Source: Desulfosporosinus youngiae DSM 17734 | GTDB taxonomy: Bacteria > Bacillota > Desulfitobacteriia > Desulfitobacteriales > Desulfitobacteriaceae | NCBI RefSeq assembly: GCF_000244895.1 | Contig: NZ_CM001441.1 | Location: 2,748,226 to 2,812,225 of the forward strand | Length of the DNA stretch: 64,000 nucleotides | Reading direction: 5' to 3' | In this document: positions 1 through 64,000 of the stretch, in pieces | Numbering within the stretch: the stretch's first letter is position 1 | Layout: every line of letters starts with the position of its first letter | Program-made: the position numbers and the translations under genes | Notes under the pieces: model-generated | What the model was told of the DNA's origin: nothing | What the model saw: the letters and a program-made list of their open reading frames with translations, nothing else | Databases searched by the model: none

Positions 1-132
1 CAAAGCGGGGACCGGACGATCTCTTCCGGTTACAGTATCTTATTTATAGCGACCTCTCTCCTGGTTTTTATCCTTTTTGAATCCTTAATGAAAAAATATT
101 ATCAGGTAAAAGAGGTTTACTTTTTTAACTAA
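1..132 (+). CDS. ABC transporter permease, C-terminal fragment (partial)
   Basis: The window opens inside a reading frame that stays open from base 1 to a TAA at 130-132. The 43 visible residues contain one hydrophobic stretch (ILFIATSLLVFILFESLM) followed by a short basic/aromatic tail, as at the end of an inner-membrane permease. The stop lies 8 bases before the start of an ABC ATPase, so it is probably the membrane partner of that ATPase. The substrate cannot be read from this fragment; the family is inferred from context only. Confidence 0.6.
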   Translation, partial: QSGDRTISSGYSILFIATSLLVFILFESLMKKYYQVKEVYFFN

Positions 133-140
133 GAGGGATA

Positions 141-1172
141 ATGATGCATGAACTTTTCATCCGGAATTTACATGTCCGGTTATCCGGAAAAGAAATTTTA
201 AAGGGAATTGATCTGAATATCCGAAAAGGTGAGTTTATCTCCCTGCTGGGTCCATCCGGCTGTGGGAAGACCACCTTGATAAAAACCATTGCCGGACTTT
301 TGCCCATCGATTACGGAGAGATTTTTATCCGGGGGCAGAATGCCCAGCCCCTGGCCCCAGAAAAAAGAGGGACCGTGATTGTCTTTCAGGATTTGAGATT
401 ATTTCCCAACCTGAATGTGGTTGAGAATGTGGAATTCGGCCTGCGCGTGAGGGGGATTTCGAAGAGCTTAAGGCGGCAAAAAGCCATGAGTTTGCTGGAA
501 AGGGTTGAAATGATCGGTTTTGAGAAACGACGAGTTAATGCCCTCTCCGGAGGCCAGAAACAACGGGTTGCCTTGGCGCGGGCGATTGCAGCCGAACCTT
601 CTATTCTGCTGCTGGACGAACCATTTACCAGCCTGGATGTGCTTACTAAAGAAAAAATGATCGAATTGGTCCTCCGTCTCCATCAGGAGTTAACCATGAC
701 AACGGTTATGGTTACCCATGATCAACGGGATGCGCTGCTGATGTCCGCCCGGATTGCGGTTATGTCCGATGGACAGATTCTTCAGTATGACTTCGCCAAG
801 AGGGTTTATGAAGCTCCGGCATCTCCTTATATTGCCGATTATTTTGGCAAAACCAATTATCTGGAAGGGACGGTTGCAGGAGGAATGTTTCGGAGCATGT
901 TGGGTGAGTTCCCCGCGTCCTTGCCGGATGGACCTTACCGGATGATGCTTAGGCCCAATCATCTCCGGATTTTAACGAAACCGGGTGATTTTCAAATCTT
1001 AGCGGTCAGCTTTTTAGGAGATTGGTATAATGTTCTGCTCCGTTATCAGGATCAGGATTTTTGGGTGACAGCGGGTCCTGAAGTCGAGCTGACTGTCGGG
1101 GATCTGGTTAATCTGGAAATTGATTTTTCTAAAGGGGTATTCTACAAAAGGGAGATAAAAAATGCAATTTAA
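141..1172 (+). CDS. ABC transporter ATP-binding protein (PotA/FbpC-type)
   Basis: This is a cytoplasmic ATPase that would power the permease encoded just upstream. It has Walker A GPSGCGKT (residues 37-44), the signature LSGGQ (135-139), Walker B LLLDE (156-160) and an H-loop (VTHDQRDALL). Residues from about 230 to 343 form a C-terminal extension like the TOBE-type regulatory domain of the spermidine/iron/molybdate/thiamine importer ATPases. ATG at 144 fits the GAGGG ribosome site slightly better than ATG at 141. The gene overlaps the next one by 11 bases, so the two are probably translationally coupled. Substrate is unknown; molybdate, tungstate, or a precursor handled by the adjacent radical SAM enzyme are all possible. 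Confidence 0.85.
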   Translation: MMHELFIRNLHVRLSGKEILKGIDLNIRKGEFISLLGPSGCGKTTLIKTIAGLLPIDYGEIFIRGQNAQPLAPEKRGTVIVFQDLRLFPNLNVVENVEFGLRVRGISKSLRRQKAMSLLERVEMIGFEKRRVNALSGGQKQRVALARAIAAEPSILLLDEPFTSLDVLTKEKMIELVLRLHQELTMTTVMVTHDQRDALLMSARIAVMSDGQILQYDFAKRVYEAPASPYIADYFGKTNYLEGTVAGGMFRSMLGEFPASLPDGPYRMMLRPNHLRILTKPGDFQILAVSFLGDWYNVLLRYQDQDFWVTAGPEVELTVGDLVNLEIDFSKGVFYKREIKNAI

Positions 1173-2205
1173 TCAACGACTGATAGAAATCCTGGATAAA
1201 GTTCAGAATTATGAAAGCCTGACGAAAGAAGACTGTCTCCACTTGCTTAATTTCAAGGAAACATCCTTGGAAGCCTCAATGATCAGGACGGTGGCGGACC
1301 ATCTTTCCAGGCAAAAGTCGGAAAATTCCGGAGTGATTATCGGGCAGATTGGGGTCGAAGTCTCGGAATGCGAGGGGAACTGCCGGTTCTGTGTTTTCGG
1401 AAAAGGGCATACTCAGTTTTCTCCAAGAAGGACAACGGATGAAGAGATTGCCTTGAAAGCACAAGAATTCGCGGGTCAAGGGGACTTGTATGGACTGTTC
1501 CTGATGACAATGCACTCCTATAACCTGGATGTCGTTTTAAATTCAGTTGAGATTGTCAAAAAGAATATCCCTGATCATACGCAGATCTGGGTGAATATCG
1601 GGGATGCCGATATCAAGACTTGGCAAGAATTAAAAAAAGCAGGTGTAAGAGGGGCTTATCATGTTAATCGCCTGAGGGAAGGCATCGATACAGATCTCAG
1701 TCCGAAGGTCAGGCGTTCGACCATGGAAGCCATTGTTGCCGCCGGCCTCGATTTATATACCTGCTGCGAACCCATTGGACCAGAGCACTCCAATGAAGAA
1801 ATTATTGATAATTTCTTCATTGGAATTGAACTTGGCTGTTTTCAACATGCGGCTATGCGAAGGATAGCTGTACCGGGTGTTCCATTGTCTGTCCATGGAC
1901 AAATTACGGAATTGAGACTGGCCCAGATTGTGGCGGTCATTACTTTAGCCACTTTAAATCTGAAGAGTTTGCGTTATATGTCCGTACATGAGCCTAACCA
2001 AGCGGGGTTATTAGCAGGAGCTAATGTTCTAACCGCTGAAAGCGGGGCCAACCCCCGGGATAATAACCTCGAAACCTCTAAAGGCAGGGGAGCTTCCATG
2101 GCAGAATGCCGAAAAATGCTCTTTGAGGCCGGATTTACCAGTCTTCGTCGGGGAGACGAGTCGATGGTCCCGCTTAATCTGGAAAATCTCATGCCGACAG
2201 ATTAA
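1162..2205 (+). CDS. BioB-like radical SAM protein
   Basis: A 347-residue enzyme with the radical SAM cluster motif CX3CX2C (C70, C74, C77), the spacing used by biotin synthase, HydE, ThiH and PylB. The protein has the length and single-domain layout of the biotin synthase group: a TIM barrel after a short N-terminal helix region. It should bind a 4Fe-4S cluster and S-adenosylmethionine and make a 5'-deoxyadenosyl radical. It overlaps the upstream ABC ATPase by 11 bases, which is odd for a housekeeping BioB and suggests that the transporter brings in its substrate or product. The exact reaction is not recognisable. The 3' end runs almost directly into a copy of the interspersed repeat. Confidence 0.75.
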   Translation: MQFNQRLIEILDKVQNYESLTKEDCLHLLNFKETSLEASMIRTVADHLSRQKSENSGVIIGQIGVEVSECEGNCRFCVFGKGHTQFSPRRTTDEEIALKAQEFAGQGDLYGLFLMTMHSYNLDVVLNSVEIVKKNIPDHTQIWVNIGDADIKTWQELKKAGVRGAYHVNRLREGIDTDLSPKVRRSTMEAIVAAGLDLYTCCEPIGPEHSNEEIIDNFFIGIELGCFQHAAMRRIAVPGVPLSVHGQITELRLAQIVAVITLATLNLKSLRYMSVHEPNQAGLLAGANVLTAESGANPRDNNLETSKGRGASMAECRKMLFEAGFTSLRRGDESMVPLNLENLMPTD

Positions 2206-2231
2206 GCAAATAAGTGTTGTTGTATTTAAGG

Positions 2232-2536
2232 ATACACCCAGCCACAGGTTCACATCAGGTACTGCCCTGAGGTTTGGCACGAAAATGTCCGGTACGATAG
2301 TCTCCAGCGGAGAGTATCGCCGAAGCCGTGATCCCTTAAGGAATCCCTACCGGCGTAGGATACAGTTTCGCCGAAGCGGCTATCTCCAAAGAATACTTAT
2401 CCGCTGAAGGTAACTCCCGCGCCGGTGAGTGGGCGAGCCTCGGAGTGCTGAGTTAACGGATGTGGGAGAAGCTGCCCGACCCAAAGGACCTATTTTCACT
2501 CATCAGTGGTGCCGCAAAGCGGCATGTGGGTCTGAT
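2232..2536 (+). repeat. Interspersed repeat, copy A
   Basis: This GC-rich non-coding block shares long stretches with 49349-49670 (same orientation) and 59140-59378 (reversed). Landmarks are GCCACAGGTTCACATCAGGT near 2240, CGCCGAAGCGGC near 2370, CCTCGGAGTGCTGAGTTAAC near 2440 and GGTGCCGCAAAGCGGCATG near 2510. Copy A lacks the 5' block seen in the other two (the one containing GCATGGAGAGGCGATAAAAG) but carries about 70 extra bases around 2292-2362 that look like a degenerate duplicate of the neighbouring GTTTCGCCGAAGC block. It sits at the 3' end of the radical SAM gene. Confidence 0.8.
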
Positions 2537-2544
2537 AGTGCAAG

Positions 2545-2592
2545 AAAAGGCAACGGAGCCAGTTTGATTAAACTGACTTCGCTGCCTTTTTT
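2545..2592. terminator. Bidirectional terminator between convergent genes
   Basis: AAAAGGCA...AGTTT pairs imperfectly with AAACT...TGCCTTTTTT around a GATT loop. A-run on one side and T-run on the other suit termination from both the repeat side and the minus-strand regulator. Confidence 0.65.
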
Positions 2593-2601
2593 AAGGCGTT
2601 C

Positions 2602-3561
2602 CTAGATTTCGGCCATGATCTCTCCCATACTAGATATGTCATACCCCCCAATTCCTATCACCTCATTGCGAAAAGAGGGGGATTTTAAGATACTCATTAA
2701 AGCCTGGAAATGTGTCCGCTCCAGATCTTCCTGGCGAATTACCAGATCATAGCGTTCTTTATGCAGCGGGATAAAATCAAGATTGACAAATTGCATGGCA
2801 ACCTTTTCAATTCCTAAACCAACGTCTGCTTCACCGCGGGCGACTTTACTCGCTACGGCAAGGTGGGTCATTTCTTCCTCTCCATAACCAACAATATCCC
2901 GACTGCGAATCCCTAGAATCCTTAGCTGTTCATCTAACAGCACTCTTGCCCCGGACCCTCTTTCGCGGTTAATAAAACGAACCTTTGGTTTAGTCAGGTC
3001 ACTCCAGGTGGTTACATTTTTGGGGTTACCTTTGGCAACATAAAAACCTTCCATTCGATAAACCAAATTTATGATATAGGTTGGGTGACCTGGCAACAGT
3101 CTGCGCACATAGGGAAGGTTATAGTCGTTGGTATCGCTGTCCCATAGGTGTGCAGTAACTGCATTGGCATGGCCGCGGTATAGGGCCATCAGCCCATCGA
3201 TGCTGCCGATATAGCGGCGCAGGAAATGAACTTGCGGAAATTGTCTTTCCAGATAGCGGGTCAGAATGTCCAAGAGGATATCTTGCCCACAGATGACTAA
3301 GCCTTCATCCGAAGAAGGATTGTGGCTGAATCCCTGGGTTGGTGCAAAGGAGGGGGATGGGGTTGTTGCGGGGGAATCTAAGGGGGCGAGCCCTTTGGAT
3401 TTTCGTTTGTAGCTCTCAATATCAGCACTCTCTATACGAACCTTGCGACCAACATGGTAAGCCATGAGCTCACCCCGCTTTATGAGCTCATACACTGTGA
3501 ACTTGGAAATCCTAAGGATTTCTGCGACTTCTTCAGGCGTATAGGAAACATCATTAGCCAT
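2602..3561 (-). CDS. HTH (excisionase-type) regulator with periplasmic-binding-protein-like domain
   Basis: Residues 4-55 form an excisionase/MerR-type helix-turn-helix (SYTPEEVAEILRISKFTVYE). Residues about 85-319 match the PBP-like effector domain of the PF12727 type, ending with the typical GGYDISSMGEI. Such one-component proteins occur beside molybdate/tungstate and molybdenum-cofactor genes in anaerobes and are thought to sense the oxyanion. Here it is divergent from the Moco-riboswitch transporter operon and next to moeA-type genes, which supports molybdate or tungstate sensing (inference). The shared CTAACGTAA motif at 3672-3684, 9365-9377 and 11903-11911 is a candidate binding site. 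Confidence 0.8.
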   Translation of the reverse strand: MANDVSYTPEEVAEILRISKFTVYELIKRGELMAYHVGRKVRIESADIESYKRKSKGLAPLDSPATTPSPSFAPTQGFSHNPSSDEGLVICGQDILLDILTRYLERQFPQVHFLRRYIGSIDGLMALYRGHANAVTAHLWDSDTNDYNLPYVRRLLPGHPTYIINLVYRMEGFYVAKGNPKNVTTWSDLTKPKVRFINRERGSGARVLLDEQLRILGIRSRDIVGYGEEEMTHLAVASKVARGEADVGLGIEKVAMQFVNLDFIPLHKERYDLVIRQEDLERTHFQALMSILKSPSFRNEVIGIGGYDISSMGEIMAEI

Positions 3562-3610
3562 AGCGAACCTCCAGAAATTATTTATGAATATTATAATAAT
3601 TAATCTTATA

Positions 3611-3640
3611 TTGCCTATTTATTATAACATATTGTATAAT
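3611..3640 (+). promoter_or_regulatory. Sigma-A-type promoter for the Moco-riboswitch operon
   Basis: TTGCCT at 3611-3616 and a perfect TATAAT at 3635-3640 are separated by 18 bases. Transcription would start near 3647, upstream of the operator-like palindrome and the riboswitch. Confidence 0.5.
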
Positions 3641-3666
3641 GGCAATGAAGTTTGGTTTTGTTATGT

Positions 3667-3688
3667 CTAGTTAGTTTACGTTAGCTAG
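3667..3688. promoter_or_regulatory. Operator-like imperfect palindrome
   Basis: The site reads CTAG-TTAG...TTAG-CTAG. Its reverse complement contains CTAACGTAAACTA (3672-3684), which differs by one base from CTAACGTAAGCTA at 9365-9377 in front of moeA. It lies about 25 bases after the predicted transcription start, where a repressor could block elongation. The regulator is not known; the adjacent HTH/PBP-like protein is the obvious candidate. Confidence 0.45.
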
Positions 3689-3730
3689 TACACACGCCGA
3701 ACCTATTATATTTAAAAACTTAATCAATCA

Positions 3731-3898
3731 TATCTCCGAGCCTGATCAACCTAACGAGAAATCTATGGTTGCCGGCCAGGGCTTTAAGCCCTCAGGGCGT
3801 AACCGGAAACGGGTATGCCTTCACATTTGAAAAGGAGGTGGCAGGCCTGGTAAGGTTTTATTTGGCGTGGCTCCACTTTCTTTGAGTGGGGCCATTTT
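3731..3898 (+). ncRNA. Moco (molybdenum/tungsten cofactor) riboswitch with terminator
   Basis: The leader carries the blocks I associate with the Moco RNA motif: CTCCGAGCC near 3735, ACGAGAAA then GGTTGCCGG (3753-3775), a GGGC...GCCC hairpin (3779-3791), AACCGGAAACGGGTATGCC (3801-3819) and GGAGGTGGCAGGCC (3834-3847). A hairpin at about 3869-3894 (GGCTCCACT with AGTGGGGCC) followed by a short T-rich tract is the likely expression platform. Downstream genes encode a methyltransferase and a metal-type importer, and moeA and molbindin are nearby, which agrees with a molybdenum cofactor ligand. Family assignment is from remembered consensus; a covariance-model search would decide it. Confidence 0.75.
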
Positions 3899-3954
3899 GT
3901 ACCCGTTGAGCGGTAATCGAAAATAAGTTTTATGTGGTGAAAGAGGGTTTAAGG

Positions 3955-4992
3955 ATGGCAGTTGATAAGTTGGCAGATACGCAAATCCCCGAGGGACTGG
4001 AGGTCATTGAAAATTATATCAAGGCCTATAAATCGTTCCAGATATTAAAAACGGCCATCGATTCAAGATTGTTTGACTGGCTTGAGAAAATAGGGGGGAG
4101 TACGAGAGAGGAAATATCTCAGGGGGTCAAATTGCATGGCCTTTTCATGAAGGGATTTTTACAGTCACTTATTGAAATGGGCTTTCTCGTGCAATCAGGC
4201 AATCAATACAGGAATTCCGGTATTACAAGCACCCTGCTGACCCGTGATAAAGAGACATACCAGTGGTTAAGTTTAACCGCCGGCTTTGATTGGAAAGACT
4301 TGCTACCCCTCTTTCGTTCTAAAAACCCGGTGCTGGAATTGCGTTACGATAATGTTTTTCCCGAATATATTCAGGCCATGGCCAAACGTCCGTTAACAGG
4401 GGAACTTCAGGCTCTTACGCGTCACGTAGTAAACTGGCCCGGGTTCCGACAAAGCCAAAGGATCTTAGATATAGGCGGCTCCTTTGGACTATTCACTCTT
4501 GCCCTGTGCCAGGAAAATATCAATTTAGAGGGCTTGATTATTGAGGAACCGCTTCGGGTCGCCCATACTGCCAGGCTGATTGAGGATCAGGGTTTAGCAG
4601 ACAGAGTTAAGGTCCATGAGGTTGATGATCTTCTGGAAATCAATCCGGAGCCTGATTTCGATGTGATTCTTATGGCCCACAAACTCTATGCTTATCGCCA
4701 GCAACTATCGCCCATGTTCTTGAAAATGTCCAATCTTTTAAAGCCAGGCGGACTGTTGGTTTCCAATCATTGGTTCTGTGGTCCGGGCTGCGAAGCTGAA
4801 GCCGACGGAATCAATGAACTGGACAAGGCCATACACAGCTTAGGGCATCCCATCTGTCATGTGGAAACCTTCGGCCGGTTTTTTAATGAGGCGGGAATTA
4901 AGCTGTTCAGCAGAGCTGATCTACCTGGCACGTATGGTGTATCTAAGCTGCACCTGGGCCAAAAGATGGAGAGGGTGCAAATAGATGTGTAA
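3955..4992 (+). CDS. SAM-dependent O-methyltransferase-like protein of the molybdenum operon
   Basis: A 345-residue protein with an N-terminal winged-helix/dimerisation region (about residues 15-100) and a C-terminal Rossmann methyltransferase domain of the PF00891 type. Motif I is ILDIGGSFG at about 169-177, and an acidic residue pair (IIEEP) follows at the expected second strand. ATG 3955 has AGAGGG a few bases upstream; GTG 3934 in the same frame has no ribosome site. It is the first gene after the Moco riboswitch and 32 bases before a metal importer, so it probably acts on something linked to molybdenum or tungsten uptake. The substrate is unknown. Confidence 0.75.
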   Translation: MAVDKLADTQIPEGLEVIENYIKAYKSFQILKTAIDSRLFDWLEKIGGSTREEISQGVKLHGLFMKGFLQSLIEMGFLVQSGNQYRNSGITSTLLTRDKETYQWLSLTAGFDWKDLLPLFRSKNPVLELRYDNVFPEYIQAMAKRPLTGELQALTRHVVNWPGFRQSQRILDIGGSFGLFTLALCQENINLEGLIIEEPLRVAHTARLIEDQGLADRVKVHEVDDLLEINPEPDFDVILMAHKLYAYRQQLSPMFLKMSNLLKPGGLLVSNHWFCGPGCEAEADGINELDKAIHSLGHPICHVETFGRFFNEAGIKLFSRADLPGTYGVSKLHLGQKMERVQIDV

Positions 4993-5024
4993 ATGGATAG
5001 ATAAGATGAAGGAGAAGTTCACCC

Positions 5025-6047
5025 TTGAGACTTAAGAGCAATGACTACTTTAGATTGAAAATAATTGCGCTGGTCTGCTTTACCATAGCGTTGTTTTTTG
5101 GATCGTTTTTGGTTGGACGATTTGCAATATCCCCCCTAACGGTTTTGCACATCATCCTTTCTAAATTCGCCGATATACCGCAGTACTGGGACACTACCCT
5201 CGATACGGTTGTTATGCAGGTGCGTCTGCCCAGGATTGTGCTTGGAATTTTAGTCGGGGGAGCTCTCTCGGTTGCCGGAGCTTCATATCAGACGCTGTTT
5301 AAAAATCCGATGGTATCTCCCGATATTTTAGGGGTTTCGGCAGGAGCAGCCTTTGGTGCGGCGCTGGCCATGATCAACAATGCCTCTTGGTGGCAGATCC
5401 AGCTGCTGGCTTTTCTTTTTGGGATTATCGCCGTAGCGGCCGCCTATACGATTGCTTATGTATTTGGAGGGAATACAATTACCGTGCTCATTTTGGCGGG
5501 GATTGTTGTTTCGAGCTTGTTTCAGTCGTTGCTCTCCATTGTAAAAACCCTGGCCGATACAGATAACGCGCTGCCGACCATTACTTATTGGCTGATGGGC
5601 AGTTTGGGCAAGGGCAAAAACGAGGATGTCTTAGTCATGCTGCCGACTCTGGCCCTATCCCTTTTCATGATCTATATTTTTCGCAGTCAGATCAATGTGT
5701 TGGCGGCGGGAGAAGATGAGGCGCGCACGATGGGAGTCAATGTTCCTTTGGTGAAGCTGGTAGTTGTTATCAGTTCGACGCTGATGACGGTCTCGGCAGT
5801 CAGTATTTGCGGGATTGTCGGCTGGGTTGGCATGGTCGTGCCGCATATTGCCCGAATGCTTACCGGAGCAAGTTTTTCTAAGCTGGCGGTTACTTCGTTT
5901 TTCATTGGCGGAACATTTTTGCTGATAATCGACAATGTTATTCGGGGGATCGAAGGGGTTGAACTGCCGCTTGGCGTGCTCACTGCTTTGGTTGGCACTC
6001 CAGTCTTCGTGCTATTGCTGTCCAGAGTCAGGAAAGGGTGGTCGTAG
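5025..6047 (+). CDS. FecCD/BtuC-type ABC importer permease
   Basis: A 340-residue, very hydrophobic protein with the spacing of the 9-10 helix FecCD/BtuC family, including the typical RLPRIVLGILVGGALSVAG entry and the cytoplasmic coupling region GVNVPLVK. It would form the membrane channel of a type II importer. The start is TTG at 5025 with AAGGAGA about 10 bases upstream. Homologues carry siderophores, cobalamin, or molybdate/tungstate (MolB of Haemophilus is of this type). The Moco riboswitch and neighbours favour molybdate or tungstate. It overlaps the ATPase gene. Confidence 0.85.
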   Translation: MRLKSNDYFRLKIIALVCFTIALFFGSFLVGRFAISPLTVLHIILSKFADIPQYWDTTLDTVVMQVRLPRIVLGILVGGALSVAGASYQTLFKNPMVSPDILGVSAGAAFGAALAMINNASWWQIQLLAFLFGIIAVAAAYTIAYVFGGNTITVLILAGIVVSSLFQSLLSIVKTLADTDNALPTITYWLMGSLGKGKNEDVLVMLPTLALSLFMIYIFRSQINVLAAGEDEARTMGVNVPLVKLVVVISSTLMTVSAVSICGIVGWVGMVVPHIARMLTGASFSKLAVTSFFIGGTFLLIIDNVIRGIEGVELPLGVLTALVGTPVFVLLLSRVRKGWS

Positions 6048-6844
6048 TGTTAACGGTGAAAGGGCTAAGTTTTTATTATCACCCGGACAGGATGATTTTG
6101 AAGGATATTTCCTTTACGTTGGCCAGTCATGACATTTTGTGCCTGCTTGGTCCCAACGGAACGGGCAAGACAACCCTGATTCGCTGCCTGCTTTCCCTTA
6201 ATAAGATGAAGAGCGGAAGCATTGAGCTTGACGGGCAGGACTTAAAAAAATTATCCGCCAAAAACAGAGCGAAATTGATGGCCTATGTTCCCCAGGCTAC
6301 AACCATGGCTTTCCCCTATGAAGCCAGAGAGGTCGTGCTTATGGGGCGTGTGACTCATCTGGCAACCGGTGGCAGTCCGACGAATAAGGACTGGGAGCTT
6401 GCTGATGAAGCCATGGAGCGGCTGGGAATTCTGCATATGAGCCGGTATTTGTTCAGTGAAATGAGCGGCGGCGAAAAACAGATGGTCTTGTTGGCCAGAG
6501 CCCTGACACAGCAGGCCAAAATTATGATTATGGATGAGCCGACCGCTAATCTCGATTACAGCAACCAGGTAAAAATGCTTCAAGTGATCAGGACTTTGGC
6601 CGGGCAAGGCTACTCAATTTTAATGACCTCGCACTTTCCCGACCATGCCTTCCTGGCCTGCAATAAGGCGGTTCTCATGCGCGATGGATTATTCATGGCG
6701 CAAGGACTCCCGGAGGATGTCGTAACGACCGAAAACCTGTCAAGGCTTTATGCCACACCTGTTTGCGTAACAACAGCAACCCTACACCCGCGGGACGAAG
6801 TAACCAAAGTATGTATCCCAATCATGAATCAAAACATCATATGA
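6038..6844 (+). CDS. FecE/MolC-type ABC importer ATPase
   Basis: Cytoplasmic ATPase of the same importer. Walker A GPNGTGKT is at residues 38-45, the signature is MSGGEKQ, Walker B is MIMDEPT and the switch histidine is in TSHFPDH. Length (268) is usual for the FecE/BtuD group. Starts at GTG 6038 or GTG 6047; either overlaps the end of the permease gene or abuts it, so the pair is translationally coupled. Confidence 0.88.
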   Translation: MVVVLTVKGLSFYYHPDRMILKDISFTLASHDILCLLGPNGTGKTTLIRCLLSLNKMKSGSIELDGQDLKKLSAKNRAKLMAYVPQATTMAFPYEAREVVLMGRVTHLATGGSPTNKDWELADEAMERLGILHMSRYLFSEMSGGEKQMVLLARALTQQAKIMIMDEPTANLDYSNQVKMLQVIRTLAGQGYSILMTSHFPDHAFLACNKAVLMRDGLFMAQGLPEDVVTTENLSRLYATPVCVTTATLHPRDEVTKVCIPIMNQNII

Positions 6845-6864
6845 ACGAAAAGGAGAAACGAAAA

Positions 6865-7938
6865 ATGAAATCAACTAAAAAAATCCTGGCCCTGGTACTC
6901 CTGACTTTCTTTGTATTAGCCAGCTTGGCAGGATGCGGGCAGCAAGCGCCAAACGGGACAAATCCGCCCGAAAAGACCGCTGTTACTCAGACCGAGCGTA
7001 CCGTAGTCGATATGGCAGGAAGGTCTGTCAAGATCCCTGCCGAGATCAAAAGCATTGCCACCTTTGGCTCTATCGGAGTGCTTAACGCCTTTGTAGAGAC
7101 TTTAGGCGAGGGCAGCAAAATCGTCAATGAGGGAACGGCTTCTTTCACAAAAAGCGAACGATGGAATAAATATCAATACCTGTTTGCTCCGCAGCTGAAA
7201 AATGCTCCCGTACTTCAGGATGCCAACGGCGAGATTGTGATGGAAAAAGTTTTACAGATGAAGCCTGATCTATGCCTGGTTATGACCAAAGAAATGGCCG
7301 AACAGCTTGCCGCACAGGGGCAGAACGTTATTTACCTGTCCTGGGCCAAACAGGAAGATGTTAAGGCATGCATTACGCTGCTTGGCGAAGTGCTCAATAA
7401 GCAAGACGTTGCCAAGGACTACCTGGCCTATTTTGATAAAATTGTAGCGAAGGCGCAGGATCTGACCAAAAACCTCAAAGAAGCAGACAAGAAAAAAGTT
7501 GTCTACGGCAACCCAATCACCTATTCACAGCCTCATATTATTGCCGAATGGTGGATCAAAACCGCGGGCGGCATTAGTGTGACTGATAACGGCAGAACCA
7601 CTGAAACTCTGACATACACATTGGAAGATCTGCTGAAATGGAGTCCTGATGTCATGTTGCTTTCAGACGTGGCACTCAAAAAAGATGTCCTGGCCGATAA
7701 GCGCTATGCCGATATTTCTGCAGTTAAAAATGGTCAGATCTATACCGTTCCGGGTGTTTCCCATATTTGGGGCAACCGTACGACCGAGCAGCCTCTGACA
7801 ATTTTATGGACGATGAATAAGCTGTATCCGAATATCATGACGACCGAAGAATTAGGGAAAGAAATTTCCTATTTCTACAGTCACTTTTTCAAATATAATC
7901 TAAGTGACGAACAAATCAAGGAGATTATTGGTTCGTAA
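6865..7938 (+). CDS. ABC importer substrate-binding lipoprotein (FecB/MolA type)
   Basis: A 357-residue extracytoplasmic binding protein. ATG 6865 follows AAGGAGAAACG and opens a lipoprotein signal peptide with lipobox LAGC, giving a lipid-anchored mature protein after about residue 21. The body has the two-lobed periplasmic-binding type III pattern (VVDMAGRSVKIPAEIKSIAT at the start; KPDLCLVMTKEMAEQL in lobe 1; YTLEDLLKWSPDVMLLSD in lobe 2). It completes a permease-ATPase-binding protein set under the Moco riboswitch. Molybdate or tungstate is the favoured ligand; an iron or cobalt chelate cannot be ruled out. Confidence 0.85.
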   Translation: MKSTKKILALVLLTFFVLASLAGCGQQAPNGTNPPEKTAVTQTERTVVDMAGRSVKIPAEIKSIATFGSIGVLNAFVETLGEGSKIVNEGTASFTKSERWNKYQYLFAPQLKNAPVLQDANGEIVMEKVLQMKPDLCLVMTKEMAEQLAAQGQNVIYLSWAKQEDVKACITLLGEVLNKQDVAKDYLAYFDKIVAKAQDLTKNLKEADKKKVVYGNPITYSQPHIIAEWWIKTAGGISVTDNGRTTETLTYTLEDLLKWSPDVMLLSDVALKKDVLADKRYADISAVKNGQIYTVPGVSHIWGNRTTEQPLTILWTMNKLYPNIMTTEELGKEISYFYSHFFKYNLSDEQIKEIIGS

Positions 7939-8216
7939 TTATTCAGGTAATCAGCGGACTCGCTAAACTAAAGCCGGACCTCGGGACTTCGGTGACGAAA
8001 ACTCCCGGTGGATGGTTTCGGCGAGCTGTTCTATCCGAACAGAAACACCAGGCGGCAAAGGTGGACTCTACCGCCTTCGCCGTCTGATTCACATATAGGG
8101 AGAGGCGGCCGTCGGTCCTCACGTCTATTCAAATCGTATAATTTGATTTTATGGAAATGTAAGCATGAAGTGGATAAAATAATAGAAAATTGGCCTAAGG
8201 GTGACAGGAGGAAACC
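7939..8216. other. Structured intergenic region
   Basis: No gene is supported here. Two strong imperfect hairpins are visible: one near 7976-8012 (CCTCGGGA/TTCG paired with CGAA/TCCCGG) and one at 8049-8086 with 16-base arms and a 6-base loop. Neither has a T-run. The stretch CCCGGTGGATGGTTTCGGCGA near 8002 resembles the CCGGTGGACAGTTTCGCCGA block of the interspersed repeat, so this may be a decayed relative. Confidence 0.4.
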
Positions 8217-9110
8217 ATGGAGATCAGAAAGTTAACTAAGCAAGGTGAAGACGTTGATTCATTGGACTTAAGCCCAGGAGCTATCTTGCGGGAAACTCAT
8301 GAACAGATCCAATCTGTTTTAGGCGAGGAAATAAACCAAATTACCTTGGAGCGGGTAGTTATTGGGTTGTTTTTTACGGGGGTAAAGCTCAGCAATGGCC
8401 TGGGCGGCATTTGCTTTACACCGATTAAAACAATTCCTGAAGCAGTTTGCTGCCCGAGTTCCGCTAAGGCCATGCCGAGCTCCGGACGATTAATAGGGAC
8501 ACCGGTTATGGAATTACTTCAAGGAATCTATAAAAGTAATTCGCTGCGTAAAGCCATCGGCATAGCTGTGCTTAATGCCTTAACCGAAACCTGTTGGCAA
8601 ACGTTCCCGCCCCAAGATTATGAAGTTCAGAGCAACGTTGATGCCCTGGATGTGGTGGAAATTCCGGAAGAAGCCTATGTCGTTGTGGTCGGCGCTCTGG
8701 CCCCGTTTCTGAAGAAGCTAAAAAAGCGCGACAAGCCCTTCACAATTCTGGAAATGGACCCCTCGACCTTAAAACCGGATGAAATGCCTTTTTATGTACA
8801 CGGCAGCCGTGCTGGGGAGATCATACCCCAAGCGGATGTTTTAGTGATTACGGGCACCACTTTGATTAATGATACGTTGGATGAGTTGCTCAAACTGGCC
8901 AAACCAAATGCTCATATTGTCGTCGTCGGACCGACAGCCAGCCTATTGCCGGAGGCCTTTTTCCGGCGTGGAGTGGATATTCTGGGCGGTATTTCCGTGA
9001 CAAATCCCGACGAATTGTTGGACCTCCTGGCAGAGGCCGGCTCAGGCTATCATTTTTTTGGCAAATCCGCAGACCGGACGGTAATAAGGAGAATTGAGGA
9101 GGACGGTTGA
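8217..9110 (+). CDS. DUF364/DUF4213 putative metal-chelation protein
   Basis: A 297-residue protein with the two-part DUF4213-DUF364 layout. The C-terminal half looks like a Rossmann-type fold with repeated hydrophobic strands ending in small residues (AYVVVVGAL, ADVLVITGTTLIND, NAHIVVVGPTASLLPEAFFRRG). The family has been labelled as putative heavy-metal chelation proteins and recurs beside metal importers and molybdenum genes in anaerobes. ATG 8217 has a good AGGAGG. It is between the importer and moeA and ends at a strong terminator. Its biochemical role is not known. Confidence 0.75.
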   Translation: MEIRKLTKQGEDVDSLDLSPGAILRETHEQIQSVLGEEINQITLERVVIGLFFTGVKLSNGLGGICFTPIKTIPEAVCCPSSAKAMPSSGRLIGTPVMELLQGIYKSNSLRKAIGIAVLNALTETCWQTFPPQDYEVQSNVDALDVVEIPEEAYVVVVGALAPFLKKLKKRDKPFTILEMDPSTLKPDEMPFYVHGSRAGEIIPQADVLVITGTTLINDTLDELLKLAKPNAHIVVVGPTASLLPEAFFRRGVDILGGISVTNPDELLDLLAEAGSGYHFFGKSADRTVIRRIEEDG

Positions 9111-9150
9111 TCAAGTCAGCCACAAACCCATTTACAAACATCAGAGGTCA

Positions 9151-9189
9151 ATCCTACACCCGGATAGTTAGCGGGTGTAGGATTTTTTT
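9151..9189 (+). terminator. Intrinsic terminator
   Basis: ATCCTACACCCG and CGGGTGTAGGAT form a 12-base-pair stem followed by seven T residues, just after the DUF364 gene. Confidence 0.9.
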
Positions 9190-9360
9190 GATCTTAATAG
9201 GGTTTGGCATGTTTGGCTTCTTGAAATGAAGATAGCCAAGGAGATGAAAATAGAGATTTAGCTTGGCAATCTGGCGTGGCAATTGAGGTCCATTTAAATC
9301 TTTTAGCCGGGTTAATAAGTAATTGGTCATAAATACCAACACTTCCATCATAGGCTAATA

Positions 9361-9380
9361 TAAACTAACGTAAGCTATCT
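9361..9380. promoter_or_regulatory. Candidate molybdenum-regulator operator before moeA
   Basis: CTAACGTAAGCTA at 9365-9377 matches the site at 3672-3684 (other strand) in 12 of 13 bases. It lies 55 bases before the moeA start. Confidence 0.45.
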
Positions 9381-9431
9381 GGACCTAAAAGTCATATAAG
9401 AAAAAATTAATTACCTGGAAAGGATATATGG

Positions 9432-10628
9432 ATGAAAAAACCAGAACACCCACGGACATCACGGCAGGAAGCACTACGGCTTATCCTTGCTAGATCCCAT
9501 TTTCAGCCCCGTGTGGAAAGGATTCCTGTACGAGAGGCTCTGAGAAGAGTCACAGCGCAAGAAACCCTTGCGGTAAATACCTTGCCGAACAGCCCTGTCA
9601 GCAGCATGGACGGTATTGCCCTTAAATCTGCAAATCTTAATGGCGGGATTCCCGCTACGGACCAGTGGCAAAACGGGGTGGATTTCGTCATCAGCAATAC
9701 CGGAGTTGGAATCCCGGAGGATTTTGACACAGTAGTACTTATTGAAGATGTGGAAATTGATGAAACAGGGAAATTACGGATCTTAAATATCCCCCAGCCT
9801 GGTCAGAATGTCCGGCCCATCGGTGGAATAATGCAGGCCGGCGAGGTATTGGTTCCCGCATATTGTTGTCTTGGCCCGCTGCAACTTGGACTTTTGTCAA
9901 CGGGTGGTGTCGATGAGGTGGCTGTCCTGGCTAAACCCAGAGTAGCTATTCTTCCTACCGGGAATGAATTAGTACCTGTCGGATACCGGCCGCCGCGCGG
10001 TAAAAATGTAGAGTCTAACGGGATAATGATGGAAGCTCAAATAAAAATCATGGGTGGAGAACCACGACTTTATCCTATTACCCGTGATAACCCTGATGAA
10101 TTGGTTAGGGTGATTCAGGATGCTTTAGCCTGGGCAGACATAGTTATTCTTAATGGGGGATCCTCCAAAGGCAGTGATGACCGGGCCATTGAGGTGTTGG
10201 AAACCGTCGGCGAAATCCTGGTCTATGAAATAGCTTATGGTCCGGGCAAGCATACTACCTTGACCATAGCCGGCTCTAAACCTATTGTAGGCGCGGTTGG
10301 ACCGACCATGGGCGCCGCATGTGCCGTTGAATGGTATGTAGGACCGCTGATCGACAAATATTTTTCTCAGCCAAGGATTGAACCCAGGCGATTAAAGGTG
10401 AAGCTGCTGGATGATATTCTTGGGCCAATACCCTTTGCCTGGCTGGAAGTACAGAAAACCGGCGGATCTTATGTAGCCAGACCAATAGGACGCTTTGCTT
10501 CTATGTCCAGGCTGATTCGATCCAACGCCACTCTCAGTACACCAGGAAAGAGTAAAGGATATAAGGCAGGGGAAATTGTGGAAGTGGAATTGCGCTATTC
10601 GCCGGAATGGAATAGGCAGCTATTTTAA
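9432..10628 (+). CDS. moeA: Molybdopterin molybdenumtransferase (MoeA family)
   Basis: MoeA inserts molybdate into adenylylated molybdopterin to give molybdenum cofactor. The 398-residue protein has the family order: MoeA N-terminal region with SSMDGIAL (about 57-64, usually MDGYA), a central MoCF-binding domain with PTGNELVPVG (about 175) and NGGSSKGSDD (about 240), and a C-terminal beta-barrel. The Ile replacing Tyr in the MDG motif is a small departure and may mark a specialised paralogue, for example one for tungsten or a particular enzyme. ATG 9432 follows GGAAAGGATAT. It is transcribed with the XdhC-like gene behind it. Confidence 0.85.
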   Translation: MKKPEHPRTSRQEALRLILARSHFQPRVERIPVREALRRVTAQETLAVNTLPNSPVSSMDGIALKSANLNGGIPATDQWQNGVDFVISNTGVGIPEDFDTVVLIEDVEIDETGKLRILNIPQPGQNVRPIGGIMQAGEVLVPAYCCLGPLQLGLLSTGGVDEVAVLAKPRVAILPTGNELVPVGYRPPRGKNVESNGIMMEAQIKIMGGEPRLYPITRDNPDELVRVIQDALAWADIVILNGGSSKGSDDRAIEVLETVGEILVYEIAYGPGKHTTLTIAGSKPIVGAVGPTMGAACAVEWYVGPLIDKYFSQPRIEPRRLKVKLLDDILGPIPFAWLEVQKTGGSYVARPIGRFASMSRLIRSNATLSTPGKSKGYKAGEIVEVELRYSPEWNRQLF

Positions 10629-10695
10629 TTCCTGGAAATGTATTGCTCGGATCAATAGACCTTATTTCCCGACATTCAAAGGAGAGAAACGAAAG

Positions 10696-10743
10696 ATGCC
10701 TTTACATGAGCTTTGGAAGGCTGATCTAGGAGGACAAGATTGA
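10696..10743 (+). CDS. Possible 15-codon leader peptide before xdhC-like gene
   Basis: ATG 10696 follows a good AAAGGAGAG site and opens a 15-residue frame (MPLHELWKADLGGQD) whose TGA stop overlaps the ATG of the XdhC-like gene as TGATG. Its own last codons form the AGGAGG ribosome site of that gene. It may be a coupling peptide or the remains of a longer gene. No homology is recognised. Confidence 0.35.
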   Translation: MPLHELWKADLGGQD

Positions 10744-11843
10744 TGGAAAAAGAGATATACCTCGGGCTGAAAAAGGTATTTGATCAGAGCTTGGAGGCTG
10801 CCTTGATTACTGTAATCAGTGTGTTGGGGTCAACTCCTCGCAAGTCCGGAGCAAAAATGCTGGTTTTTCCTGACGGAACGGCAATTGGAACCATCGGTGG
10901 CGGATGTGGCGAGGCCGAGGCCAGGCGGGAGGCGTTTAGTGTTATAGATTCATACACACCTATCAGGCATTCTTTAAATATGACGGCGGACATTGCCCAA
11001 GAGGAAGGAATGGTCTGCGGAGGGGTCATGGAATTATTCATTGACTATTTGGGTCCTCAAAGTGATAGGGAACAGATCAATCTACGGAAAGATTATCTGT
11101 CAGCTTTAGAGAATAATAGAAATCCCCTGCTGGTAACAGTGATTGAAGCGACTGCGGAAGGATTGCTGGGGAGAAAGCTGTTCATTAAGAATAACGGAGA
11201 CATTTTCGGCGATCTTGGTTTAGAAAAGCTGAACAGAGCTGCTATAGATAGTGCCAAAATAAGTCTCGGAAGAAGCCAACCCTTACTAATTAGTTTGGAT
11301 TCTGAGTTCAAGCAATGTGAAACCTCAGTGACAAAAGCGGCTTTCCGGTTGCTGATTGAGCCTCCGGCGACGGTGGTGGAATTGTTGATTCTAGGTGCGG
11401 GGCATATCGCAGTCCCCCTGGCAGCGATGGCGAAAATGGTTGGGTATGAGGTTACGGTGGTCGATGATCGTCCATCCTTTGCTAACTCTGCCCGCTTTAG
11501 CACCTGTGATACCATTATCTGTGACGATTTTGAACGGGCAATTGAAGCTATAACTATAAATCCGCAGACGTATATCGTGATTATTACAAGGGGGCATCGC
11601 CATGACAAAATATGCCTGCGGAAAGTGATTGATCAGCCGGCCGCCTATATCGGGATGATTGGCAGCCGCAAAAGGGTTAAAGCCATAAAAGCTGACTTGG
11701 AGGAAGAGGGAGTCTCCAGCGAATCGTTAGAAAAACTGTATTCACCCATCGGTCTGAAAATCGGAGCAGAGACTCCTGAAGAAATAGCCGTAAGCATTCT
11801 CAGTCAGTTAATTAATGTACAGAAAAGGACAATTGAATCGTAG
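10743..11843 (+). CDS. XdhC/CoxI-family molybdenum cofactor insertion protein
   Basis: XdhC-family proteins bind finished molybdenum cofactor, help sulfurate it and hand it to xanthine-dehydrogenase-type enzymes. The N-terminal XdhC_CoxI region has the hallmark STPRKSGAKM and IGGGCGEAE (about residues 50-57); the C-terminal Rossmann-like domain begins with LILGAGHIAVPLA (about 216-228) and ends with GLKIGAETPEEIAVSILSQLI. The length of 366 is usual for the two-domain form. ATG 10743 is 9 bases after AGGAGG; TTG 10740 is less likely. No molybdenum hydroxylase is in this window, so its client lies elsewhere. Confidence 0.85.
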   Translation: MEKEIYLGLKKVFDQSLEAALITVISVLGSTPRKSGAKMLVFPDGTAIGTIGGGCGEAEARREAFSVIDSYTPIRHSLNMTADIAQEEGMVCGGVMELFIDYLGPQSDREQINLRKDYLSALENNRNPLLVTVIEATAEGLLGRKLFIKNNGDIFGDLGLEKLNRAAIDSAKISLGRSQPLLISLDSEFKQCETSVTKAAFRLLIEPPATVVELLILGAGHIAVPLAAMAKMVGYEVTVVDDRPSFANSARFSTCDTIICDDFERAIEAITINPQTYIVIITRGHRHDKICLRKVIDQPAAYIGMIGSRKRVKAIKADLEEEGVSSESLEKLYSPIGLKIGAETPEEIAVSILSQLINVQKRTIES

Positions 11844-11900
11844 AAATACTCAGGAGTTATGTAAAAATGGTTTTGTGTATGTAAAATTTTGGTTTGGTCA

Positions 11901-11914
11901 TACTAACGTATGTC
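11901..11914. promoter_or_regulatory. Partial copy of the CTAACGTA motif before molbindin
   Basis: CTAACGTA at 11903-11910 shares the core of the two better sites at 3672-3684 and 9365-9377 but diverges after it. It lies about 45 bases before the molbindin start. Confidence 0.3.
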
Positions 11915-11954
11915 GCTTGGCTGCGATCATACTTGTGTGGCGGAGGTGATACAT

Positions 11955-12161
11955 ATGCAATTATCAACGAGAAATCAGCTTAAAGGGACAATTAAGGAAA
12001 TAAAGAAAGGTCCGGTATCGACTGAAGTGATTATAGACGTTAGTGCACCAGCTGAAGTAGTCGCTTCAATTACCACTGGGTCGGCAGATTCGATGGGATT
12101 AAAAGTTGGAGAGGACGTCACCGCTCTTGTTAAAGCAAGTTCTGTTATGATCATGAAATAA
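11955..12161 (+). CDS. Molbindin (Mop/TOBE domain molybdate-binding protein)
   Basis: A 68-residue single TOBE domain, the size of classic Mop molbindins, which store molybdate or tungstate in the cytoplasm as hexamers. The typical pattern is present: STRNQLKGTIKEIKKGPVSTEV near the start and LKVGEDVTALVKASSVMI at the end. ATG 11955 is preceded by GGAGGTGATACAT, so the upstream in-frame codons from 11910 are not needed. A terminator follows. It fits the molybdenum context. Confidence 0.9.
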   Translation: MQLSTRNQLKGTIKEIKKGPVSTEVIIDVSAPAEVVASITTGSADSMGLKVGEDVTALVKASSVMIMK

Positions 12162-12218
12162 TGGAGTCAGGTCACAAGATTGATAGACTGCATAGTTAAA
12201 TGGCAATGGGAAAACGCG

Positions 12219-12262
12219 AACAAACCTTTCGTGCTATCGCAGTCGAAAGGTTTGTTATTTTC
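12219..12262 (+). terminator. Intrinsic terminator after molbindin
   Basis: AACAAACCTTTCG (12219-12231) and CGAAAGGTTTGTT (12244-12256) are perfect inverted repeats around a 12-base loop, followed by ATTTT. Confidence 0.85.
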
Positions 12263-12290
12263 ATAATTTTAAGGAGACCGGAGCATAGTC

Positions 12291-12869
12291 TTAGGAAAAA
12301 ACATCTTGAAGTTCGATAATAAGGTCTGCGAAAATACCTACGATCATTGAATCTTGTTCGGTATACACTTCCGGTCTGGAGTATTTACCCTCATTTGTAA
12401 GATGAAACACAGCTAAAGTGTTTTGCTCCGGATATACGATCCAGTACTCTAGAATACCTGCACGCTCATACAGGTTGAATTTTTCTTTAAGGTCTTTTTG
12501 AAAGGTGGAGGGGGAAGTAATCTCAACAACCAGATCAGGGCTGCCTTGACACCCACGATCATCCAATTTATTCTTGTCATATACCACGACAATATCCGGC
12601 TGAACAACGGTAGAAATCTGTTCGTCACTCTCTTGCATTTGGGGCAGGCGTACATCGAAAGGCGCAGCGTAAACCCGGCAAGGTTTGCCTTTTAAATAAT
12701 TATTAAATAGTGTATGCAGCTGACCGGAGATCTCCTGATGCTTGCGCGAAGGGGCAGGGGTCATATTGTAGGCTATACCATTCAGCAATTCCCAGCGTTC
12801 ATCTTCGGGCCATGTGAGGTAATCCCCGTACGTGAACCTTTGTTTTGAGGGCGGCAGACTCTTAGCCAA
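12291..12869 (-). CDS. Uma2 family (DUF820) putative restriction-like nuclease
   Basis: A 192-residue protein of the Uma2/DUF820 group with a PD-(D/E)XK nuclease core: VQPDIVVVYD followed by GSPDLVVEITSPST and the later YWIVYP strand. The N-terminus has the family signature FTYGDYLTWPEDERWELLNGI (about residues 12-32). These proteins are often numerous and of unknown role; some have been linked to mobile DNA. ATG is preceded by AAGGGGG on the minus strand. It is convergent with the molbindin gene and is not obviously part of either neighbouring pathway. Confidence 0.85.
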   Translation of the reverse strand: MAKSLPPSKQRFTYGDYLTWPEDERWELLNGIAYNMTPAPSRKHQEISGQLHTLFNNYLKGKPCRVYAAPFDVRLPQMQESDEQISTVVQPDIVVVYDKNKLDDRGCQGSPDLVVEITSPSTFQKDLKEKFNLYERAGILEYWIVYPEQNTLAVFHLTNEGKYSRPEVYTEQDSMIVGIFADLIIELQDVFS

Positions 12870-13194
12870 GGAGATACCCCCTTTTTTAACATTTGTTTCC
12901 TAACGTTAATTTAACACATCATCCAGTTCGGAACAAGAATGATGGATACAACTTACGGACTGAATAATGTTTATAGCAAATTCTAAAAGGATCAGATTAT
13001 GATTATAACCAAAAGCACAAACCTTTAGGAATAACGGATAGTTGTGAAGGACGTTAATTCTGAATGTTTACAGGAATGTCTCATTAATCACAATTTTTTT
13101 ATAGATTATCCTATTTGAAAAAGAGGAATTTAGTATATACTTATAGAATATACAACTATCAGTCGAATAACCAGTCATGAATTTAATATTGTCG
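12870..13194. other. AT-rich intergenic region
   Basis: This stretch holds divergent promoter space for the Uma2 gene and for the cobalamin operon. A TTGAAA at 13116 with several TATA-like hexamers near 13130-13150 may be the cobalamin promoter. Nothing else is seen. Confidence 0.4.
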
Positions 13195-13437
13195 TCTTAA
13201 GGTTCCTTATGCAAGAGAGGATCAAAAAGGGGAAGTCGGTGAAAATCCGATGCGGTCCCGCCACTGTAAACAAGGAGTTCTCTTCAGAAATCCGACGATC
13301 AAATTACGGATGAGGGAAGAGAATGATGATATGAAGCCAGAAAGCCTGCCTTAAGTAACATCACAAACCTACGAGCGATGGGAGATGTGTGTGTTTATAA
13401 AGGTAAACCATACGAGCTGCTCAGGCTCGTTTTTTTA
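13195..13437 (+). ncRNA. Cobalamin riboswitch with intrinsic terminator
   Basis: The adenosylcobalamin aptamer core is clear: GGTGAAAATCC (about 13238), GCGGTCCCGCCACTGTAA (about 13251-13269) and the B12 box GCCAGAAAGCCTGCC (about 13336-13350, one to two changes from consensus). ACGAGC at 13412 and GCTCGT at 13425 make a terminator stem with seven T residues; the alternative partner ACGAGC at 13370 could take part in switching. It precedes the B12 synthesis operon, so bound cobalamin should end transcription. Confidence 0.93.
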
Positions 13438-13506
13438 ATGCCCATACTATTAGGAAGGATTCTCTAATTTCTGAAACAACGACAAATTATGGAAGAGGAG
13501 TAATGT

Positions 13507-14778
13507 ATGCTACAGGTCATTGGTATCGGCCCCGGAAGGCCGGAATGGTTGCCCCCTGCAATTTACGAACTTGTAAAAAACTGCGAGATTTTAATCGGTG
13601 GGTCCAGGGCTCTTGAACTCTTTCCGGATTTCGCAGGACGCCGGTATACTCTATCCGGTAACCTGGCCAGCAGTGTCGAAGTTATTCGGAGTGCACTTCT
13701 TGAAAAGAAAATGGTCGGGGTACTTGTTTCCGGCGACCCTGGGTTTTTTAGTTTTTTACCCAGATTAAAGAGGGAATTTCCAGAAGAGCGAATCGATGTC
13801 CATCCTGGAATCAGTTCTCTGCAATTTGCTTTTGCCAGAGCGGAGCTTCCCTGGCAAGAGGCGACGTTTGCCAGTGTTCATGGCCGGGAGTTATCCGTAC
13901 TTCCGCAAGTGATAACTCATCCAACAGCGGTTTTAACCGGCGGGGAAAATACCCCTCAGAAAATTGCCCAACTCTACTTGGACCGCGGCTCTAATCCAAT
14001 CATATCCATCGGGAATGCCCTTGCTTATCCGGAGGAATTTTGGGCGACAATGGATGCCGTGCAATTAGCTCAGGAAACGACCTTGTTAAAGAATGCAATT
14101 GTTATTCTTCATCCTGCCGGCGGGCAGGATAGCGATCCTTCGTTCAATCAGGCTGGAAATCAGCATCCCCAGTCCCTTAAGTATTCTACCAAAAAAGCTC
14201 CCGGGTCCAGGCTGGGAATACCAGATGAAGAGTTTCTGCGGGGCAAGGTTCCCATGACCAAGTCTGAAATTCGTGTGCAAGTACTCGCCAAAGCCCAAAT
14301 TTCGAAACAAGACTGTGTCGTGGATATTGGGGCGGGTACAGGGAGCATTAGTATTGAAGCCGCAGGTCTGGCATCTGAAGGGGTCGTTTATGCCATCGAA
14401 CATAATCCTGAGGCTCAAGAACTCATTCTTGCCAATCAACATAAGTTTGACGTCTCAAATCTCCGCTTGATTCGTGGGGCGGCACCTAATGTTTTCCCTG
14501 AGCTGCCTCCCGTCGATGTCTGTATTATTGGCGGGAGTAATGGGCGTTTAGCGGAAATTCTGAAGACCCTTCCCCTTGTTGAAGGGGGAAGAATCGTGAT
14601 CACTGCAGTTACGATCGAAACTGTTGCTCAAGGCTTAAAATTTCTCACAGACTTTAATTATCAGGATATTGACACCGTGTCAATTCAAGCAGTTCGCTGG
14701 AAAGCAGTTCAAGATTTGCATATGGCACAAGCCTTAAATCCAATCTTTATAATCTCAGCACGAAAAGGGGAAAAGTGA
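13507..14778 (+). CDS. cbiET: Cobalt-precorrin-7 C5-methyltransferase / cobalt-precorrin-6B C15-methyltransferase fusion
   Basis: A 423-residue CobL-like fusion. Residues 1 to about 200 are CbiE (IGIGPGRPEWLP near the start, VSGDPGFFSFLPRL, VHPGISSLQFAFAR), which methylates C5. Residues about 245-423 are CbiT with SAM motif VVDIGAGTGSISIE at about 272, which methylates C15 and decarboxylates the ring C acetate. The linker (about 215-245) is rich in Ser, Gln and Pro. ATG 13507 follows GAAGAGGAG. It is the first gene after the riboswitch; the stop overlaps cbiL as TGATG. Confidence 0.95.
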   Translation: MLQVIGIGPGRPEWLPPAIYELVKNCEILIGGSRALELFPDFAGRRYTLSGNLASSVEVIRSALLEKKMVGVLVSGDPGFFSFLPRLKREFPEERIDVHPGISSLQFAFARAELPWQEATFASVHGRELSVLPQVITHPTAVLTGGENTPQKIAQLYLDRGSNPIISIGNALAYPEEFWATMDAVQLAQETTLLKNAIVILHPAGGQDSDPSFNQAGNQHPQSLKYSTKKAPGSRLGIPDEEFLRGKVPMTKSEIRVQVLAKAQISKQDCVVDIGAGTGSISIEAAGLASEGVVYAIEHNPEAQELILANQHKFDVSNLRLIRGAAPNVFPELPPVDVCIIGGSNGRLAEILKTLPLVEGGRIVITAVTIETVAQGLKFLTDFNYQDIDTVSIQAVRWKAVQDLHMAQALNPIFIISARKGEK

Positions 14779-15515
14779 TGAATACAACTTGGGGAAAATT
14801 CTATGGAGTCGGAGTCGGCCCCGGCGACCCTCAGCTCCTGACCTTGCAAGCCGTTAATGTCCTTCAGTCGGTTGATCTGGTAGCTATCCCAAAATCCAAG
14901 CTGGACCGGGAAAGTGTAGCCTGGGATATCGCTAAAACTCATTGTCCCGCCAATGTCCGGCTGGTCGAACTTGAAATGCCCATGACCTCGGATCAGCAAG
15001 TTTTAGCAAAGGCTTGGCTGGATGGAGCCCAAACTATCTTAGCTGAATTGAAGCAGGGAAGATCTGTGGCCTTTATTACACTGGGTGATCCTTCCCTTTA
15101 CAGTACTTACAGTTACTTGCTGAACAATCTCCAGGATGAATTGCCCCAGGAGTGTATTGTCACGGTACCTGGGATCACAGCTATGGCAGCTGCAGCGGCT
15201 CGAATCAACTTGCCCCTTGCCACAGGGGATGAACCTCTCCTGGTTTTGCCAAGTACCGAAGATGTGGGAGAATATCTTGATTTCCCTAATTTGGTCTTAA
15301 TGAAAGTCTCCCGAAGGCTGCCGGCAATGCTGACTCTTCTTGAAGAACGCGATAGAAAAGCAGTCTTGTTAACCCGCCTGGGACAATCCGAAGAGAAGAT
15401 CCGCTGGGAACCTAACCCTAAGGATTTCCAATCCGAAAAAATCGATTATCTTAGTTTACTGCTGGTTAAAAAAGATTTATTAGGGAGGGGTAACAGTGAA
15501 CCAGAAAAAAACTAA
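14778..15515 (+). CDS. cbiL: Cobalt-precorrin-2 C20-methyltransferase
   Basis: CbiL adds the C20 methyl group to cobalt-precorrin-2. The protein is 245 residues with the tetrapyrrole methylase fold: VGVGPGDPQLLTLQAVNVL at the N-terminus, FITLGDPSLYSTYSYL and VPGITAMAAAAAR, which are the CbiL forms of the conserved motifs. ATG 14778 overlaps the cbiET stop. A GTG at 14775 in the same frame is possible. Confidence 0.93.
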   Translation: MNTTWGKFYGVGVGPGDPQLLTLQAVNVLQSVDLVAIPKSKLDRESVAWDIAKTHCPANVRLVELEMPMTSDQQVLAKAWLDGAQTILAELKQGRSVAFITLGDPSLYSTYSYLLNNLQDELPQECIVTVPGITAMAAAAARINLPLATGDEPLLVLPSTEDVGEYLDFPNLVLMKVSRRLPAMLTLLEERDRKAVLLTRLGQSEEKIRWEPNPKDFQSEKIDYLSLLLVKKDLLGRGNSEPEKN

Positions 15516-16284
15516 CGGCCAGGTCATCTTCGTCGGTGCCGGTCCGGGAGATCCTGAACTGATTACCATTAAAGGATCCCGTGCCTTGGAGCAAGCGGAC
15601 CGCGTGATTTATGCCGGGTCTCTGGTTAACCCGAAATTACTGGAACTTTGTCGTCCGGGAACTCCTTTCCATGACAGCGCCCATCTCACCCTTGAAGAAG
15701 TGGCCGCTTTGATGCTTGAGGGAAGCAAAAATGGAGAAACAGTTGTCCGTCTCCATACAGGAGATCCCAGCATGTATGGAGCTATTAAGGAACAATTCGA
15801 ATATCTGGATAAGCAAGAAATACCCTATTCCGTCATACCGGGGGTCAGTTCGGTTTTTGCCGCCGCTGCAGCGGTTAAGCGTGAATTTACCCTGCCGGAT
15901 ATCAGCCAGACCTTGATTCTCACGCGCTTAGCCGGACGTACTCCGGTTCCGGAGCGTGAAGCCCTTGCCAAATTAGCCAAACATCAAGCCAGTATGGCGA
16001 TTTTCCTAAGTGTTCAGGATATGGGATCTGTGGTAAAGGAGTTAATGGAAGGCGGGTATCCTGCCTCAACCCCCATTGCAGTCGTTGCCAAAGCAAGCTG
16101 GCCGGACGAAGAGGTTCTTCTGGGAACCCTCGAAACCATCGTAGAGAAAGTCAAAGAGGCTGGGATTCGTAAACAGGCTCAAATCTTAGTTGGGGATTTC
16201 CTGGATCCGGCGCGGGGATATGCCCGTTCGAAGCTCTATGATCCAACCTTTACCCACGAATACCGGCAAGGGACAGAGACGTGA
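15496..16284 (+). CDS. cbiF: Cobalt-precorrin-4 C11-methyltransferase
   Basis: CbiF methylates C11 of cobalt-precorrin-4. The sequence has FVGAGPGDPELITIKG, YAGSLVNPKLL, RLHTGDPSMYGAIKEQ and the catalytic-site loop LTRLAGRTPVPERE that are typical of CbiF/CobM. Length 262 is normal. GTG 15496 follows AGGGAGGGG and overlaps the end of cbiL by 20 bases. Confidence 0.95.
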   Translation: MNQKKTNGQVIFVGAGPGDPELITIKGSRALEQADRVIYAGSLVNPKLLELCRPGTPFHDSAHLTLEEVAALMLEGSKNGETVVRLHTGDPSMYGAIKEQFEYLDKQEIPYSVIPGVSSVFAAAAAVKREFTLPDISQTLILTRLAGRTPVPEREALAKLAKHQASMAIFLSVQDMGSVVKELMEGGYPASTPIAVVAKASWPDEEVLLGTLETIVEKVKEAGIRKQAQILVGDFLDPARGYARSKLYDPTFTHEYRQGTET

Positions 16285-17432
16285 AATCGGACGTAAATCT
16301 AAAATCAAAGGCAGCTCTTATATCGCTGACGGACCGCGGCTTAGATACGATCCTGCGTATTGGAGAGATTCTGCCGGATACCCTTGTTCCAGCGTTTTAT
16401 GTTCATGAAAAAGCAGTTGGGCCAAGAGACAATCCCGGTGAGCCAAAACAGGGACAATTACAGCAAACTCAGTTAAATAAAACTACAAACTTTGATATCC
16501 AATACGAATCTTTTTCCCGTTTGAGCGATATTGTCCCGCATCTGTGGCAAGAGTTTTCCGTTCTCATCTTTGTCATGGCTACAGGAATTGTCGTGCGTCA
16601 GATCGCATCCTTAATAGAAGGTAAAGATCGGGACCCGGCAGTGCTTGTCTTAGATGAAACAGGGAAATTCGTCATTCCTTTGCTTTCAGGGCATTTAGGC
16701 GGTGCCAATGCCTGGGCCGCTCTAATCTCTGATCGGATTGGGGCAGTGCCTGTTATTACGACAGCTACGGATGGGCGAGGGATGGTGGCACCGGACGAGT
16801 ACGCCCGCAGGTATGGCTGGAAAGTTGAACCTGTCCGGCATTTGCCGGCGGTCAACCGTTTGCTTTTGGAGCAAAAGCTCCTCACTGTTCGGGCAAATTA
16901 TCCTTTGCAGCCGGAGCATGATGCGTGGCTGAAGGATCCGTATTATCGTTTCTTGTCTGAAAATGAAAACGATCATGCGAACATTATTATCGATGTTTTT
17001 CCCAAGTCAGCTATTCAGCCGGATTCCCTGTATTTAATACCGCCAATTTTAAGTGTCGGGGTAGGATGCCGGCGAGGGGTGGCCAAGGAAGTCATTCTGG
17101 AACGGATTACGACAGCAGTAGAACAGCTTGGCGCTTCCCTCAAGGGAATCTCAGGAATTTATAGTATTGACCTTAAATCCGATGAAGTGGGCCTGATTGA
17201 AGCGGCTAAATCCTTGAGGGTCCCTTTCAAAACCTTTCCAGCGGATGAATTGCAATCCGTTAATCGTCAAGAACAGTTGAGTCGATCAAACTTTGTAAGC
17301 GAAAAGATAGGAGTGGACGGTGTATGCGAAGCAGCGAGTTTACTGGGAGCCAAAATGGGACGGCTGGTCCTGCCGAAAACCAAGGGGCAGGGGGTCACAG
17401 TGGCGATCAGCATAGAAAACTCTTTGTTGTAG
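16281..17432 (+). CDS. cbiG: Cobalt-precorrin-5A hydrolase
   Basis: CbiG opens the delta-lactone of cobalt-precorrin-5A and releases acetaldehyde. The 383-residue protein shows the three parts of the family: the N-terminal domain with FVMATGIVVRQIA and LLSGHLGGANAWA (about 95-145), a middle domain, and the C-terminal domain with SVGVGCRRGV (about 255), GIYSIDLKSDEVGL and the final glycine-rich TKGQGVTVAI. GTG 16281 overlaps the cbiF stop. Its last 109 bases also encode the N-terminus of CbiH in another frame. Confidence 0.94.
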   Translation: MKSDVNLKSKAALISLTDRGLDTILRIGEILPDTLVPAFYVHEKAVGPRDNPGEPKQGQLQQTQLNKTTNFDIQYESFSRLSDIVPHLWQEFSVLIFVMATGIVVRQIASLIEGKDRDPAVLVLDETGKFVIPLLSGHLGGANAWAALISDRIGAVPVITTATDGRGMVAPDEYARRYGWKVEPVRHLPAVNRLLLEQKLLTVRANYPLQPEHDAWLKDPYYRFLSENENDHANIIIDVFPKSAIQPDSLYLIPPILSVGVGCRRGVAKEVILERITTAVEQLGASLKGISGIYSIDLKSDEVGLIEAAKSLRVPFKTFPADELQSVNRQEQLSRSNFVSEKIGVDGVCEAASLLGAKMGRLVLPKTKGQGVTVAISIENSLL

Positions 17433-18148
17433 GCCTCGGACCCGGGGACCAAGACCATATGACAGCTAAGGTTCAGTCGGTATTAAATGACGTTGAATAT
17501 ATCGTGGGCTATAAAACCTACATAGACTTAATTCGTCCGTTTTTAACCCATCAGCAAATTGTAGCCACCGGAATGCGTCAGGAAATCGACCGCTGTCGTG
17601 AAGCGATCCGAATCGCTGCCGAGGGGCACCGGGTCGCTGTTGTAAGCAGCGGAGATGCCGGGGTTTACGGCATGGCCGGGATTATTATTGAGTGTTTGGA
17701 GCAAGAGAACCTGTTGGATCTGCCCTTGGAAATCATTCCCGGAGTAACAGCAGCCTCAGCAGCGGCTTCCATGTTAGGTGCTCCTTTAATGCATGATTTT
17801 GCCGTAGTCAGCTTAAGTGATTTGTTGACTCCTTGGGAAGTTATTGAGAAACGAGTGCGCTTGGCAGCAGAGGGAGATTTCATTTTCGCCCTCTATAATC
17901 CCAAAAGCAAGGGCCGTCCTCAACACATAGAGACGGTACAAGAGATTATTCTGCGTTACCGCCGCCCCGATACTCCGGTAGGTCTGGTCAGGGAGGCCTT
18001 GCGAGGGGAGGAATCAAGCGTTGAAATCACCACTCTGGGGGATTTCACGAATCACCCTATCGACATGCTGACGACTGTGATTATCGGCAACTCTCAAACC
18101 CGGATTGTAGGTCCTTATATGGTGACTCCCCGAGGGTATAAGCTGTGA
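17324..18148 (+). CDS. cbiH: Cobalt-precorrin-3 C17-methyltransferase
   Basis: CbiH methylates C17 and drives ring contraction. The catalytic body starts at about residue 34 (LFVVGLGPGD) and has VSSGDAGVYGMAG, IPGVTAASAAAS and FALYNPKSKGRP, all typical of CbiH/CobJ. No in-frame ATG, GTG or TTG lies closer to the body than ATG 17324, which has AGGAG about 10 bases upstream. The protein therefore carries a low-complexity extension of about 33 residues encoded inside cbiG. Confidence 0.92.
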   Translation: MRSSEFTGSQNGTAGPAENQGAGGHSGDQHRKLFVVGLGPGDQDHMTAKVQSVLNDVEYIVGYKTYIDLIRPFLTHQQIVATGMRQEIDRCREAIRIAAEGHRVAVVSSGDAGVYGMAGIIIECLEQENLLDLPLEIIPGVTAASAAASMLGAPLMHDFAVVSLSDLLTPWEVIEKRVRLAAEGDFIFALYNPKSKGRPQHIETVQEIILRYRRPDTPVGLVREALRGEESSVEITTLGDFTNHPIDMLTTVIIGNSQTRIVGPYMVTPRGYKL

Positions 18149-18909
18149 GGCTTTTAGTCTTAGCAGGAACAGAGGATGGGCGTGAACTTGCAGATGCTCT
18201 GAAACAACGCGGACATGAGGTTTTAGTTTCTACTCTAACAGCCTATGGGGCGGATTTAGCCCAAGGTCAAGGGCTGCAAGCGCGCTCGGGAGCAATGGAT
18301 GAAGAGGGTCTTACTGATCTTTTACGCGGCAGCTCCTTTGCCGCTTTAGTGGATGCAACTCATCCCTACGCGGTACGGGTCAAAGAAATGGCTAAAAAGG
18401 TCTGCGCGAATTTATCCCTGCCTTACTTGCGCTGGGAGCGTTCAGCTCTGGAGCTGGAGGACCATTCCTATATTCATTGGGCTGAGGATATTCCGGACGC
18501 CGCCCGGATTGCAGCAGGGTTAGGACATCGCATCATGCTCACCACGGGAAGCAACGGGTTGCCTGAATGGGTATCCCTTCCTCTGCTGAAGGACAAATTG
18601 CTCTATGTTCGGGTCCTGCCTACTTCTGAGGTGCTGGCGCGCTGTGAATCCTTAGGATTCAAGCCCAATCAAATCATTGCTGCTCAAGGACCATTTTCCC
18701 AAGCCTGGGATGAAGCAATGTTCAGGCAATTAGACGTCGAGGTTGTCGTGGCCAAAGAAAGCGGTAAAGTAGGCGGAACCCTCGAAAAAGTACAGGCCTG
18801 TCTCAGCTTAAATATTCCCTTGGTTCTTATTAAACGACCAGTAACTGAAAATGATTCACATAATTTAACCGTTGCCCAATTTATTAAACGTTTGGAGGAA
18901 TTGATATGA
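18145..18909 (+). CDS. cbiJ: Cobalt-precorrin-6A reductase
   Basis: CbiJ reduces cobalt-precorrin-6A to 6B. The 254-residue protein has LLVLAGTEDGRELADAL at the N-terminus, ALVDATHPYAVRVKEMA (about 73-88), LTTGSNGLPEW and the late AQGPFSQAWDEAMF typical of CobK/CbiJ. GTG 18145 overlaps the cbiH stop by 4 bases. Confidence 0.93.
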   Translation: MRLLVLAGTEDGRELADALKQRGHEVLVSTLTAYGADLAQGQGLQARSGAMDEEGLTDLLRGSSFAALVDATHPYAVRVKEMAKKVCANLSLPYLRWERSALELEDHSYIHWAEDIPDAARIAAGLGHRIMLTTGSNGLPEWVSLPLLKDKLLYVRVLPTSEVLARCESLGFKPNQIIAAQGPFSQAWDEAMFRQLDVEVVVAKESGKVGGTLEKVQACLSLNIPLVLIKRPVTENDSHNLTVAQFIKRLEELI

Positions 18910-19277
18910 AATCCACAGAAATCATTATTTTAGGACACGGGAGCAGGCGCGAAGAAGCCAATCAAGGACTTTTAGTGGTTGCCGAAAAAGTGAGCAAATT
19001 AATGGGACAGCCTGTAACTCCAGCCTACATGGCCCATGACAAACCGAGTCTCCCGGAAGCAGTGGAAGCAAAGATCAAAAATGGTGCTTCTCACATTGTC
19101 ATCATGCCCCTCTTTCTTTTCCGCGGAATGCACGTGACCGTGGATATTCACGAGGAATTGCGTGAGATTCGGGAACAGCATCCGGAGGTGGAGATCATCT
19201 TTACCAGAGAACTGGGAGCGGATGACGGAATTGCCAGCCTGGCCAGCCTGCGTATCAAGGAGGCTTTGGGTGAATGA
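18906..19277 (+). CDS. cbiX: Sirohydrochlorin cobaltochelatase, short form
   Basis: CbiX inserts cobalt into sirohydrochlorin at the start of the anaerobic pathway. At 123 residues it is the short (CbiX-S, probably dimeric) form. The metal and substrate histidines are in LGHGSRREEAN (near the start) and RGMHVTVDIHEEL (about residue 75). No histidine-rich tail is present. ATG 18906 overlaps the cbiJ stop as ATGA. Confidence 0.92.
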   Translation: MKSTEIIILGHGSRREEANQGLLVVAEKVSKLMGQPVTPAYMAHDKPSLPEAVEAKIKNGASHIVIMPLFLFRGMHVTVDIHEELREIREQHPEVEIIFTRELGADDGIASLASLRIKEALGE

Positions 19278-19909
19278 CAGCAGACTTCATTTTAGATCCG
19301 GGCCAAATTGAAGCGGAAAGTATGCGGATTATACGGGCTGGGCTAACCCGTCCTTGGCGGGAAGAGGATTTTCCGGTAGTTGAACGTATCATTCATACAA
19401 CAGGAGATCCGTCCTTAGAGTCCTCGATTGCGATTCACCCCCAAGCGATCGCTTGCGGACTCAAAGCTCTGAGGGAGGGCGCCGACGTCATCACGGATGT
19501 CGAAATGGTTCGTGCCGGTATTTCTAAGCAGAAATTAAACTCCTTAGGTGGAACCGCAGAGTGCTTCCTGAATTTTCCCGAGGTTCCTGAACAAGCAAAA
19601 GCTTGGGGAATCACCCGTTCAATGACGGCCTTTCGTATGAATGCCGACCGTCTGCGCGGCTCAATTGTGGCCATCGGCAACGCACCAACGGCCTTAATCG
19701 AGGTGCTGCGTTTAGCTGAAAACCCTGAGACTCGTCCGGCTTTAATCGTCGGCATACCCGTAGGGTTTATCGGGGCAAAAGAGTCCAAGGATTTACTTTG
19801 GGAACACCAGGAATTCCCTTCCATCACAGTGCTTGGAACCCGGGGAGGCAGCCCAATCGCAGCAACTGTGGTGAACGCTCTGATATATACGGTCTTAAAA
19901 AGTAAGTGA
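19274..19909 (+). CDS. cbiC: Cobalt-precorrin-8 methylmutase
   Basis: CbiC moves the C11 methyl to C12 to give cobyrinate. The 211 residues include the active-site histidine segment RIIHTTGDPS (about 36-45), the AIACGLKALREGADVITDVEMVRAGI region and the C-terminal GVPVGFIGAKESK-like loop (here VGIPVGFIGAKESK). ATG 19274 overlaps the cbiX stop. Confidence 0.94.
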   Translation: MTADFILDPGQIEAESMRIIRAGLTRPWREEDFPVVERIIHTTGDPSLESSIAIHPQAIACGLKALREGADVITDVEMVRAGISKQKLNSLGGTAECFLNFPEVPEQAKAWGITRSMTAFRMNADRLRGSIVAIGNAPTALIEVLRLAENPETRPALIVGIPVGFIGAKESKDLLWEHQEFPSITVLGTRGGSPIAATVVNALIYTVLKSK

Positions 19910-19966
19910 ACTGGTCTGCTAAAGCTGAACAACCGTCTCTTACTTCCTTAGAAAAAGAGGGTGAAA

Positions 19967-21511
19967 ATGATGTCTTCAAATCAATCAACTGCTAAGCTCA
20001 TGATTCAAGGAACCTCTTCAAGCGTTGGGAAGAGTGTGCTGGCAGCAGCGTTTTGTCGGATATTTTACCAAGAAGGATATCGCGTAAGTCCGTTTAAAGC
20101 ACAGAACATGGCCCTCAACTCATTTGTGACCACAGCAGGCGGAGAGATGGGGAGAGCGCAGGTGGTGCAGGCCCAAGCCGCCGGAGTTGAACCGGAGGTG
20201 CGAATGAACCCGATTTTGCTGAAACCCAGCGGGCCTACGGGTTCTCAGGTTGTCATTATGGGTAAGTCCCAGGGGAATGTCACTGCTTTGCGTTATCATG
20301 GAGAATACCAGCGTATGACTTGGCCCTTTGTGACAGAAGCTCTCCACGGACTGCTTGACGAGTATGAAATCGTGGTTATTGAAGGGGCGGGGAGTCCGGC
20401 TGAAGTTAATCTGAAATCCAACGATATTGTCAATATGCGTGTCGCTATGGAAATTAAGTCGCCGGTTTTGCTGGTGGCAGATATTGACCGTGGGGGTGCC
20501 CTGGCATCGGTTGTGGGAACCTTGGAATTAGTAGAACCTGAAGAACGGGCAATGATTAAGGGGATTATTTTTAATAAGTTCCGCGGAGAAATCAAACTCC
20601 TTCAGCCTGCTTTGGATTTTATTGAAGAAAAGACGGGAATCCCGGTCGTCGGGGTTGTTCCCTATTTCAAAATCCGTATTCCCGATGAAGACTCCGTCGC
20701 TTTGAGCGAAGCTAATGAAAAGCCTTCGGTTTCCCTGAAGGAACAATTGGATGCAGCGGTAATCCGCTTACCTTATATTTCGAATTTTACGGATTTTGAT
20801 GCACTTCAGGATGAGCCGGATGTTTCGGTGAGGTATGTTACTGAACTGGCAAATCTGGGGAAACCAGACCTTCTGATTATTCCGGGCAGTAAGAATACCC
20901 TTGCTGATTTACGCTTTCTTCATGAAAGCGGTATGGGGAATCAAATTAAAACCCTTTGTACAGAAGGGGTCCCTGTTATAGGAATATGCGGCGGCTACCA
21001 AATGATGGGGCGCTTAGTCAAAGACCCTCTGCATACGGAGTCTGAGCTTGAAGAGGTATCAGGCCTGGGGATTTTGCCCATGGTCACGGAATTCTATCCT
21101 CAGAAACATACGGTTCAAAGTAAGGGGACGATTCTTGCTGACCAAGGCTTTTTTAAAGCTTGTACCGGAGAAACAGTGGTAGGTTATGAAATTCATATGG
21201 GCCGCTCAACTATGGATGAAGGACATGCACCGCTGTTTAGGCTGACCTCAAACGGAGAATCCAATCTGGATGGTATGCAGGCCGGAAGCGCCTACGGAAC
21301 CTATTTACATGGAATCTTCGATAATGATCGTTTGCGGGCTTCATTGTTAAACTGGCTTTGGGAACGCAGAGGAACCCAGAGACCTGTCGAGGCCTCACTC
21401 TCTCAGGCAGCCCTGCGTGAATCGGCGTTTAATGAGTTAGCCGATTTAGTACGCCGCAATGTAGATCTGGACCGGATTCGGGAGATCATGGGCCTCGGGA
21501 CAAAATCCTAG
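19967..21511 (+). CDS. cbiP: Cobyric acid synthase
   Basis: CbiP/CobQ amidates the b, d, e and g side chains of adenosylcobyrinate a,c-diamide using glutamine and ATP. About 514 residues. The N-terminal dethiobiotin-synthetase-like ATPase starts with MIQGTSSSVGKS and has PFKAQNMALNS; the C-terminal class I glutaminase has the nucleophile in IGICGGYQMMG (about residue 340) and the later GTYLHGIFDN. ATG 19967 (or 19970) follows AAGAGGGTG. About 55 bases separate it from cbiC. Confidence 0.95.
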   Translation: MMSSNQSTAKLMIQGTSSSVGKSVLAAAFCRIFYQEGYRVSPFKAQNMALNSFVTTAGGEMGRAQVVQAQAAGVEPEVRMNPILLKPSGPTGSQVVIMGKSQGNVTALRYHGEYQRMTWPFVTEALHGLLDEYEIVVIEGAGSPAEVNLKSNDIVNMRVAMEIKSPVLLVADIDRGGALASVVGTLELVEPEERAMIKGIIFNKFRGEIKLLQPALDFIEEKTGIPVVGVVPYFKIRIPDEDSVALSEANEKPSVSLKEQLDAAVIRLPYISNFTDFDALQDEPDVSVRYVTELANLGKPDLLIIPGSKNTLADLRFLHESGMGNQIKTLCTEGVPVIGICGGYQMMGRLVKDPLHTESELEEVSGLGILPMVTEFYPQKHTVQSKGTILADQGFFKACTGETVVGYEIHMGRSTMDEGHAPLFRLTSNGESNLDGMQAGSAYGTYLHGIFDNDRLRASLLNWLWERRGTQRPVEASLSQAALRESAFNELADLVRRNVDLDRIREIMGLGTKS

Positions 21512-21525
21512 GAAGTGAATCATTA

Positions 21526-22509
21526 ATGATCGAAACGCTGAGTATGTTCGGGGCGCTAATTCCGGTTGCTGTTCTTATTGGGTTTATTCTCGATCAAGTC
21601 ATTGGAGATCCCCCCAGCTGGCCGCATCCGGTCATTGGGATTGGCAAAGGAATTAGTTTTTTAGAGGGCAAGCTCAATCTGGGATCTCCTGAAGTACGCC
21701 GCCGTAATGGGGTTTTGCTGACACTTCTCATCGTCGGTGGAAGCTTTTTGCTTACTTGGGGAGCTGTATCTCTAGCGAACCTGGTTCACCCCATTCTGGG
21801 GTTTGCCCTGAACGCCTATTTAATTTTTACAACCTTAGCCGGTAAATCTCTCTTAGATGCCGGGCAAAATGTCCTGGTCCCTCTGGCTAAAGGAGATCTG
21901 AGTGAGGCACGTATCCAACTATCCTGGCTGGTCAGCCGCGATACCACCAATCTTTCTGAAGGAGAGATTGCCCGGGGAACAGTAGAAACCTTAGCCGAAA
22001 ACTTTGTGGATGGAATATTATCGCCTCTCTTTTATGCGGCTCTGGGAGGAGCACCCTTAGCCATGGCTTTTAAAGCGGTAAGTACATTAGATTCCATGGT
22101 GGGTTATAAAAATGAGCGTTATTTAGATTTCGGCCGGTTTTCCGCCCGATCGGATGACTGGGCGAATTACCTGCCGGCACGCCTTTCGGTTCCTATCCTG
22201 CTTTTGGCAGGTTGGTTGAGAAAAATGCCCGTAAGTCATGCTTATCGAATGTGGAAACGAGATGCCGCCGGTCATCCAAGTCCCAACGGCGGAAACCCTG
22301 AAAGTGTGGTTGCCGGCTTACTGGGTATACAATTAGGCGGGGTCAATATCTATCACGGCAAGATTCACCACCGGGCAGAGATGGGGGATGCTCTTCATCC
22401 GGTCAACGCTGCAGACATAGTTCATTGCCGCCAATTGGTATGGACAGCAACCTGGTTAGCCCTTATTCCCACACTTATATTAGCGTATATGACAGCTTAT
22501 GTAATATAA
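21526..22509 (+). CDS. cbiB: Adenosylcobinamide-phosphate synthase
   Basis: CbiB joins (R)-1-amino-2-propanol phosphate to cobyric acid at the membrane. The 327-residue hydrophobic protein has the family landmarks GDPPSWPHPVIGIGK (about 27-41), LVSRDTTNLSEGEIARGTVETLAEN (about 140-165) and ESVVAGLLGIQLGG (about 265). Several membrane segments are visible. It follows cbiP by 14 bases. Confidence 0.95.
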   Translation: MIETLSMFGALIPVAVLIGFILDQVIGDPPSWPHPVIGIGKGISFLEGKLNLGSPEVRRRNGVLLTLLIVGGSFLLTWGAVSLANLVHPILGFALNAYLIFTTLAGKSLLDAGQNVLVPLAKGDLSEARIQLSWLVSRDTTNLSEGEIARGTVETLAENFVDGILSPLFYAALGGAPLAMAFKAVSTLDSMVGYKNERYLDFGRFSARSDDWANYLPARLSVPILLLAGWLRKMPVSHAYRMWKRDAAGHPSPNGGNPESVVAGLLGIQLGGVNIYHGKIHHRAEMGDALHPVNAADIVHCRQLVWTATWLALIPTLILAYMTAYVI

Positions 22510-22544
22510 TTTCGAACCACGAACATCGATTAGGGGGATACAGC

Positions 22545-23942
22545 ATGAAGATTCCACGGATTGTCTTAGCTGGAACGCATAGCGGAGTAGGGAAAACAAC
22601 CCTCGCCACAGGCTTGATGGCCGCTTTGAAAAAGCGCGGGTGCCCGATCCAAGGGTACAAGGTCGGACCGGATTACATTGACCCCAGTTATCATGCGGCG
22701 GCTACAGGAAGGGCTTCCCGCAATCTTGACCGCTGGCTGTTGGGGGAGCATCTTCCTTCCGTTTTTGCTCAAAGTTCTGAAGAGAATTGGGCGGTGATCG
22801 AAGGTGTTATGGGTATGTATGACGGGATGAGCGGAACCCCTGGTTTCGGGAGCACTGCCGATGTGGCGAAACTCCTTGACGCGCCAATCCTTCTTATTGT
22901 TGATGTTTCTTCAATGTCGCGCAGTGTGGCGGCACTTGTGCACGGTTTTAGTACTTATGACCCCCAAGTAAAGCTTCAAGGGGTTATTCTAAACCGGGTT
23001 AAGTCTGCGGCACAGGAAAAAATACTTAGAGAAGCTCTAAGTGAGATTCAGATACCGGTCCTCGGAGTCTTGCCCATAGAATTGTCCCTGAAACTGCCCG
23101 AACGGCATTTAGGGCTAGTCCCTGTAGGAGAAGGCGGACTCTTAGAAGGTTTTATTGAGACACTTTCAGATTTGATAACTAAACACATTGACTTGGATCA
23201 AGTCGAAAGCATCATGCTTGGTGCACCTGACTTTAATGAAGATAGTGATTTTGGCAGCTTGAAGTCAGGTTCGGATGCAGGGCCTGGCACACAAGATAAT
23301 AATATTAGTTTTAGGTTGGGCTTAGCCCAGGATGAAGCATTCCTTTTCTACTACCAGGATGCTTTAGACCTGGCTGAACGCTTAAATGCCACGATTGTTC
23401 CCTTTAGCCCTTTACACGATTCAGCTCTCCCCGAAGATCTGGATGGGATTTTTATAGGCGGGGGTTTTCCGGAGCTTCATCTTAAACCTTTAAGCGAAAA
23501 CACCCTATTTTTAGATTCCCTGCGTGCTTACGCAGCAAGCGGCAAACCTATCTATGCTGAATGCGGCGGGTACATGTATCTGGGCAAATCCATCAAGGAT
23601 TTTGAAGGAAACGAGCTGCCTATGGCGGGTCTCATTCCGATGAAGGCCGAAATGACCAAACGCTTGCAAGGGATAGGCTACCGCAAAGGAGTCTTCCGGG
23701 AGGATAATTTTCTCGGTCCTCGCGGGACAACCGTTCAAGGGCATGAATTTCACTACTCACGAGTGGTCTATGATAAGGAGTATCCACCCGCTTACGAATT
23801 GTTCAGAGGGAACGAAGCGCTTCGCCTGGAGGGATACGCCCGGGATAATATAGTCGCTTCTTATCTGCACTTGCATTTTGCCGGACATCAGGACTTACTC
23901 GAACATTGGTTTGCTTCCCAATCAGGGAGAATAGGGGTATGA
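22545..23942 (+). CDS. cbiA: Cobyrinate a,c-diamide synthase
   Basis: CbiA (CobB) amidates the a and c side chains of cobyrinate. Translation from ATG 22545 (after TAGGGGG) gives 465 residues beginning MKIPRIVLAGTHSGVGKTT with the P-loop. The glutaminase half has the nucleophile in YAECGGYMYLG (about residue 340) and the histidine in SYLHLHFAGH. Longer in-frame starts upstream have no ribosome site and would overlap cbiB. Confidence 0.95.
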   Translation: MKIPRIVLAGTHSGVGKTTLATGLMAALKKRGCPIQGYKVGPDYIDPSYHAAATGRASRNLDRWLLGEHLPSVFAQSSEENWAVIEGVMGMYDGMSGTPGFGSTADVAKLLDAPILLIVDVSSMSRSVAALVHGFSTYDPQVKLQGVILNRVKSAAQEKILREALSEIQIPVLGVLPIELSLKLPERHLGLVPVGEGGLLEGFIETLSDLITKHIDLDQVESIMLGAPDFNEDSDFGSLKSGSDAGPGTQDNNISFRLGLAQDEAFLFYYQDALDLAERLNATIVPFSPLHDSALPEDLDGIFIGGGFPELHLKPLSENTLFLDSLRAYAASGKPIYAECGGYMYLGKSIKDFEGNELPMAGLIPMKAEMTKRLQGIGYRKGVFREDNFLGPRGTTVQGHEFHYSRVVYDKEYPPAYELFRGNEALRLEGYARDNIVASYLHLHFAGHQDLLEHWFASQSGRIGV

Positions 23943-24502
23943 TTACAGTCTATACAGGCCAGGGGAAAGGCAAGACGACCTCAGCCCTTGGAGAGGCGGT
24001 ATTAGCTTATTCTGAAGGAAAACGGGTTTTGATGGTCCAATTCCTGAAGGGGAGTACTTACAGTGGTGAACTTGTTGGTCTAAACCGTCTAGGAATTCCG
24101 CTCATACAATTTGGAGTGGGTTGCCGTTGGTCAGGGATGATTCGCACCGGTATGAAACATTGTACCGGGTGCGGAGAATGTTTTCGGGAAAACCGCAATC
24201 CGGAAATAGCTTTGGAGTTAGTTCAACAAGCCCTTGAATTTGTGTCGAGCCAAGTTGAGGCGAACCTATATGACGTTATTATTTTAGATGAAATAAGCCA
24301 CGCGTTAAACCGCGGTTTTTTGGACTTGAATCAATTAAGAGAATGTTTGTTGGCCGAATCCTCACCGCACCTGCACTGGATTCTTACAGGCCGGGGAATG
24401 CCCGCCGGCTTGGAGCCGGAGGCAGACAATTGGTGGGATCTGAACCCGTTAAAACATCCTTTCTCTAAAGGGATCAAAAGTCGTAGGGGGATTGAATATT
24501 GA
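23939..24502 (+). CDS. cobO: Cob(I)yrinic acid a,c-diamide adenosyltransferase (CobA/CobO type)
   Basis: Attaches the 5'-deoxyadenosyl group to cobalt. From ATG 23939 the protein is 187 residues and begins MITVYTGQGKGKTTSALGEA, with the BtuR-type P-loop GQGKGKTT and the later DVIILDEISHALNRG. A CXXC pair (HCTGCGECF, about residues 75-82) is an extra often seen in clostridial versions. The start overlaps the cbiA stop as ATGA. Confidence 0.92.
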   Translation: MITVYTGQGKGKTTSALGEAVLAYSEGKRVLMVQFLKGSTYSGELVGLNRLGIPLIQFGVGCRWSGMIRTGMKHCTGCGECFRENRNPEIALELVQQALEFVSSQVEANLYDVIILDEISHALNRGFLDLNQLRECLLAESSPHLHWILTGRGMPAGLEPEADNWWDLNPLKHPFSKGIKSRRGIEY

Positions 24503-25419
24503 TGGACTTCGCAGTCGGGTTGGCCCGGTGTCCGGGAACATGTGGAGAATGGGTACAAGGGGCTCGAAAAGGAGTACCATTTCTGATAGATTGTCCCATT
24601 GACCGATTTTCGGAGGCCAGGGTAGCATTGAGTTTTGATGCTGCTGGCTGGGATCTTCCTTTAAATAAAACTAAAGCACTCCAGGTTTTAGAATTACTTA
24701 AGGAAAGCTTAGGCCTTCCGCAATTGGGGGGCAAGGTGGAATTCTCTCATCAGCTTCCGGAAGGAAAAGGGATGGCTAGCTCCACGGCTGACATTACAGC
24801 GGTTGCGGCGGCCGCTCTGATGGCTCTTGGGGAAGACCCGGCACCGGAACGCTTGGCACAGTTTGCTTTGCAGATTGAACCAAGCGACAGCGTGATGTTT
24901 CCCGGAATCACGGAGATCGAACATGTTCAGGGGCATAAGCATCGCTGGCTGGGATCGTCTGTACCTGCCCTGTTTCTGGCTTTGGATTGGGGCGGCATCA
25001 TTGATACGAGAGCATTCAACGCCCGGCCAGGGTTGGCAGAACACTATCGCCGTCATGAGAGTGACATTGAACGGGCCTATAAATTAGCCTGCGAAGGAAT
25101 AGAGCAGGGGGATTTGGAAAAACTGGCGACGGCAGGGACCATCAGCGCAAGGTGCAATCTGGAAGTCAATCACAAGCCGCTCTTTGAACCTTTCCTGACC
25201 TGGGTTCGGCAAAAAGGCGGACTCGGTGTGGTGACTGCTCATAGCGGCACCTTATTAGCCGGGGTATTTCCGCAAACCAGCGTTTTTAGTCTTGAAGCCC
25301 GCAAGAAATTACGGCTTGAAGCCCAGCAGCGGTTTTCGCCTGCTTACCTCGATCTTTTTCATAGTCATTCAGGAGGAATTGTCACAGCTGAATCTGAAAC
25401 AACTGAGAATACGGGGTGA
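24502..25419 (+). CDS. pduX: L-threonine kinase (PduX-like GHMP kinase)
   Basis: PduX phosphorylates L-threonine, the substrate of CobD in the synthesis of aminopropanol phosphate. The 305-residue protein has the GHMP kinase phosphate loop LPEGKGMASSTADI (about 88-101) and starts with ARCPGTCGEWVQG, typical of PduX. The C-terminal VTAHSGTLLAGVF segment fits the family. ATG 24502 overlaps the cobO stop. Placement between cobO and cobD strongly supports the assignment. Confidence 0.9.
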   Translation: MDFAVGLARCPGTCGEWVQGARKGVPFLIDCPIDRFSEARVALSFDAAGWDLPLNKTKALQVLELLKESLGLPQLGGKVEFSHQLPEGKGMASSTADITAVAAAALMALGEDPAPERLAQFALQIEPSDSVMFPGITEIEHVQGHKHRWLGSSVPALFLALDWGGIIDTRAFNARPGLAEHYRRHESDIERAYKLACEGIEQGDLEKLATAGTISARCNLEVNHKPLFEPFLTWVRQKGGLGVVTAHSGTLLAGVFPQTSVFSLEARKKLRLEAQQRFSPAYLDLFHSHSGGIVTAESETTENTG

Positions 25420-25424
25420 TACTT

Positions 25425-26543
25425 ATGCATGGCGGAAATCTCCGCAGAGCCCAGGAATTGTATGGACTGGACTCCTTTATCGACCTCTCCGCAAATATTA
25501 ATCCGTTTGGACCCCCATCAGGGGTTTGGACTTCTTTACAAAAAGCTATGGCAGATATCGTCAATTATCCGGACCCGGAAAGCTTAGCCTTGCGCAAAAC
25601 CCTTTCCCGCCGCTTGGGTCAGCCCCTCGAATGGATTATGGCGGGTAATGGGGCAGGGGAATTGATATTTACGATTCTGCAGGCCTTGAAGCCTCAAAAG
25701 GTGGTTATTCCGATTCCAACCTTTAGTGAATATGAACGGGCTGCGCGAGCGGTTGGGTCTGAAATAGAGTATATTCCTCTTGGCCCTGAAGGGTGGGCAA
25801 GGTTTGGCCGAAGGGATGGGGTAAAGGAAAACCCTGATTATGAGCAGGATAACGACCAGCTGTGGCGTAAACTCCTTAAAGGGTGTGAGCTGCTCTTTCT
25901 CTGTTCCCCTCATAATCCCACAGGGAGCGTCCTTGAGACAGAAACCTTCGAACGAATTTTGAGATTAACGAAAGAGATAGGGTGTAAAATCCTCTTCGAT
26001 GAGTCGTTCTTTGATTTTCTGCCGGATGAGTATCGCAAGTCATCCCGTGACTATTTGGCAGCTAACGAACATCTCCTTGTTTTATACTCTTTAACGAAGT
26101 TTTTTAGTCTGCCAGGTTTGCGTTTAGGTGCGGTATTTGCCCATCCATCGTTGCTTGCGGCATGTGAGAGATATCGTGACCCTTGGTCCGTTAATGTTTT
26201 GGCTCAACAGGCAGGGATAGCGGCGCTGGAGGATTTGAAATATCCTGAGGATGTACGAAATAAGTTGGAAGAGAGCAGATTGTACTTTTATCGGGAATTT
26301 GAGTCATCCAACTTTATGAATTTACGGCTTTGGCCCGCGTCTGTTAATTTTGCTTTAATTGAAGTTTTGAACCGGAAGCCGGGAGACCTAATTGAGCATT
26401 TAGGACGTTCGGGGATTCTTGTCCGGGATTGTGCCAGCTTCGAAGGTCTGCCGGGCAATTTCATACGGGTCGCGATCAAGGATATCCCTGTCATGCAGCG
26501 GTTAATTGAGGGGCTGAGAAATTTCGTATGGGAGCAGGACTAA
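25425..26543 (+). CDS. cobD: L-threonine-O-3-phosphate decarboxylase
   Basis: A pyridoxal-phosphate enzyme of the class I/II aminotransferase fold that makes (R)-1-amino-2-propanol phosphate. From ATG 25425 the protein is 372 residues. It shows DLSANINPFGPP (about 18-29), LCSPHNPTGSV, the cofactor-contacting FDESFFDF and the lysine in YSLTKFFSLPGLRLG (about 225). A GTG at 25416 is an alternative start. It is the last gene of the cobalamin operon; its TAA is the first base triplet of a direct repeat that recurs at 27526. Confidence 0.92.
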   Translation: MHGGNLRRAQELYGLDSFIDLSANINPFGPPSGVWTSLQKAMADIVNYPDPESLALRKTLSRRLGQPLEWIMAGNGAGELIFTILQALKPQKVVIPIPTFSEYERAARAVGSEIEYIPLGPEGWARFGRRDGVKENPDYEQDNDQLWRKLLKGCELLFLCSPHNPTGSVLETETFERILRLTKEIGCKILFDESFFDFLPDEYRKSSRDYLAANEHLLVLYSLTKFFSLPGLRLGAVFAHPSLLAACERYRDPWSVNVLAQQAGIAALEDLKYPEDVRNKLEESRLYFYREFESSNFMNLRLWPASVNFALIEVLNRKPGDLIEHLGRSGILVRDCASFEGLPGNFIRVAIKDIPVMQRLIEGLRNFVWEQD

Positions 26544-26606
26544 GCGTTAATCCTAATCTAGTTAAATAGTATCAAAAAGCACTTCCTGAAAGGAGGTGCT
26601 TTTTTG
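26541..26606 (+). repeat. Direct repeat R1 with terminator
   Basis: About 65 bases, starting at the cobD stop codon, recur at 27526-27589 with two substitutions and a one-base gap. The 3' half is an intrinsic terminator: AAAAGCACTTCCT pairs with AGGAGGTGCTTTTTT (26574-26605). Confidence 0.9.
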
Positions 26607-26741
26607 ATCAGAGGTGTAGTACTATTTCAGATTTGACCTGACTTTCGTCTGGCCTAGCATGGAATTATTTTTTATAGAGGGACAATATTGTCTTGAAAAA
26701 GTATAAGTTCTATTGCCAAAATTATATTTGGAACTTAGGAA

Positions 26742-26770
26742 TTGCACCGGTCCTTATGTTGTAGTATGCT
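26742..26770 (+). promoter_or_regulatory. Sigma-A-type promoter for the toxin-antitoxin pair
   Basis: TTGCAC (26742-26747) and TATGCT (26765-26770) with a 17-base spacer lie about 50 bases before the antitoxin start. Confidence 0.5.
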
Positions 26771-26818
26771 AGAGGTAAAGAAAGTAAAGAAGTAAGGACG
26801 TTGAAAGGTGGTTATGTT

Positions 26819-27082
26819 GTGGAAGTATCAAGGATTAGTTCTAAAGGACAGGTAACGATTCCAAAAACAATTCGAGAATTACTAAACTTAAATGAGGGTG
26901 ATCGGGTTGCCTTCATAGAAGATGATGGTAAAGTTGTGATCACTAAGGCAAGTTTAATTGCCTTACGTGAACTACAAGATGCTTTAAGTAAAGATGCTCA
27001 GGAGAAAGGTATCATCGAAGAAGAGCTTCTAAATGAATTAGAAGTAGTTCGGGAGGAAATGTGGAATGAACGGAAAAAGTAA
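26819..27082 (+). CDS. AbrB/MazE-type antitoxin
   Basis: An 87-residue swapped-hairpin (SpoVT-AbrB) DNA-binding protein beginning MEVSRISSKGQVTIPKTIREL from GTG 26819, with GGTGG as ribosome site; TTG 26801 in frame is less likely. The N-terminal half binds DNA; the acidic C-terminal helix (about 50-87) should wrap the toxin. The gene overlaps the PIN gene by 17 bases, the usual antitoxin-first layout, and the pair probably represses its own promoter. Confidence 0.85.
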   Translation: MEVSRISSKGQVTIPKTIRELLNLNEGDRVAFIEDDGKVVITKASLIALRELQDALSKDAQEKGIIEEELLNELEVVREEMWNERKK

Positions 27083-27506
27083 TGCCTTGCGGGTATTTAT
27101 TGATTCCAACATTCTGGTGTCGGCCGTTTTATCTAATTCATCCCTATCCAGTAAACTATTAACTCTAATCATTGAGGAACACCATTTAATCATTTGCAGC
27201 TATTCAATCACTGAGGTCTCCAAAGTCATTAACCGTAAATTTCCTAAGCATATTTCTAAATGGGATAAATTTCTTACCACTCTAGAATTTGAAATAGCCT
27301 ATACGCCCTCAGACTTGTCTACTGTGAGCGTTCCATATATAAGGGATCCAAAGGATATACCCATTTTAGTTTCTGCGATGGTATCCCAACCCGATATTCT
27401 TATCACTGGAGACATGGATTTTCATACTCCGGAAATTCAAGAATTTTTTACGATAATGACTCCGGTTGATTTTCTTAACGCTTTTTCTAGCTACATAAAT
27501 CAGTGA
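27066..27506 (+). CDS. PIN domain toxin (VapC-like ribonuclease)
   Basis: A 146-residue PIN-domain protein. Acidic metal ligands are in FIDSNILVSAV (Asp near residue 13), the central DPKDIPIL (about 98-105) and ITGDMDF (about 116-122). It would cut RNA, possibly tRNA, when free of the antitoxin. ATG 27066 lies inside the antitoxin gene and is preceded by GGAGGAAATGTG. It belongs to the group of putative toxins paired with AbrB antitoxins rather than classical VapB. Confidence 0.83.
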   Translation: MNGKSNALRVFIDSNILVSAVLSNSSLSSKLLTLIIEEHHLIICSYSITEVSKVINRKFPKHISKWDKFLTTLEFEIAYTPSDLSTVSVPYIRDPKDIPILVSAMVSQPDILITGDMDFHTPEIQEFFTIMTPVDFLNAFSSYINQ

Positions 27507-27525
27507 GCTGAAAAATCATTAAGGA

Positions 27526-27589
27526 TAAGCGTAAATCCTAATCTAGCTAAATAGTATCAAAAAGCACTTCCTGAAGGAGGTGCTTTTTT
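27526..27589 (+). repeat. Direct repeat R2 with terminator
   Basis: This is the second copy of the sequence at 26541-26606, with the same hairpin (AAAAGCACTTCCT/AGGAGGTGCTTTTT). The two copies bracket the toxin-antitoxin pair exactly. Confidence 0.9.
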
Positions 27590-27738
27590 AGTTAAGATAC
27601 ATCAATATAAAACAAAAAAATCCATGGGCTAACGGCAGATTTAAGAATAGAATTTATATTACAAAAACAACACTCAAAGAGTAATTCAAGAATCTATACA
27701 ACCAAACGAGATCTGAATAAAAATGAGGAGGAACTTAC

Positions 27739-28542
27739 ATGTTAGTTGTCGGAGAATTAATTAATGCCAGCCGTAAGGCAATTGGAGAAGCCATCAAAGC
27801 ACAAGATGCAGATTATATTCAGAAGGTAGCAAAAGATGAGTTTGAAGCCGGAGCAGACTATATTGATGTCAATGCCGGTATCTTTGTCGGTAAAGAACCC
27901 GAATATCTGCAATGGCTCGTGAAAACAGTTCAGGAAGTCGTCGATGCACCCTGCTGTATTGACAGCCCAGATCCCAAGGCTATCGAGGCAGCTTTATCTA
28001 TACACAAGGGAACAGCCATGATCAACTCCATTTCCCTCGAAAAAGAGCGTTATGATGCCTTAATGCCGGTTGTCGCCGGAACGAACTTGAAAGTTGTAGC
28101 GCTTTGCATGAGTGATGATGGAATGCCGGAAACTATGGATGCCCGCTTAAAAATTGCTGAAAAACTCATTGATGGGCTTGTTAAAAACAATGTGCCCCTG
28201 AGTAACATTTATGTCGATCCCTTAGTTCAGCCAATCTCGGTTAACAGCACCTTTGCGGTTGAATTTATTAATTCAGTTGAAGCCATTATGACCCAGTTTA
28301 AAGGAGTCCATACAATCTGCGGACTTTCTAACGTATCCTATGGTTTGCCGGTGCGGAAATTCATGAATCATGCCTTTGCCATTATGGCTATCGGCAAGGG
28401 GCTGGATGGTTTGATTATTAATCCGCTGGATCAAATGATGATGGCTAGCTTAATTACAGCTGAAGCACTGGCCGGTCGGGATAATTTCTGCGTCAAGTAT
28501 CTGAAAGCATTCCGCAATAAGCAATTTGACTTCTTAGGCTAA
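27739..28542 (+). CDS. Methyltetrahydrofolate:corrinoid methyltransferase (pterin-binding)
   Basis: A 267-residue pterin-binding TIM barrel like AcsE/MtgA and the MtaA-equivalent of acetogens. Landmarks are VVGELINASRKAI at the start, EAGADYIDVNAGIF (about 36-49), PCCIDSPDPKAIEAAL (about 72-88) and the asparagine-rich MINSISLEKERY. It would move the methyl group between the corrinoid protein MtaC and tetrahydrofolate, linking methanol to the Wood-Ljungdahl methyl branch. ATG 27739 follows GAGGAGG. It has its own terminator and is separated from mtaCB by a minus-strand gene. Confidence 0.87.
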   Translation: MLVVGELINASRKAIGEAIKAQDADYIQKVAKDEFEAGADYIDVNAGIFVGKEPEYLQWLVKTVQEVVDAPCCIDSPDPKAIEAALSIHKGTAMINSISLEKERYDALMPVVAGTNLKVVALCMSDDGMPETMDARLKIAEKLIDGLVKNNVPLSNIYVDPLVQPISVNSTFAVEFINSVEAIMTQFKGVHTICGLSNVSYGLPVRKFMNHAFAIMAIGKGLDGLIINPLDQMMMASLITAEALAGRDNFCVKYLKAFRNKQFDFLG

Positions 28543-28561
28543 TTGGCCTGAGAGATTGTTT

Positions 28562-28600
28562 GGGCTGTAACAAATTCAGAGTTTGTTGCAGCCCTGTTTC
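28562..28600 (+). terminator. Intrinsic terminator
   Basis: GGGCTGTAACAAA and TTTGTTGCAGCCC form a long stem with a 7-base loop, followed by TGTTTC, directly after the methyltransferase. Confidence 0.8.
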
Positions 28601-28613
28601 ATTTAAGTCCCCG

Positions 28614-28668
28614 CTTGTATAAGGATAGGAAAAATCCACCTCTCCTTATACAAGAGGTGGATTTTTCC
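28614..28668. terminator. Overlapping, mutually exclusive hairpins
   Basis: Stem 1 pairs 28614-28625 with 28643-28654 (12 perfect pairs, CTTGTATAAGGA). Stem 2 pairs 28628-28643 with 28655-28668 region (GGAAAAATCCACCTCT with AGGTGGATTTTTCC) and looks like a terminator in both directions. The two cannot form together. Confidence 0.65.
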
Positions 28669-28722
28669 AGGTTTAAGCCGGGGGATTCATCAGCCAAGAA
28701 GTGTTCTTTTGGAGACCAGTGG

Positions 28723-29619
28723 TTACTGAAAGGCGGCAGTCAGTTTATCTTTGGCCAACTTTTTACCGATAAAACTCACAACACCCGACGCGGAACTGGT
28801 GGATTCTGATATGGTATATTGACCGTCTACATAATTAAATTCAAAGAAGCGATCCCCCGAATTAAGAATTCCTTTGCCACGGATGACATTTCCAAATCCG
28901 CCATTTTTACAGGTTTCGAGGATATTCTCTACTTTTTCTACATCTAGAATTCTGGAGGTTTTTAGGCCGATAGAATCAAAGTTATGGCTCAAAAATAGTT
29001 TAGGGTCAGGCATTGTACATTCTTCCGGATTTTCATCAATGAGGTTCTTAATATCCGGACCCGATAGTTCGCTCCAATCCTTAGCAATAATAGGAGCCGT
29101 TAAGTTAATTCTTCGTAATTCTTTTTCGATTAGGCGAATTTCTTTATGATTTAAAAACTGGGATTTGCTGATAACCAAGGATGAGGCATAGGATATTTGA
29201 TTTTCGAAAAAGCCAGAGTAACCCTGCAGGTGCTTGGAAAAGTTTTGGGCATCTACAACCGTTGTCACAGAGTTGATAAAGCATTTGCCGGAAATCTCAG
29301 GGTATTTAAATATGTCAAGAATTTCGCCTAGGATAAATATTCCGGACGGCTCAAAGATGATCCGGTCAATTTTTTGACTTAATAGTTGTTTGAGAGTAAG
29401 AAGAAAATCCCCTTTGAGTTTACAACAGACACATCCGTTGGATAATTCATAAACCTCGAAACCTTCAATTTCCAGGACCTCCCGGTCAACATTAACTTCA
29501 CCGAAATCATTTTCAATTAAAACGATCTTTTCCTTATTGTCCAGAGATTGCAGGATTTTTTTGACTAAGGTTGTCTTGCCAGCCCCTAAAAAACCGGAGA
29601 TAATATCAAATTTGACCAT
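28723..29619 (-). CDS. CobW/G3E-family GTPase metallochaperone
   Basis: A 298-residue GTPase with Walker A GFLGAGKTT (residues 9-17), the metal-binding CXCC motif in NGCVCC (C63, C65, C66) and the late IFEPSG strand. The C-terminal CobW domain is short but present (from about 215, GGFGNVIRGKGIL). G3E GTPases load metals into enzymes; CXCC forms mainly handle zinc or cobalt. It faces the opposite way between the methyltransferase and mtaCB genes. MtaB is a zinc enzyme and MtaC carries cobalamin, so a chaperone role for this locus is an attractive inference. Confidence 0.87.
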   Translation of the reverse strand: MVKFDIISGFLGAGKTTLVKKILQSLDNKEKIVLIENDFGEVNVDREVLEIEGFEVYELSNGCVCCKLKGDFLLTLKQLLSQKIDRIIFEPSGIFILGEILDIFKYPEISGKCFINSVTTVVDAQNFSKHLQGYSGFFENQISYASSLVISKSQFLNHKEIRLIEKELRRINLTAPIIAKDWSELSGPDIKNLIDENPEECTMPDPKLFLSHNFDSIGLKTSRILDVEKVENILETCKNGGFGNVIRGKGILNSGDRFFEFNYVDGQYTISESTSSASGVVSFIGKKLAKDKLTAAFQ

Positions 29620-30081
29620 AAACCAGTCCCCCTCTGTGTTTGTATCTATATGAAGTAAGCTTAATGATAATTGATTAATGATTCCATGGATTATTCTATA
29701 GTAATAAGGATTTTACAATTGGCTTTTGCAGGATAGTCCCGCTTTTATGGGATTTAACACAGCATTTATCACTTTGCAGGACACTTATCTTTCAAGAGAT
29801 TCACGTTTCGGCCCAGATTAACAGGTTAAGATTTATCCATATAAAACAAGATCGTCCATAGCGGAAAGAGGCAATTAAATACTAAAATAATGTCAATGAA
29901 ACAAATCAAAACCTTTTGAACATTCTTTCCATTCCGGTGGATAATGAGTGAGTCTTGTTAGAAAGGAGTGACAAAAGGAACGAGTTTGAAATCCTAGTGA
30001 GTACCTGGAAGGCAGAAGGTCGGTTTTTGTGACCTGGACAACTTAGGTAAAATCTAAAAATAACGTTTAGGGGGATATATA
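29620..30081. other. Long leader/promoter region of mtaCB
   Basis: No gene is supported. A possible promoter for mtaC is TTGAAC at 29916 with GATAAT at 29940 (18-base spacer). A ribosome-site-like GAAAGGAGTG near 29960 is not followed by a useful reading frame. The region from 29960 to 30060 is G-rich (CTGGAAGGCAGAAGGTCGG) and may form a structured leader. Confidence 0.4.
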
Positions 30082-30735
30082 ATGTTTGATTTTAAAGGAT
30101 TAAGTAATGCCGTAATCGAGGGTGACAGCGATCAAGTTCAGGCGCTGGTTAAAGAAGCCATTGACGCAAAGGTTGATCCACTCACAATTATTAATGAAGG
30201 CCTTATCGGTGGAATGAATATTGTTGGACAACGTTTTAAGGTTAATGATATGTTTGTACCGGAAGTATTAATGTCAGCCCGCTCCATGAATGAGGGCATC
30301 GAACTTGTCAAACCACTGCTGGCCGCCGGTGAAATGACCAATAAGGGTACAGTTGTTATCGGAACCGTTAAAGGAGACTTACATGATATCGGCAAGAGTT
30401 TAGTCGGAATGATGCTTGAATGCTCAGGATTCCAAGTAATCGACTTGGGTGTTGATGTCTCTCCGGAGGAATTCATCGCCGCCATTAAAGAAAACGATGG
30501 TAAAGTTATAGCCCTTTCCGCCTTGCTCACGACGACCATGCTTTCCATGAAATCAACCATTGAAGAGTGTGTGGCTCAAGGAATCCGTAACGATGTTAAA
30601 GTTATTATTGGCGGGGCACCTATATCTCAGGAATTCTCAGATCAGATTGGTGCAGATGGCTATGCCGGAGATGCTGCCGCGGCAGTAGAACTTGTAGCTA
30701 AGTTATTAGAAAATACTGATATGGTGGCACGTTAA
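30082..30735 (+). CDS. mtaC: Methanol corrinoid protein
   Basis: A 217-residue B12-binding methyl carrier. Residues 1 to about 85 are the helical cap domain (VNDMFVPEVLMSARSMNEG), and the Rossmann cobalamin domain has the lower-ligand motif DLHDIG (about residues 99-104) followed by the usual VIDLGVDV and IIGGAP. It accepts methyl from MtaB and gives it to the methyl-THF enzyme. ATG 30082 follows AGGGGG. mtaB follows 23 bases later. Confidence 0.93.
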   Translation: MFDFKGLSNAVIEGDSDQVQALVKEAIDAKVDPLTIINEGLIGGMNIVGQRFKVNDMFVPEVLMSARSMNEGIELVKPLLAAGEMTNKGTVVIGTVKGDLHDIGKSLVGMMLECSGFQVIDLGVDVSPEEFIAAIKENDGKVIALSALLTTTMLSMKSTIEECVAQGIRNDVKVIIGGAPISQEFSDQIGADGYAGDAAAAVELVAKLLENTDMVAR

Positions 30736-30758
30736 ATTTAATAATAGGAGGGACTATT

Positions 30759-32159
30759 GTGGCAAATCTTCAATTTACTGAACTCGCTTATACTAATTTA
30801 GATGAGTTTGTATACGGTCATGCTAAGAACCCCGTCGTTTGCAATAATGGAATGGTTATCGGCGGAGGGACTGTTTACCCGGAAGTAAACCTTACTCTTC
30901 CTACTATGTTAATCAGCGAAGAAACCATGCCAAAAGTATTGGCGCAATATGAAGAAATGATTCACGGTATTTGTTCGAAAGCACATGAACTGCTTGCCCC
31001 CGGAATCCTTATCGAAATCGAGCTCCTTCCTCCATGCACCTTTAATCCTCAATGGGGCATTGATGTCACTAAAGTTGTTAAAGGGGTAATGGATGAATAC
31101 AATACGAAATTTGGTTTAAAAAGCCTCTTAAGAATGACGGTTGTTGATGTCCGTGAAGGTAAGACTCTTACCCACATGTATAAAGGAGAACATTGGGATA
31201 ATGTCATTGACACCTTTAAAGGGTGTGCAGAAGCTGGGGCCGACTTCCTGGCGATTGAATCAATCGGAGGAAAGCATCTTCACGATGAAGCCGTCATGAA
31301 TGTGGACCTGCCCAGGGCTGTGTTTTCACTGGGAGTTGTAGGTTGTCGGGATATGGAAATTTTATGGGATGAAATTGTCAAAATTGCTGCTGATGCGAAC
31401 TGCATCCCTTCAGGAGACACTGCCTGCGGCTTTGCTAATACCTCTATGGTCATGGCTCACAAAAACTTTATTCCCAAAGTCTTTGCGGCTATTGACAGAG
31501 TTATGTGTGCAGTCCGTACACTTGTAGCCGTTGAACGTGGTGCTCAAGGCCCAGATAAAGACTGTGGTTATGAAGGGGTTTATCTTAAAGCGATTACTGG
31601 AAGACCTATTTCCATGGAAGGAAAAACTGCCGCTTGTGCTCACTCAAGTCATGTTGGAAATATAGCTGCATGCCTGGCTGACTGCTGGAGCAACGAATCT
31701 GTTGAAAATGTAAGATTATTGGGCGGAATGGCTCCTACGGTTTGCACAGAGCAGCTTATCTATGATTGCCGTATAATGAATGGCGCTGCATCTCGTGGAT
31801 TCGCTCTTCAAATGAGAGACATCCTGTCAGAGTCCGACCGCATGTACGATCCCCAGGCATATATCCTGGATCCTGCAGTCGTTCTGAAAATCAGTCAAGA
31901 GATTGTCAAAGGGAAGACTCACTTTGAACGGACAAAAATCGCTGCTGCCGCTACAATTAATGAATTGCGATCTGCTTTCAAAGATGGTTTGCTTCAGTTA
32001 GATGCTAAAGAATTAAAGTATCTGGATATTTTTGAGAAACAATTAAAGTCTATTCCCGATAATGAAGCTGAGTTTAGTGAATTTATGATCAAAAATAGTA
32101 CCTTAGACAAATTTGATCCTGCAAAATATGATTTTAATGCTGACTCTGCTGCAAAGTAA
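30759..32159 (+). CDS. mtaB: Methanol:corrinoid methyltransferase
   Basis: MtaB is a zinc enzyme that activates methanol and methylates MtaC. The protein is 466 residues, close to the methanogen enzyme. Candidate zinc ligands are a Glu in FLAIESIGGKH (about 167), a Cys in SGDTACGF (about 223) and a Cys in DKDCGYEG (about 269). GTG 30759 follows AGGAGGGAC. No in-frame stop codon occurs, so unlike the methylamine enzymes there is no pyrrolysine. Substrate could also be a related primary alcohol or methoxy compound, but MtaB similarity is strong. Confidence 0.92.
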   Translation: MANLQFTELAYTNLDEFVYGHAKNPVVCNNGMVIGGGTVYPEVNLTLPTMLISEETMPKVLAQYEEMIHGICSKAHELLAPGILIEIELLPPCTFNPQWGIDVTKVVKGVMDEYNTKFGLKSLLRMTVVDVREGKTLTHMYKGEHWDNVIDTFKGCAEAGADFLAIESIGGKHLHDEAVMNVDLPRAVFSLGVVGCRDMEILWDEIVKIAADANCIPSGDTACGFANTSMVMAHKNFIPKVFAAIDRVMCAVRTLVAVERGAQGPDKDCGYEGVYLKAITGRPISMEGKTAACAHSSHVGNIAACLADCWSNESVENVRLLGGMAPTVCTEQLIYDCRIMNGAASRGFALQMRDILSESDRMYDPQAYILDPAVVLKISQEIVKGKTHFERTKIAAAATINELRSAFKDGLLQLDAKELKYLDIFEKQLKSIPDNEAEFSEFMIKNSTLDKFDPAKYDFNADSAAK

Positions 32160-32449
32160 TTTTATTTAACTTAGATATACTCTCTAAAATACATTTAATG
32201 GCACCCGTGTCTCTAGCTGGCTTGATTTATAAATATGGCCTGAGGCATGAGTGCCCCTTTGAATTGAATATTTAGTTTCTAAGTGTTATAAATTATGCGA
32301 AAACTTGCTCTTCTTGTGATATACTATAAATAATCCCTTATTTCGTTTTTGAAAATGCCTTATCTGCGTCACTTTAGCAATCTTATTTCAGAAATTGATT
32401 TAATATTTGCGCATTTTTCAAGTATTAAGCCTGTTTTGGAGGTGGCAAT

Positions 32450-33769
32450 GTGAATCGAGTAGACTCCAGTCAAGAAAAGAAAATCCAGTGGCTTGAACAA
32501 CTGGTCGGACGAAATCTTTTAGACAAAATGTTATGTTCGTTTTCAAAATCGACTGGACTAAAGGCAATTCTAGTCGACAATAAGGGAAATACACTGATCT
32601 CCACCGATCATGCTATAAAAGACTGTAATTTTTGTGAAATGATAAGATCTGACAGCAATGGCGCGAAAAAATGCCAGCGTTCATACGCACGAGCATGCAC
32701 TGAAGCAGCTAAATATGGTGAGCCATATATATTCCGTTGTCACGCAGGGTTGATAATGTGGGCGGCTCCTATTTTGCTAGATCAGTATGTAGGTTCGATT
32801 ATTTGTGGCCAGGTACTTATGTGGGAACCCGAGGACTATTTTTTGGAAGAAATTGAGGAAATGGTATCGGGACTTGAAATAGACGTTGCGGCTGTCAAAT
32901 GGTCGGCTGCTCAATTAGAGATTATGTCCAGTGATAAGGTGCAGGCCGCAGCGGACCTGTTGTTTGTTGTAGCAAATCAAATTATGCAAAGCGGTATGAC
33001 CGTTCTAAAGCAGCGAAGGGAAATAACTGCCCAACAGGCTAGGCTGGCAGAAGAAATTCAGGCCCGTAAACGGGCGGAGATAGCCATGTCAACCGTTGAG
33101 TCGAGAAATTTCAGCATTAATTCTTTAGACAAAGAACATGAATTAAAGACGTTAGTACGAAATGGAGATAAGCCTAAATCCCAGCGGCTTCTGGAAAAGT
33201 TGTTAGTTGATATTTTAGCAAAAGCTCCTGATAATCTTGATACCTTAAAGACCAGAATGATGGAACTAGCGGTTATTATCTCAAGAGCAGTTGTAGATGG
33301 AGGCGCTGAGTTGACTGAAGTCCTGCAGCTAAACTCCTTATTTTATAAAGAATTGCAAGATATTAATTATCCTGATGAACTCTGCCTCTGGGCAAAAAAT
33401 ATGCTGGAAACATTTATGAACTATTCGGAAACGAACAAAATCCAAAAGAATCAGCAGGCGATTCAGAAGGCTGCTGAATTTATTCACAGGAATTATCGGA
33501 ATAAGCTGACAATAGAAGACATTGCCCAAGAAGTTTATCTAAGTCCGTGTTATGTGAGCAGAATTTTTAAACAAGGTCTGGGCTGCACTTTAATGGAATA
33601 CCTCACACAGGTAAGAGTGGAACAAGCTAAAATAATGCTGAAGAACCCTAAATATAACGTAATGCAAGTTGCTGAAGAAAGCGGTTTCGAAGATCCCGGC
33701 TACTTTACCAGAGTTTTTAAGAAGCTCGAGGGAGTTACTCCTAGTCGATTTAAACAATATGCCTTATAA
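32450..33769 (+). CDS. PocR-domain AraC-family regulator
   Basis: A 439-residue regulator. Residues about 15-190 form a PocR sensory domain with conserved cysteines (KDCNFCEMI, KKCQRSYARAC, FRCHAGL) and the IICGQVL segment; residues about 195-225 are a predicted coiled-coil; the last 100 residues are an AraC double helix-turn-helix (LTIEDIAQEVYLSPCYVSRIF and MQVAEESGFEDPGYFTRVFK). PocR domains sense small hydrocarbon ligands. The position between mtaB and a second corrinoid protein suggests it switches on methanol or other methyl-donor genes. GTG 32450 follows GGAGGTGGCA. Confidence 0.87.
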   Translation: MNRVDSSQEKKIQWLEQLVGRNLLDKMLCSFSKSTGLKAILVDNKGNTLISTDHAIKDCNFCEMIRSDSNGAKKCQRSYARACTEAAKYGEPYIFRCHAGLIMWAAPILLDQYVGSIICGQVLMWEPEDYFLEEIEEMVSGLEIDVAAVKWSAAQLEIMSSDKVQAAADLLFVVANQIMQSGMTVLKQRREITAQQARLAEEIQARKRAEIAMSTVESRNFSINSLDKEHELKTLVRNGDKPKSQRLLEKLLVDILAKAPDNLDTLKTRMMELAVIISRAVVDGGAELTEVLQLNSLFYKELQDINYPDELCLWAKNMLETFMNYSETNKIQKNQQAIQKAAEFIHRNYRNKLTIEDIAQEVYLSPCYVSRIFKQGLGCTLMEYLTQVRVEQAKIMLKNPKYNVMQVAEESGFEDPGYFTRVFKKLEGVTPSRFKQYAL

Positions 33770-33788
33770 CTAAACTACCGGGGAGTGA

Positions 33789-34439
33789 GTGATATTGGTA
33801 ACTACACAGCTGGAATTAAATTTAATAACAAAAGCGCTGATCAAAGGGCAAGCCAATCGCGTAAAGGCACTTACTGCGTTAGCTATAGAAAACGGGGTCA
33901 CTCCTCAAACGTTATTTGAAAAGGCATTGCTCCCGGGTATGCAGGTCATCGGCAGCCAATTTCGAGATAATACTATTTATATTTCTGATGTGTTAATAGC
34001 CTCAAGGGCTATGCATGCAGGTTTGCACGTCTTGAAGCCAATCCTGTCAGATCCCAAGCAATCTTCCCTCGGCAAGGTAGTAATCGGTACAGTAGCCGGA
34101 GATCTGCACGATATTGGCAAAAATCTTATCGTCATGATGTTTCGCGGCGCCGGTTTAGAAGTTATTGATCTTGGGATCGATGTTCAAACTGATGATTTTA
34201 TTGAAGCGGTTACTGAGCACAAGCCAGATATTCTCGCTTTGTCGGCCATGCTCACCACCACCTTAGCGATGATGAACGAAACAATTAAGGAACTGGAACG
34301 ACGTGAGCTCCGTAATAACGTTAAAATAATAATTGGCGGAAATCCTGCAACTCATGATTATGCACAGGCTATAAAGGCCGATGGTTATGCGGTTGATGCC
34401 TTCAAAGCTGTTGATTTGGCTTTGCAGCTTGTTCAGTAA
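33789..34439 (+). CDS. Second MtaC-like corrinoid protein
   Basis: A second methyl-carrier corrinoid protein of 216 residues, with cap domain (ISDVLIASRAMHAGL) and the B12-ligand motif GDLHDIGKN (about residues 103-111). It is clearly related to the MtaC at 30082-30735 but diverged throughout. GTG 33789 is only 3 bases from GGGGAG, so TTG 33795 may be the true start. It follows the PocR regulator by 20 bases, probably in one transcript, and has no partner MtaB next to it. It may serve a different methyl donor or be a spare carrier. Confidence 0.88.
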   Translation: MILVTTQLELNLITKALIKGQANRVKALTALAIENGVTPQTLFEKALLPGMQVIGSQFRDNTIYISDVLIASRAMHAGLHVLKPILSDPKQSSLGKVVIGTVAGDLHDIGKNLIVMMFRGAGLEVIDLGIDVQTDDFIEAVTEHKPDILALSAMLTTTLAMMNETIKELERRELRNNVKIIIGGNPATHDYAQAIKADGYAVDAFKAVDLALQLVQ

Positions 34440-34470
34440 ATGATGTTCTTATATAGAAAGATATGTCGGA

Positions 34471-34519
34471 GGGACGGGGTTATCGACAACATTCATCAAT
34501 GTGTCGATAACCCCGTCCC
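34471..34519. terminator. 18-base-pair perfect hairpin
   Basis: GGGACGGGGTTATCGACA (34471-34488) and its exact complement (34502-34519) flank a 13-base loop. The T-run is poor (CCTTGTC), so it may stop transcription, protect the 3' end or be a small repeat. Confidence 0.65.
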
Positions 34520-34599
34520 CTTGTCACACCCTGAACTTTGATATTTAGGATTGACAAATCTAATATTCATGTGCTAGGCTGAAAAAAACTAAAAACTTC

Positions 34600-34882
34600 A
34601 TACAAATAAACGAGTATACTTTCTAATGGAAAGTATTAAAAGGGAAGTCAGTCAATCTGACGCGGTCCCGCCACTGTGATAGTGAGCGGTCTTACATAAT
34701 GTCACTGGGATACCGGGAAGACGTAAGGCAGCGATGAACTTAAGCCAGGAGACCTGCTCGTTTAGGTTAATCAGAACCTACGGAAGATAGGGGAGGTGTC
34801 ATTTATGCCGGGTAGTCAGCGACTTAATCCGACCGGTAGAGTCATTAAAAACCCTTTACAGGTATCTGTAAAGGGTTTTTTT
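34600..34882 (+). ncRNA. Second cobalamin riboswitch with terminator
   Basis: The aptamer core GCGGTCCCGCCACTGTGA (about 34660) and a perfect B12 box AGCCAGGAGACCTGC (about 34744-34758) are present. A terminator follows (AACCCTTTACAG with CTGTAAAGGGTTTTTTT, about 34849-34882). It lies 73 bases before a lone methyltransferase gene, so that gene should be off when cobalamin is plentiful. Confidence 0.93.
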
Positions 34883-34954
34883 CGGTCCGAGGTGATTTCA
34901 GGTTTTTGTTAAAGGCAAGTGCAATTATTGATTAAAACATGAGGAGAGAAAAGT

Positions 34955-35716
34955 ATGTTAGAAAACCGCATTGAAGGCTATTGGGACAGGCAAGAAACCA
35001 GCAAAGGTAAATCTATTCAAAATGATCTTTGGCACAAAAAAGAAGCTTGGGAATCATTGTTGATTAAATATATCGGGCGGGGAAAAAACCTTAAGGCGTT
35101 AGATGTCGGAACTGGGGATGGTTTTTTAGCCATATTATTAGCAGAGCTGGAATATTCAGTTACAGCAATAGACTGCTATCCGGATAGGTTAGAGCAAGCC
35201 CGGAAAAACGTAAAGGCAGCAGGAAAAAGCATGCGCTTTCTGAAAGCTAAACCTCATGCCATTGGACTGCCGAATGAAAGCGTGGATGTGATTGTTTCCA
35301 GAAATACCCTGGGACTTGTGCCTAATCCGAAAGAAGTGTATCAGGAATGGTTCAGACTTTTGAAACCCTCCGGCAAGGTGTTGGTGTTTGACGCCAATTG
35401 GTATTTACCCCTTAACAATCCGGAATTGCGCCGGCAATGTGATACGTATCGCCGCCTTGCCCTGAAAAAGGGTTATCCGGATAAACTTATTTCAAAGAAG
35501 CGAGTAAGTGACGCAATTGCCCGAAAAATGCCCTTATCCTTTGAAAAACGGCCGCTTTGGGATCATGGAGCCCTTCGGCGCTGCGGCTTTCAAGAAATTG
35601 AAGTTGAGGAAAATATCAGCCGCTTGGTTTTTAATGAATTAGAACGGATTTTGTACCATCCAACACCGATGTTTGCCATTTGTGCTACAAAGTTTTGTTC
35701 GGAAACTCCAGTTTAG
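34955..35716 (+). CDS. Class I SAM methyltransferase under B12 riboswitch control
   Basis: A 253-residue methyltransferase: helical N-terminal stretch (about 1-45), motif I ALDVGTGDGFLA (about 49-60), second-strand acid in TAIDCYPDRLEQA, and IVSRNTLGLVPNPKEVYQEWFRLLKPSG in the motif II-III area. ATG 34955 follows GAGGAGAG. It stands alone between its riboswitch and a terminator. Its substrate is not recognised. Control by cobalamin points to a role in making, salvaging or replacing corrinoid or in cobalt handling. Confidence 0.82.
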   Translation: MLENRIEGYWDRQETSKGKSIQNDLWHKKEAWESLLIKYIGRGKNLKALDVGTGDGFLAILLAELEYSVTAIDCYPDRLEQARKNVKAAGKSMRFLKAKPHAIGLPNESVDVIVSRNTLGLVPNPKEVYQEWFRLLKPSGKVLVFDANWYLPLNNPELRRQCDTYRRLALKKGYPDKLISKKRVSDAIARKMPLSFEKRPLWDHGALRRCGFQEIEVEENISRLVFNELERILYHPTPMFAICATKFCSETPV

Positions 35717-35723
35717 AGTGAAA

Positions 35724-35773
35724 GGGCTGCCTTAAAATAGAAACTAAATTTCTATTTTGAGGCGCCCTTTTTC
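35724..35773. terminator. Bidirectional terminator
   Basis: GGGCTGCCTTAAAATAGAAA pairs with TTTCTATTTTGAGGCGCCC and is followed by five T residues. It separates the methyltransferase from the convergent holin-like gene. Confidence 0.85.
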
Positions 35774-36109
35774 TTAATGCCTGATTTCCTTGAAACACCA
35801 GTTGGCAAAGGACACGACGATTGAGGCCAGGAAAGCGACTCCAAACCCCGGCACATAAAAGCCGGGCAATAACCCACTGGTCAGCATGATCATCCAAGTA
35901 TTGATGATCAAAGTAAAAACTCCTAAAGTGATAAGATTGAGTGGGATGGTCAGAATAATTAACACCGGACGAATTATTAGGTTAATTAGACTAAGAATAA
36001 TACCAGCCCATAAGAAATGCAGGGGGGTTGATGAGACGATGGGCAAAAACTGGGCTGCTATAAAGAAAGCGAATCCATTAAGGATGACTCTATAGACCTG
36101 TCTTTTCAT
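35774..36109 (-). CDS. Small membrane protein of the phage-holin superfamily IV (PF04020)
   Basis: A 111-residue protein with about four membrane segments and the typical LSLINLIIRPVLIILTIPLNLITLGVF core (about 40-67). The family is widespread in chromosomes and is rarely phage-linked; no lysis genes are nearby. ATG is preceded by GGGAGGGAGAT on the minus strand. It is the last gene of a minus-strand group with two DUF2089/SHOCT-type proteins, whose members are tied to cell-envelope stress in other Firmicutes. Confidence 0.85.
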   Translation of the reverse strand: MKRQVYRVILNGFAFFIAAQFLPIVSSTPLHFLWAGIILSLINLIIRPVLIILTIPLNLITLGVFTLIINTWMIMLTSGLLPGFYVPGFGVAFLASIVVSFANWCFKEIRH

Positions 36110-36122
36110 ATCTCCCTCCCGT

Positions 36123-36449
36123 TCAAGTTATTCTGACCTTGACTTTAATATCGCCGACTTCGACATCAACCATATCAAGTCCTCTATGTCCGGCTAAATC
36201 TTTAACGACATTATGGAAAGCTCCGATAACGCCACTTGGGGAACTTGTTTTAATCCAGCGCCAATGTCTGCCGGCCTTTTCATCGCTGGGAAGAGGAATC
36301 TGCTTTAAGGCTAGTTCCCCAACGAAGGCTAAATCTGTAAGGGCCTCAAAGAATTCGTCAATGACCCAGATGGGAACCGGAAACTTAAACCCTCTGTACT
36401 TTGGCAATTTGATCTGGACTATTAACAGACTAACCGGTCTATTCCACAC
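36123..36449 (-). CDS. Conserved hypothetical protein of the envelope-stress-like group
   Basis: A 108-residue protein starting at GTG 36449 (AGGTGG ribosome site) inside the end of the upstream gene. It begins with a basic hydrophobic strand (MWNRPVSLLIVQIKLPKYRGFKFPVPIWV) and ends with VDVEVGDIKVKVRIT. This last strand resembles the IVDIEVADPTEGRIKVEVCVE ending of the gene before it, so the two may be related domains. No family is recognised. It is translationally coupled to the upstream gene. Confidence 0.65.
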   Translation of the reverse strand: MWNRPVSLLIVQIKLPKYRGFKFPVPIWVIDEFFEALTDLAFVGELALKQIPLPSDEKAGRHWRWIKTSSPSGVIGAFHNVVKDLAGHRGLDMVDVEVGDIKVKVRIT

Positions 36450-36888
36450 ACACTTCCACCTTGATTCTCCCCTCTGTAGGGTCTGCAACTTCTATGTCTA
36501 CGATCTTCCCATCGAGATTATCTTCTAAAATTCTGGCAAGCCCCTCAACGTCCAACGCTTGTAAATCAAGTCCCTTTTGTTCCAGCTCAGCGCGCTTATC
36601 GGCGGGAACAAAACTCATGGCATAGACGACCAATTTAGAAGCGGAGCGTATCAAACTCAAGGGAACATTTACATTCACTTTTAAGGATTTTTCTCCAATC
36701 ACTCGAACTCGTAAGAATCGTTCTCCATTAGGCGGGATCTCTTTCTTCGTCAGTCCATCTGCGGGAATTGAGATAGGTTCTTTTGGCAAACTTCCTTCTT
36801 CAATTGCCTTTAGCAAATCCATTCCTTCAGCCGCAGTCAATTTTCCCTCTTGAATCATCTCAAGAATCTTCATTTTTTCACTGCTCAT
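36439..36888 (-). CDS. SHOCT-like/LiaX-N-type protein
   Basis: A 149-residue protein from ATG 36888 (AAGGAG ribosome site). The N-terminus MSSEKMKILEMIQEGKLTAAEGMDLLKAI is the short oligomerisation-like motif found at the start of YvlB/LiaX and related proteins. The middle (about 55-95) is beta-rich with LRVRVIGEKSLKVNVNVPLSLIRSASKL. It follows the DUF2089 gene by about 20 bases. Homologous arrangements respond to membrane or antibiotic stress, but no function can be read directly. Confidence 0.75.
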   Translation of the reverse strand: MSSEKMKILEMIQEGKLTAAEGMDLLKAIEEGSLPKEPISIPADGLTKKEIPPNGERFLRVRVIGEKSLKVNVNVPLSLIRSASKLVVYAMSFVPADKRAELEQKGLDLQALDVEGLARILEDNLDGKIVDIEVADPTEGRIKVEVCVE

Positions 36889-36907
36889 TGTTATGCTCCT
36901 TTCAGGT

Positions 36908-37321
36908 CTAATCAACTTGTTTTCTCATCTGATGAGTCGCTTCCTGAGCGGATATTTCTCCCCGCTCAAGTGCCTCCAGGATCTCCTGACGGCGCAGACT
37001 TTCTTCCGGGGAATTCCTCTTTTCCATATCAGGTTCCTTTTCCTTATACGCCCCGTAGCCCAGAACCTCAATCACACTATCCAAACGACCTCTGACTGTC
37101 GGGTAAGAGATACCCAACTCTTTTTCCACCTCTTTAATATTCCCGCGGCATTTGATAAATGCTTCCACAAAGATTAGCTGTTCAGGAGGCAGCCGGCAAA
37201 ATTTGCATGAGCTAAATTCTCCTTCGATTTTAGTCGGACAGTAGGTACAGGTTAACTTGCTTATCTTCATTTCCTGATCGCACACCGGACATCGATGGGG
37301 CATTTTATAATCCAAGATCAT
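36908..37321 (-). CDS. DUF2089 family zinc-ribbon/HTH protein
   Basis: A protein of about 137 residues with three CXXC pairs (CPVC, CTYC, CKFC) near the N-terminus, then a helix-turn-helix (NIKEVEKELGISYPTVRGRLDSV), then a C-terminal EALERGEISAQEATHQM motif of the same kind as the start of the next gene. This is the DUF2089 layout. The likely start is ATG 37321 or TTG 37315, the latter better spaced from GAGGTG. It heads the minus-strand group and is probably its DNA-binding regulator; a perfect AT-rich palindrome lies at 37392-37426. Confidence 0.78.
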   Translation of the reverse strand: MILDYKMPHRCPVCDQEMKISKLTCTYCPTKIEGEFSSCKFCRLPPEQLIFVEAFIKCRGNIKEVEKELGISYPTVRGRLDSVIEVLGYGAYKEKEPDMEKRNSPEESLRRQEILEALERGEISAQEATHQMRKQVD

Positions 37322-37391
37322 CACCTCTAACGTCATGCTGTCTGAAGTACTTCATGGTAATGATAATAAAGCAGATCTTTAATAATGTCAA

Positions 37392-37426
37392 TATTAGCTT
37401 TAATATATTTAATATTAAAGCTAATA
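37392..37426. promoter_or_regulatory. AT-rich perfect palindrome upstream of DUF2089 gene
   Basis: TATTAGCTTTAATAT and its exact complement flank the 5-base spacer ATTTA. The location, about 70 bases before the DUF2089 start, suits an autoregulatory operator. Confidence 0.5.
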
Positions 37427-37699
37427 ATATTAAGATCACTAAGAGGAGTATCGCCTGGGTGCAGGTCAAATGCGTCACTGGTGACGCATTTGAGTCGTTG
37501 TTACTGTCGGAGCTGATGCTGGTATCTAAACTTAGAAGCAGAGGTCCCTATTTTAGATTTAGAGAAAAAAATGTCCGAATGGATTGTTTTTGTCTGAATA
37601 GAGCAGATAATCCGTGTGCCTTTTGCTATAATTTTCTGGACAATAAGTATAAGGTTTATATCAGGCTATCCTTGGCGAAAGGCCTTTTTGAGACTCTGA
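37427..37699. other. Intergenic region, no supported gene
   Basis: A plus-strand frame of 116 codons crosses this region but starts inside the palindrome without a ribosome site. The short inverted repeat ATGCGTCACTGGTGACGCAT near 37468 is a perfect 20-base palindrome of unknown use. Confidence 0.4.
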
Positions 37700-37752
37700 G
37701 TTAGAACCATCTAACATTTTTATTGATTAAAAAGTTAGTATAACCTAACTTT
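37700..37752. promoter_or_regulatory. Tandem GTTAG-N6-CTAAC operators
   Basis: GTTAG-N6-CTAAC occurs at 37700-37715 and, inside longer 8-base arms (AAAGTTAG/CTAACTTT), at 37731-37752. Centres are 34 bases apart, about three helical turns. The shape resembles DtxR/IdeR-family boxes (TTAGGTTAGSCTAACCTAA). The site is 20 bases before a ribosome site for the methyltransferase-importer operon. Confidence 0.55.
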
Positions 37753-37771
37753 TGCGGGGAGAGGAATCAAT

Positions 37772-38656
37772 TTGAAGCAATCGAAGGGTTGCCAAGAGCA
37801 CGCCGGCAGAGGAGGACATAATGTGACAGCAGACTATTACGAACAACTTCTAAACAAATTTAAAAGAAACTCTGAAGAGGCAGAGGCCCACTGGGATGCC
37901 AGGGCTGAGCAGTTTAATTCCAGGCAACAAATGGACACCGGCTACACGGATCAGATGATCAGCTTTCTTCTCAAAAAAGGGTTGGTTAGCGGCGGCAGCT
38001 CAGTTCTTGACATAGGCTGCGGTTCCGGCAGGTATTCCATTCCTCTGGCCAGAACCGTTCAAAAAGTGACAGCCTTGGATATCTCCACGAAAATGTTGGA
38101 CTATCTGAAGTTTAATGCTGAAAATACTGGCCTGAAAAACATTGAGGGCCTGAAGCTGGATTGGGCTGATCTTGACTTGAAGGAAATGGATTTTCAAAAC
38201 CGCTTTGATTTGGTTTTCGCTGCCATGTGCCCCGGCATCAAAAGCCAAAAATCTCTTGAAAAAATGTCCCAAGCTTCGAGGAATTACTGTTTGATTGCTC
38301 AATTTATTGAAACCAAAGATGGCCTTGCCGAACTGATAAAGGGTGTTCTGGGCTCTTCAAACAACTCTCATGATCCACATAATGACAGAAATTCAGTCTA
38401 TGCGATATTTAATTTATTGTGGCTTCAGGGCTTAGAACCGGAAATTACCTATTTGCTGGAAAAAGGTGAATTGGATTTTACCGTTGAGGAGGCGCTGCAG
38501 CATTATGAGAGGTGGCTGCAAAATGCCTCTGCTTCTCAAAAGTTTGCGGTAAAGGATATGATCTTGGATATTGCGGAGGAGGGGATGGTAAAGGTTACTC
38601 ACCATTCTACCCTGGCCTTGATCTTATGGAAAGCAGCAAAAGGTTCTTGTAGATAG
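37772..38656 (+). CDS. Class I SAM methyltransferase of the nickel/peptide importer operon
   Basis: A 294-residue methyltransferase with a helical N-terminus (about 20-60), motif I VLDIGCGSGRYS (about 83-94) and ALDISTKMLDYL as the second strand. TTG 37772 has GGGAGAGG upstream; GTG 37823 has a good GGAGG and would give 277 residues. It leads a five-gene operon with a binding protein, two permeases and a double ATPase, 14 bases before the binding protein. The substrate is unknown. It could modify a metal chelator, but that is conjecture. Confidence 0.8.
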   Translation: MKQSKGCQEHAGRGGHNVTADYYEQLLNKFKRNSEEAEAHWDARAEQFNSRQQMDTGYTDQMISFLLKKGLVSGGSSVLDIGCGSGRYSIPLARTVQKVTALDISTKMLDYLKFNAENTGLKNIEGLKLDWADLDLKEMDFQNRFDLVFAAMCPGIKSQKSLEKMSQASRNYCLIAQFIETKDGLAELIKGVLGSSNNSHDPHNDRNSVYAIFNLLWLQGLEPEITYLLEKGELDFTVEEALQHYERWLQNASASQKFAVKDMILDIAEEGMVKVTHHSTLALILWKAAKGSCR

Positions 38657-38670
38657 AAAGGAGAATGGTA

Positions 38671-40263
38671 ATGAAAAGACGTTTGCGGGTTTTGCCGGGG
38701 ATTCTGTTGGCAATGATGCTTGTACTGAGCCTTGCGGGCTGCCAAAACAGCCGGACCGCCGATGGCCAAGGGGTTAATGCACCCCAAGACCAGAATGGAG
38801 AAACCAAGCCGGAGGTGATTCGCCTGGCGGGAGGGGATACCGGTCTGCCCAACCCCTTCAAACATTATATGCGGGGACCGGGAATGTCTAAAATGCAGCT
38901 CTTGTATGATTCTCTTTTGGAGAAAAGCGAAGAAGGGGATATCCCTTGGCTGGCTAAAAGCTGGGATGTCAGTGATGATGGAAGGGTGTATACCTTTCAT
39001 CTTGAAGAAAAAGCCCTTTGGCACGACGGCAAACCTTTGACAGCAGAGGATGTTGCTTTTTCCTTCGCCTACTATAAGGACCATCCCCCGGTATCCAATG
39101 ATCTGATCGCCAACGGCAAATACCTCATTGAAAGCACGAAAGTGCTGGATGAGCATACCGTAGAAATTAAACTGCCTGACTTTGACAATACCTATCTTTC
39201 TAAAATTGGCTTCACACGGATTTTGCCTAAACATATCTGGGAAAAGGTTTCCGATCCCCTGACCTATGAGGGAGAAGGAGCAGGGGTGGGAAGCGGGCCC
39301 TTTGTCATGGAGGAATATAACCCAGAGCAGGGAACTTACCGGTATACTGCTTTCCCTCAATATTGGGGTCTTAAACCGGCCGTTGCGGCCATTGAATGGG
39401 TACCGGCCAGTGATGGAGTGATGGCCTTTGAAAACGGAGAAATCGACTTGATTAATGCCACGGCCGATGTCCTTACCCGCTATAGCGGCAAACCCGAGTA
39501 TAAAGTGGCGACCAAGCCATCCTATCACAGCTATCGCTTAATGATGAACATGGAAAAGCGCCCCGAGCTGCAGGATGTCAACCTGCGCCGGGCACTGGCC
39601 TATGGCATCGACCGCCAGGAATTAGTGGACAAAGTGGACCGCGGCTCCGCTACCGTCAGCAGCATGGGCTATGTCCCTCCGGACAGCCCCTGGTACAACC
39701 CTGATATTGAGCAATATCCCTTCAATATCCAAAAATCCAAAGATCTCCTGGCGGGGAAAACCTATGCCTTTGAGGTGCTCACAGGGAATACTGCTCCCGA
39801 AGTGAAAGTAGCCGAATTAATAAAGTTGACCCTGGCCCAGGCAGGGATCGATCTGACGATTAAAAGTGTTGACTCTAAAGTACGGGATAACGCCGTAAAA
39901 ACAGGTCAATATGAATTATTGATTATCAACTCCGGCGGAATGGGAGGAGATCCGGATTATTTGAGAAGTATCTATGGCAAACAATCCTCAACAGCCGCCC
40001 TTAACCAGCAGAATCTCATGGGCTATCAAAATGAACGGATTAATGCTCTGTCCCAGGAACAAGCGGTAGAACGGGACCCCGCCCAGCGCAAAGATATGAT
40101 ATTCCGGCTTCAGAAGCTCATCGCTGAGGATGTGCCCATGATAATACTGCAGGGAGCCGTGGACAATTACGTTTACCGCCCGGAAAAATATGACGGCTGG
40201 ATGTTTCGCTATGATCACAACAAAACCGATCACAATAAGCTTTCCTATCTCAAGAGAAGCTGA
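38671..40263 (+). CDS. Nickel/peptide-type ABC importer binding lipoprotein (SBP_bac_5)
   Basis: A 530-residue extracytoplasmic solute-binding protein. ATG 38671 is 8 bases after AAGGAG and opens a lipoprotein signal with lipobox LAGC at about residues 20-23. The DppA/NikA family pattern is clear: GLPNPFKHY, LAKSWDVSDDGRVYTFHLEEKALWHDGKPLTAEDVAFSF (about 95-130), VNLRRALAYGIDRQELV (about 300) and the C-terminal IAEDVPMIILQGA. Ligand may be a metal-chelate, nickel or a peptide. DtxR-like operators in front and a Fur-box gene behind favour a metal. Confidence 0.85.
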   Translation: MKRRLRVLPGILLAMMLVLSLAGCQNSRTADGQGVNAPQDQNGETKPEVIRLAGGDTGLPNPFKHYMRGPGMSKMQLLYDSLLEKSEEGDIPWLAKSWDVSDDGRVYTFHLEEKALWHDGKPLTAEDVAFSFAYYKDHPPVSNDLIANGKYLIESTKVLDEHTVEIKLPDFDNTYLSKIGFTRILPKHIWEKVSDPLTYEGEGAGVGSGPFVMEEYNPEQGTYRYTAFPQYWGLKPAVAAIEWVPASDGVMAFENGEIDLINATADVLTRYSGKPEYKVATKPSYHSYRLMMNMEKRPELQDVNLRRALAYGIDRQELVDKVDRGSATVSSMGYVPPDSPWYNPDIEQYPFNIQKSKDLLAGKTYAFEVLTGNTAPEVKVAELIKLTLAQAGIDLTIKSVDSKVRDNAVKTGQYELLIINSGGMGGDPDYLRSIYGKQSSTAALNQQNLMGYQNERINALSQEQAVERDPAQRKDMIFRLQKLIAEDVPMIILQGAVDNYVYRPEKYDGWMFRYDHNKTDHNKLSYLKRS

Positions 40264-40265
40264 CC

Positions 40266-41219
40266 ATGAGAAAGGGCTACCTGCTGGTGCTGTTGATCAT
40301 TATTACCATTAATTTTTTTCTGCCCCGTTTGATGCCCGGTGATCCTTTTTTATATCTTTCTGTTGAGGACGGCAATGTCAGTTCGACCTTTTCTGAGGAG
40401 CAGATTGTCCAGTATAAGACTTACTACGGTTTGGATAAGCCGCTGGCAGCTCAATATCTAAGTTATCTGGCTAAGCTGGCCCGGGGGGATTTAGGCTACA
40501 GCATTTACTTTAATACCAGTGTCTTGGGGATTATTACTTCCCGGGTCCCCTGGACCATCTTTATCGTCCTGACCTCGCTGTTGCTGAGCAGTTTAATAGG
40601 GGTTAGCGCCGGAGTGGTGTCTGCCTGGCTGCGCGGGAAGCCGGCGGATACACTCCTCTATTCGGGAATGATTCTCCTCTCGGAAATTCCCGCTTTTTTG
40701 CTGGGGGTTCTGCTGCTGTTTATTTTTGCCGCTAAACTCCGCTGGTTTCCCCTCTCAGGCGGAGTAAGTCCTTTCCTCTCTTTTTCTTCGAATTTCGACT
40801 ATCTTAAAGACCTTTTAAACCATGCGGCCCTGCCGGTTATAACCTTGACCCTGACCAGACTGGGGGGATTTTACCTCCTTTCCCGCAACAGCATGTTGAC
40901 AGTAATAGCTAAGAACTTTATGACCACGGCCAGGGCTAAGGGATTGAAAAAAAGCCGCATACTGTTCAGACATGCCCTGAGAAACGCCCTTCCGCCTATT
41001 ATCACCAGGATTTTCATGAGTTTAGGGACCCTTTTTGGGGGAGCTGTTTTAATAGAAAATGTCTTCAATTATCCGGGGATAGGGCGGCTGATGCGTGAAG
41101 CTGTGGTAGTCAGAGATTATGTTTTAATTGAAGGTATTTTCCTTTTTATCACGGTTACCGTGCTGTTAATGAACTTCTTGGCCGATGCGGTTCACAAAAA
41201 ATTTGATCCCAGGGTGTGA
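40266..41219 (+). CDS. NikB/DppB-type ABC permease
   Basis: A 317-residue permease with about six membrane segments. It opens with the family form NFFLPRLMPGDPFLYL and YGLDKPLAAQYLSYLAKLARGDLGYSIYF, and has the coupling (EAA) loop TARAKGLKKSRILFRHALRNALPPIITRI (about 218-246). It follows the binding protein gene by 2 bases. Confidence 0.9.
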   Translation: MRKGYLLVLLIIITINFFLPRLMPGDPFLYLSVEDGNVSSTFSEEQIVQYKTYYGLDKPLAAQYLSYLAKLARGDLGYSIYFNTSVLGIITSRVPWTIFIVLTSLLLSSLIGVSAGVVSAWLRGKPADTLLYSGMILLSEIPAFLLGVLLLFIFAAKLRWFPLSGGVSPFLSFSSNFDYLKDLLNHAALPVITLTLTRLGGFYLLSRNSMLTVIAKNFMTTARAKGLKKSRILFRHALRNALPPIITRIFMSLGTLFGGAVLIENVFNYPGIGRLMREAVVVRDYVLIEGIFLFITVTVLLMNFLADAVHKKFDPRV

Positions 41220-41223
41220 CAAA

Positions 41224-42117
41224 ATGCGATTTTTTTCGCAAAGCAACCTGCTGAAGTCCTGGAAAGTAAGGCCTTGGTCAAAGATAAAATTCAATATGAC
41301 AACAGGAGGAAAACTAGGCTTAACGGTGGTTATTTTCGTATTCCTGACCGGGGTTATTTCCGGGCTGTTCATGGACCAGGCCCATCAGGTTCCTTCGGGG
41401 GCTTCTTTGGAATCCCCCAGCTGGGCCCACCCTCTGGGCACAGATGATTTGGGAATTGATCTCTGGGCCCAAATCTGCCATGGCGCCGGCATCAGTATGC
41501 TGGTAGGCTTTGGGGCGGCCTTCCTTGCCGGAGTGGGCGGCAGTTGGCTGGGGATTTTAGCCGGTTACTATGGAAAATGGGCTGACAGGCTGATCATGGG
41601 CTTGTGTGATGTTATGATGGTCATTCCCCAGCTGCCCATGATGATCGTCTTCGGCGCTTTTTTTGGTTCCAGTTTAAAAAACATCATCATCGTCATCGCG
41701 GTTTTGGCTTGGACAGGACCGGCCAGGACGGTGAGAGCCAGAATCCTCTCTGTCAGGCAGGACGACTATATTCGTGCCGCCCAAGGATATGGAGCAGGAT
41801 TTTTTCACTTGGCTATGAGGCACTTTATTCCTGCCGTCACGCCCATCATGATGGTCAGCATCATCCGCATTGTCAGTCACGCTATTGTAGCGGAAGCCGG
41901 CTTGGCATTTCTGGGCTTGGGGGACCCTGTCTCCAAAAGCTGGGGAATGATTTTAAACCGCTCTATCAATTTTCCGGGCATTTATTTTACAGAGTACTGG
42001 CAGTGGTGGGTTATGGCCCCCTTATTATCCTTAACCCTGCTGGTCATGGCTGTTGCTTTTGTGAGCAGAGATCTGGAGCGGCTGGTTAATCACAAGCTGG
42101 AAGGTAGTGGAAAATGA
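41224..42117 (+). CDS. NikC/DppC-type ABC permease
   Basis: A 297-residue permease with the OppC-type N-terminal helix, then HPLGTDDLGIDLWAQICHGAG (about 75-95) and the EAA loop RAAQGYGAGFFHLAMRHFIPAVTPIMM. ATG 41224 is just after the preceding stop; an in-frame ATG at 41185 would overlap the first permease and lacks a ribosome site. It overlaps the ATPase gene by 4 bases. Confidence 0.88.
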   Translation: MRFFSQSNLLKSWKVRPWSKIKFNMTTGGKLGLTVVIFVFLTGVISGLFMDQAHQVPSGASLESPSWAHPLGTDDLGIDLWAQICHGAGISMLVGFGAAFLAGVGGSWLGILAGYYGKWADRLIMGLCDVMMVIPQLPMMIVFGAFFGSSLKNIIIVIAVLAWTGPARTVRARILSVRQDDYIRAAQGYGAGFFHLAMRHFIPAVTPIMMVSIIRIVSHAIVAEAGLAFLGLGDPVSKSWGMILNRSINFPGIYFTEYWQWWVMAPLLSLTLLVMAVAFVSRDLERLVNHKLEGSGK

Positions 42118-43895
42118 ATCAGGTAACCTTAACGGTTAGGAATTTGTCCGTTTGTTATGAGCAGATAAGCAATATATTTGCCGTTCACAACGTCAGTTTT
42201 GACTTAAAGGGTGGGGAAAGAGTCGGCATTATTGGCGAATCCGGCTCCGGAAAATCCTCCCTGGCTTTGGCCTTAATGGGGCTGCTGCAAAATCAGGCGG
42301 TTGTTCAGGGGGAGATCCTTTATGACGGTCTCCCTCTCAATCAGCTTACGGAGCAAGAATGGAACGAATACCGCTGGGATAAAATTGCCCTGGTCTTTCA
42401 AAACAGCCTGGATGTTTTCAATCCCGTTTTGACCATCGGTGAACAAATTGTGGAGTGTATCAAACGGCATTCGCCGCTGAGCCCAAAAGCCGCTCTGGAA
42501 AAAACAGAGGACCTGCTGGAAATGGTGGGTCTCGATAAATCCTGGTGCAGGGCATACCCTCATCAGCTTTCCGGAGGCATGCGCCAAAAGACCCTGATTG
42601 CCATGGCCTTGTCCTGTGATCCCGCGATCTTGCTGGTGGATGAACCCACTATGGCTCTGGATGCCGTGGCGAAAAATGAAATTGTCCGGCTTCTGCAAAG
42701 ACTGCAGGCTGAAAAAGGCTTTGCCTTGCTGGTTATCTCCCATGAGCTGCCGGTGATTAAAAGCCTGACCACTCGCTTGATGGTGATGTATGCCGGCAAT
42801 ATCATGGAAGCCGGGCCTACGGGAGAAATGCTGCAGGATGCCCTGCATCCTTATACCAGGGGGTTGGTTTATGCTTCTCCGGCCATAAATCCTTACCGGG
42901 ATATGTGGGGAATTCCCGGTGAAATCGAGAGGAGCAGCGAAAACCAATGTCCCTTTTACAGCCGCTGTAAGCAAAGTATTGAAGCGTGCCAAAGGGAGCA
43001 TCCGCTTCTTGCAGATGCCCGGCCCCGCAGGCAGGTAGCCTGTATTCGCGGAGGAATTGTAACTCTTTTGCAAGGGACGAACCTGCACAAAAAATATCCG
43101 GCCAAAGGAAAAAGCATTCAAGCTTGCAGCGCCTGCAGCCTTCAGGTCAGATCCGGGGAGGTCGTCGCTCTCATAGGGGAATCCGGCTCGGGCAAGACTA
43201 CGCTGGCGGAGATTTTAGCGGGAGCCTTGCCGCCGGATCAGGGAGAGGTGTTTTTTGAAGGACGCAGGGTGAAGGGAAACAGTGAAACCTCCAGAAAAGG
43301 CGGCCTGCAGATGGTTTTTCAGGACCCTCTCTCCACCATCAATGAACAGTTCACCATTGCCGAGGCCGTACGGGAGCCTCTGGATATTATTAAAGAGGGT
43401 GGGAAGGAGCAGCGCCTGAATGTGGTTCGCTCAGCCCTTAAAAGGGTACAGCTGCCCTCTGGGGATGATTTTTTAGCCCGGCGCTGTTATACCCTGAGCG
43501 GAGGACAGCGGCAAAGGATAGCCTTGGCCCGCAGTCTGGTGATGAAGCCTAAACTTCTGATTGCTGATGAAATCAGTGCTATGCTGGACCCTTCAACAGG
43601 GGCCAATATTCTGAGGCTGCTCAAGGGACTGCAAAACACAGAGGGCTTCGCTATGCTCTATATTACCCATGACCTATCCTTGGCCCAAAAAATTGCGGAC
43701 AAAATTTACGTTATGCACAGGGGAATTATCATTGAGGAAGGTGCCTTGGGGGAGGTGTTTTTAAATCCTCAAGCAGACTACACGAAAACTCTCTTGATTA
43801 ATGCGGGGATTATTAAAGGAAATCAAGGGCACAGGCGTGTAGCCTGCAGGCGGCCAAAAGCAAAGACAGCCGCCAAGCAATTGCGGCTGCTTTAG
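42114..43895 (+). CDS. Fused double ATPase of nickel/peptide importer (NikD-NikE/DppD-DppF type)
   Basis: One 593-residue polypeptide carries both ATPase domains that are usually separate subunits. Domain 1: Walker A GESGSGKSS (about 41-49), signature LSGGM, Walker B LLVDEPT. A cysteine-containing oligo_HPY-like segment (NQCPFYSRCKQSIEACQREHP, about 280-300) joins to domain 2: Walker A GESGSGKTT (about 353-361), signature LSGGQRQR, Walker B LIADEIS. In domain 2 the usual DEP is DEI. The start overlaps the permease stop as ATGA. A basic tail (RRVACRRPKAKTAAKQ) ends the protein. Confidence 0.9.
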   Translation: MNQVTLTVRNLSVCYEQISNIFAVHNVSFDLKGGERVGIIGESGSGKSSLALALMGLLQNQAVVQGEILYDGLPLNQLTEQEWNEYRWDKIALVFQNSLDVFNPVLTIGEQIVECIKRHSPLSPKAALEKTEDLLEMVGLDKSWCRAYPHQLSGGMRQKTLIAMALSCDPAILLVDEPTMALDAVAKNEIVRLLQRLQAEKGFALLVISHELPVIKSLTTRLMVMYAGNIMEAGPTGEMLQDALHPYTRGLVYASPAINPYRDMWGIPGEIERSSENQCPFYSRCKQSIEACQREHPLLADARPRRQVACIRGGIVTLLQGTNLHKKYPAKGKSIQACSACSLQVRSGEVVALIGESGSGKTTLAEILAGALPPDQGEVFFEGRRVKGNSETSRKGGLQMVFQDPLSTINEQFTIAEAVREPLDIIKEGGKEQRLNVVRSALKRVQLPSGDDFLARRCYTLSGGQRQRIALARSLVMKPKLLIADEISAMLDPSTGANILRLLKGLQNTEGFAMLYITHDLSLAQKIADKIYVMHRGIIIEEGALGEVFLNPQADYTKTLLINAGIIKGNQGHRRVACRRPKAKTAAKQLRLL

Positions 43896-43935
43896 AGGAA
43901 GAGATAGCTGACAGTCGGATTATTTTGAAAGCTTT

Positions 43936-43980
43936 TCAGAGAGGTTGGTCAGTCAGGCTGATCAATCTCTATAATTTTTT
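43936..43980 (+). terminator. Probable terminator of importer operon
   Basis: AGAGAGGTTGGTCAG and CTGATCAATCTCT form an imperfect stem; ATAATTTTTT follows. Confidence 0.65.
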
Positions 43981-44058
43981 CGAGGAAAAGCATCAAGTCT
44001 CCGGAAGGTCCAGGAGAACAGAAGCCTCTTTGTAAATGAATAGTGCTGAATTTCCGGG

Positions 44059-44087
44059 TTGACAGTGAGAATAGTTTTCATTATCAT
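44059..44087 (+). promoter_or_regulatory. Fur-box promoter of AraC-type gene
   Basis: A perfect TTGACA (44059-44064) and TATCAT (44082-44087) with a 17-base spacer. The spacer and -10 form TGAGAATAGTTTTCATTATCA, close to the Fur box (GATAATGATAATCATTATC type), so iron-bound Fur would block the polymerase. Confidence 0.65.
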
Positions 44088-44183
44088 ATAGGGCAAACAG
44101 AGAGATGTTATTAATAGACAATGATTATTGAACCCATCAGCAACTCATAAGTTGGCGATGAAGTAAAAGGAGATGAGTGATGA

Positions 44184-45167
44184 ATGGAGGTGTCAGCTGA
44201 GGAAAAGCTTTTTTACGGTCATAATATCACGGTGATAAAAAGAGAACCGGATTGTACCGTGTACAAAATGAAAGATGTGTGCGGCGAAGGGACCATGACC
44301 CGCTATCAAGTTTTCCCGGGTATCGACTTAATGTACAATGACTTTTACCTGCAAAATTGTTTTTTAAAGTTGCGGCCGAAGGTCGAAATGATAGGAATCG
44401 ACCATTGCTGCCAGGGCTGTAGGGAGTGGAAACTGCAGAACAATTTATATATGTATTTACAAGAGAGAGATTTACAAAAACCCCAAACTTGCCGGGCCAT
44501 TGACTTACCGTTCAGCCATTATCAGGGCATAACCATTGCCATATACATCGAGGAAGCGTCGAACACTCTCTCCGCTTTAACAGACGGATTTTTTCTCGAC
44601 TTGTATGGTTTACGCAATAAACTCTGTTCCTGCAAAAGGCCCTTTATTCTCAAGGCAGGGGACTCTATTCAGCGTATTTTTTCCGAACTCTATGCTGTGC
44701 CCGATCAGATCCGGGAAAACTATTTTAAAATTAAGGTTTTGGAATTGCTTTTGTTTTTGAGTGTCGCCGATGTCTCGCCAAACAGCAGGGCAAGACCTTA
44801 CTTTCCCAAAAACCAGGTGGATGCGGTGAGAGAGATTCGGAAGTACATGACGGATCATCCAGACAAACACCTGACTCTCGAAGAATTGTCCGCCCAGTTT
44901 GGAATTCCCCTTACTGCCATGAAGGCCTGTTTTAAGGAGATTTATGGCACATCAGTCTATGCCTATCTCCGTTCCTGCCGTATCCGGACAACTGCCAATC
45001 TGCTAGGGCAAACAACAAAAAGTATCACTGACATTGCCCGTCAGGTCGGCTATGAAAATCCCAGCAAATTTGCAGCGGCCTTTAAAGCGGTCATGAATAT
45101 GCCGCCCTTGCAATATAGAAACAGTAAAGCAGTCACTCCCCTCTGGCGGGAACCGCTGGACGGTTAA
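44184..45167 (+). CDS. AraC-family regulator, PchR-like
   Basis: A 327-residue regulator whose last 100 residues are an AraC double helix-turn-helix (LTLEELSAQFGIPLTAMKACF and ITDIARQVGYENPSKFAAAFK). The N-terminal 200 residues resemble the PchR group of siderophore-responsive activators: GEGTMTRYQVFPGIDLMYND early, then IDHCCQGCREWKL. ATG 44184 has AAAGGAG 11 bases away; a 6-codon frame from ATG 44180 has better spacing and overlaps it. Fur-box control fits iron or metal-chelate sensing; the importer operon upstream is a likely target. Confidence 0.85.
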   Translation: MEVSAEEKLFYGHNITVIKREPDCTVYKMKDVCGEGTMTRYQVFPGIDLMYNDFYLQNCFLKLRPKVEMIGIDHCCQGCREWKLQNNLYMYLQERDLQKPQTCRAIDLPFSHYQGITIAIYIEEASNTLSALTDGFFLDLYGLRNKLCSCKRPFILKAGDSIQRIFSELYAVPDQIRENYFKIKVLELLLFLSVADVSPNSRARPYFPKNQVDAVREIRKYMTDHPDKHLTLEELSAQFGIPLTAMKACFKEIYGTSVYAYLRSCRIRTTANLLGQTTKSITDIARQVGYENPSKFAAAFKAVMNMPPLQYRNSKAVTPLWREPLDG

Positions 45168-45280
45168 TATAGAAATAGTTTTATCAGACTATTATTTTTT
45201 AAATTGGGGGATAACTAGATACTATGAAAAAGAATAATATGGATGGAAGAATTTATTTTAACTAAGAGGATCGGTGATAC

Positions 45281-46711
45281 ATGATAGGGTATTTTCTATT
45301 CTTCATAAGCCTTCTTCAGGTGATATTCATTGGCACAGTCATTCTCTTAGAAAACCGCCCTCCTGGAAAAACCATAACTTGGCTTTTTATACTTGCTCTT
45401 CTTCCTCTCTTGGGGACCGTGTTTTATGTGGTTTTTGGCCGAAAAACCCAGGGACCATTATTTTATGGTAAACATATACCGGATAAACCCTTAGAGAAAA
45501 TCGTTCGCCAGCAGCAAACTGGGATTAAACCCATTAATATGCCGGCTACCTCAAGCGCAGGATTGGATTCTAAATTAGCGAGCCTTTTCTTAAACTCAGG
45601 CTTGGCCCCTTTAACTCTACATAATCGTGCGGAGATTCTTTTGAATGGCAGAGAAAAATTCAAAGCATTATTTAACGCTTTAGAAGAGGCAACCCATCAC
45701 ATTCACCTCAGTTACTATATCTTTAAGGACGATGAAATCGGTGAAGATGTAATAAAAATCTTAAGCCGTAAAGTTGCTGAAGGAGTGGAAGTCAGAGCCA
45801 TTTTCGACGGCATGGGAAGTCTTTCGATTTCAGAGAAGTTTATAAAAAAAATGCGGAAAGCAGGGATTCAGGCAGAATGGTTTTTTCCCATCCGCTTTCC
45901 GTATCTTACGTCCAGATTAAATCTCCGTTACCACCGCAAGCTTGTCGTTGTGGATGGACGAATCGGCTTTATGGGCGGACTTAATATAGGAGACGAGTAC
46001 TTATCCCGGGATTCTAAATTAGGGTTTTGGCGGGATACCCATCTGAAATTAGAAGGGCAAGCAGTCCATACCCTTCAATCGGTTTTTCTAAATGATTGGT
46101 ATTTTGTAACTCATCAGGAATTTAAAGGTCCCTGTTATTTTCCGGAGACAACGGTTTCTCAGAATCTACCCATCCAAATTCTGGCGAGTGGACCAGATTC
46201 CAAATGGCCATCAATTTTGCAGAGCTTTTTTAGTACGATCACAATGGCTAAACAGAGCGTCTATATAGAAACTCCCTACTTCATTCCGGACGAAAGTTTG
46301 ATCATGGCCTTAAAGACGGCAGCCCTTAGTGGTTTAGACGTGCGCTTGATTATTCAGGGAATCCCTGAACACAAACTGACCTATCTGGCAATGAACTCCT
46401 ATATCGAAGAATTACTTAAAGCGGGTGTAAAGATTTACAAATACATGAAAGGAACTCTTCATGCCAAGATTCTCATTATAGATAATCATCTGGCTTGTGC
46501 AGGGTCTGCCAACACGGATCTTAGAAGTTTTTTCCTTGATTTTGAGATCAGTGCTTTTATGTTTGACCAGGTGTTGAATGAACACTTAAGAAATAATTTT
46601 GAGGCGGATTTAAAGGAAAGTACTCAGGTCAATCTTAAAGAGTTTCAAGGCCGTTCGGTCATGGTACGGTTTAAGGAATCATGTGCGCGTTTGTTTTCAT
46701 CTCTTTTATAA
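45281..46711 (+). CDS. cls: Cardiolipin synthase
   Basis: Condenses phosphatidylglycerol to cardiolipin at the membrane. The 476-residue protein has two N-terminal membrane helices (about 2-22 and 32-52) and two phospholipase-D HKD motifs, YHRKLVVVDG (about 217-226) and LHAKILIIDN (about 394-403), with the usual GGLNIGDEYL after the first. ATG 45281 follows GAGGATCGGTG. It is a single gene with its own terminator. Confidence 0.93.
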   Translation: MIGYFLFFISLLQVIFIGTVILLENRPPGKTITWLFILALLPLLGTVFYVVFGRKTQGPLFYGKHIPDKPLEKIVRQQQTGIKPINMPATSSAGLDSKLASLFLNSGLAPLTLHNRAEILLNGREKFKALFNALEEATHHIHLSYYIFKDDEIGEDVIKILSRKVAEGVEVRAIFDGMGSLSISEKFIKKMRKAGIQAEWFFPIRFPYLTSRLNLRYHRKLVVVDGRIGFMGGLNIGDEYLSRDSKLGFWRDTHLKLEGQAVHTLQSVFLNDWYFVTHQEFKGPCYFPETTVSQNLPIQILASGPDSKWPSILQSFFSTITMAKQSVYIETPYFIPDESLIMALKTAALSGLDVRLIIQGIPEHKLTYLAMNSYIEELLKAGVKIYKYMKGTLHAKILIIDNHLACAGSANTDLRSFFLDFEISAFMFDQVLNEHLRNNFEADLKESTQVNLKEFQGRSVMVRFKESCARLFSSLL

Positions 46712-47109
46712 TTCAATAAAACCCTAACGATTATCTGTTATCGTTGTTACCCCCGATAATTTTTATATTAATTATGTTTGACCACCAAACACGATTACCG
46801 ATAATTCCTGGAAAGACGATGGCAATACATTAATAACGTTTGCCACCGTCCTTTTTGTTGGCATGATAAGTTATTATTAATGATTAAGGGCTTTTGTATT
46901 TGTACTAAAATTATATGAGTGCATCAGAAAATGCGTTCCAAATACGTCTAAATAGAATATAAGCACGAGACAAAGATTAATTTTTAGCTCTGTACATCCG
47001 GAATGTATGGTATTATTGTTTAGCATCATAAAGACAAACAGACATTCTTATCTGAGCAAGTATAATCTTGTTGATATATTCAGAGAAAAGGCAGGAGGTC
47101 GACGACGAG
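46712..47109. other. Intergenic region with terminator
   Basis: GACGATGGCAA (46815-46825) pairs with TTGCCACCGTC (46840-46850), followed by CTTTTTG, which would end the cls transcript. The remaining 250 bases are AT-rich promoter space for the sigma-factor gene; no further gene is seen. Confidence 0.6.
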
Positions 47110-47619
47110 GTGGAGGTCAATTCGTCCTTTGATGAGACCTATGAACTATTATTTCCTTTGATTTACCGATTTGTATCGATTCGTATTCCCAAAGCGGATG
47201 TGGAAGATGTGACCGCCGAAATTATTGTGAAAGTGTGGCGGAATTTGCCGAATATGGAGAAACTATCAGCACTCAAACCATGGGCCTTAAAGATCGCCGC
47301 CCATCAGATTGCAGATTATTACCGAAGTCATAAACGCACGCCCGTCATGGCTTTAGACGATACTCCTTTGCCCTTGCCCCAGACTGATCAAAGCGAGTCC
47401 TGGGCAACTCTTTTAAGCGTCAAAGAAACCTTAGCTAAGCTTTCCCCGCAGCAGGTTAACGTCATCCAACTCCGATTGATTGAAGGTTTTAGTGCCATAG
47501 AAGCAGCAGAGATTTTAGGAACAACTCAGCAGGCAGTGGACAGCCTTTTATACCGGGCAAAGAAAGGGTTCCGAAAAATCTATCAAGGGAATCTGGACAG
47601 AGGAGGTAGAGTCCGATGA
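47110..47619 (+). CDS. ECF-type RNA polymerase sigma factor
   Basis: A 169-residue sigma factor. Region 2 is FPLIYRFVSIRIPKADVEDVTAEIIVKVWRNL (about 16-48) and region 4 is LAKLSPQQVNVIQLRLIEGFSAIEAAEILGTTQQAVDSLLYRAKKGFRK (about 108-155). GTG 47110 has AGGAGG about 11 bases upstream; TTG 47068 in frame would add 14 residues. It overlaps the next gene by 4 bases, the usual sigma/anti-sigma arrangement. Confidence 0.88.
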   Translation: MEVNSSFDETYELLFPLIYRFVSIRIPKADVEDVTAEIIVKVWRNLPNMEKLSALKPWALKIAAHQIADYYRSHKRTPVMALDDTPLPLPQTDQSESWATLLSVKETLAKLSPQQVNVIQLRLIEGFSAIEAAEILGTTQQAVDSLLYRAKKGFRKIYQGNLDRGGRVR

Positions 47620-48920
47620 AAAGGTTTTTTAATAAACCGGATCTCACCGCTCTCTGGGAAGAGGATGGTGATTTGCAGCGTATGAAAGCATTCTTCCAAA
47701 CGATTGAGACAGATTCAGAGAGGAACGAGCAAATTAAGCAGAGTGTAAAGCAGAAGGCTCTTGAGAAAATGGCAAAAACCGAAGAACTGGAACCATTGCC
47801 GGTGTATGAGCATGAAAAAGAAGGCTTAACCCAACGTATACGAGACAAAATACTCACTCTGCGTTATTTTAGACAGTGGAAACTCGGCCTTTCAGTCGCT
47901 GTGCTGGCGGTCCTTGTCATCATTGGACAGGATGCGTTGAATGGTTCAGGGAGTCTGTTTCCTCGTATGGGGGGCATGCAGAAATCTAACCAATCCGCAG
48001 AACTCGCTGACAGAGCACCACAGATTGCCGCTTCAAATGGTTCCGCAGCAGCAGGCGGGGAGATGAATGCCAAGAGTAAAGCATTTGGTGACAGCTCTCT
48101 GGAAAGCGGAGTGGCAGGACCGCAAGCAAATTCTTTATATAGTATGGATGAATCTGTAGCAATGCAAAAGGAAGCCGCAGTTCTTCCTGTTCCACCGGAA
48201 GAAGATGTTGTGCCGCCTGCTGATACAGGGGTTCCCCGCAAAATGATTCATGATTTATCCTTAACCCTTGAAGTAACGAACATTAACGATACAGTCACAT
48301 CAGTCAGCCAGGAAGTACAGAAACTTCAAGGGTATGTCATTTCCTCCCGCCAAAGCGGATCGGACAATCATTCATCCGCCTATCTGACGGCTAAAATACC
48401 AGCCGATAAGCTTAGTGTATTACGGGATTCATTCCCTGCCTGGGGTAAAGTGCTCGATCAAGAACTGTTTACCAACGACATTACCAATCAATACTATGAT
48501 TCTCAAACTCGCTTACAAGTTCTGGAGGCGCAAGAAAAGCGTTATCTGGAGATTTTAAATCAGGCCCAAACGGTTGACGATGTGCTTAAAGTCGAGAACT
48601 CTTTAGTAAACATCCGGCAGCAAATCGAACAATTAAAGGGTCAATTAAAACTTTGGAACAACCAAGTAGATTACTCCACAGTCAACCTTCAGATCATTAC
48701 CCGCCAAAGCCCTAATGTCAATGTCCAGGACCCGTGGCAGCCGATTTCCTGGAGCGAAACCTGGAAAGCGGCAAGAGATGCTGTACTGAAAACTCTGAGC
48801 ACTACCTGGAATGGGCTGAATTATCTGGTGGTCGGTATAGGGTATGCCTTGCCGTACCTGCTGGCCTGTGCTTTGGGCTGGAGCCTTTATAGAGTATGGA
48901 AAAAGAGCAGATCCCAGTAG
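47616..48920 (+). CDS. DUF4349 membrane protein, probable partner of the sigma factor
   Basis: A 434-residue protein. The cytoplasmic N-terminus (about 1-85) is charged, a membrane helix lies at about 89-107 (LGLSVAVLAVLVIIGQDAL), a Ser/Ala/Gly-rich linker follows, then the DUF4349 domain (about 205-375) with a long coiled-coil (RLQVLEAQEKRYLEILNQA to LKLWNNQVDYSTV), and a second membrane helix near 402-423. The first 85 residues could hold an anti-sigma element, though no zinc HXXXCXXC motif is present. ATG 47616 overlaps the sigma stop. A repeat cluster begins shortly after the end. Confidence 0.82.
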   Translation: MKRFFNKPDLTALWEEDGDLQRMKAFFQTIETDSERNEQIKQSVKQKALEKMAKTEELEPLPVYEHEKEGLTQRIRDKILTLRYFRQWKLGLSVAVLAVLVIIGQDALNGSGSLFPRMGGMQKSNQSAELADRAPQIAASNGSAAAGGEMNAKSKAFGDSSLESGVAGPQANSLYSMDESVAMQKEAAVLPVPPEEDVVPPADTGVPRKMIHDLSLTLEVTNINDTVTSVSQEVQKLQGYVISSRQSGSDNHSSAYLTAKIPADKLSVLRDSFPAWGKVLDQELFTNDITNQYYDSQTRLQVLEAQEKRYLEILNQAQTVDDVLKVENSLVNIRQQIEQLKGQLKLWNNQVDYSTVNLQIITRQSPNVNVQDPWQPISWSETWKAARDAVLKTLSTTWNGLNYLVVGIGYALPYLLACALGWSLYRVWKKSRSQ

Positions 48921-49009
48921 TAGCTTAACTAGGGCTGAACATTACCCCTGCTCTGAAAAAAGCCTCCTGGGTTAGACAGGGGGGCGGTTCTACTGTCTGA
49001 CTCTGGAGC

Positions 49010-49226
49010 GGAGCGCTTGTCTGCTATGTTAACCCGTGCGAAGACGATGTCTTCGGTCCGCACGCGTCTGCGAGTTCCGCCGCTGGCTCGCTGGACGGTT
49101 CGCGAGCGCGTCCGAACCTCTGGGTATTTCTGCATGTGAACCTGCGGCGCGCTACGGGGACGCGAACCGTCTGCGCTCGCCTTAGCGCGGCTCCACTGAC
49201 GCATCCGCTTAGCAGACAAGCGCTCC
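49010..49226 (-). repeat. Interspersed repeat, copy D, with 17-bp terminal inverted repeats
   Basis: The element is bounded by GGAGCGCTTGTCTGCTA (49010-49026) and its exact complement at 49210-49226. Inside, ACCTCTGGGTATTTCTGCATGTGAACC (about 49116-49142) matches the conserved block of copy C, in the same orientation, and GCGAAGACGATGTCTTCG resembles a short palindrome in copy B. It is otherwise diverged and very GC-rich. No coding capacity is supported. Confidence 0.65.
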
Positions 49227-49348
49227 TTCAGCCAGTTTGTTGAGAATGTAAGCAAAACTTTGGGGGGGGCCTGGTAAGGCTTCGTGGAATCTTTTACCCT
49301 AAAAAAAGACCCTAAAGGCATGCAGAACAATCCCTAGACCCGCAGGCA
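49227..49348. other. Spacer between inverted repeat copies
   Basis: Non-coding; contains a G-run (49262-49269) and an A-run (49302-49307). Confidence 0.4.
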
Positions 49349-49670
49349 GGGCAGCTTCGTCCACAGAAGCGAACCCATTGCATGGAGAGGCGATAAAAGC
49401 CCACAAGACGGTGCGGGGAAACGGAGCCACGGGTTCACATCAGGTATTACCCGGAGGTTTGGCACGAAAGTGTCCGGTGGACAGTTTCGCCGAAGCGGCA
49501 ATCTCCAAAGAAGACTTATCCGCTGAAGGTAGCTCCCGCACCGGCGAGTGGGCCAGCCTCGGAGTGCTGCGGTACGAAGACACTGTCTTCGCACGAATTA
49601 ACTAATCTTGCACGGATGTGGCGAAGCTGCCCAACCCGGGAGCTGCCCAACCCAAGAAACCTATCCCCTT
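49349..49670 (+). repeat. Interspersed repeat, copy B
   Basis: This is the most complete copy. It has the 5' block (GGCAGCTTC..., GCATGGAGAGGCGATAAAAG near 49380), the central GCCACGGGTTCACATCAGGT (about 49426), the CCGGTGGACAGTTTCGCCGA block (about 49470) that copy C lacks, and the 3' CCTCGGAGTGCTG block (about 49556). A unique 30-base insertion near 49570-49600 contains ACGAAGACACTGTCTTCGCAC. Minus-strand translation gives PDVNPWLRFPAP, shared by the other copies, but no gene is supported. Confidence 0.8.
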
Positions 49671-49690
49671 GTCTCAAGTATCCGCAACCT

Positions 49691-49734
49691 AAAAGGGCCT
49701 GGACCTGCATCAAAAGCGTGGTCCAGGCCCTTTT
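49691..49734. terminator. Strong hairpin after repeat B
   Basis: AAAAGGGCCTGGAC and GTCCAGGCCCTTTT are exact complements around a 16-base loop, with A and T runs for either direction. Confidence 0.8.
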
Positions 49735-49818
49735 CCCGGCAGCCGGCTGACTTTACGTAGAACTATAATCTCTATATAATAAGTAAATGAATCTTCAACC
49801 AAGGCAGGGGGTATTTAC

Positions 49819-50670
49819 TTGAAACTATCAAAGCGATCAAAGTTTATTGGCAGGATCATAGGAATTTCTGTCGGAGCCATCCTTGCTGCTTACGGAATTC
49901 AGGGCTTTATTGTCTATTCCGGCTTAAGCAGCGGCGGAGTCGGCGGGATTGCTTTGCTCCTCTTCTATACGTTAGGTCTTCCGATTGGGGTCATGACCTT
50001 TCTTTTGAATGTGCCTCTGCTTGTTTTAGGATGGCGGGAAGTGGATAAACAATTCGTCTTTAAGACCATATGGGGGCTGGCAGTATTCTCTGTTTTCCTG
50101 GATCTATTCAGCGGGGTTCAACCGCTGGACTTTAACGACATATTGTTAGGGGCACTCTATGGCGGGGTTATCTCCGGGGTTTCCTCAGCCATAGTCTTTC
50201 ACTTTGGCGGGAGCTTAGGCGGCACAGACATCGTCTCTAAAATCATTCAGCAGAAATATGGTGTGCCCATGGGAACCTCCGCCCTGGCTATCAACGGATT
50301 GATCATCCTGCTATCCTGGGCGGTGCTGGGTTCAAAAGCGGCACTTTATACCCTGGTTATGCTTTTTGTTTATGGCCGCGTGCTTGACCTGGTTCAGAGC
50401 GGAGTTCCGTCGAAATCAATCACCATCATATCAGATCGATCCGAAGAACTCGTCGACCGAATTATGGTGGATCTAGGCCGGGGCGCCACCTATCTGCATG
50501 GCAGGGGAGCTTACTCCTGCGAGCCGAAAGACATTATTATCTGTGTTGTCAGTCTGCCTGAAATAGGCCGGCTGAAACGAGCTGTACGGGAAGTTGATCC
50601 CAATGCTTTTATAATCATCCAAAATGCAGGGGAAGTCTTTGGCAGCGGGTTTATTACTAATGAGGGCTAG
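49819..50670 (+). CDS. YitT family membrane protein (DUF161-DUF2179)
   Basis: A 283-residue protein with five to six membrane segments in the first 205 residues (the DUF161 repeats, with GGVGGIALLLFYTLGLPIG and GGSLGGTDIVSKIIQQK) and a soluble DUF2179 domain at about 215-283 (SEELVDRIMVDLGRGATYLHGRGAYS). TTG 49819 follows AGGGGGTATT. The family is common in Firmicutes; function is not established. Confidence 0.9.
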   Translation: MKLSKRSKFIGRIIGISVGAILAAYGIQGFIVYSGLSSGGVGGIALLLFYTLGLPIGVMTFLLNVPLLVLGWREVDKQFVFKTIWGLAVFSVFLDLFSGVQPLDFNDILLGALYGGVISGVSSAIVFHFGGSLGGTDIVSKIIQQKYGVPMGTSALAINGLIILLSWAVLGSKAALYTLVMLFVYGRVLDLVQSGVPSKSITIISDRSEELVDRIMVDLGRGATYLHGRGAYSCEPKDIIICVVSLPEIGRLKRAVREVDPNAFIIIQNAGEVFGSGFITNEG

Positions 50671-50672
50671 TG

Positions 50673-51404
50673 CTACTTGGTTTCAGCATCCAGCATCCTA
50701 AGCTCACTCAAGGTAACTAAGCGGTATCCGCGTGCTTTTAGGGCATCAATAATGGGTCCTAAGGATTTTACGGTTTGAGTACGCCGATAACCGCCGTCAT
50801 GCATAAGGATAATCGAGCCGGGAAAAACATTTTTTACAACATTATCTGTGATTTGTTTTACTCCGGGATTGCGCCAATCTTTGCTGTCCACACTCCAAAG
50901 TGCTACAACATGCCCATTTCGTTTCGTGGTTTCCAGTTGGCTTTTTGAGACGAATCCTCCGGGAGGACGATAGAAGTAGGTGTGGTAGCCGGTTGCGGCA
51001 AAGACTGCCTGATCGGTTTGATTCATTTCTTCGACTAAACGGCGCTGCTGATAATCATGGCTATAACCATGATTTCCGATTTCATGTCCTTCTTTGATCA
51101 GACGCTTTAATAGGAAGGGGTAGGTTTGGGCTGCCTTTCCTAAAACAAAGAAGGTTGCCCGCACGTCCTTTTCTTTAAGGATGTCCAAAACAGCCGGTGT
51201 GTCGATTGGGTCAGGTCCATCATCAAAGGTCAAAGCCGCGATTTTTTCCTGCGTATTGGTCATATAGTAAGTGCCAGGAGCTTTAACTATAGAAGGAACG
51301 GTCATTGAACCCTGAGCCATTGTGAGAAAACCTCCCAAGGTGAGCAGGAACAAAAAGGTTAAGACGAGTTTCCGGCGAGATATGATTAAAATGCGCAACC
51401 TCAT
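50673..51404 (-). CDS. Polysaccharide deacetylase (NodB domain)
   Basis: A 243-residue exported deacetylase. An N-terminal membrane/signal helix (about 12-30) precedes the NodB domain: motif 1 TFDDGPDP (about 58-65), the zinc histidines in GNHGYSHD (about 111-118), motif 3 RPPGG (about 146-150) and the late SIILMHDGG. It removes acetyl groups from cell-wall glycan or similar polymers. It is like PdaA/PdaB-type proteins that sporulating Firmicutes use for cortex. It is convergent with the YitT gene, with 2 bases between stops. Confidence 0.9.
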   Translation of the reverse strand: MRLRILIISRRKLVLTFLFLLTLGGFLTMAQGSMTVPSIVKAPGTYYMTNTQEKIAALTFDDGPDPIDTPAVLDILKEKDVRATFFVLGKAAQTYPFLLKRLIKEGHEIGNHGYSHDYQQRRLVEEMNQTDQAVFAATGYHTYFYRPPGGFVSKSQLETTKRNGHVVALWSVDSKDWRNPGVKQITDNVVKNVFPGSIILMHDGGYRRTQTVKSLGPIIDALKARGYRLVTLSELRMLDAETK

Positions 51405-51530
51405 TCACCCCCAAGTCACTTCTATATAACTATGGATAAATAATGTGTTACATGCATGCTTCTTGTCTTAATCTTACTAATACTTAACAAAATTATTATA
51501 AAAAGAGTTTCTTTGAAGGGCGGGATTTAG

Positions 51531-54500
51531 ATGGGTTTTCGGTTCGTTTTCGGTCGGGCAGGCAGCGGCAAAAGCACTCTGTGTTTAGAAGAGATCCGAG
51601 CTGAGCTGCGCAGAGAACCCTGGGGCTCTCCTTTGATCCTCCTTGTCCCGGAGCAGGCTACCTATCAGATGGAAGTTGCCCTGGCTAATACGCCGGATCT
51701 TGGCGGGAGCTTGCGTGCCCAGGTTTTAAGCTTTCGACGACTGGGGTGGCGGGTTTTTTCTGAAACCGGAGGAGGGCAAAAAGTCCTGATTGGCCAGACC
51801 GGCAAACGGATGCTCCTGCGCCGGATTCTTTTAAAACATCGTCTTGAATTAAAAGCCTTTGCACGATCCGCCGCCCGGCCCGGTATGGCCGAACTTCTCG
51901 CTCAGGCAATCGGAGAATTCAAAACCTATCGGATCGCTCCGGACGATTTAAGGAAGGTCAGACATACGAAGGGGATTTTAGAGGATAAGCTTGAAGACTT
52001 AGCTCTTATTTATGAAGAGTTTCAAGCAGCTCTGGGACAAGTTATCCGGGACCCTGATGATGAACTCTCAGTTCTGGCAGAAAAGATCCCTTCTGCATTC
52101 CTGATTCAAGGAGCTAAGGTTTGGGTTGATGGATTTACCGGATTTACCCCTCAAGAATTAGAGGTTTTAAAAAACCTGATGCTAACTGCCCAAGAAGTGA
52201 TTATAACCTCTCCCCTTGACCCAATGTATGTTAAAGAGGAGCGGGAGCTTGAAGAGGGGATCTTTAAAGCCGGGGAAGAGTTATTTGCCGGTCCTTGGAA
52301 AACCTATCAGGACCTGCAGCGTATGGCCTTGGAAACCGGAACCCAGGTTTATGCTCATACCTTACTAACAAGTTCAAAACGCTATAAGCATCCTTGGCTT
52401 TGGCATTTGGAAAAATATTTCGCTGCTTATCCCACGATTGCTTACCAAATGACTGAGGAGAGCGTTTCCGAAGGAATTCAGATCTTATCAGCCGTTAACC
52501 GGCGGGCTGAAGTAGAAGGGGCAGCCTGGGAATTAAGGCGCCTGGCCCGGGATGAAGGGCTTTGCTGGCATGAAATGGCTGTCACGAGCCGGGATCTCTC
52601 AGGGTATCATGAACTGATTACACAGGTTTTTACCTCTTATGAAATTCCTCATTTTATTGATCATAAACGTTCTGTTCTTCATCATCCTTTGATTGAACTG
52701 CTGAAATCCATTCTGGAAGTGGCCCAGAGTCATTGGAGTTATGAACCGCTTTTTCGCTGCCTGAAGACCGATTTTTTCCCATTGACAAGAGATGCTGTGG
52801 ATCGTCTGGAAAACTATGTGCTGGAACATGGGATACACGGTGAGGGTTGGACCAGGAATATCCCCTGGCGCTATCATCGTCAATGGTCTTTAGGGCAAAA
52901 TGAGGAACAACGTGCCGCAGAGCTTAACTATCAGATTGAACTAAACTCCTCCCGTCAGACTGTTTTTAACCTTATTTTTCCTTTTAGCCAGGAGGTTTTA
53001 CCTAAAGGTCAGGCAGAAATGCCGAATGTACGGACAATGACTGAAGCCCTGTATGTTTTCTTAGAAAGCCTTGACGTTCCCGGAACCTTAAGGACATGGT
53101 CCCAAAAGGCCCAGGAAGAGGGAGACCTCAGCGAGGCCGGATTGCATGATCAAATCTGGGAATCGGTCATCCAGGTCTTGGATGAAATCGTCGCCGGACT
53201 AGGGGAAGAATGTCTGGAGCTGGAGGACTATGCTTTAATACTTTCCTCCGGCCTGGAGGGAATTGAACTTGGCCTGATCCCTCCGGGGCTTGACCAGGTT
53301 TTAGTGGGATCATTAGACCGTTCACGGAATCCCGAAGTCCGGGTTCTCTTTCTGATCGGAGCTAATGAAGGAATACTTCCAGCGCGGCCTGTATCTGATG
53401 GGGTGCTGGATGCAGAGGAAAGAGAAGAATTAGAGAAAGCCGGAGTTGCCCTTGCCCCTAAAGGAAAGTTTCAGACCTTTGAGGAACAATTCTTTATTTA
53501 TATGGCACTTACCCGGGCCGTAGAAAAGCTTGTGGTTTGTTATCCTCTGACAGATGAAGAGGGGAAAAGCCTGACAGTTTCACCGGTTGTCACTCGGCTT
53601 AACCATCTTTTTCCTGAGCTTACCGAGTGTTTCTTGGGTAATATCGAGGATATTCAGCGGATAAGTCAGCCTGATTCAGTCCTTCAATCCTACGCCGGAC
53701 AGCTCCGTACCCTGCGCCAGGGGGAACCCCTTTCTCCTCTTTGGCAAGCCGCGGAAAAGTGGCTGATTGAAGATCCTCTTCGCCGCCAGCAAATCATGAA
53801 ATTACAGGATAGCCTTTTGACTCAAAATCAAGAGGGAAAACTCCAGCGTCCCCTGGCCCGCCGCTTATACGGCAAACGCCTGATGGCCAGTGTTTCCCGT
53901 CTTGAACAATTCGCTAAGTGTCCCTTTAGCCATTATGCCCGCTATGGTCTAAAGCTGCGTGAAAGATCTACCTACCAGTTGTCAAGCCCGGATATGGGAG
54001 AATTTTTTCACACACTTCTGCACAATTTTGCCCTCCAACTACAAACCCAAGGCCTGGATTGGGGCAAACTGACAAAGGAAGAGTCCTGGGCAATTGTCAG
54101 TGATCTGGCAGATCAACTGGCACCCGGTCTTCAGCATGAAATCCTTTTAAGCAGCGCCCGCTACCGCTATTTAACTCATAAACTAAAGCGCACAGTTCAT
54201 CACGCTGTTCGAGTCTTAGGAGAGCATGCCCGAAAAGGGGTATTTATCCCGATTCGGCTGGAAGTAGGTTTTGGTCCCGCTCAACCCCTCCCCGGGATAG
54301 AGATTCCTTTAAGCGAAGAGGATTCCCTCATTCTCAGAGGGCAAATTGACCGGGTAGATGCCGCGTTCTTGGATGGACAGGTCTATTTGCGGATCCTTGA
54401 TTATAAATCCCGGGAATTATCCTTATCTCTGGATTCAGTTTATTACGGTTTAAATCTTCAATTATTAACCTATTTAAATGTGGCCTTGCAGGGAGCGGAA

Positions 54501-55154
54501 GTTTTGCTGAACACGACGGCTCCGCTCCCCTCCGAAGAGGTTAATTCCTCAGAAACGCAAACTATCTTGCCCCAGAAGATTCCGGCGGGATTTTTATATT
54601 TCCCCGTTCTGGAACCACAGCTTGAAGAGAAAGTTCCCCTCAGCGCAGACGAACTGGAGCAGCGCCGTGTTAAAGCTGTCAAAGTCAGCGGGTTTTTATT
54701 AGCTAATCCCAGGGTTTTAGAAGCCATGGATGCGACCTTTTCCACAGGACAATCGGATTTGCTGGGCATTAAATTGAAAAAAGACGGGGCCTTTACAAAA
54801 GGATCAAATGTTTTGACAGAGGAGCAGTTTTCTCTGCTTCGTGATTATTTGCAGCAGTGGTTTCGAGAGAAGGGCGAAGAAATATTAGACGGCGATATTT
54901 CCCTGTCTCCTTACCGCCGCGGCAAAAGTACAGGATGCCAGTATTGTGCCTATAAGCCCGTTTGCCACTTTGATCCCTACCTGCCTGAGAACCAATACCG
55001 GGACCTGGCTGTCTTAAAGCCGGAAGAGGTCTGGGAACGTCTGGAAAACTCAAAGACCGGTAATTCGGCTGACCCTATGGTGCTGCCGGAAACGAAGGAT
55101 ATTAAGGGGTCAGCGCTAAACTGGCTGGGAGAAGAGAACGAGGAAGAAGGGTGA
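51531..55154 (+). CDS. addB: ATP-dependent helicase/nuclease subunit B
   Basis: AddB and AddA form the RecBCD-like enzyme that processes double-strand breaks. The 1207-residue protein has the N-terminal GRAGSGKST (residues 8-16), a degenerate helicase core, and the C-terminal nuclease with LRILDYKSRELSLSLDSVYYGLNLQLLTYL (about 955-985). The four iron-sulfur cysteines are seen in FAKCPFSHYARYGL (about 798) and GCQYCAYKPVCHFD (about 1137-1150). ATG 51531 follows GAAGGGCGGG. It is 5 bases before addA. Confidence 0.95.
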   Translation: MGFRFVFGRAGSGKSTLCLEEIRAELRREPWGSPLILLVPEQATYQMEVALANTPDLGGSLRAQVLSFRRLGWRVFSETGGGQKVLIGQTGKRMLLRRILLKHRLELKAFARSAARPGMAELLAQAIGEFKTYRIAPDDLRKVRHTKGILEDKLEDLALIYEEFQAALGQVIRDPDDELSVLAEKIPSAFLIQGAKVWVDGFTGFTPQELEVLKNLMLTAQEVIITSPLDPMYVKEERELEEGIFKAGEELFAGPWKTYQDLQRMALETGTQVYAHTLLTSSKRYKHPWLWHLEKYFAAYPTIAYQMTEESVSEGIQILSAVNRRAEVEGAAWELRRLARDEGLCWHEMAVTSRDLSGYHELITQVFTSYEIPHFIDHKRSVLHHPLIELLKSILEVAQSHWSYEPLFRCLKTDFFPLTRDAVDRLENYVLEHGIHGEGWTRNIPWRYHRQWSLGQNEEQRAAELNYQIELNSSRQTVFNLIFPFSQEVLPKGQAEMPNVRTMTEALYVFLESLDVPGTLRTWSQKAQEEGDLSEAGLHDQIWESVIQVLDEIVAGLGEECLELEDYALILSSGLEGIELGLIPPGLDQVLVGSLDRSRNPEVRVLFLIGANEGILPARPVSDGVLDAEEREELEKAGVALAPKGKFQTFEEQFFIYMALTRAVEKLVVCYPLTDEEGKSLTVSPVVTRLNHLFPELTECFLGNIEDIQRISQPDSVLQSYAGQLRTLRQGEPLSPLWQAAEKWLIEDPLRRQQIMKLQDSLLTQNQEGKLQRPLARRLYGKRLMASVSRLEQFAKCPFSHYARYGLKLRERSTYQLSSPDMGEFFHTLLHNFALQLQTQGLDWGKLTKEESWAIVSDLADQLAPGLQHEILLSSARYRYLTHKLKRTVHHAVRVLGEHARKGVFIPIRLEVGFGPAQPLPGIEIPLSEEDSLILRGQIDRVDAAFLDGQVYLRILDYKSRELSLSLDSVYYGLNLQLLTYLNVALQGAEVLLNTTAPLPSEEVNSSETQTILPQKIPAGFLYFPVLEPQLEEKVPLSADELEQRRVKAVKVSGFLLANPRVLEAMDATFSTGQSDLLGIKLKKDGAFTKGSNVLTEEQFSLLRDYLQQWFREKGEEILDGDISLSPYRRGKSTGCQYCAYKPVCHFDPYLPENQYRDLAVLKPEEVWERLENSKTGNSADPMVLPETKDIKGSALNWLGEENEEEG

Positions 55155-55159
55155 TTTGA

Positions 55160-58100
55160 GTGAATAAACCAAAATGGACAAACGAACAGAGTGCCGCCAT
55201 TCGTTTGCGCGGGGAACTCTTAGTAGCAGCTGCGGCCGGCTCCGGTAAAACAGCCGTCCTTGTTGAGCGTTTAATTCATCAGATCACAGATGCGGATCAC
55301 CCGGTTGATGTGGATCGTTTTCTGGTTGTTACCTTTACCAAAGCGGCGGCTAACGAGATGAGGGAGCGGATCGGCAAAGCCTTGGACAATGCTTTGTTTC
55401 AGGAACATGAGACTAAAGAAATCGAGCGGCTTATCAGCCAACGGACCCTTCTTCACCGAGCAAGTATTACGACCTTGCATTCCTTTTGTTTGGAGTTGAT
55501 TCGCAAGTATTTTTATCAGCTGGAACTTGATCCGGCGTTTCGAGTCGCGGATCAGGCTGAGGCAGACCTGCTGCGTCAAGATGTGATCGAAGATTTGTTT
55601 GAAGCCAGATATGCTTCGGAAGACCCGGACTTTCTGAAACTCGTTGACGCTTTTGGAACGGATCGCGATGATCAGCCTTTAATGGATTATGTTCTGCGGC
55701 TATATACCTTTGCTTATAGTCAGCCCCGGCCCCATAGCTGGTTAAGTTCACTGAAAGAAGCCTATACCTGGGACAGCACCGAATCCCTGATCCAAAGCGA
55801 ATGGGGGCAGGCAGTTCGTCAAGGACTTCTCGATTTAGTGAATGAAACCATAAACTTACTTGAACAGGCCGGGCAAATTGCCCAACGTCCCGGGGGACCC
55901 ATCCTCTACGCGGAAACCTTCCAGGATGATTTAAATCGCGTTGGGCTGCTTAGCCGTGCCTTAAAAGAAGGGGATTGGGCGCAAGTGGAAGCTCAATTTC
56001 AATCCGTTGTCAATTATCCCAAGCTTCCGCCCATGCGGTCGAAATCTGAGGAATCCTATAAGAAAAAGCTGCAGGAAGAAAGCAAAAAATTGAGGGAGGA
56101 TGCCAAAAAGAAACTCAATTCCCTAAAAGAGGCAGTCTTTGCTTATCCCCTTGAAGAGCAGCTATCTGCCTTGGGTGAGATGGGAACCATGGCCCAAACC
56201 CTCAGTGAATTAGTTCAGGAATTTTCTCAAGTCTACGGGGCGGCCAAAGGACGTCGCAATATCTTAGACTTTACGGACCTGGAGCATTTCGCTCTTCGTT
56301 TGCTGGAAGCAGATGGGGAGCCTTCGTTGATTGCCCAAGGGCTAAAAGAGTATTATGCTGAAGTTTTAGTGGATGAATATCAGGACATCAACCCTGTTCA
56401 AGAACGTATCTTACATCAGGTATCCAGGCAAGGGGAACTCCCAAATCTCTTTATGGTAGGAGATGTAAAGCAAAGCATCTACCGTTTTCGCATGGCAGAT
56501 CCCAATTTATTTATTGCAAAATATAATCTCCTGCCCCATTGGCAGCCTGACCATCAAAGTGAGACAAAAATGGTGATTGATCTGAACCGCAACTTTCGAA
56601 GTCGTTTGGAAGTGGTGGAAGGGGTGAATTTTCTCTTTCGCCAGATTATGACGATAAGCGCAGGGGAAATTGCCTATGATGATCTGGCGGCCTTGCAGTA
56701 TGGTGCATCCTTTGTATCCGGGCAGAATCAAATCCGCACGGCAGAAGGCCCTATTGAAGTCCATCTTATTGATCCTAAACGTATAAAAAGCGAGTTGTCC
56801 TCATATTCTGATGAGGGAATGAACGAAGCAGCGGAAGATTTATCAGCTGGGGCAGAGGACACTCCGTCCTTAGAAGATCTTGATAAGGCACGAATTGAAG
56901 CCCGGCTTGTCAGTGCACGGATTCAGCGCATGGTTCGCGGCGGGGAATTTCAGATTTATGACAAAGAGATCAGAGATTTCCGCCCGGTTCAATATTCGGA
57001 TATTGTCATCTTAATGCGTTCCTACTCAGCCGTGGCGCCCATTTACGTCGAAGAATTCCAAACCGCTGATATTCCTGTTTATGCTGAAACAACCAGCGGA
57101 TACTTCGGAGCCAGTGAAGTGGAGACTGTTTTATCCCTGCTCAAGATCATCGACAACCCCCACCTGGATATCCCTATGGCGGCCGTTCTTCGCTCTCCCC
57201 TTGTAGGCTTGAACGGAAGTGAATTAGCTAAAATCCGGATGATCCTTCCCGAAGGAGACTTCTACGAAGCCTTAACTCTGGCAATATGGGCCGGATGTGA
57301 GGGGAATTCGGACCCGGTTCAAGTCTGTGAATTCGAAGAGATTTTAGGACTGTACCAGGAAACCCTGCCTGAAAAGCTGAAACACGCTCAGCAGCAATTA
57401 AACGCCCTGCCAATGCTGAAGGAGAAAATCTCAGTTTTTTGGAGGAATCTGCAAGTCTGGCGAACACGGTCACGCCGTACCTCCCTGGCAGAACTGCTTT
57501 GGTCTTTATATGACGAAACCGGCTACTTAGCTTATGTTGGTACTTTGCCGGCCGGTGTACAGCGCCAGGCCAACCTTCGCGTGCTCTATGACCGTGCTTG
57601 TCACTTTGAGGCCACCAGGTATCGGGGCTTGTTCCGTTTTCTTCGTTTTCTGGACCGCTTTCAGGGACAAGGCAAAGATATGGGAAGTGCACGGGCCTTA
57701 GGGGAAAATGAAGATGTGGTTCGCTTGATTACCGTCCATGCCAGCAAAGGCTTGGAATTTCCGGTCGTGTTTGTTGTCGGTCTTGGACGGTCATTTAATA
57801 CTCAAAGCCTCAAGGGTAAGATGCTTCTGCACTCTAAATTAGGTGTAGGTATGCCGGTCATTGACGTGGATAACAATGTTCGCTACCCTTCCTTCATTCA
57901 ATACGCGGTTAAGCAGAAACTGGCTCAAGAATCTCTGGCGGAAGAATTGCGGATTCTTTATGTTGCTCTGACCAGAGCAAAAGAACGGTTGTTTCTCTAT
58001 GGTCATATCGAAAACCTGGACAATACCCTTCAAAAATGGCAGCGCACCTTAGAATGGGAAGAGGTCTGCTTACCGGAAGGGCAGCTCAGGAGTGCCAAGT

Positions 58101-59173
58101 GCTTTCTTGATTGGATTGGTCCTGCTTTAGTTCGCCATCCTGCCCGGCTTTTTGGTGAAACCGATTCAGAACCGGCCTTTACGATGCCGGATAATTCCTC
58201 ATGTTGGGAACTCCATATTCATCAACGTTTAACATCGGAATCGACAGCAAGCCCCAACCAAAATATTCTTGAAGAGAAGCCTGAAGGATCTCAAAGTGAG
58301 GAAGAGGCAGCAGATGCCGGGCAAAGTAAGTCTGGAATCTCATGTAACGATAACACCCTTGAACACTGGTATTCCGAGGTCAACCGCCGCTTAAGCTGGC
58401 AGTATCCCCACCTTAAAGCGGTTCAACAGGCGGCAAAAACCAGCGTTAGTGAATTAAAACGTCAAAATGCCTGGCATGCAAACGAAGAGGTATCCATAAT
58501 GCCTATGCTCCGTAAGCAGACAGATGGTGTAAAACGGCCAAAATTCCTTCAGACCACACAACCTCTGACTGCTGCCGAACGCGGAACCGCGCTGCATACA
58601 GTTATGCAGCACCTTCCCTTTAAGGAGTTAGCGGCGTTTTGGTCAACCCTGTCCCAGATGGAGCAAGTTGATACCATGATCAAGTTTGTCAATGACCTGG
58701 AACAAAGAGAAATTCTCACGACGGAACAGAAGAGTGTCATTCACCCCACACAGATTGTTCATTTTCTTAACACGCCCCTGGGTCAGCGGTTATTCAGCGC
58801 CCATCAGCTGCTTCGGGAAGTGCCATTTACCTTGACCCTGCCAACTGAGGACCTTACAAATATCCTGGTTCAAGGGGTGATTGATGTTGTTCTTATCTAC
58901 AAAGATGAATTTCATCAACTAAAAGCAGAGATTCTTGATTACAAGACAGATTCGGTTCCGACGGACAGCGCAATTGAAGCAGCCTCAATCTTAAGAGAAC
59001 GGTATGCTCTTCAACTCTCGCTATATGCCCTGGCCATTGAACGTTTGAATAAGATTGATGTTACGCGCTGCACTTTATATTCATTTACCTTGGGATGCGA
59101 AATTGATCTATCTGATGAGTTTCGTAAAAGTTCTTGGCAATCAGGCTCCCATACCGCTTTGCGGCACCACTGA
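55160..59173 (+). CDS. addA: ATP-dependent helicase/nuclease subunit A
   Basis: AddA is the UvrD-like 3'-5' helicase and nuclease of the AddAB enzyme. The 1337 residues include Walker A AAAGSGKTAV (about 23-32), Walker B VDEYQDINPVQ (about 404), LNRNFRSR, LITVHASKGLEFPVV (about 855) and YVALTRAKERLF, then the nuclease motif EILDYKTDSV (about 1258) and YALQLSLYALAI. GTG 55160 is the start. The final 11 or so codons (from about 59140, SGSHTALRHH) lie in interspersed repeat copy C, which also supplies the stop codon, so the native C-terminus has been replaced. Confidence 0.94.
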   Translation: MNKPKWTNEQSAAIRLRGELLVAAAAGSGKTAVLVERLIHQITDADHPVDVDRFLVVTFTKAAANEMRERIGKALDNALFQEHETKEIERLISQRTLLHRASITTLHSFCLELIRKYFYQLELDPAFRVADQAEADLLRQDVIEDLFEARYASEDPDFLKLVDAFGTDRDDQPLMDYVLRLYTFAYSQPRPHSWLSSLKEAYTWDSTESLIQSEWGQAVRQGLLDLVNETINLLEQAGQIAQRPGGPILYAETFQDDLNRVGLLSRALKEGDWAQVEAQFQSVVNYPKLPPMRSKSEESYKKKLQEESKKLREDAKKKLNSLKEAVFAYPLEEQLSALGEMGTMAQTLSELVQEFSQVYGAAKGRRNILDFTDLEHFALRLLEADGEPSLIAQGLKEYYAEVLVDEYQDINPVQERILHQVSRQGELPNLFMVGDVKQSIYRFRMADPNLFIAKYNLLPHWQPDHQSETKMVIDLNRNFRSRLEVVEGVNFLFRQIMTISAGEIAYDDLAALQYGASFVSGQNQIRTAEGPIEVHLIDPKRIKSELSSYSDEGMNEAAEDLSAGAEDTPSLEDLDKARIEARLVSARIQRMVRGGEFQIYDKEIRDFRPVQYSDIVILMRSYSAVAPIYVEEFQTADIPVYAETTSGYFGASEVETVLSLLKIIDNPHLDIPMAAVLRSPLVGLNGSELAKIRMILPEGDFYEALTLAIWAGCEGNSDPVQVCEFEEILGLYQETLPEKLKHAQQQLNALPMLKEKISVFWRNLQVWRTRSRRTSLAELLWSLYDETGYLAYVGTLPAGVQRQANLRVLYDRACHFEATRYRGLFRFLRFLDRFQGQGKDMGSARALGENEDVVRLITVHASKGLEFPVVFVVGLGRSFNTQSLKGKMLLHSKLGVGMPVIDVDNNVRYPSFIQYAVKQKLAQESLAEELRILYVALTRAKERLFLYGHIENLDNTLQKWQRTLEWEEVCLPEGQLRSAKCFLDWIGPALVRHPARLFGETDSEPAFTMPDNSSCWELHIHQRLTSESTASPNQNILEEKPEGSQSEEEAADAGQSKSGISCNDNTLEHWYSEVNRRLSWQYPHLKAVQQAAKTSVSELKRQNAWHANEEVSIMPMLRKQTDGVKRPKFLQTTQPLTAAERGTALHTVMQHLPFKELAAFWSTLSQMEQVDTMIKFVNDLEQREILTTEQKSVIHPTQIVHFLNTPLGQRLFSAHQLLREVPFTLTLPTEDLTNILVQGVIDVVLIYKDEFHQLKAEILDYKTDSVPTDSAIEAASILRERYALQLSLYALAIERLNKIDVTRCTLYSFTLGCEIDLSDEFRKSSWQSGSHTALRHH

Positions 59174-59378
59174 TGAATGAAAATAGGTCCCTCGGGTCGG
59201 GCTGCTTCTCTCACATCCGTTAACTCAGCACTCCGAGGCTCGCCCACTCACCGGCGCGGGACTCCGCCAAACCTCTGGGTAATACCTGATGTGAACCCGT
59301 GGCTACGTTTCCCCGCACCGGTTTGTGGGCTTTTATCGCCTCTCCATGCGATGAGTTCACTCCTGTGGGAGAAGCTGC
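59140..59378 (-). repeat. Interspersed repeat, copy C (reversed)
   Basis: The reverse complement runs parallel to copies A and B: GCATGGAGAGGCGATAAAAG block, GCCACGGGTTCACATCAGGT, then directly CCCGCGCCGGTGAGTGGGCG and CCTCGGAGTGCTGAGTTAAC, ending in GGTGCCGCAAAGCGGTATG. About 90 bases present in B (the GTTTCGCCGAAGC block) are missing. The outer end overlaps the last codons of addA. Confidence 0.8.
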
Positions 59379-59744
59379 CTTCCTTTGAGGGCTACAGATT
59401 TTTTGAATGGTTTTGGGGTGTTTTTCAGGTCGGAAAGTATAAGTCTGGGGGTGTATAAAGGCAACCAATAATACTGAAGTCTGTCCGCAATCATAAATAG
59501 CAATAGCGGGAATTATTCAAAAATTCCCCTTAATAATTTCCCCGCAGAGGGAAAATAAAGGGTATTATCCGGGTATATGTCAATTAAACGCCTTAATTAT
59601 GTTTATTGCTATAAAATTATTTAATCCCATAATATTTTGTCATCTTGAGAAAGGATTTTTTGAATTAATGGCGAAGTAAATACTTTGTTCCTTGTGATCG
59701 TTTTAACTATCTTTATAAGGAGTAAGGATGAAAGAGGGGTTGTA
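59379..59744. other. Intergenic leader of hdrA
   Basis: No gene is supported. The region is AT-rich after 59480. TTTCCCCGCAGAGGGAAA near 59537 is a short imperfect hairpin. No promoter could be chosen with confidence. Confidence 0.35.
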
Positions 59745-62700
59745 ATGAGTCCAAATAAAATAGGTTCTGTTTTGATTGTAGGCGCAGGGATTGCGGGGAT
59801 TCAAGCGGCACTGGATTTGGCAGAGTCGGGATACTTAGTTCATTTGGTAGAAGAATCGTCAGCAATTGGCGGAACTATGCCGATGTTGGACAAAACGTTC
59901 CCGACCAATGATTGCTCGATGTGTATTTTATCCCCTAAATTGGTTGAGTGTGGACGCCATCTTAACGTCAGAACCTACACCAACTCACAAGTTGTCAAAA
60001 CCGAAGGAGAAGCCGGAAATTTCAAAGTCACCATTAAACAAAAGGCCCGTTATATTGATCTGGAAAAATGTACCGGCTGCGGAGCATGTGCTGAAGCTTG
60101 TCCGGTAAAAGTCGATGATGAATTCAATCAAGGCTTAGGAAAACGTAAAGCCGCGTTTAAACAATATTCACAAGCCTTCCCTAATGCCTATGGAATTGAT
60201 GAAAAGAATTGTTTGTATCAGTCCCGGGGTAAAGCAAAAGGCAAAGAGATCTGCATGAAATGCGTTAAAGCATGTCAAGCCGGTGCGGTCGATCATCATA
60301 TGGAAGACAAAGAATTCGAAGTTGAAGTAGGCTCCATGATCCTTAATCCCGGATTCAAAATTTTTGATGCCTCTTCCCTCGATTATTACGGTTACGGAAA
60401 AATTAAAAGTGTTATCACAAGTCTTGAGTTCGAGCGTCTGCTCAGTGCCTCAGGACCTTTCGACGGACATCTGGTAAGGCCTTTTGACAAAAAAGAACCG
60501 CAGAAAATCGCCTGGATTCAGTGCGTCGGCTCCAGAAACGCTAAAATTGACAAAAACTACTGTTCCGGTGTCTGCTGTATGTACGCCATCAAGGAAGCAG
60601 TTATTGCCAAAGAGCACAGTCACATTCCCGTCGATACAACCATTTTCTATATGGATATGAGAACTCCCGGTAAAGATTTCGAAAAATATTACAACAACGC
60701 CAAGAATCAGCAGGGAGTTAATTTCATTCGTTCCCGTGTCTATGAAGTTGTAGAAGCTACAGATGATTCCGGAGATGCGGTCATCAGATACTCCACAGAA
60801 GATGGTCAGCTTAAAATGGATCAATTTGATTTAGTTGTTCTGTCAGTGGGTCTTGAGCCGGGCGACAGTTCCAAAGAACTAGCCAAACTCTTAGACCTTA
60901 AAGTTAATAAATATGGATTCGCAGAGCTTGAGCCGCTAACCGGAGTAAACACCTCTAAAGAAGGGGTTTATGCAGCAGGAGCTTTCAGCGGTCCGAGAGA
61001 TATTCCTGAAACCGTTATGCAGGCCAGTGCAGCCGCCGGTGCCGCCTCTGCCTTATTAGCGGAAGAGCGGGGAACCTTAGTCAGTGAAAAAGAATATCCG
61101 CCTGAAATGGATGTAGCCGGAGATGTTATCCGAACAGGTGTCTTTATTTGTCACTGCGGTGTCAATATCGGCAGTGTTGTTAATGTACCAAGTGTCGTCG
61201 AATACGCAAAAACCTTGCCCACGGTAGCCTATGCCACCGATAAAATCTATGCTTGTTCTCAAGATGCTCAGGCTTCCATCAAAGCCTTGATCAGTGAACA
61301 AAAACTTAACAGAATTGTGGTTTCTTCCTGTAGTCCGCGAACTCACGAGCCTTTATTCCAAGAAACATTGAAGGAAGCCGGTTTGAATGCGCACTTGTTC
61401 GACATGGCAAACATCCGTGACCAATGTTCTTGGGTTCATATGAACGAGCCTGAAAAAGCAACCGAAAAAGCGAAAGATCTCACAAAGTTAGCTATCGTGC
61501 GTGCTTCCATGCAGCAGCAAACCCAGCCGATTTTCATGGATATGAATCATGCCGCCCTGGTGATCGGAGGCGGAGTTGCAGGCATGACAAGTGCTCTGTC
61601 CCTTGCGGATCAAGGATATGAAGTTCATTTAGTGGAAAAAACCGATGTTTTAGGCGGCGTAGCCAGAAGATTCTCCACTGGTTTCAGAGGAGAAGATATG
61701 AAAGCCTTTGTTGCCGGGCTTATTGAAAAAGTAAGCAGCCATCCGAAGATTAAACTTCACGTTGGTGTGGGAATTAAAGATGTCGGCGGTTTCTTAGGCA
61801 ACTTTACCACCACCTTGGAAAATGGTGAACAGATCGCCCACGGTGTTGCACTTCTGACCATCGGCGGTCAGGAATATAAACCGAACGAGTATCTCTATGG
61901 CCAAGACGAGCGTGTCATGACCCAAATTGAAATGGACGAAGCTCTTTACAATCATGATGCCAAAGTGGAAAATGCCAAGAATTTTGTCTTCATTCAATGT
62001 GTAGGTTCCCGCTCTGAGGAAAATCCCTATTGCAGCCGTACTTGCTGTACAAAATCAGTTAAGCTGGCACTTAAAGTCAAGAAGAAAAACCCGGGAGCTA
62101 ATGTCTTTATCTTATATCGTGATATGAGAACTTATAGTTACTTTGAAGAGGACTATGAGGAAGCAAGACGCATCGGTATCATCTTCGTCCGCTATAGTGA
62201 GAATGCCAAACCGGTTGTTGCTAAAGAAGGGGATGCCCTTGTTGTAACAATTAATGATCATGTCTTAGACAGGCCCATTGAAATTGAAACAGATGTGCTT
62301 TGCTTAGCTGCTGCTATTAAAGCCCCTGAAGACGGCAAGAAACTCTCCAAGTGGTTCAAAATTCCGCTCAATGCCGACGGATTCTTCTTAGAGGCTCATA
62401 TGAAGCTGCGTCCCGTTGACTTCAGTACGGATGGAGTGTTTATGGCCGGTATTGCCCACAGTCCGAAGAACATGGAAGAAGTCATTGCCCAGGCTAAAGC
62501 AGCGGCAGGACGTGCAGGGGTAGCCTTGTCTAAGGATCAAGTAGAATCAGCGGGTCTGAATGCCTTTGTCAATAAACGCAAATGTACCGCTTGCGGAACC
62601 TGTGAGGCTGTCTGTTCAGCTAAAGCAGTCACCGTTGATCATGAAAATCGCGTAGCAGTTGTTAATGATGCCTTATGTAAAGGCTGCGGAGCATGTGCTT

Positions 62701-62777
62701 CCAGTTGCCGCTGCGGCGCTATCAGTCTCAGAGGATGTACCAACGAGCAAATTGTCGAGATGTTAAACTCCCTATAG
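59745..62777 (+). CDS. hdrA: Double-module HdrA-like FAD/iron-sulfur protein
   Basis: A 1010-residue soluble flavoprotein from ATG 59745 (AGAGGGG ribosome site). Module 1 (about 1-455) has the FAD motif VGAGIAGIQAALDLAESGY and a ferredoxin-like insert with CTGCGACAEACP (about 109) and CMKCVKACQAG. Module 2 (about 460-1010) opens with the HdrA hallmark FICHCGVNIG, has a second FAD motif IGGGVAGMTSALSLADQGY (about 606), and ends in two 4Fe-4S sites, CTACGTCEAVC and CKGCGACASSC (about 945-985). Methanogen HdrA is about 650 residues. It is the core of flavin-based electron bifurcation complexes, and mvhD follows. Confidence 0.9.
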   Translation: MSPNKIGSVLIVGAGIAGIQAALDLAESGYLVHLVEESSAIGGTMPMLDKTFPTNDCSMCILSPKLVECGRHLNVRTYTNSQVVKTEGEAGNFKVTIKQKARYIDLEKCTGCGACAEACPVKVDDEFNQGLGKRKAAFKQYSQAFPNAYGIDEKNCLYQSRGKAKGKEICMKCVKACQAGAVDHHMEDKEFEVEVGSMILNPGFKIFDASSLDYYGYGKIKSVITSLEFERLLSASGPFDGHLVRPFDKKEPQKIAWIQCVGSRNAKIDKNYCSGVCCMYAIKEAVIAKEHSHIPVDTTIFYMDMRTPGKDFEKYYNNAKNQQGVNFIRSRVYEVVEATDDSGDAVIRYSTEDGQLKMDQFDLVVLSVGLEPGDSSKELAKLLDLKVNKYGFAELEPLTGVNTSKEGVYAAGAFSGPRDIPETVMQASAAAGAASALLAEERGTLVSEKEYPPEMDVAGDVIRTGVFICHCGVNIGSVVNVPSVVEYAKTLPTVAYATDKIYACSQDAQASIKALISEQKLNRIVVSSCSPRTHEPLFQETLKEAGLNAHLFDMANIRDQCSWVHMNEPEKATEKAKDLTKLAIVRASMQQQTQPIFMDMNHAALVIGGGVAGMTSALSLADQGYEVHLVEKTDVLGGVARRFSTGFRGEDMKAFVAGLIEKVSSHPKIKLHVGVGIKDVGGFLGNFTTTLENGEQIAHGVALLTIGGQEYKPNEYLYGQDERVMTQIEMDEALYNHDAKVENAKNFVFIQCVGSRSEENPYCSRTCCTKSVKLALKVKKKNPGANVFILYRDMRTYSYFEEDYEEARRIGIIFVRYSENAKPVVAKEGDALVVTINDHVLDRPIEIETDVLCLAAAIKAPEDGKKLSKWFKIPLNADGFFLEAHMKLRPVDFSTDGVFMAGIAHSPKNMEEVIAQAKAAAGRAGVALSKDQVESAGLNAFVNKRKCTACGTCEAVCSAKAVTVDHENRVAVVNDALCKGCGACASSCRCGAISLRGCTNEQIVEMLNSL

Positions 62778-62810
62778 ATTTTGGGCACCTAACTAACTAG
62801 GGAAAGGTAG

Positions 62811-63284
62811 ATGATTATGGGAGAAATTCAGGTAGAAACTGAAACGAAAAACTATGAGCCAAAAATTGCAGCCTTCTTGTGTAACTGGTGCAGTTATGCA
62901 GGTGCAGACCTTGCAGGCGTTGGCAGAATTCAATATCCGGCTACAATCAGAACCATCAGAGTCCCATGTTCCGGAAGAATCAATCCTTTATATGTTCTGA
63001 AAGCAATGGCCAATGGGGCGGACGGGGTTTTAGTATCCGGATGCCACCCGGGGGATTGCCACTATATCAGCGGAAACTATGTGGCACGAAGAAAATTTGC
63101 CCTAATTAAATCATTGCTGAACCATGTAGGTTTAGAGGAAGACCGGGTCAATTTCTCTTGGGTATCAGCAGCGGAAGGTATTCGTTTTGCGGAAGTTGTA
63201 AAAGGAGTTACCGAGCGTGTTAGTGCCCTTGGTCCTAATAACGGGATATTTAAAGTAGATGACGGGGGTGCAGCGGGTGAATAA
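62811..63284 (+). CDS. mvhD: MvhD-type hydrogenase/heterodisulfide reductase iron-sulfur subunit
   Basis: A 157-residue 2Fe-2S protein with the conserved cysteines in FLCNWCSYAGADLAG (about 24-38), RVPCSGRI and VSGCHPGDCHY (about 77-87). MvhD passes electrons between a dehydrogenase or hydrogenase and the flavin of HdrA. It is 33 bases after hdrA. ATG 62811 and 62817 are both possible. The C-terminus (about 140-157) overlaps the next gene. Confidence 0.92.
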   Translation: MIMGEIQVETETKNYEPKIAAFLCNWCSYAGADLAGVGRIQYPATIRTIRVPCSGRINPLYVLKAMANGADGVLVSGCHPGDCHYISGNYVARRKFALIKSLLNHVGLEEDRVNFSWVSAAEGIRFAEVVKGVTERVSALGPNNGIFKVDDGGAAGE

Positions 63285-64000
63285 TGTCATTAGCGATATC
63301 CGGGAAAAGGCCCGTCAGTTGCTGGCTGAAGGCAAAGTCGATGTAGTTATCGGCTACGAAAAAGGATCCTTACCTCTTAAAGCGACCCCATGCTTTGTGC
63401 ATTCTCCTGAAGGTGCCGATTTATTGATCTGGGATGAAACCTGTGAGAATAACTTAGCTGGGTACGTTGCTCAGACTCCTGGCAAAAAAGCCATTATCGC
63501 TAAAGGGTGTGACAGCCGCGCTCTGGCGGTCCTTTTACAAGAAAACCAACTGGTCAGAGATGACCTGTATATCATCGGGGTTTCCTGTCATGGCGTTATC
63601 GATCAACGGAAAATCGGAGCTGACGTCGGAGAAATCCTAGAGGCTGGTATCAGTGACGGAAAAATATCCGTTAAAGGGATGGAAGGAGATAAGGAGTATC
63701 TTTTTGCTGAACTTAAAGACGCTACCTGTCAGACCTGCCGTTATCCCAACCCGGTTATGGAAGATGTTCATATTGGGGAAACCATCCAAGTTTCTCAAGA
63801 CGCCCCGGACTTTGCTGATGTTATCGCTTTAGAAGAAAAATCAGCGGGCGAACGCCAGGATTATTTCAAAGAGCAAATGAGCAAATGCATCCGCTGTTAT
63901 GCTTGTCGCAATGCATGTCCATTATGCTATTGCCAGGAATGTTTCGTGGACTGCAACTCCCCAAGATGGCTGACAGGCGGAGTAAACCGCGCCGAAAATC
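63277..64000 (+). CDS. FrhB-like 4Fe-4S protein, N-terminal part (partial)
   Basis: The frame is open from GTG 63277 (or GTG 63268) to the window end, 241 codons. It starts MNNVISDIREKARQLL and contains the KGCDSRALAVLLQENQL and GVSCHGVIDQRKIG segments found in FrhB-related coenzyme-F420 hydrogenase beta subunits and in HdrA-linked electron input proteins. Cysteine pairs at DATCQTCRYP and a dense cluster CIRCYACRNACPLCYCQEC near residue 210 would bind two 4Fe-4S clusters. It overlaps mvhD by 8 bases, so all three genes are one operon. No F420 is expected in this lineage; the cofactor may be ferredoxin or NAD. Confidence 0.8.
   Translation, partial: MNNVISDIREKARQLLAEGKVDVVIGYEKGSLPLKATPCFVHSPEGADLLIWDETCENNLAGYVAQTPGKKAIIAKGCDSRALAVLLQENQLVRDDLYIIGVSCHGVIDQRKIGADVGEILEAGISDGKISVKGMEGDKEYLFAELKDATCQTCRYPNPVMEDVHIGETIQVSQDAPDFADVIALEEKSAGERQDYFKEQMSKCIRCYACRNACPLCYCQECFVDCNSPRWLTGGVNRAEN

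Follow-up and report, generated by a model that had tools for sequence, protein, structure and literature searches.

The cobD locus and its toxin-antitoxin pair

The window analysed here, a stretch of 64,000 nucleotides from Desulfosporosinus youngiae DSM 17734, contains a cobD-like gene that is followed by two small overlapping genes and, further downstream, by a methyltransferase-like gene (Table 1). cobD has one match per genome in 29 of 29 genomes of the genus (E <= 1e-60); the TIGR01140 score of the gene in the window, 286.9 bits, is slightly below the cut-off of 290.55. Of the two small genes the upstream one codes for the antitoxin and overlaps the toxin gene, and each matches its own family profile: PF04014 (MazE_antitoxin) and TIGR01439 (AbrB) for the former, PF13470 (PIN_3) and TIGR00305 for the latter. 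The AbrB/PIN identification made in an earlier sequence-only reading of this DNA therefore holds. By its organisation and profile matches the pair is a type II toxin-antitoxin module, in which the PIN protein would be the toxin; residues D13, E50, D94 and D116, which we take to be the catalytic acidic residues of the PIN active site, are invariant in all six close relatives aligned. The probable promoter of the operon is not among the sites listed by a consensus promoter scan. Downstream of the module, a stretch of the methyltransferase-gene leader (TTAAGATACATCAATATAAAACAAAAAAATCC... in window 27590-27700) is strongly conserved across six relatives and is possibly a promoter or regulatory site.

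Table 1. Features of the cobD-methyltransferase locus (window coordinates) and of the loci with repeats of about 69 bp (coordinates of the respective locus)
Feature	Position	Strand	Evidence
cobD (CobD-like; threonine-phosphate decarboxylase family), the gene preceding the insertion site	25416..26543	+	TIGR01140 E=1.9e-85
Direct repeat copy 1: cobD stop codon, spacer, predicted intrinsic terminator hairpin with T-run	26541..26605	+	repeat alignment, genome search, folding
78 bp of unknown origin, left end of insert	26606..26683	.	genus matches short, chance-level only
54-bp irs-like stretch, inverted arms AAGTTC...GGAACTT	26684..26737	+	87% identity to G008:C7:20275-20329, E=1.9e-11
Probable toxin-antitoxin operon promoter, TTGCAC-17-TATGCT	26742..26770	+	visual inspection; G037 and G042 have a similar sequence in their homologous loci
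Iterated GTAAAG element, probable antitoxin operator	26775..26795	+	read by eye; kept in homologous loci; function inferred
AbrB/MazE-type antitoxin; GTG is the likely start codon, the frame being open from 26801	26819..27082	+	PF04014 E=2.1e-13; TIGR01439 E=2.2e-15
PIN_3-family toxin, 146 aa, 17-bp overlap with the antitoxin gene	27066..27506	+	PF13470 E=4.2e-12; TIGR00305
19-bp spacer, right end of insert	27507..27525	.	sequence
Direct repeat copy 2: predicted terminator hairpin with T-run, now following PIN	27526..27589	+	repeat alignment, genome search, folding
Conserved methyltransferase-gene leader, left edge abuts copy 2 (apparently native right junction)	27590..27738	+	aligned with G026, G018, G017, G021, G006, G003
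Methyltetrahydrofolate:corrinoid/iron-sulfur protein methyltransferase-like gene	27739..28542	+	NF005719 E=8.6e-104
Repeats of about 69 bp, L072	5138-5206, 6012-6081, 8855-8922, 9470-9538		
Repeats of about 69 bp, L074	5881-5948, 6746-6815, 7578-7638, 8873-8940		
Repeats of about 69 bp, L073	605-674, 1989-2057, 3000-3068		

A terminator repeat at both borders

Both borders of the pair carry a long direct repeat that occurs at these two places of the genome only. Copy 1, 65 nt long and beginning with the TAA stop codon of cobD, recurs behind the PIN gene as the 64-nt copy 2, 985 bp beyond copy 1. The sequence-only reading had described 65 bases recurring there with two bases and one gap of difference, and the alignment confirms this: two substitutions and one single-base gap distinguish the copies, which share an unbroken stretch of about 28 bp. 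Since the copies differ at three places, the event cannot be recent unless they were unlike from the start. A search of the 5,660,978 bases of the genome with copy 1 gave E = 1.0e-35 and 1.8e-22 for the two places; these values, and the restriction to two places, mean that the repeat is neither a chance likeness nor a terminator common throughout the 5.66-Mb genome, an objection which the sequence-only reading had itself raised and which falls away. At E <= 0.001 the repeat is absent from all 59 relatives searched; a longer repeat pattern had no match in genome_contigs, and the repeat core had none in viral contigs. Elsewhere in the window, 2240-2455 and 49425-49574 are about 91% alike and lie 47 kb apart.

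Two details of the original description stand in part. The repeat had been placed at the cobD stop codon; if a one-base gap is admitted it possibly starts four bases earlier (AGGA-C-TAAGCG against AGGATAAGCG), and the fit to the stop codon is therefore close, not necessarily exact. The pair had been placed exactly between the repeats; it is indeed flanked by them, with no gene besides AbrB and PIN in between, but it does not abut copy 1, the stretch of 26606-26683 intervening.

Each copy closes with a strong hairpin and a run of six T (-18.1 and -18.7 kcal/mol in copies 1 and 2), and shuffled sequences folded as well in 0 of 200 and 1 of 200 cases, respectively; a generic terminator scan found no terminator-like site in the stretch, though the hairpins and T-runs are plain in the sequence. 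As either copy could well work as a terminator where it stands, it might be supposed that nothing was inserted and that selection or gene conversion has kept two similar terminators alike. The identity, however, reaches about 33 bp upstream of the hairpin, where no structure is predicted in copy 1, and the repeat pair is absent from relatives; we consider this account highly improbable.

The cobD-methyltransferase gap in relatives

The 3' flanks of cobD were compared in 28 other genomes of the genus, over up to 1.5 kb each (less in G010 and G011). Neither AbrB nor PIN lies behind cobD in the examined flank of any of the 28, and the methyltransferase gene falls within the flank in six (G026, G018, G017, G021, G006 and G003). 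Immediately beyond copy 2 the sequence aligns with the methyltransferase-gene leader common to these six relatives. In G026, of the cassette-free relatives with this gene order the closest one, TTTTTAGATAAGATACATC aligns with TTTTTTAGTTAAGATACATC of the window, about 30 bp or less from the G026 cobD stop; in a longer form, this leader junction reads TTTTTAGATAAGATACATCAATATAAAAC in G026 and TTTTTTAGTTAAGATACATCAATATAAAAC in the window. The cobD 3' region of G026 holds no recognisable copy of the hairpin.

Likeness to the terminator was judged against 300 shuffles per relative. G018, G017 and G007 scored 46, 45 and 43 against shuffle maxima of 36, 35 and 35, and in the other 25 relatives the cobD 3' score did not exceed its own shuffle maximum. 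Since a repeat-like terminator follows cobD in these three relatives, the repeat belongs to cobD. Judged from the alignments, both outer junctions (cobD with copy 1, and copy 2 with the leader) look ancestral, so that the insert would consist of the intervening sequence, some 920 bp, and one of the two terminator copies.

How far these comparisons bear out insertion with duplication of the target, the history first suggested from the sequence, can be stated for both of its halves. The outer junctions look native, the repeat is not tied to the module elsewhere and the flanks compared are module-free in 28 genomes, all of which speaks for it; the 28 relatives yielded no empty site that holds a single intact repeat, three having a weakly similar single terminator and none an intact copy. 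Cassette-free genomes with two repeats, named at the outset as evidence to the contrary, were looked for in the same 28 and none was seen. In three relatives (G018, G017 and G021; loci L006, L007 and L011) the gap between cobD and the methyltransferase gene contains unrelated extra sequence of several hundred bp, and the site therefore looks like a recurrent landing place.

The main rival to target duplication is a single-crossover integration, in which a circular or concatemeric donor from a related strain would have brought in the module together with its own version of the cobD terminator region. Integration of this kind always leaves direct repeats behind, and the two substitutions and the gap between the copies fit two sources. 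Yet the repeat is absent from the 59 relatives, the module lies next to cobD in none of the 28 flanks compared, and the sharing begins at the cobD stop or within about five bases of it, where a donor would be expected to share cobD coding sequence too. We rate it as unlikely.

Mobility of the AbrB-PIN module

Relatives of the PIN protein (E <= 1e-20) are present in 11 of the 73 genomes of the order, and a class-wide PIN search yielded no close locus beyond the order-wide set. The PIN proteins of G037 and G042, both from another family, are 81% and 78% identical to that of the window, with CobD 33% identical, whereas in G028, of the same genus, the values are 71% for PIN and 74% for CobD. So close a PIN match (81%) across a family border, against a CobD identity of just 33%, indicates that the module is horizontally mobile; the genomes read hold it at a different site.

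One of these sites lies between uvrB and uvrA in G024 (Desulfosporosinus sp. Tol-M). The uvrB-uvrA gap is 12-261 bp in the other 27 genus loci read and thus leaves no room for a module. GAGGCCAAT occurs on both sides of the G024 insert, and in G016 and G003 a similar short stretch alone separates the two genes; a 9-bp target duplication is plausible here, but a blind scan rated the flanking match no better than chance, its score of 18 lying below the shuffle p95 of 21. At six other close loci (L069, L070, L071, L039, L082 and L084) no flanking duplication stood out.

We rejected the idea that the repeat is part of the mobile module, as none of the flanks read at homologous modules contains it. 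L038 contains no repeat of at least 25 nt and L039 no direct repeat of at least 25 nt; L040 has a 154-nt direct pair (549-702 and 5774-5927) flanking the stretch that holds the module, kilobases away on the left. The flanks of the second PIN_3 gene of the D. youngiae genome gave one 14-nt pair at 86%, judged to be chance. The homologous module of G018 (L040 4805-5156) has kept its antitoxin, and its PIN gene is cut after about 36 residues. Carriage by a phage or plasmid was likewise rejected, the PIN protein being without a match in the plasmid and phage collections and, when searched with its alignment, in the viral contigs.

A link to Tn3-family transposons

Within 26606-26770, the irs-like stretch alone is convincingly matched in the genus, in G008, with an alignment score of 103 against a shuffle maximum of 69. 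Just downstream of the match lies a Tn3-family tnpA, followed by a tyrosine-recombinase gene (tnpI), in an element whose terminal repeats are GGGGTAATACCAGCG; the stretch owes its name, a putative resolution site (irs), to its position and symmetry. In G028 a DDE_Tnp_Tn3 tnpA and an integrase-type tnpI adjoin a divergent AbrB-PIN pair, with an irs-like region between them that is weakly similar to that of the window (score 33; shuffle p99 31, maximum 39). The best explanation for these resemblances, a link that the sequence-only reading had missed, would be that the region upstream of the module derives from a TnpI-type Tn3 transposon or that such a transposon and the module have it in common. 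As one close locus alone (G028) adjoins tnpA, the movement may have gone either way: a transposon may have donated the module that now stands alone, or may have acquired it.

Two elements can be delimited in this context. L039 64-5282 is the Tn3-family element of G028 (Desulfosporosinus sp. SbF1), in which AbrB-PIN_3 is divergent from tnpA-tnpI, on a contig that stops before any right terminal repeat. L068 2467-9906 is a TnpI-type Tn3 element with tnpA, a tyrosine recombinase and terminal repeats, the passenger of which is presumably a large P-type ATPase-like gene.

tnpA, tnpI and terminal repeats are present in G008, and in G028 too apart from the unseen right end. The G028 tnpA and tnpI queries had no match in the window, and at E <= 1e-100 that tnpA is unmatched in the whole D. 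youngiae genome. The terminal inverted repeat GGGGTANTACCAGCG... does not occur near the cassette, its best window matches having 8 mismatches and lying elsewhere, which led us to reject the cassette as an intact Tn3 element or as a miniature with G008 or G028 ends. Neither end of the insert gave a significant likeness to transposon flanks, the 78 bp on the left being compared with the sequence that separates tnpA from the irs-like site and the 19-bp spacer on the right with what follows PIN in G028. Canonical Tn3 transposition gives 5-bp duplications and terminal repeats and for that reason does not explain the site.

A longer history can nevertheless be imagined in two steps: a whole Tn3-type transposon carrying the module was inserted, unequal exchange or a tandem duplication doubled the terminator, and tnpA, tnpI and the ends were then lost by deletion. 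The 54 irs-like bp that remain in front of the module and the complete arrangement on one side in G028 accord with such a course. It requires more steps, however, and neither the terminal repeat near the cassette nor any similarity to tnpA or tnpI in the window accompanies it; we hold it to be a rather poor prospect.

Cassette-like repeats near distant AbrB-PIN pairs

Distant AbrB-PIN pairs, about 40% identical, occur in G035, G037, G048 and G052 at or between recurring repeats of about 69 bp. Three or four of these imperfect repeats are found per locus in L072, L073 and L074, between successive genes, and from the sequence such a locus looks like an integron cassette array. If the repeats of the window were recombination sites as well (att or integron attC), the module would be a site-specific gene cassette, and the array-like flanking of the distant pairs lends this some appeal. 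An attC site has RYYYAAC and GTTRRRY ends and folds end to end. There is no attC-type RYYYAAC/GTTRRRY pair at the locus, with 0 candidates in 26401-27800; the repeat of the window does not fold end to end and does not match the model of the ~69-bp repeat; it occurs just twice in the genome, and the tnpI query has no relative in the window. Having failed the motif, folding and repeat-model tests, attC or another cassette site was rejected as the identity of the repeat, and the gene-cassette reading has very little chance of being right.

A probable history of the insertion

We think it probable that the module was inserted at the cobD terminator with duplication of a target of 64-65 bp, and that both target copies now flank it; the simplest history is that about 920 bp came in and a long target was duplicated. 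A type II module consisting of an AbrB-like antitoxin and a PIN ribonuclease-like toxin would have been acquired horizontally, possibly from a Tn3 transposon in which it stood divergently beside tnpA across an irs-like region. The insertion was not a canonical Tn3 transposition, because the ends, the transposase and the resolvase of that transposon are absent here. It is likely that a break at the terminator was repaired with foreign DNA taken up in the process, and that the target was thereby copied twice, either by fill-in of a staggered break or by template switching; the terminator hairpin may have favoured the break. We infer the duplication step, as no clean empty site with one intact repeat is present in the genomes examined. 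This point counts against the favoured history, as do G026, which is without the hairpin, and the 78 bp beside copy 1, which match nothing. The chance-level match in G024, the six close loci without a conspicuous flanking duplication and the three differences between the copies weigh on the same side.

At present copy 1 would still end the cobD operon, and the module would be transcribed from its own probable promoter, next to the operator-like iterations, with copy 2 ending the transcript. The repeats probably let the module be lost again: RecA-type recombination between copies 1 and 2 would delete it and restore the order cobD-terminator-methyltransferase. By E. coli figures, a shared stretch of about 28 bp suffices for slow RecA-dependent exchange.

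The locus also invites a doubtful generalisation, namely that type II pairs leave Tn3-type transposons and spread bare, landing at gene ends by a transposase-independent insertion whose target duplication differs in length from site to site (64 bp behind cobD, perhaps 9 bp between uvrB and uvrA in G024).

Comparison with known systems

Toxin-antitoxin pairs jump between genomes, and the chromosomal entry of solitary ones is usually invisible. The 64-bp border duplication together with the transposon-like stretch offers a concrete, testable footprint of such an entry. Integron toxin-antitoxin cassettes carry direct repeats on both sides of the module, and here too repeats of comparable length flank it; unlike theirs, the repeat of the window fails the attC tests. 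Among the titles and abstract beginnings covered by the literature search we found no long target duplication described at a type II module, which is weak evidence of absence.

Insertion with long, variable target duplication is known for restriction-modification genes (Nobusato et al. 2000, Gene 259:99-108, via PMC3874152, PMC1643837 and PMC3031569). By analogy, the 64-bp duplication on either side of a bare selfish pair of genes would fall under the same pattern. The present case differs in its cargo, apparently a classical type II toxin-antitoxin pair, in its target, a predicted intrinsic terminator, and in that a clean empty allele is not among the 28 relatives.

Tn3-family transposons can carry a toxin-antitoxin operon beside the resolution site, and PIN_3 and PIN toxins as well as an AbrB antitoxin are known among them (Lima-Mendez et al. 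2020, PMC7157771). In the part of that survey available to us, ParE with ParD is the pair found in module-bearing TnpI elements, PIN_3 pairs with RHH_6, and AbrB appears once, with PIN, in TnPsy42 (TnpR). The G028 element differs in tying AbrB with PIN_3 to TnpI, a combination, seen in L039, that is not among the table rows seen of the survey; the window in turn differs from these modules in lacking the transposon itself. ccdO157, named in PMC2654758, is a solitary chromosomal toxin-antitoxin islet. The module studied here resembles it in being a lone chromosomal module that is patchy between strains; at its own borders it has a 64-bp duplication.
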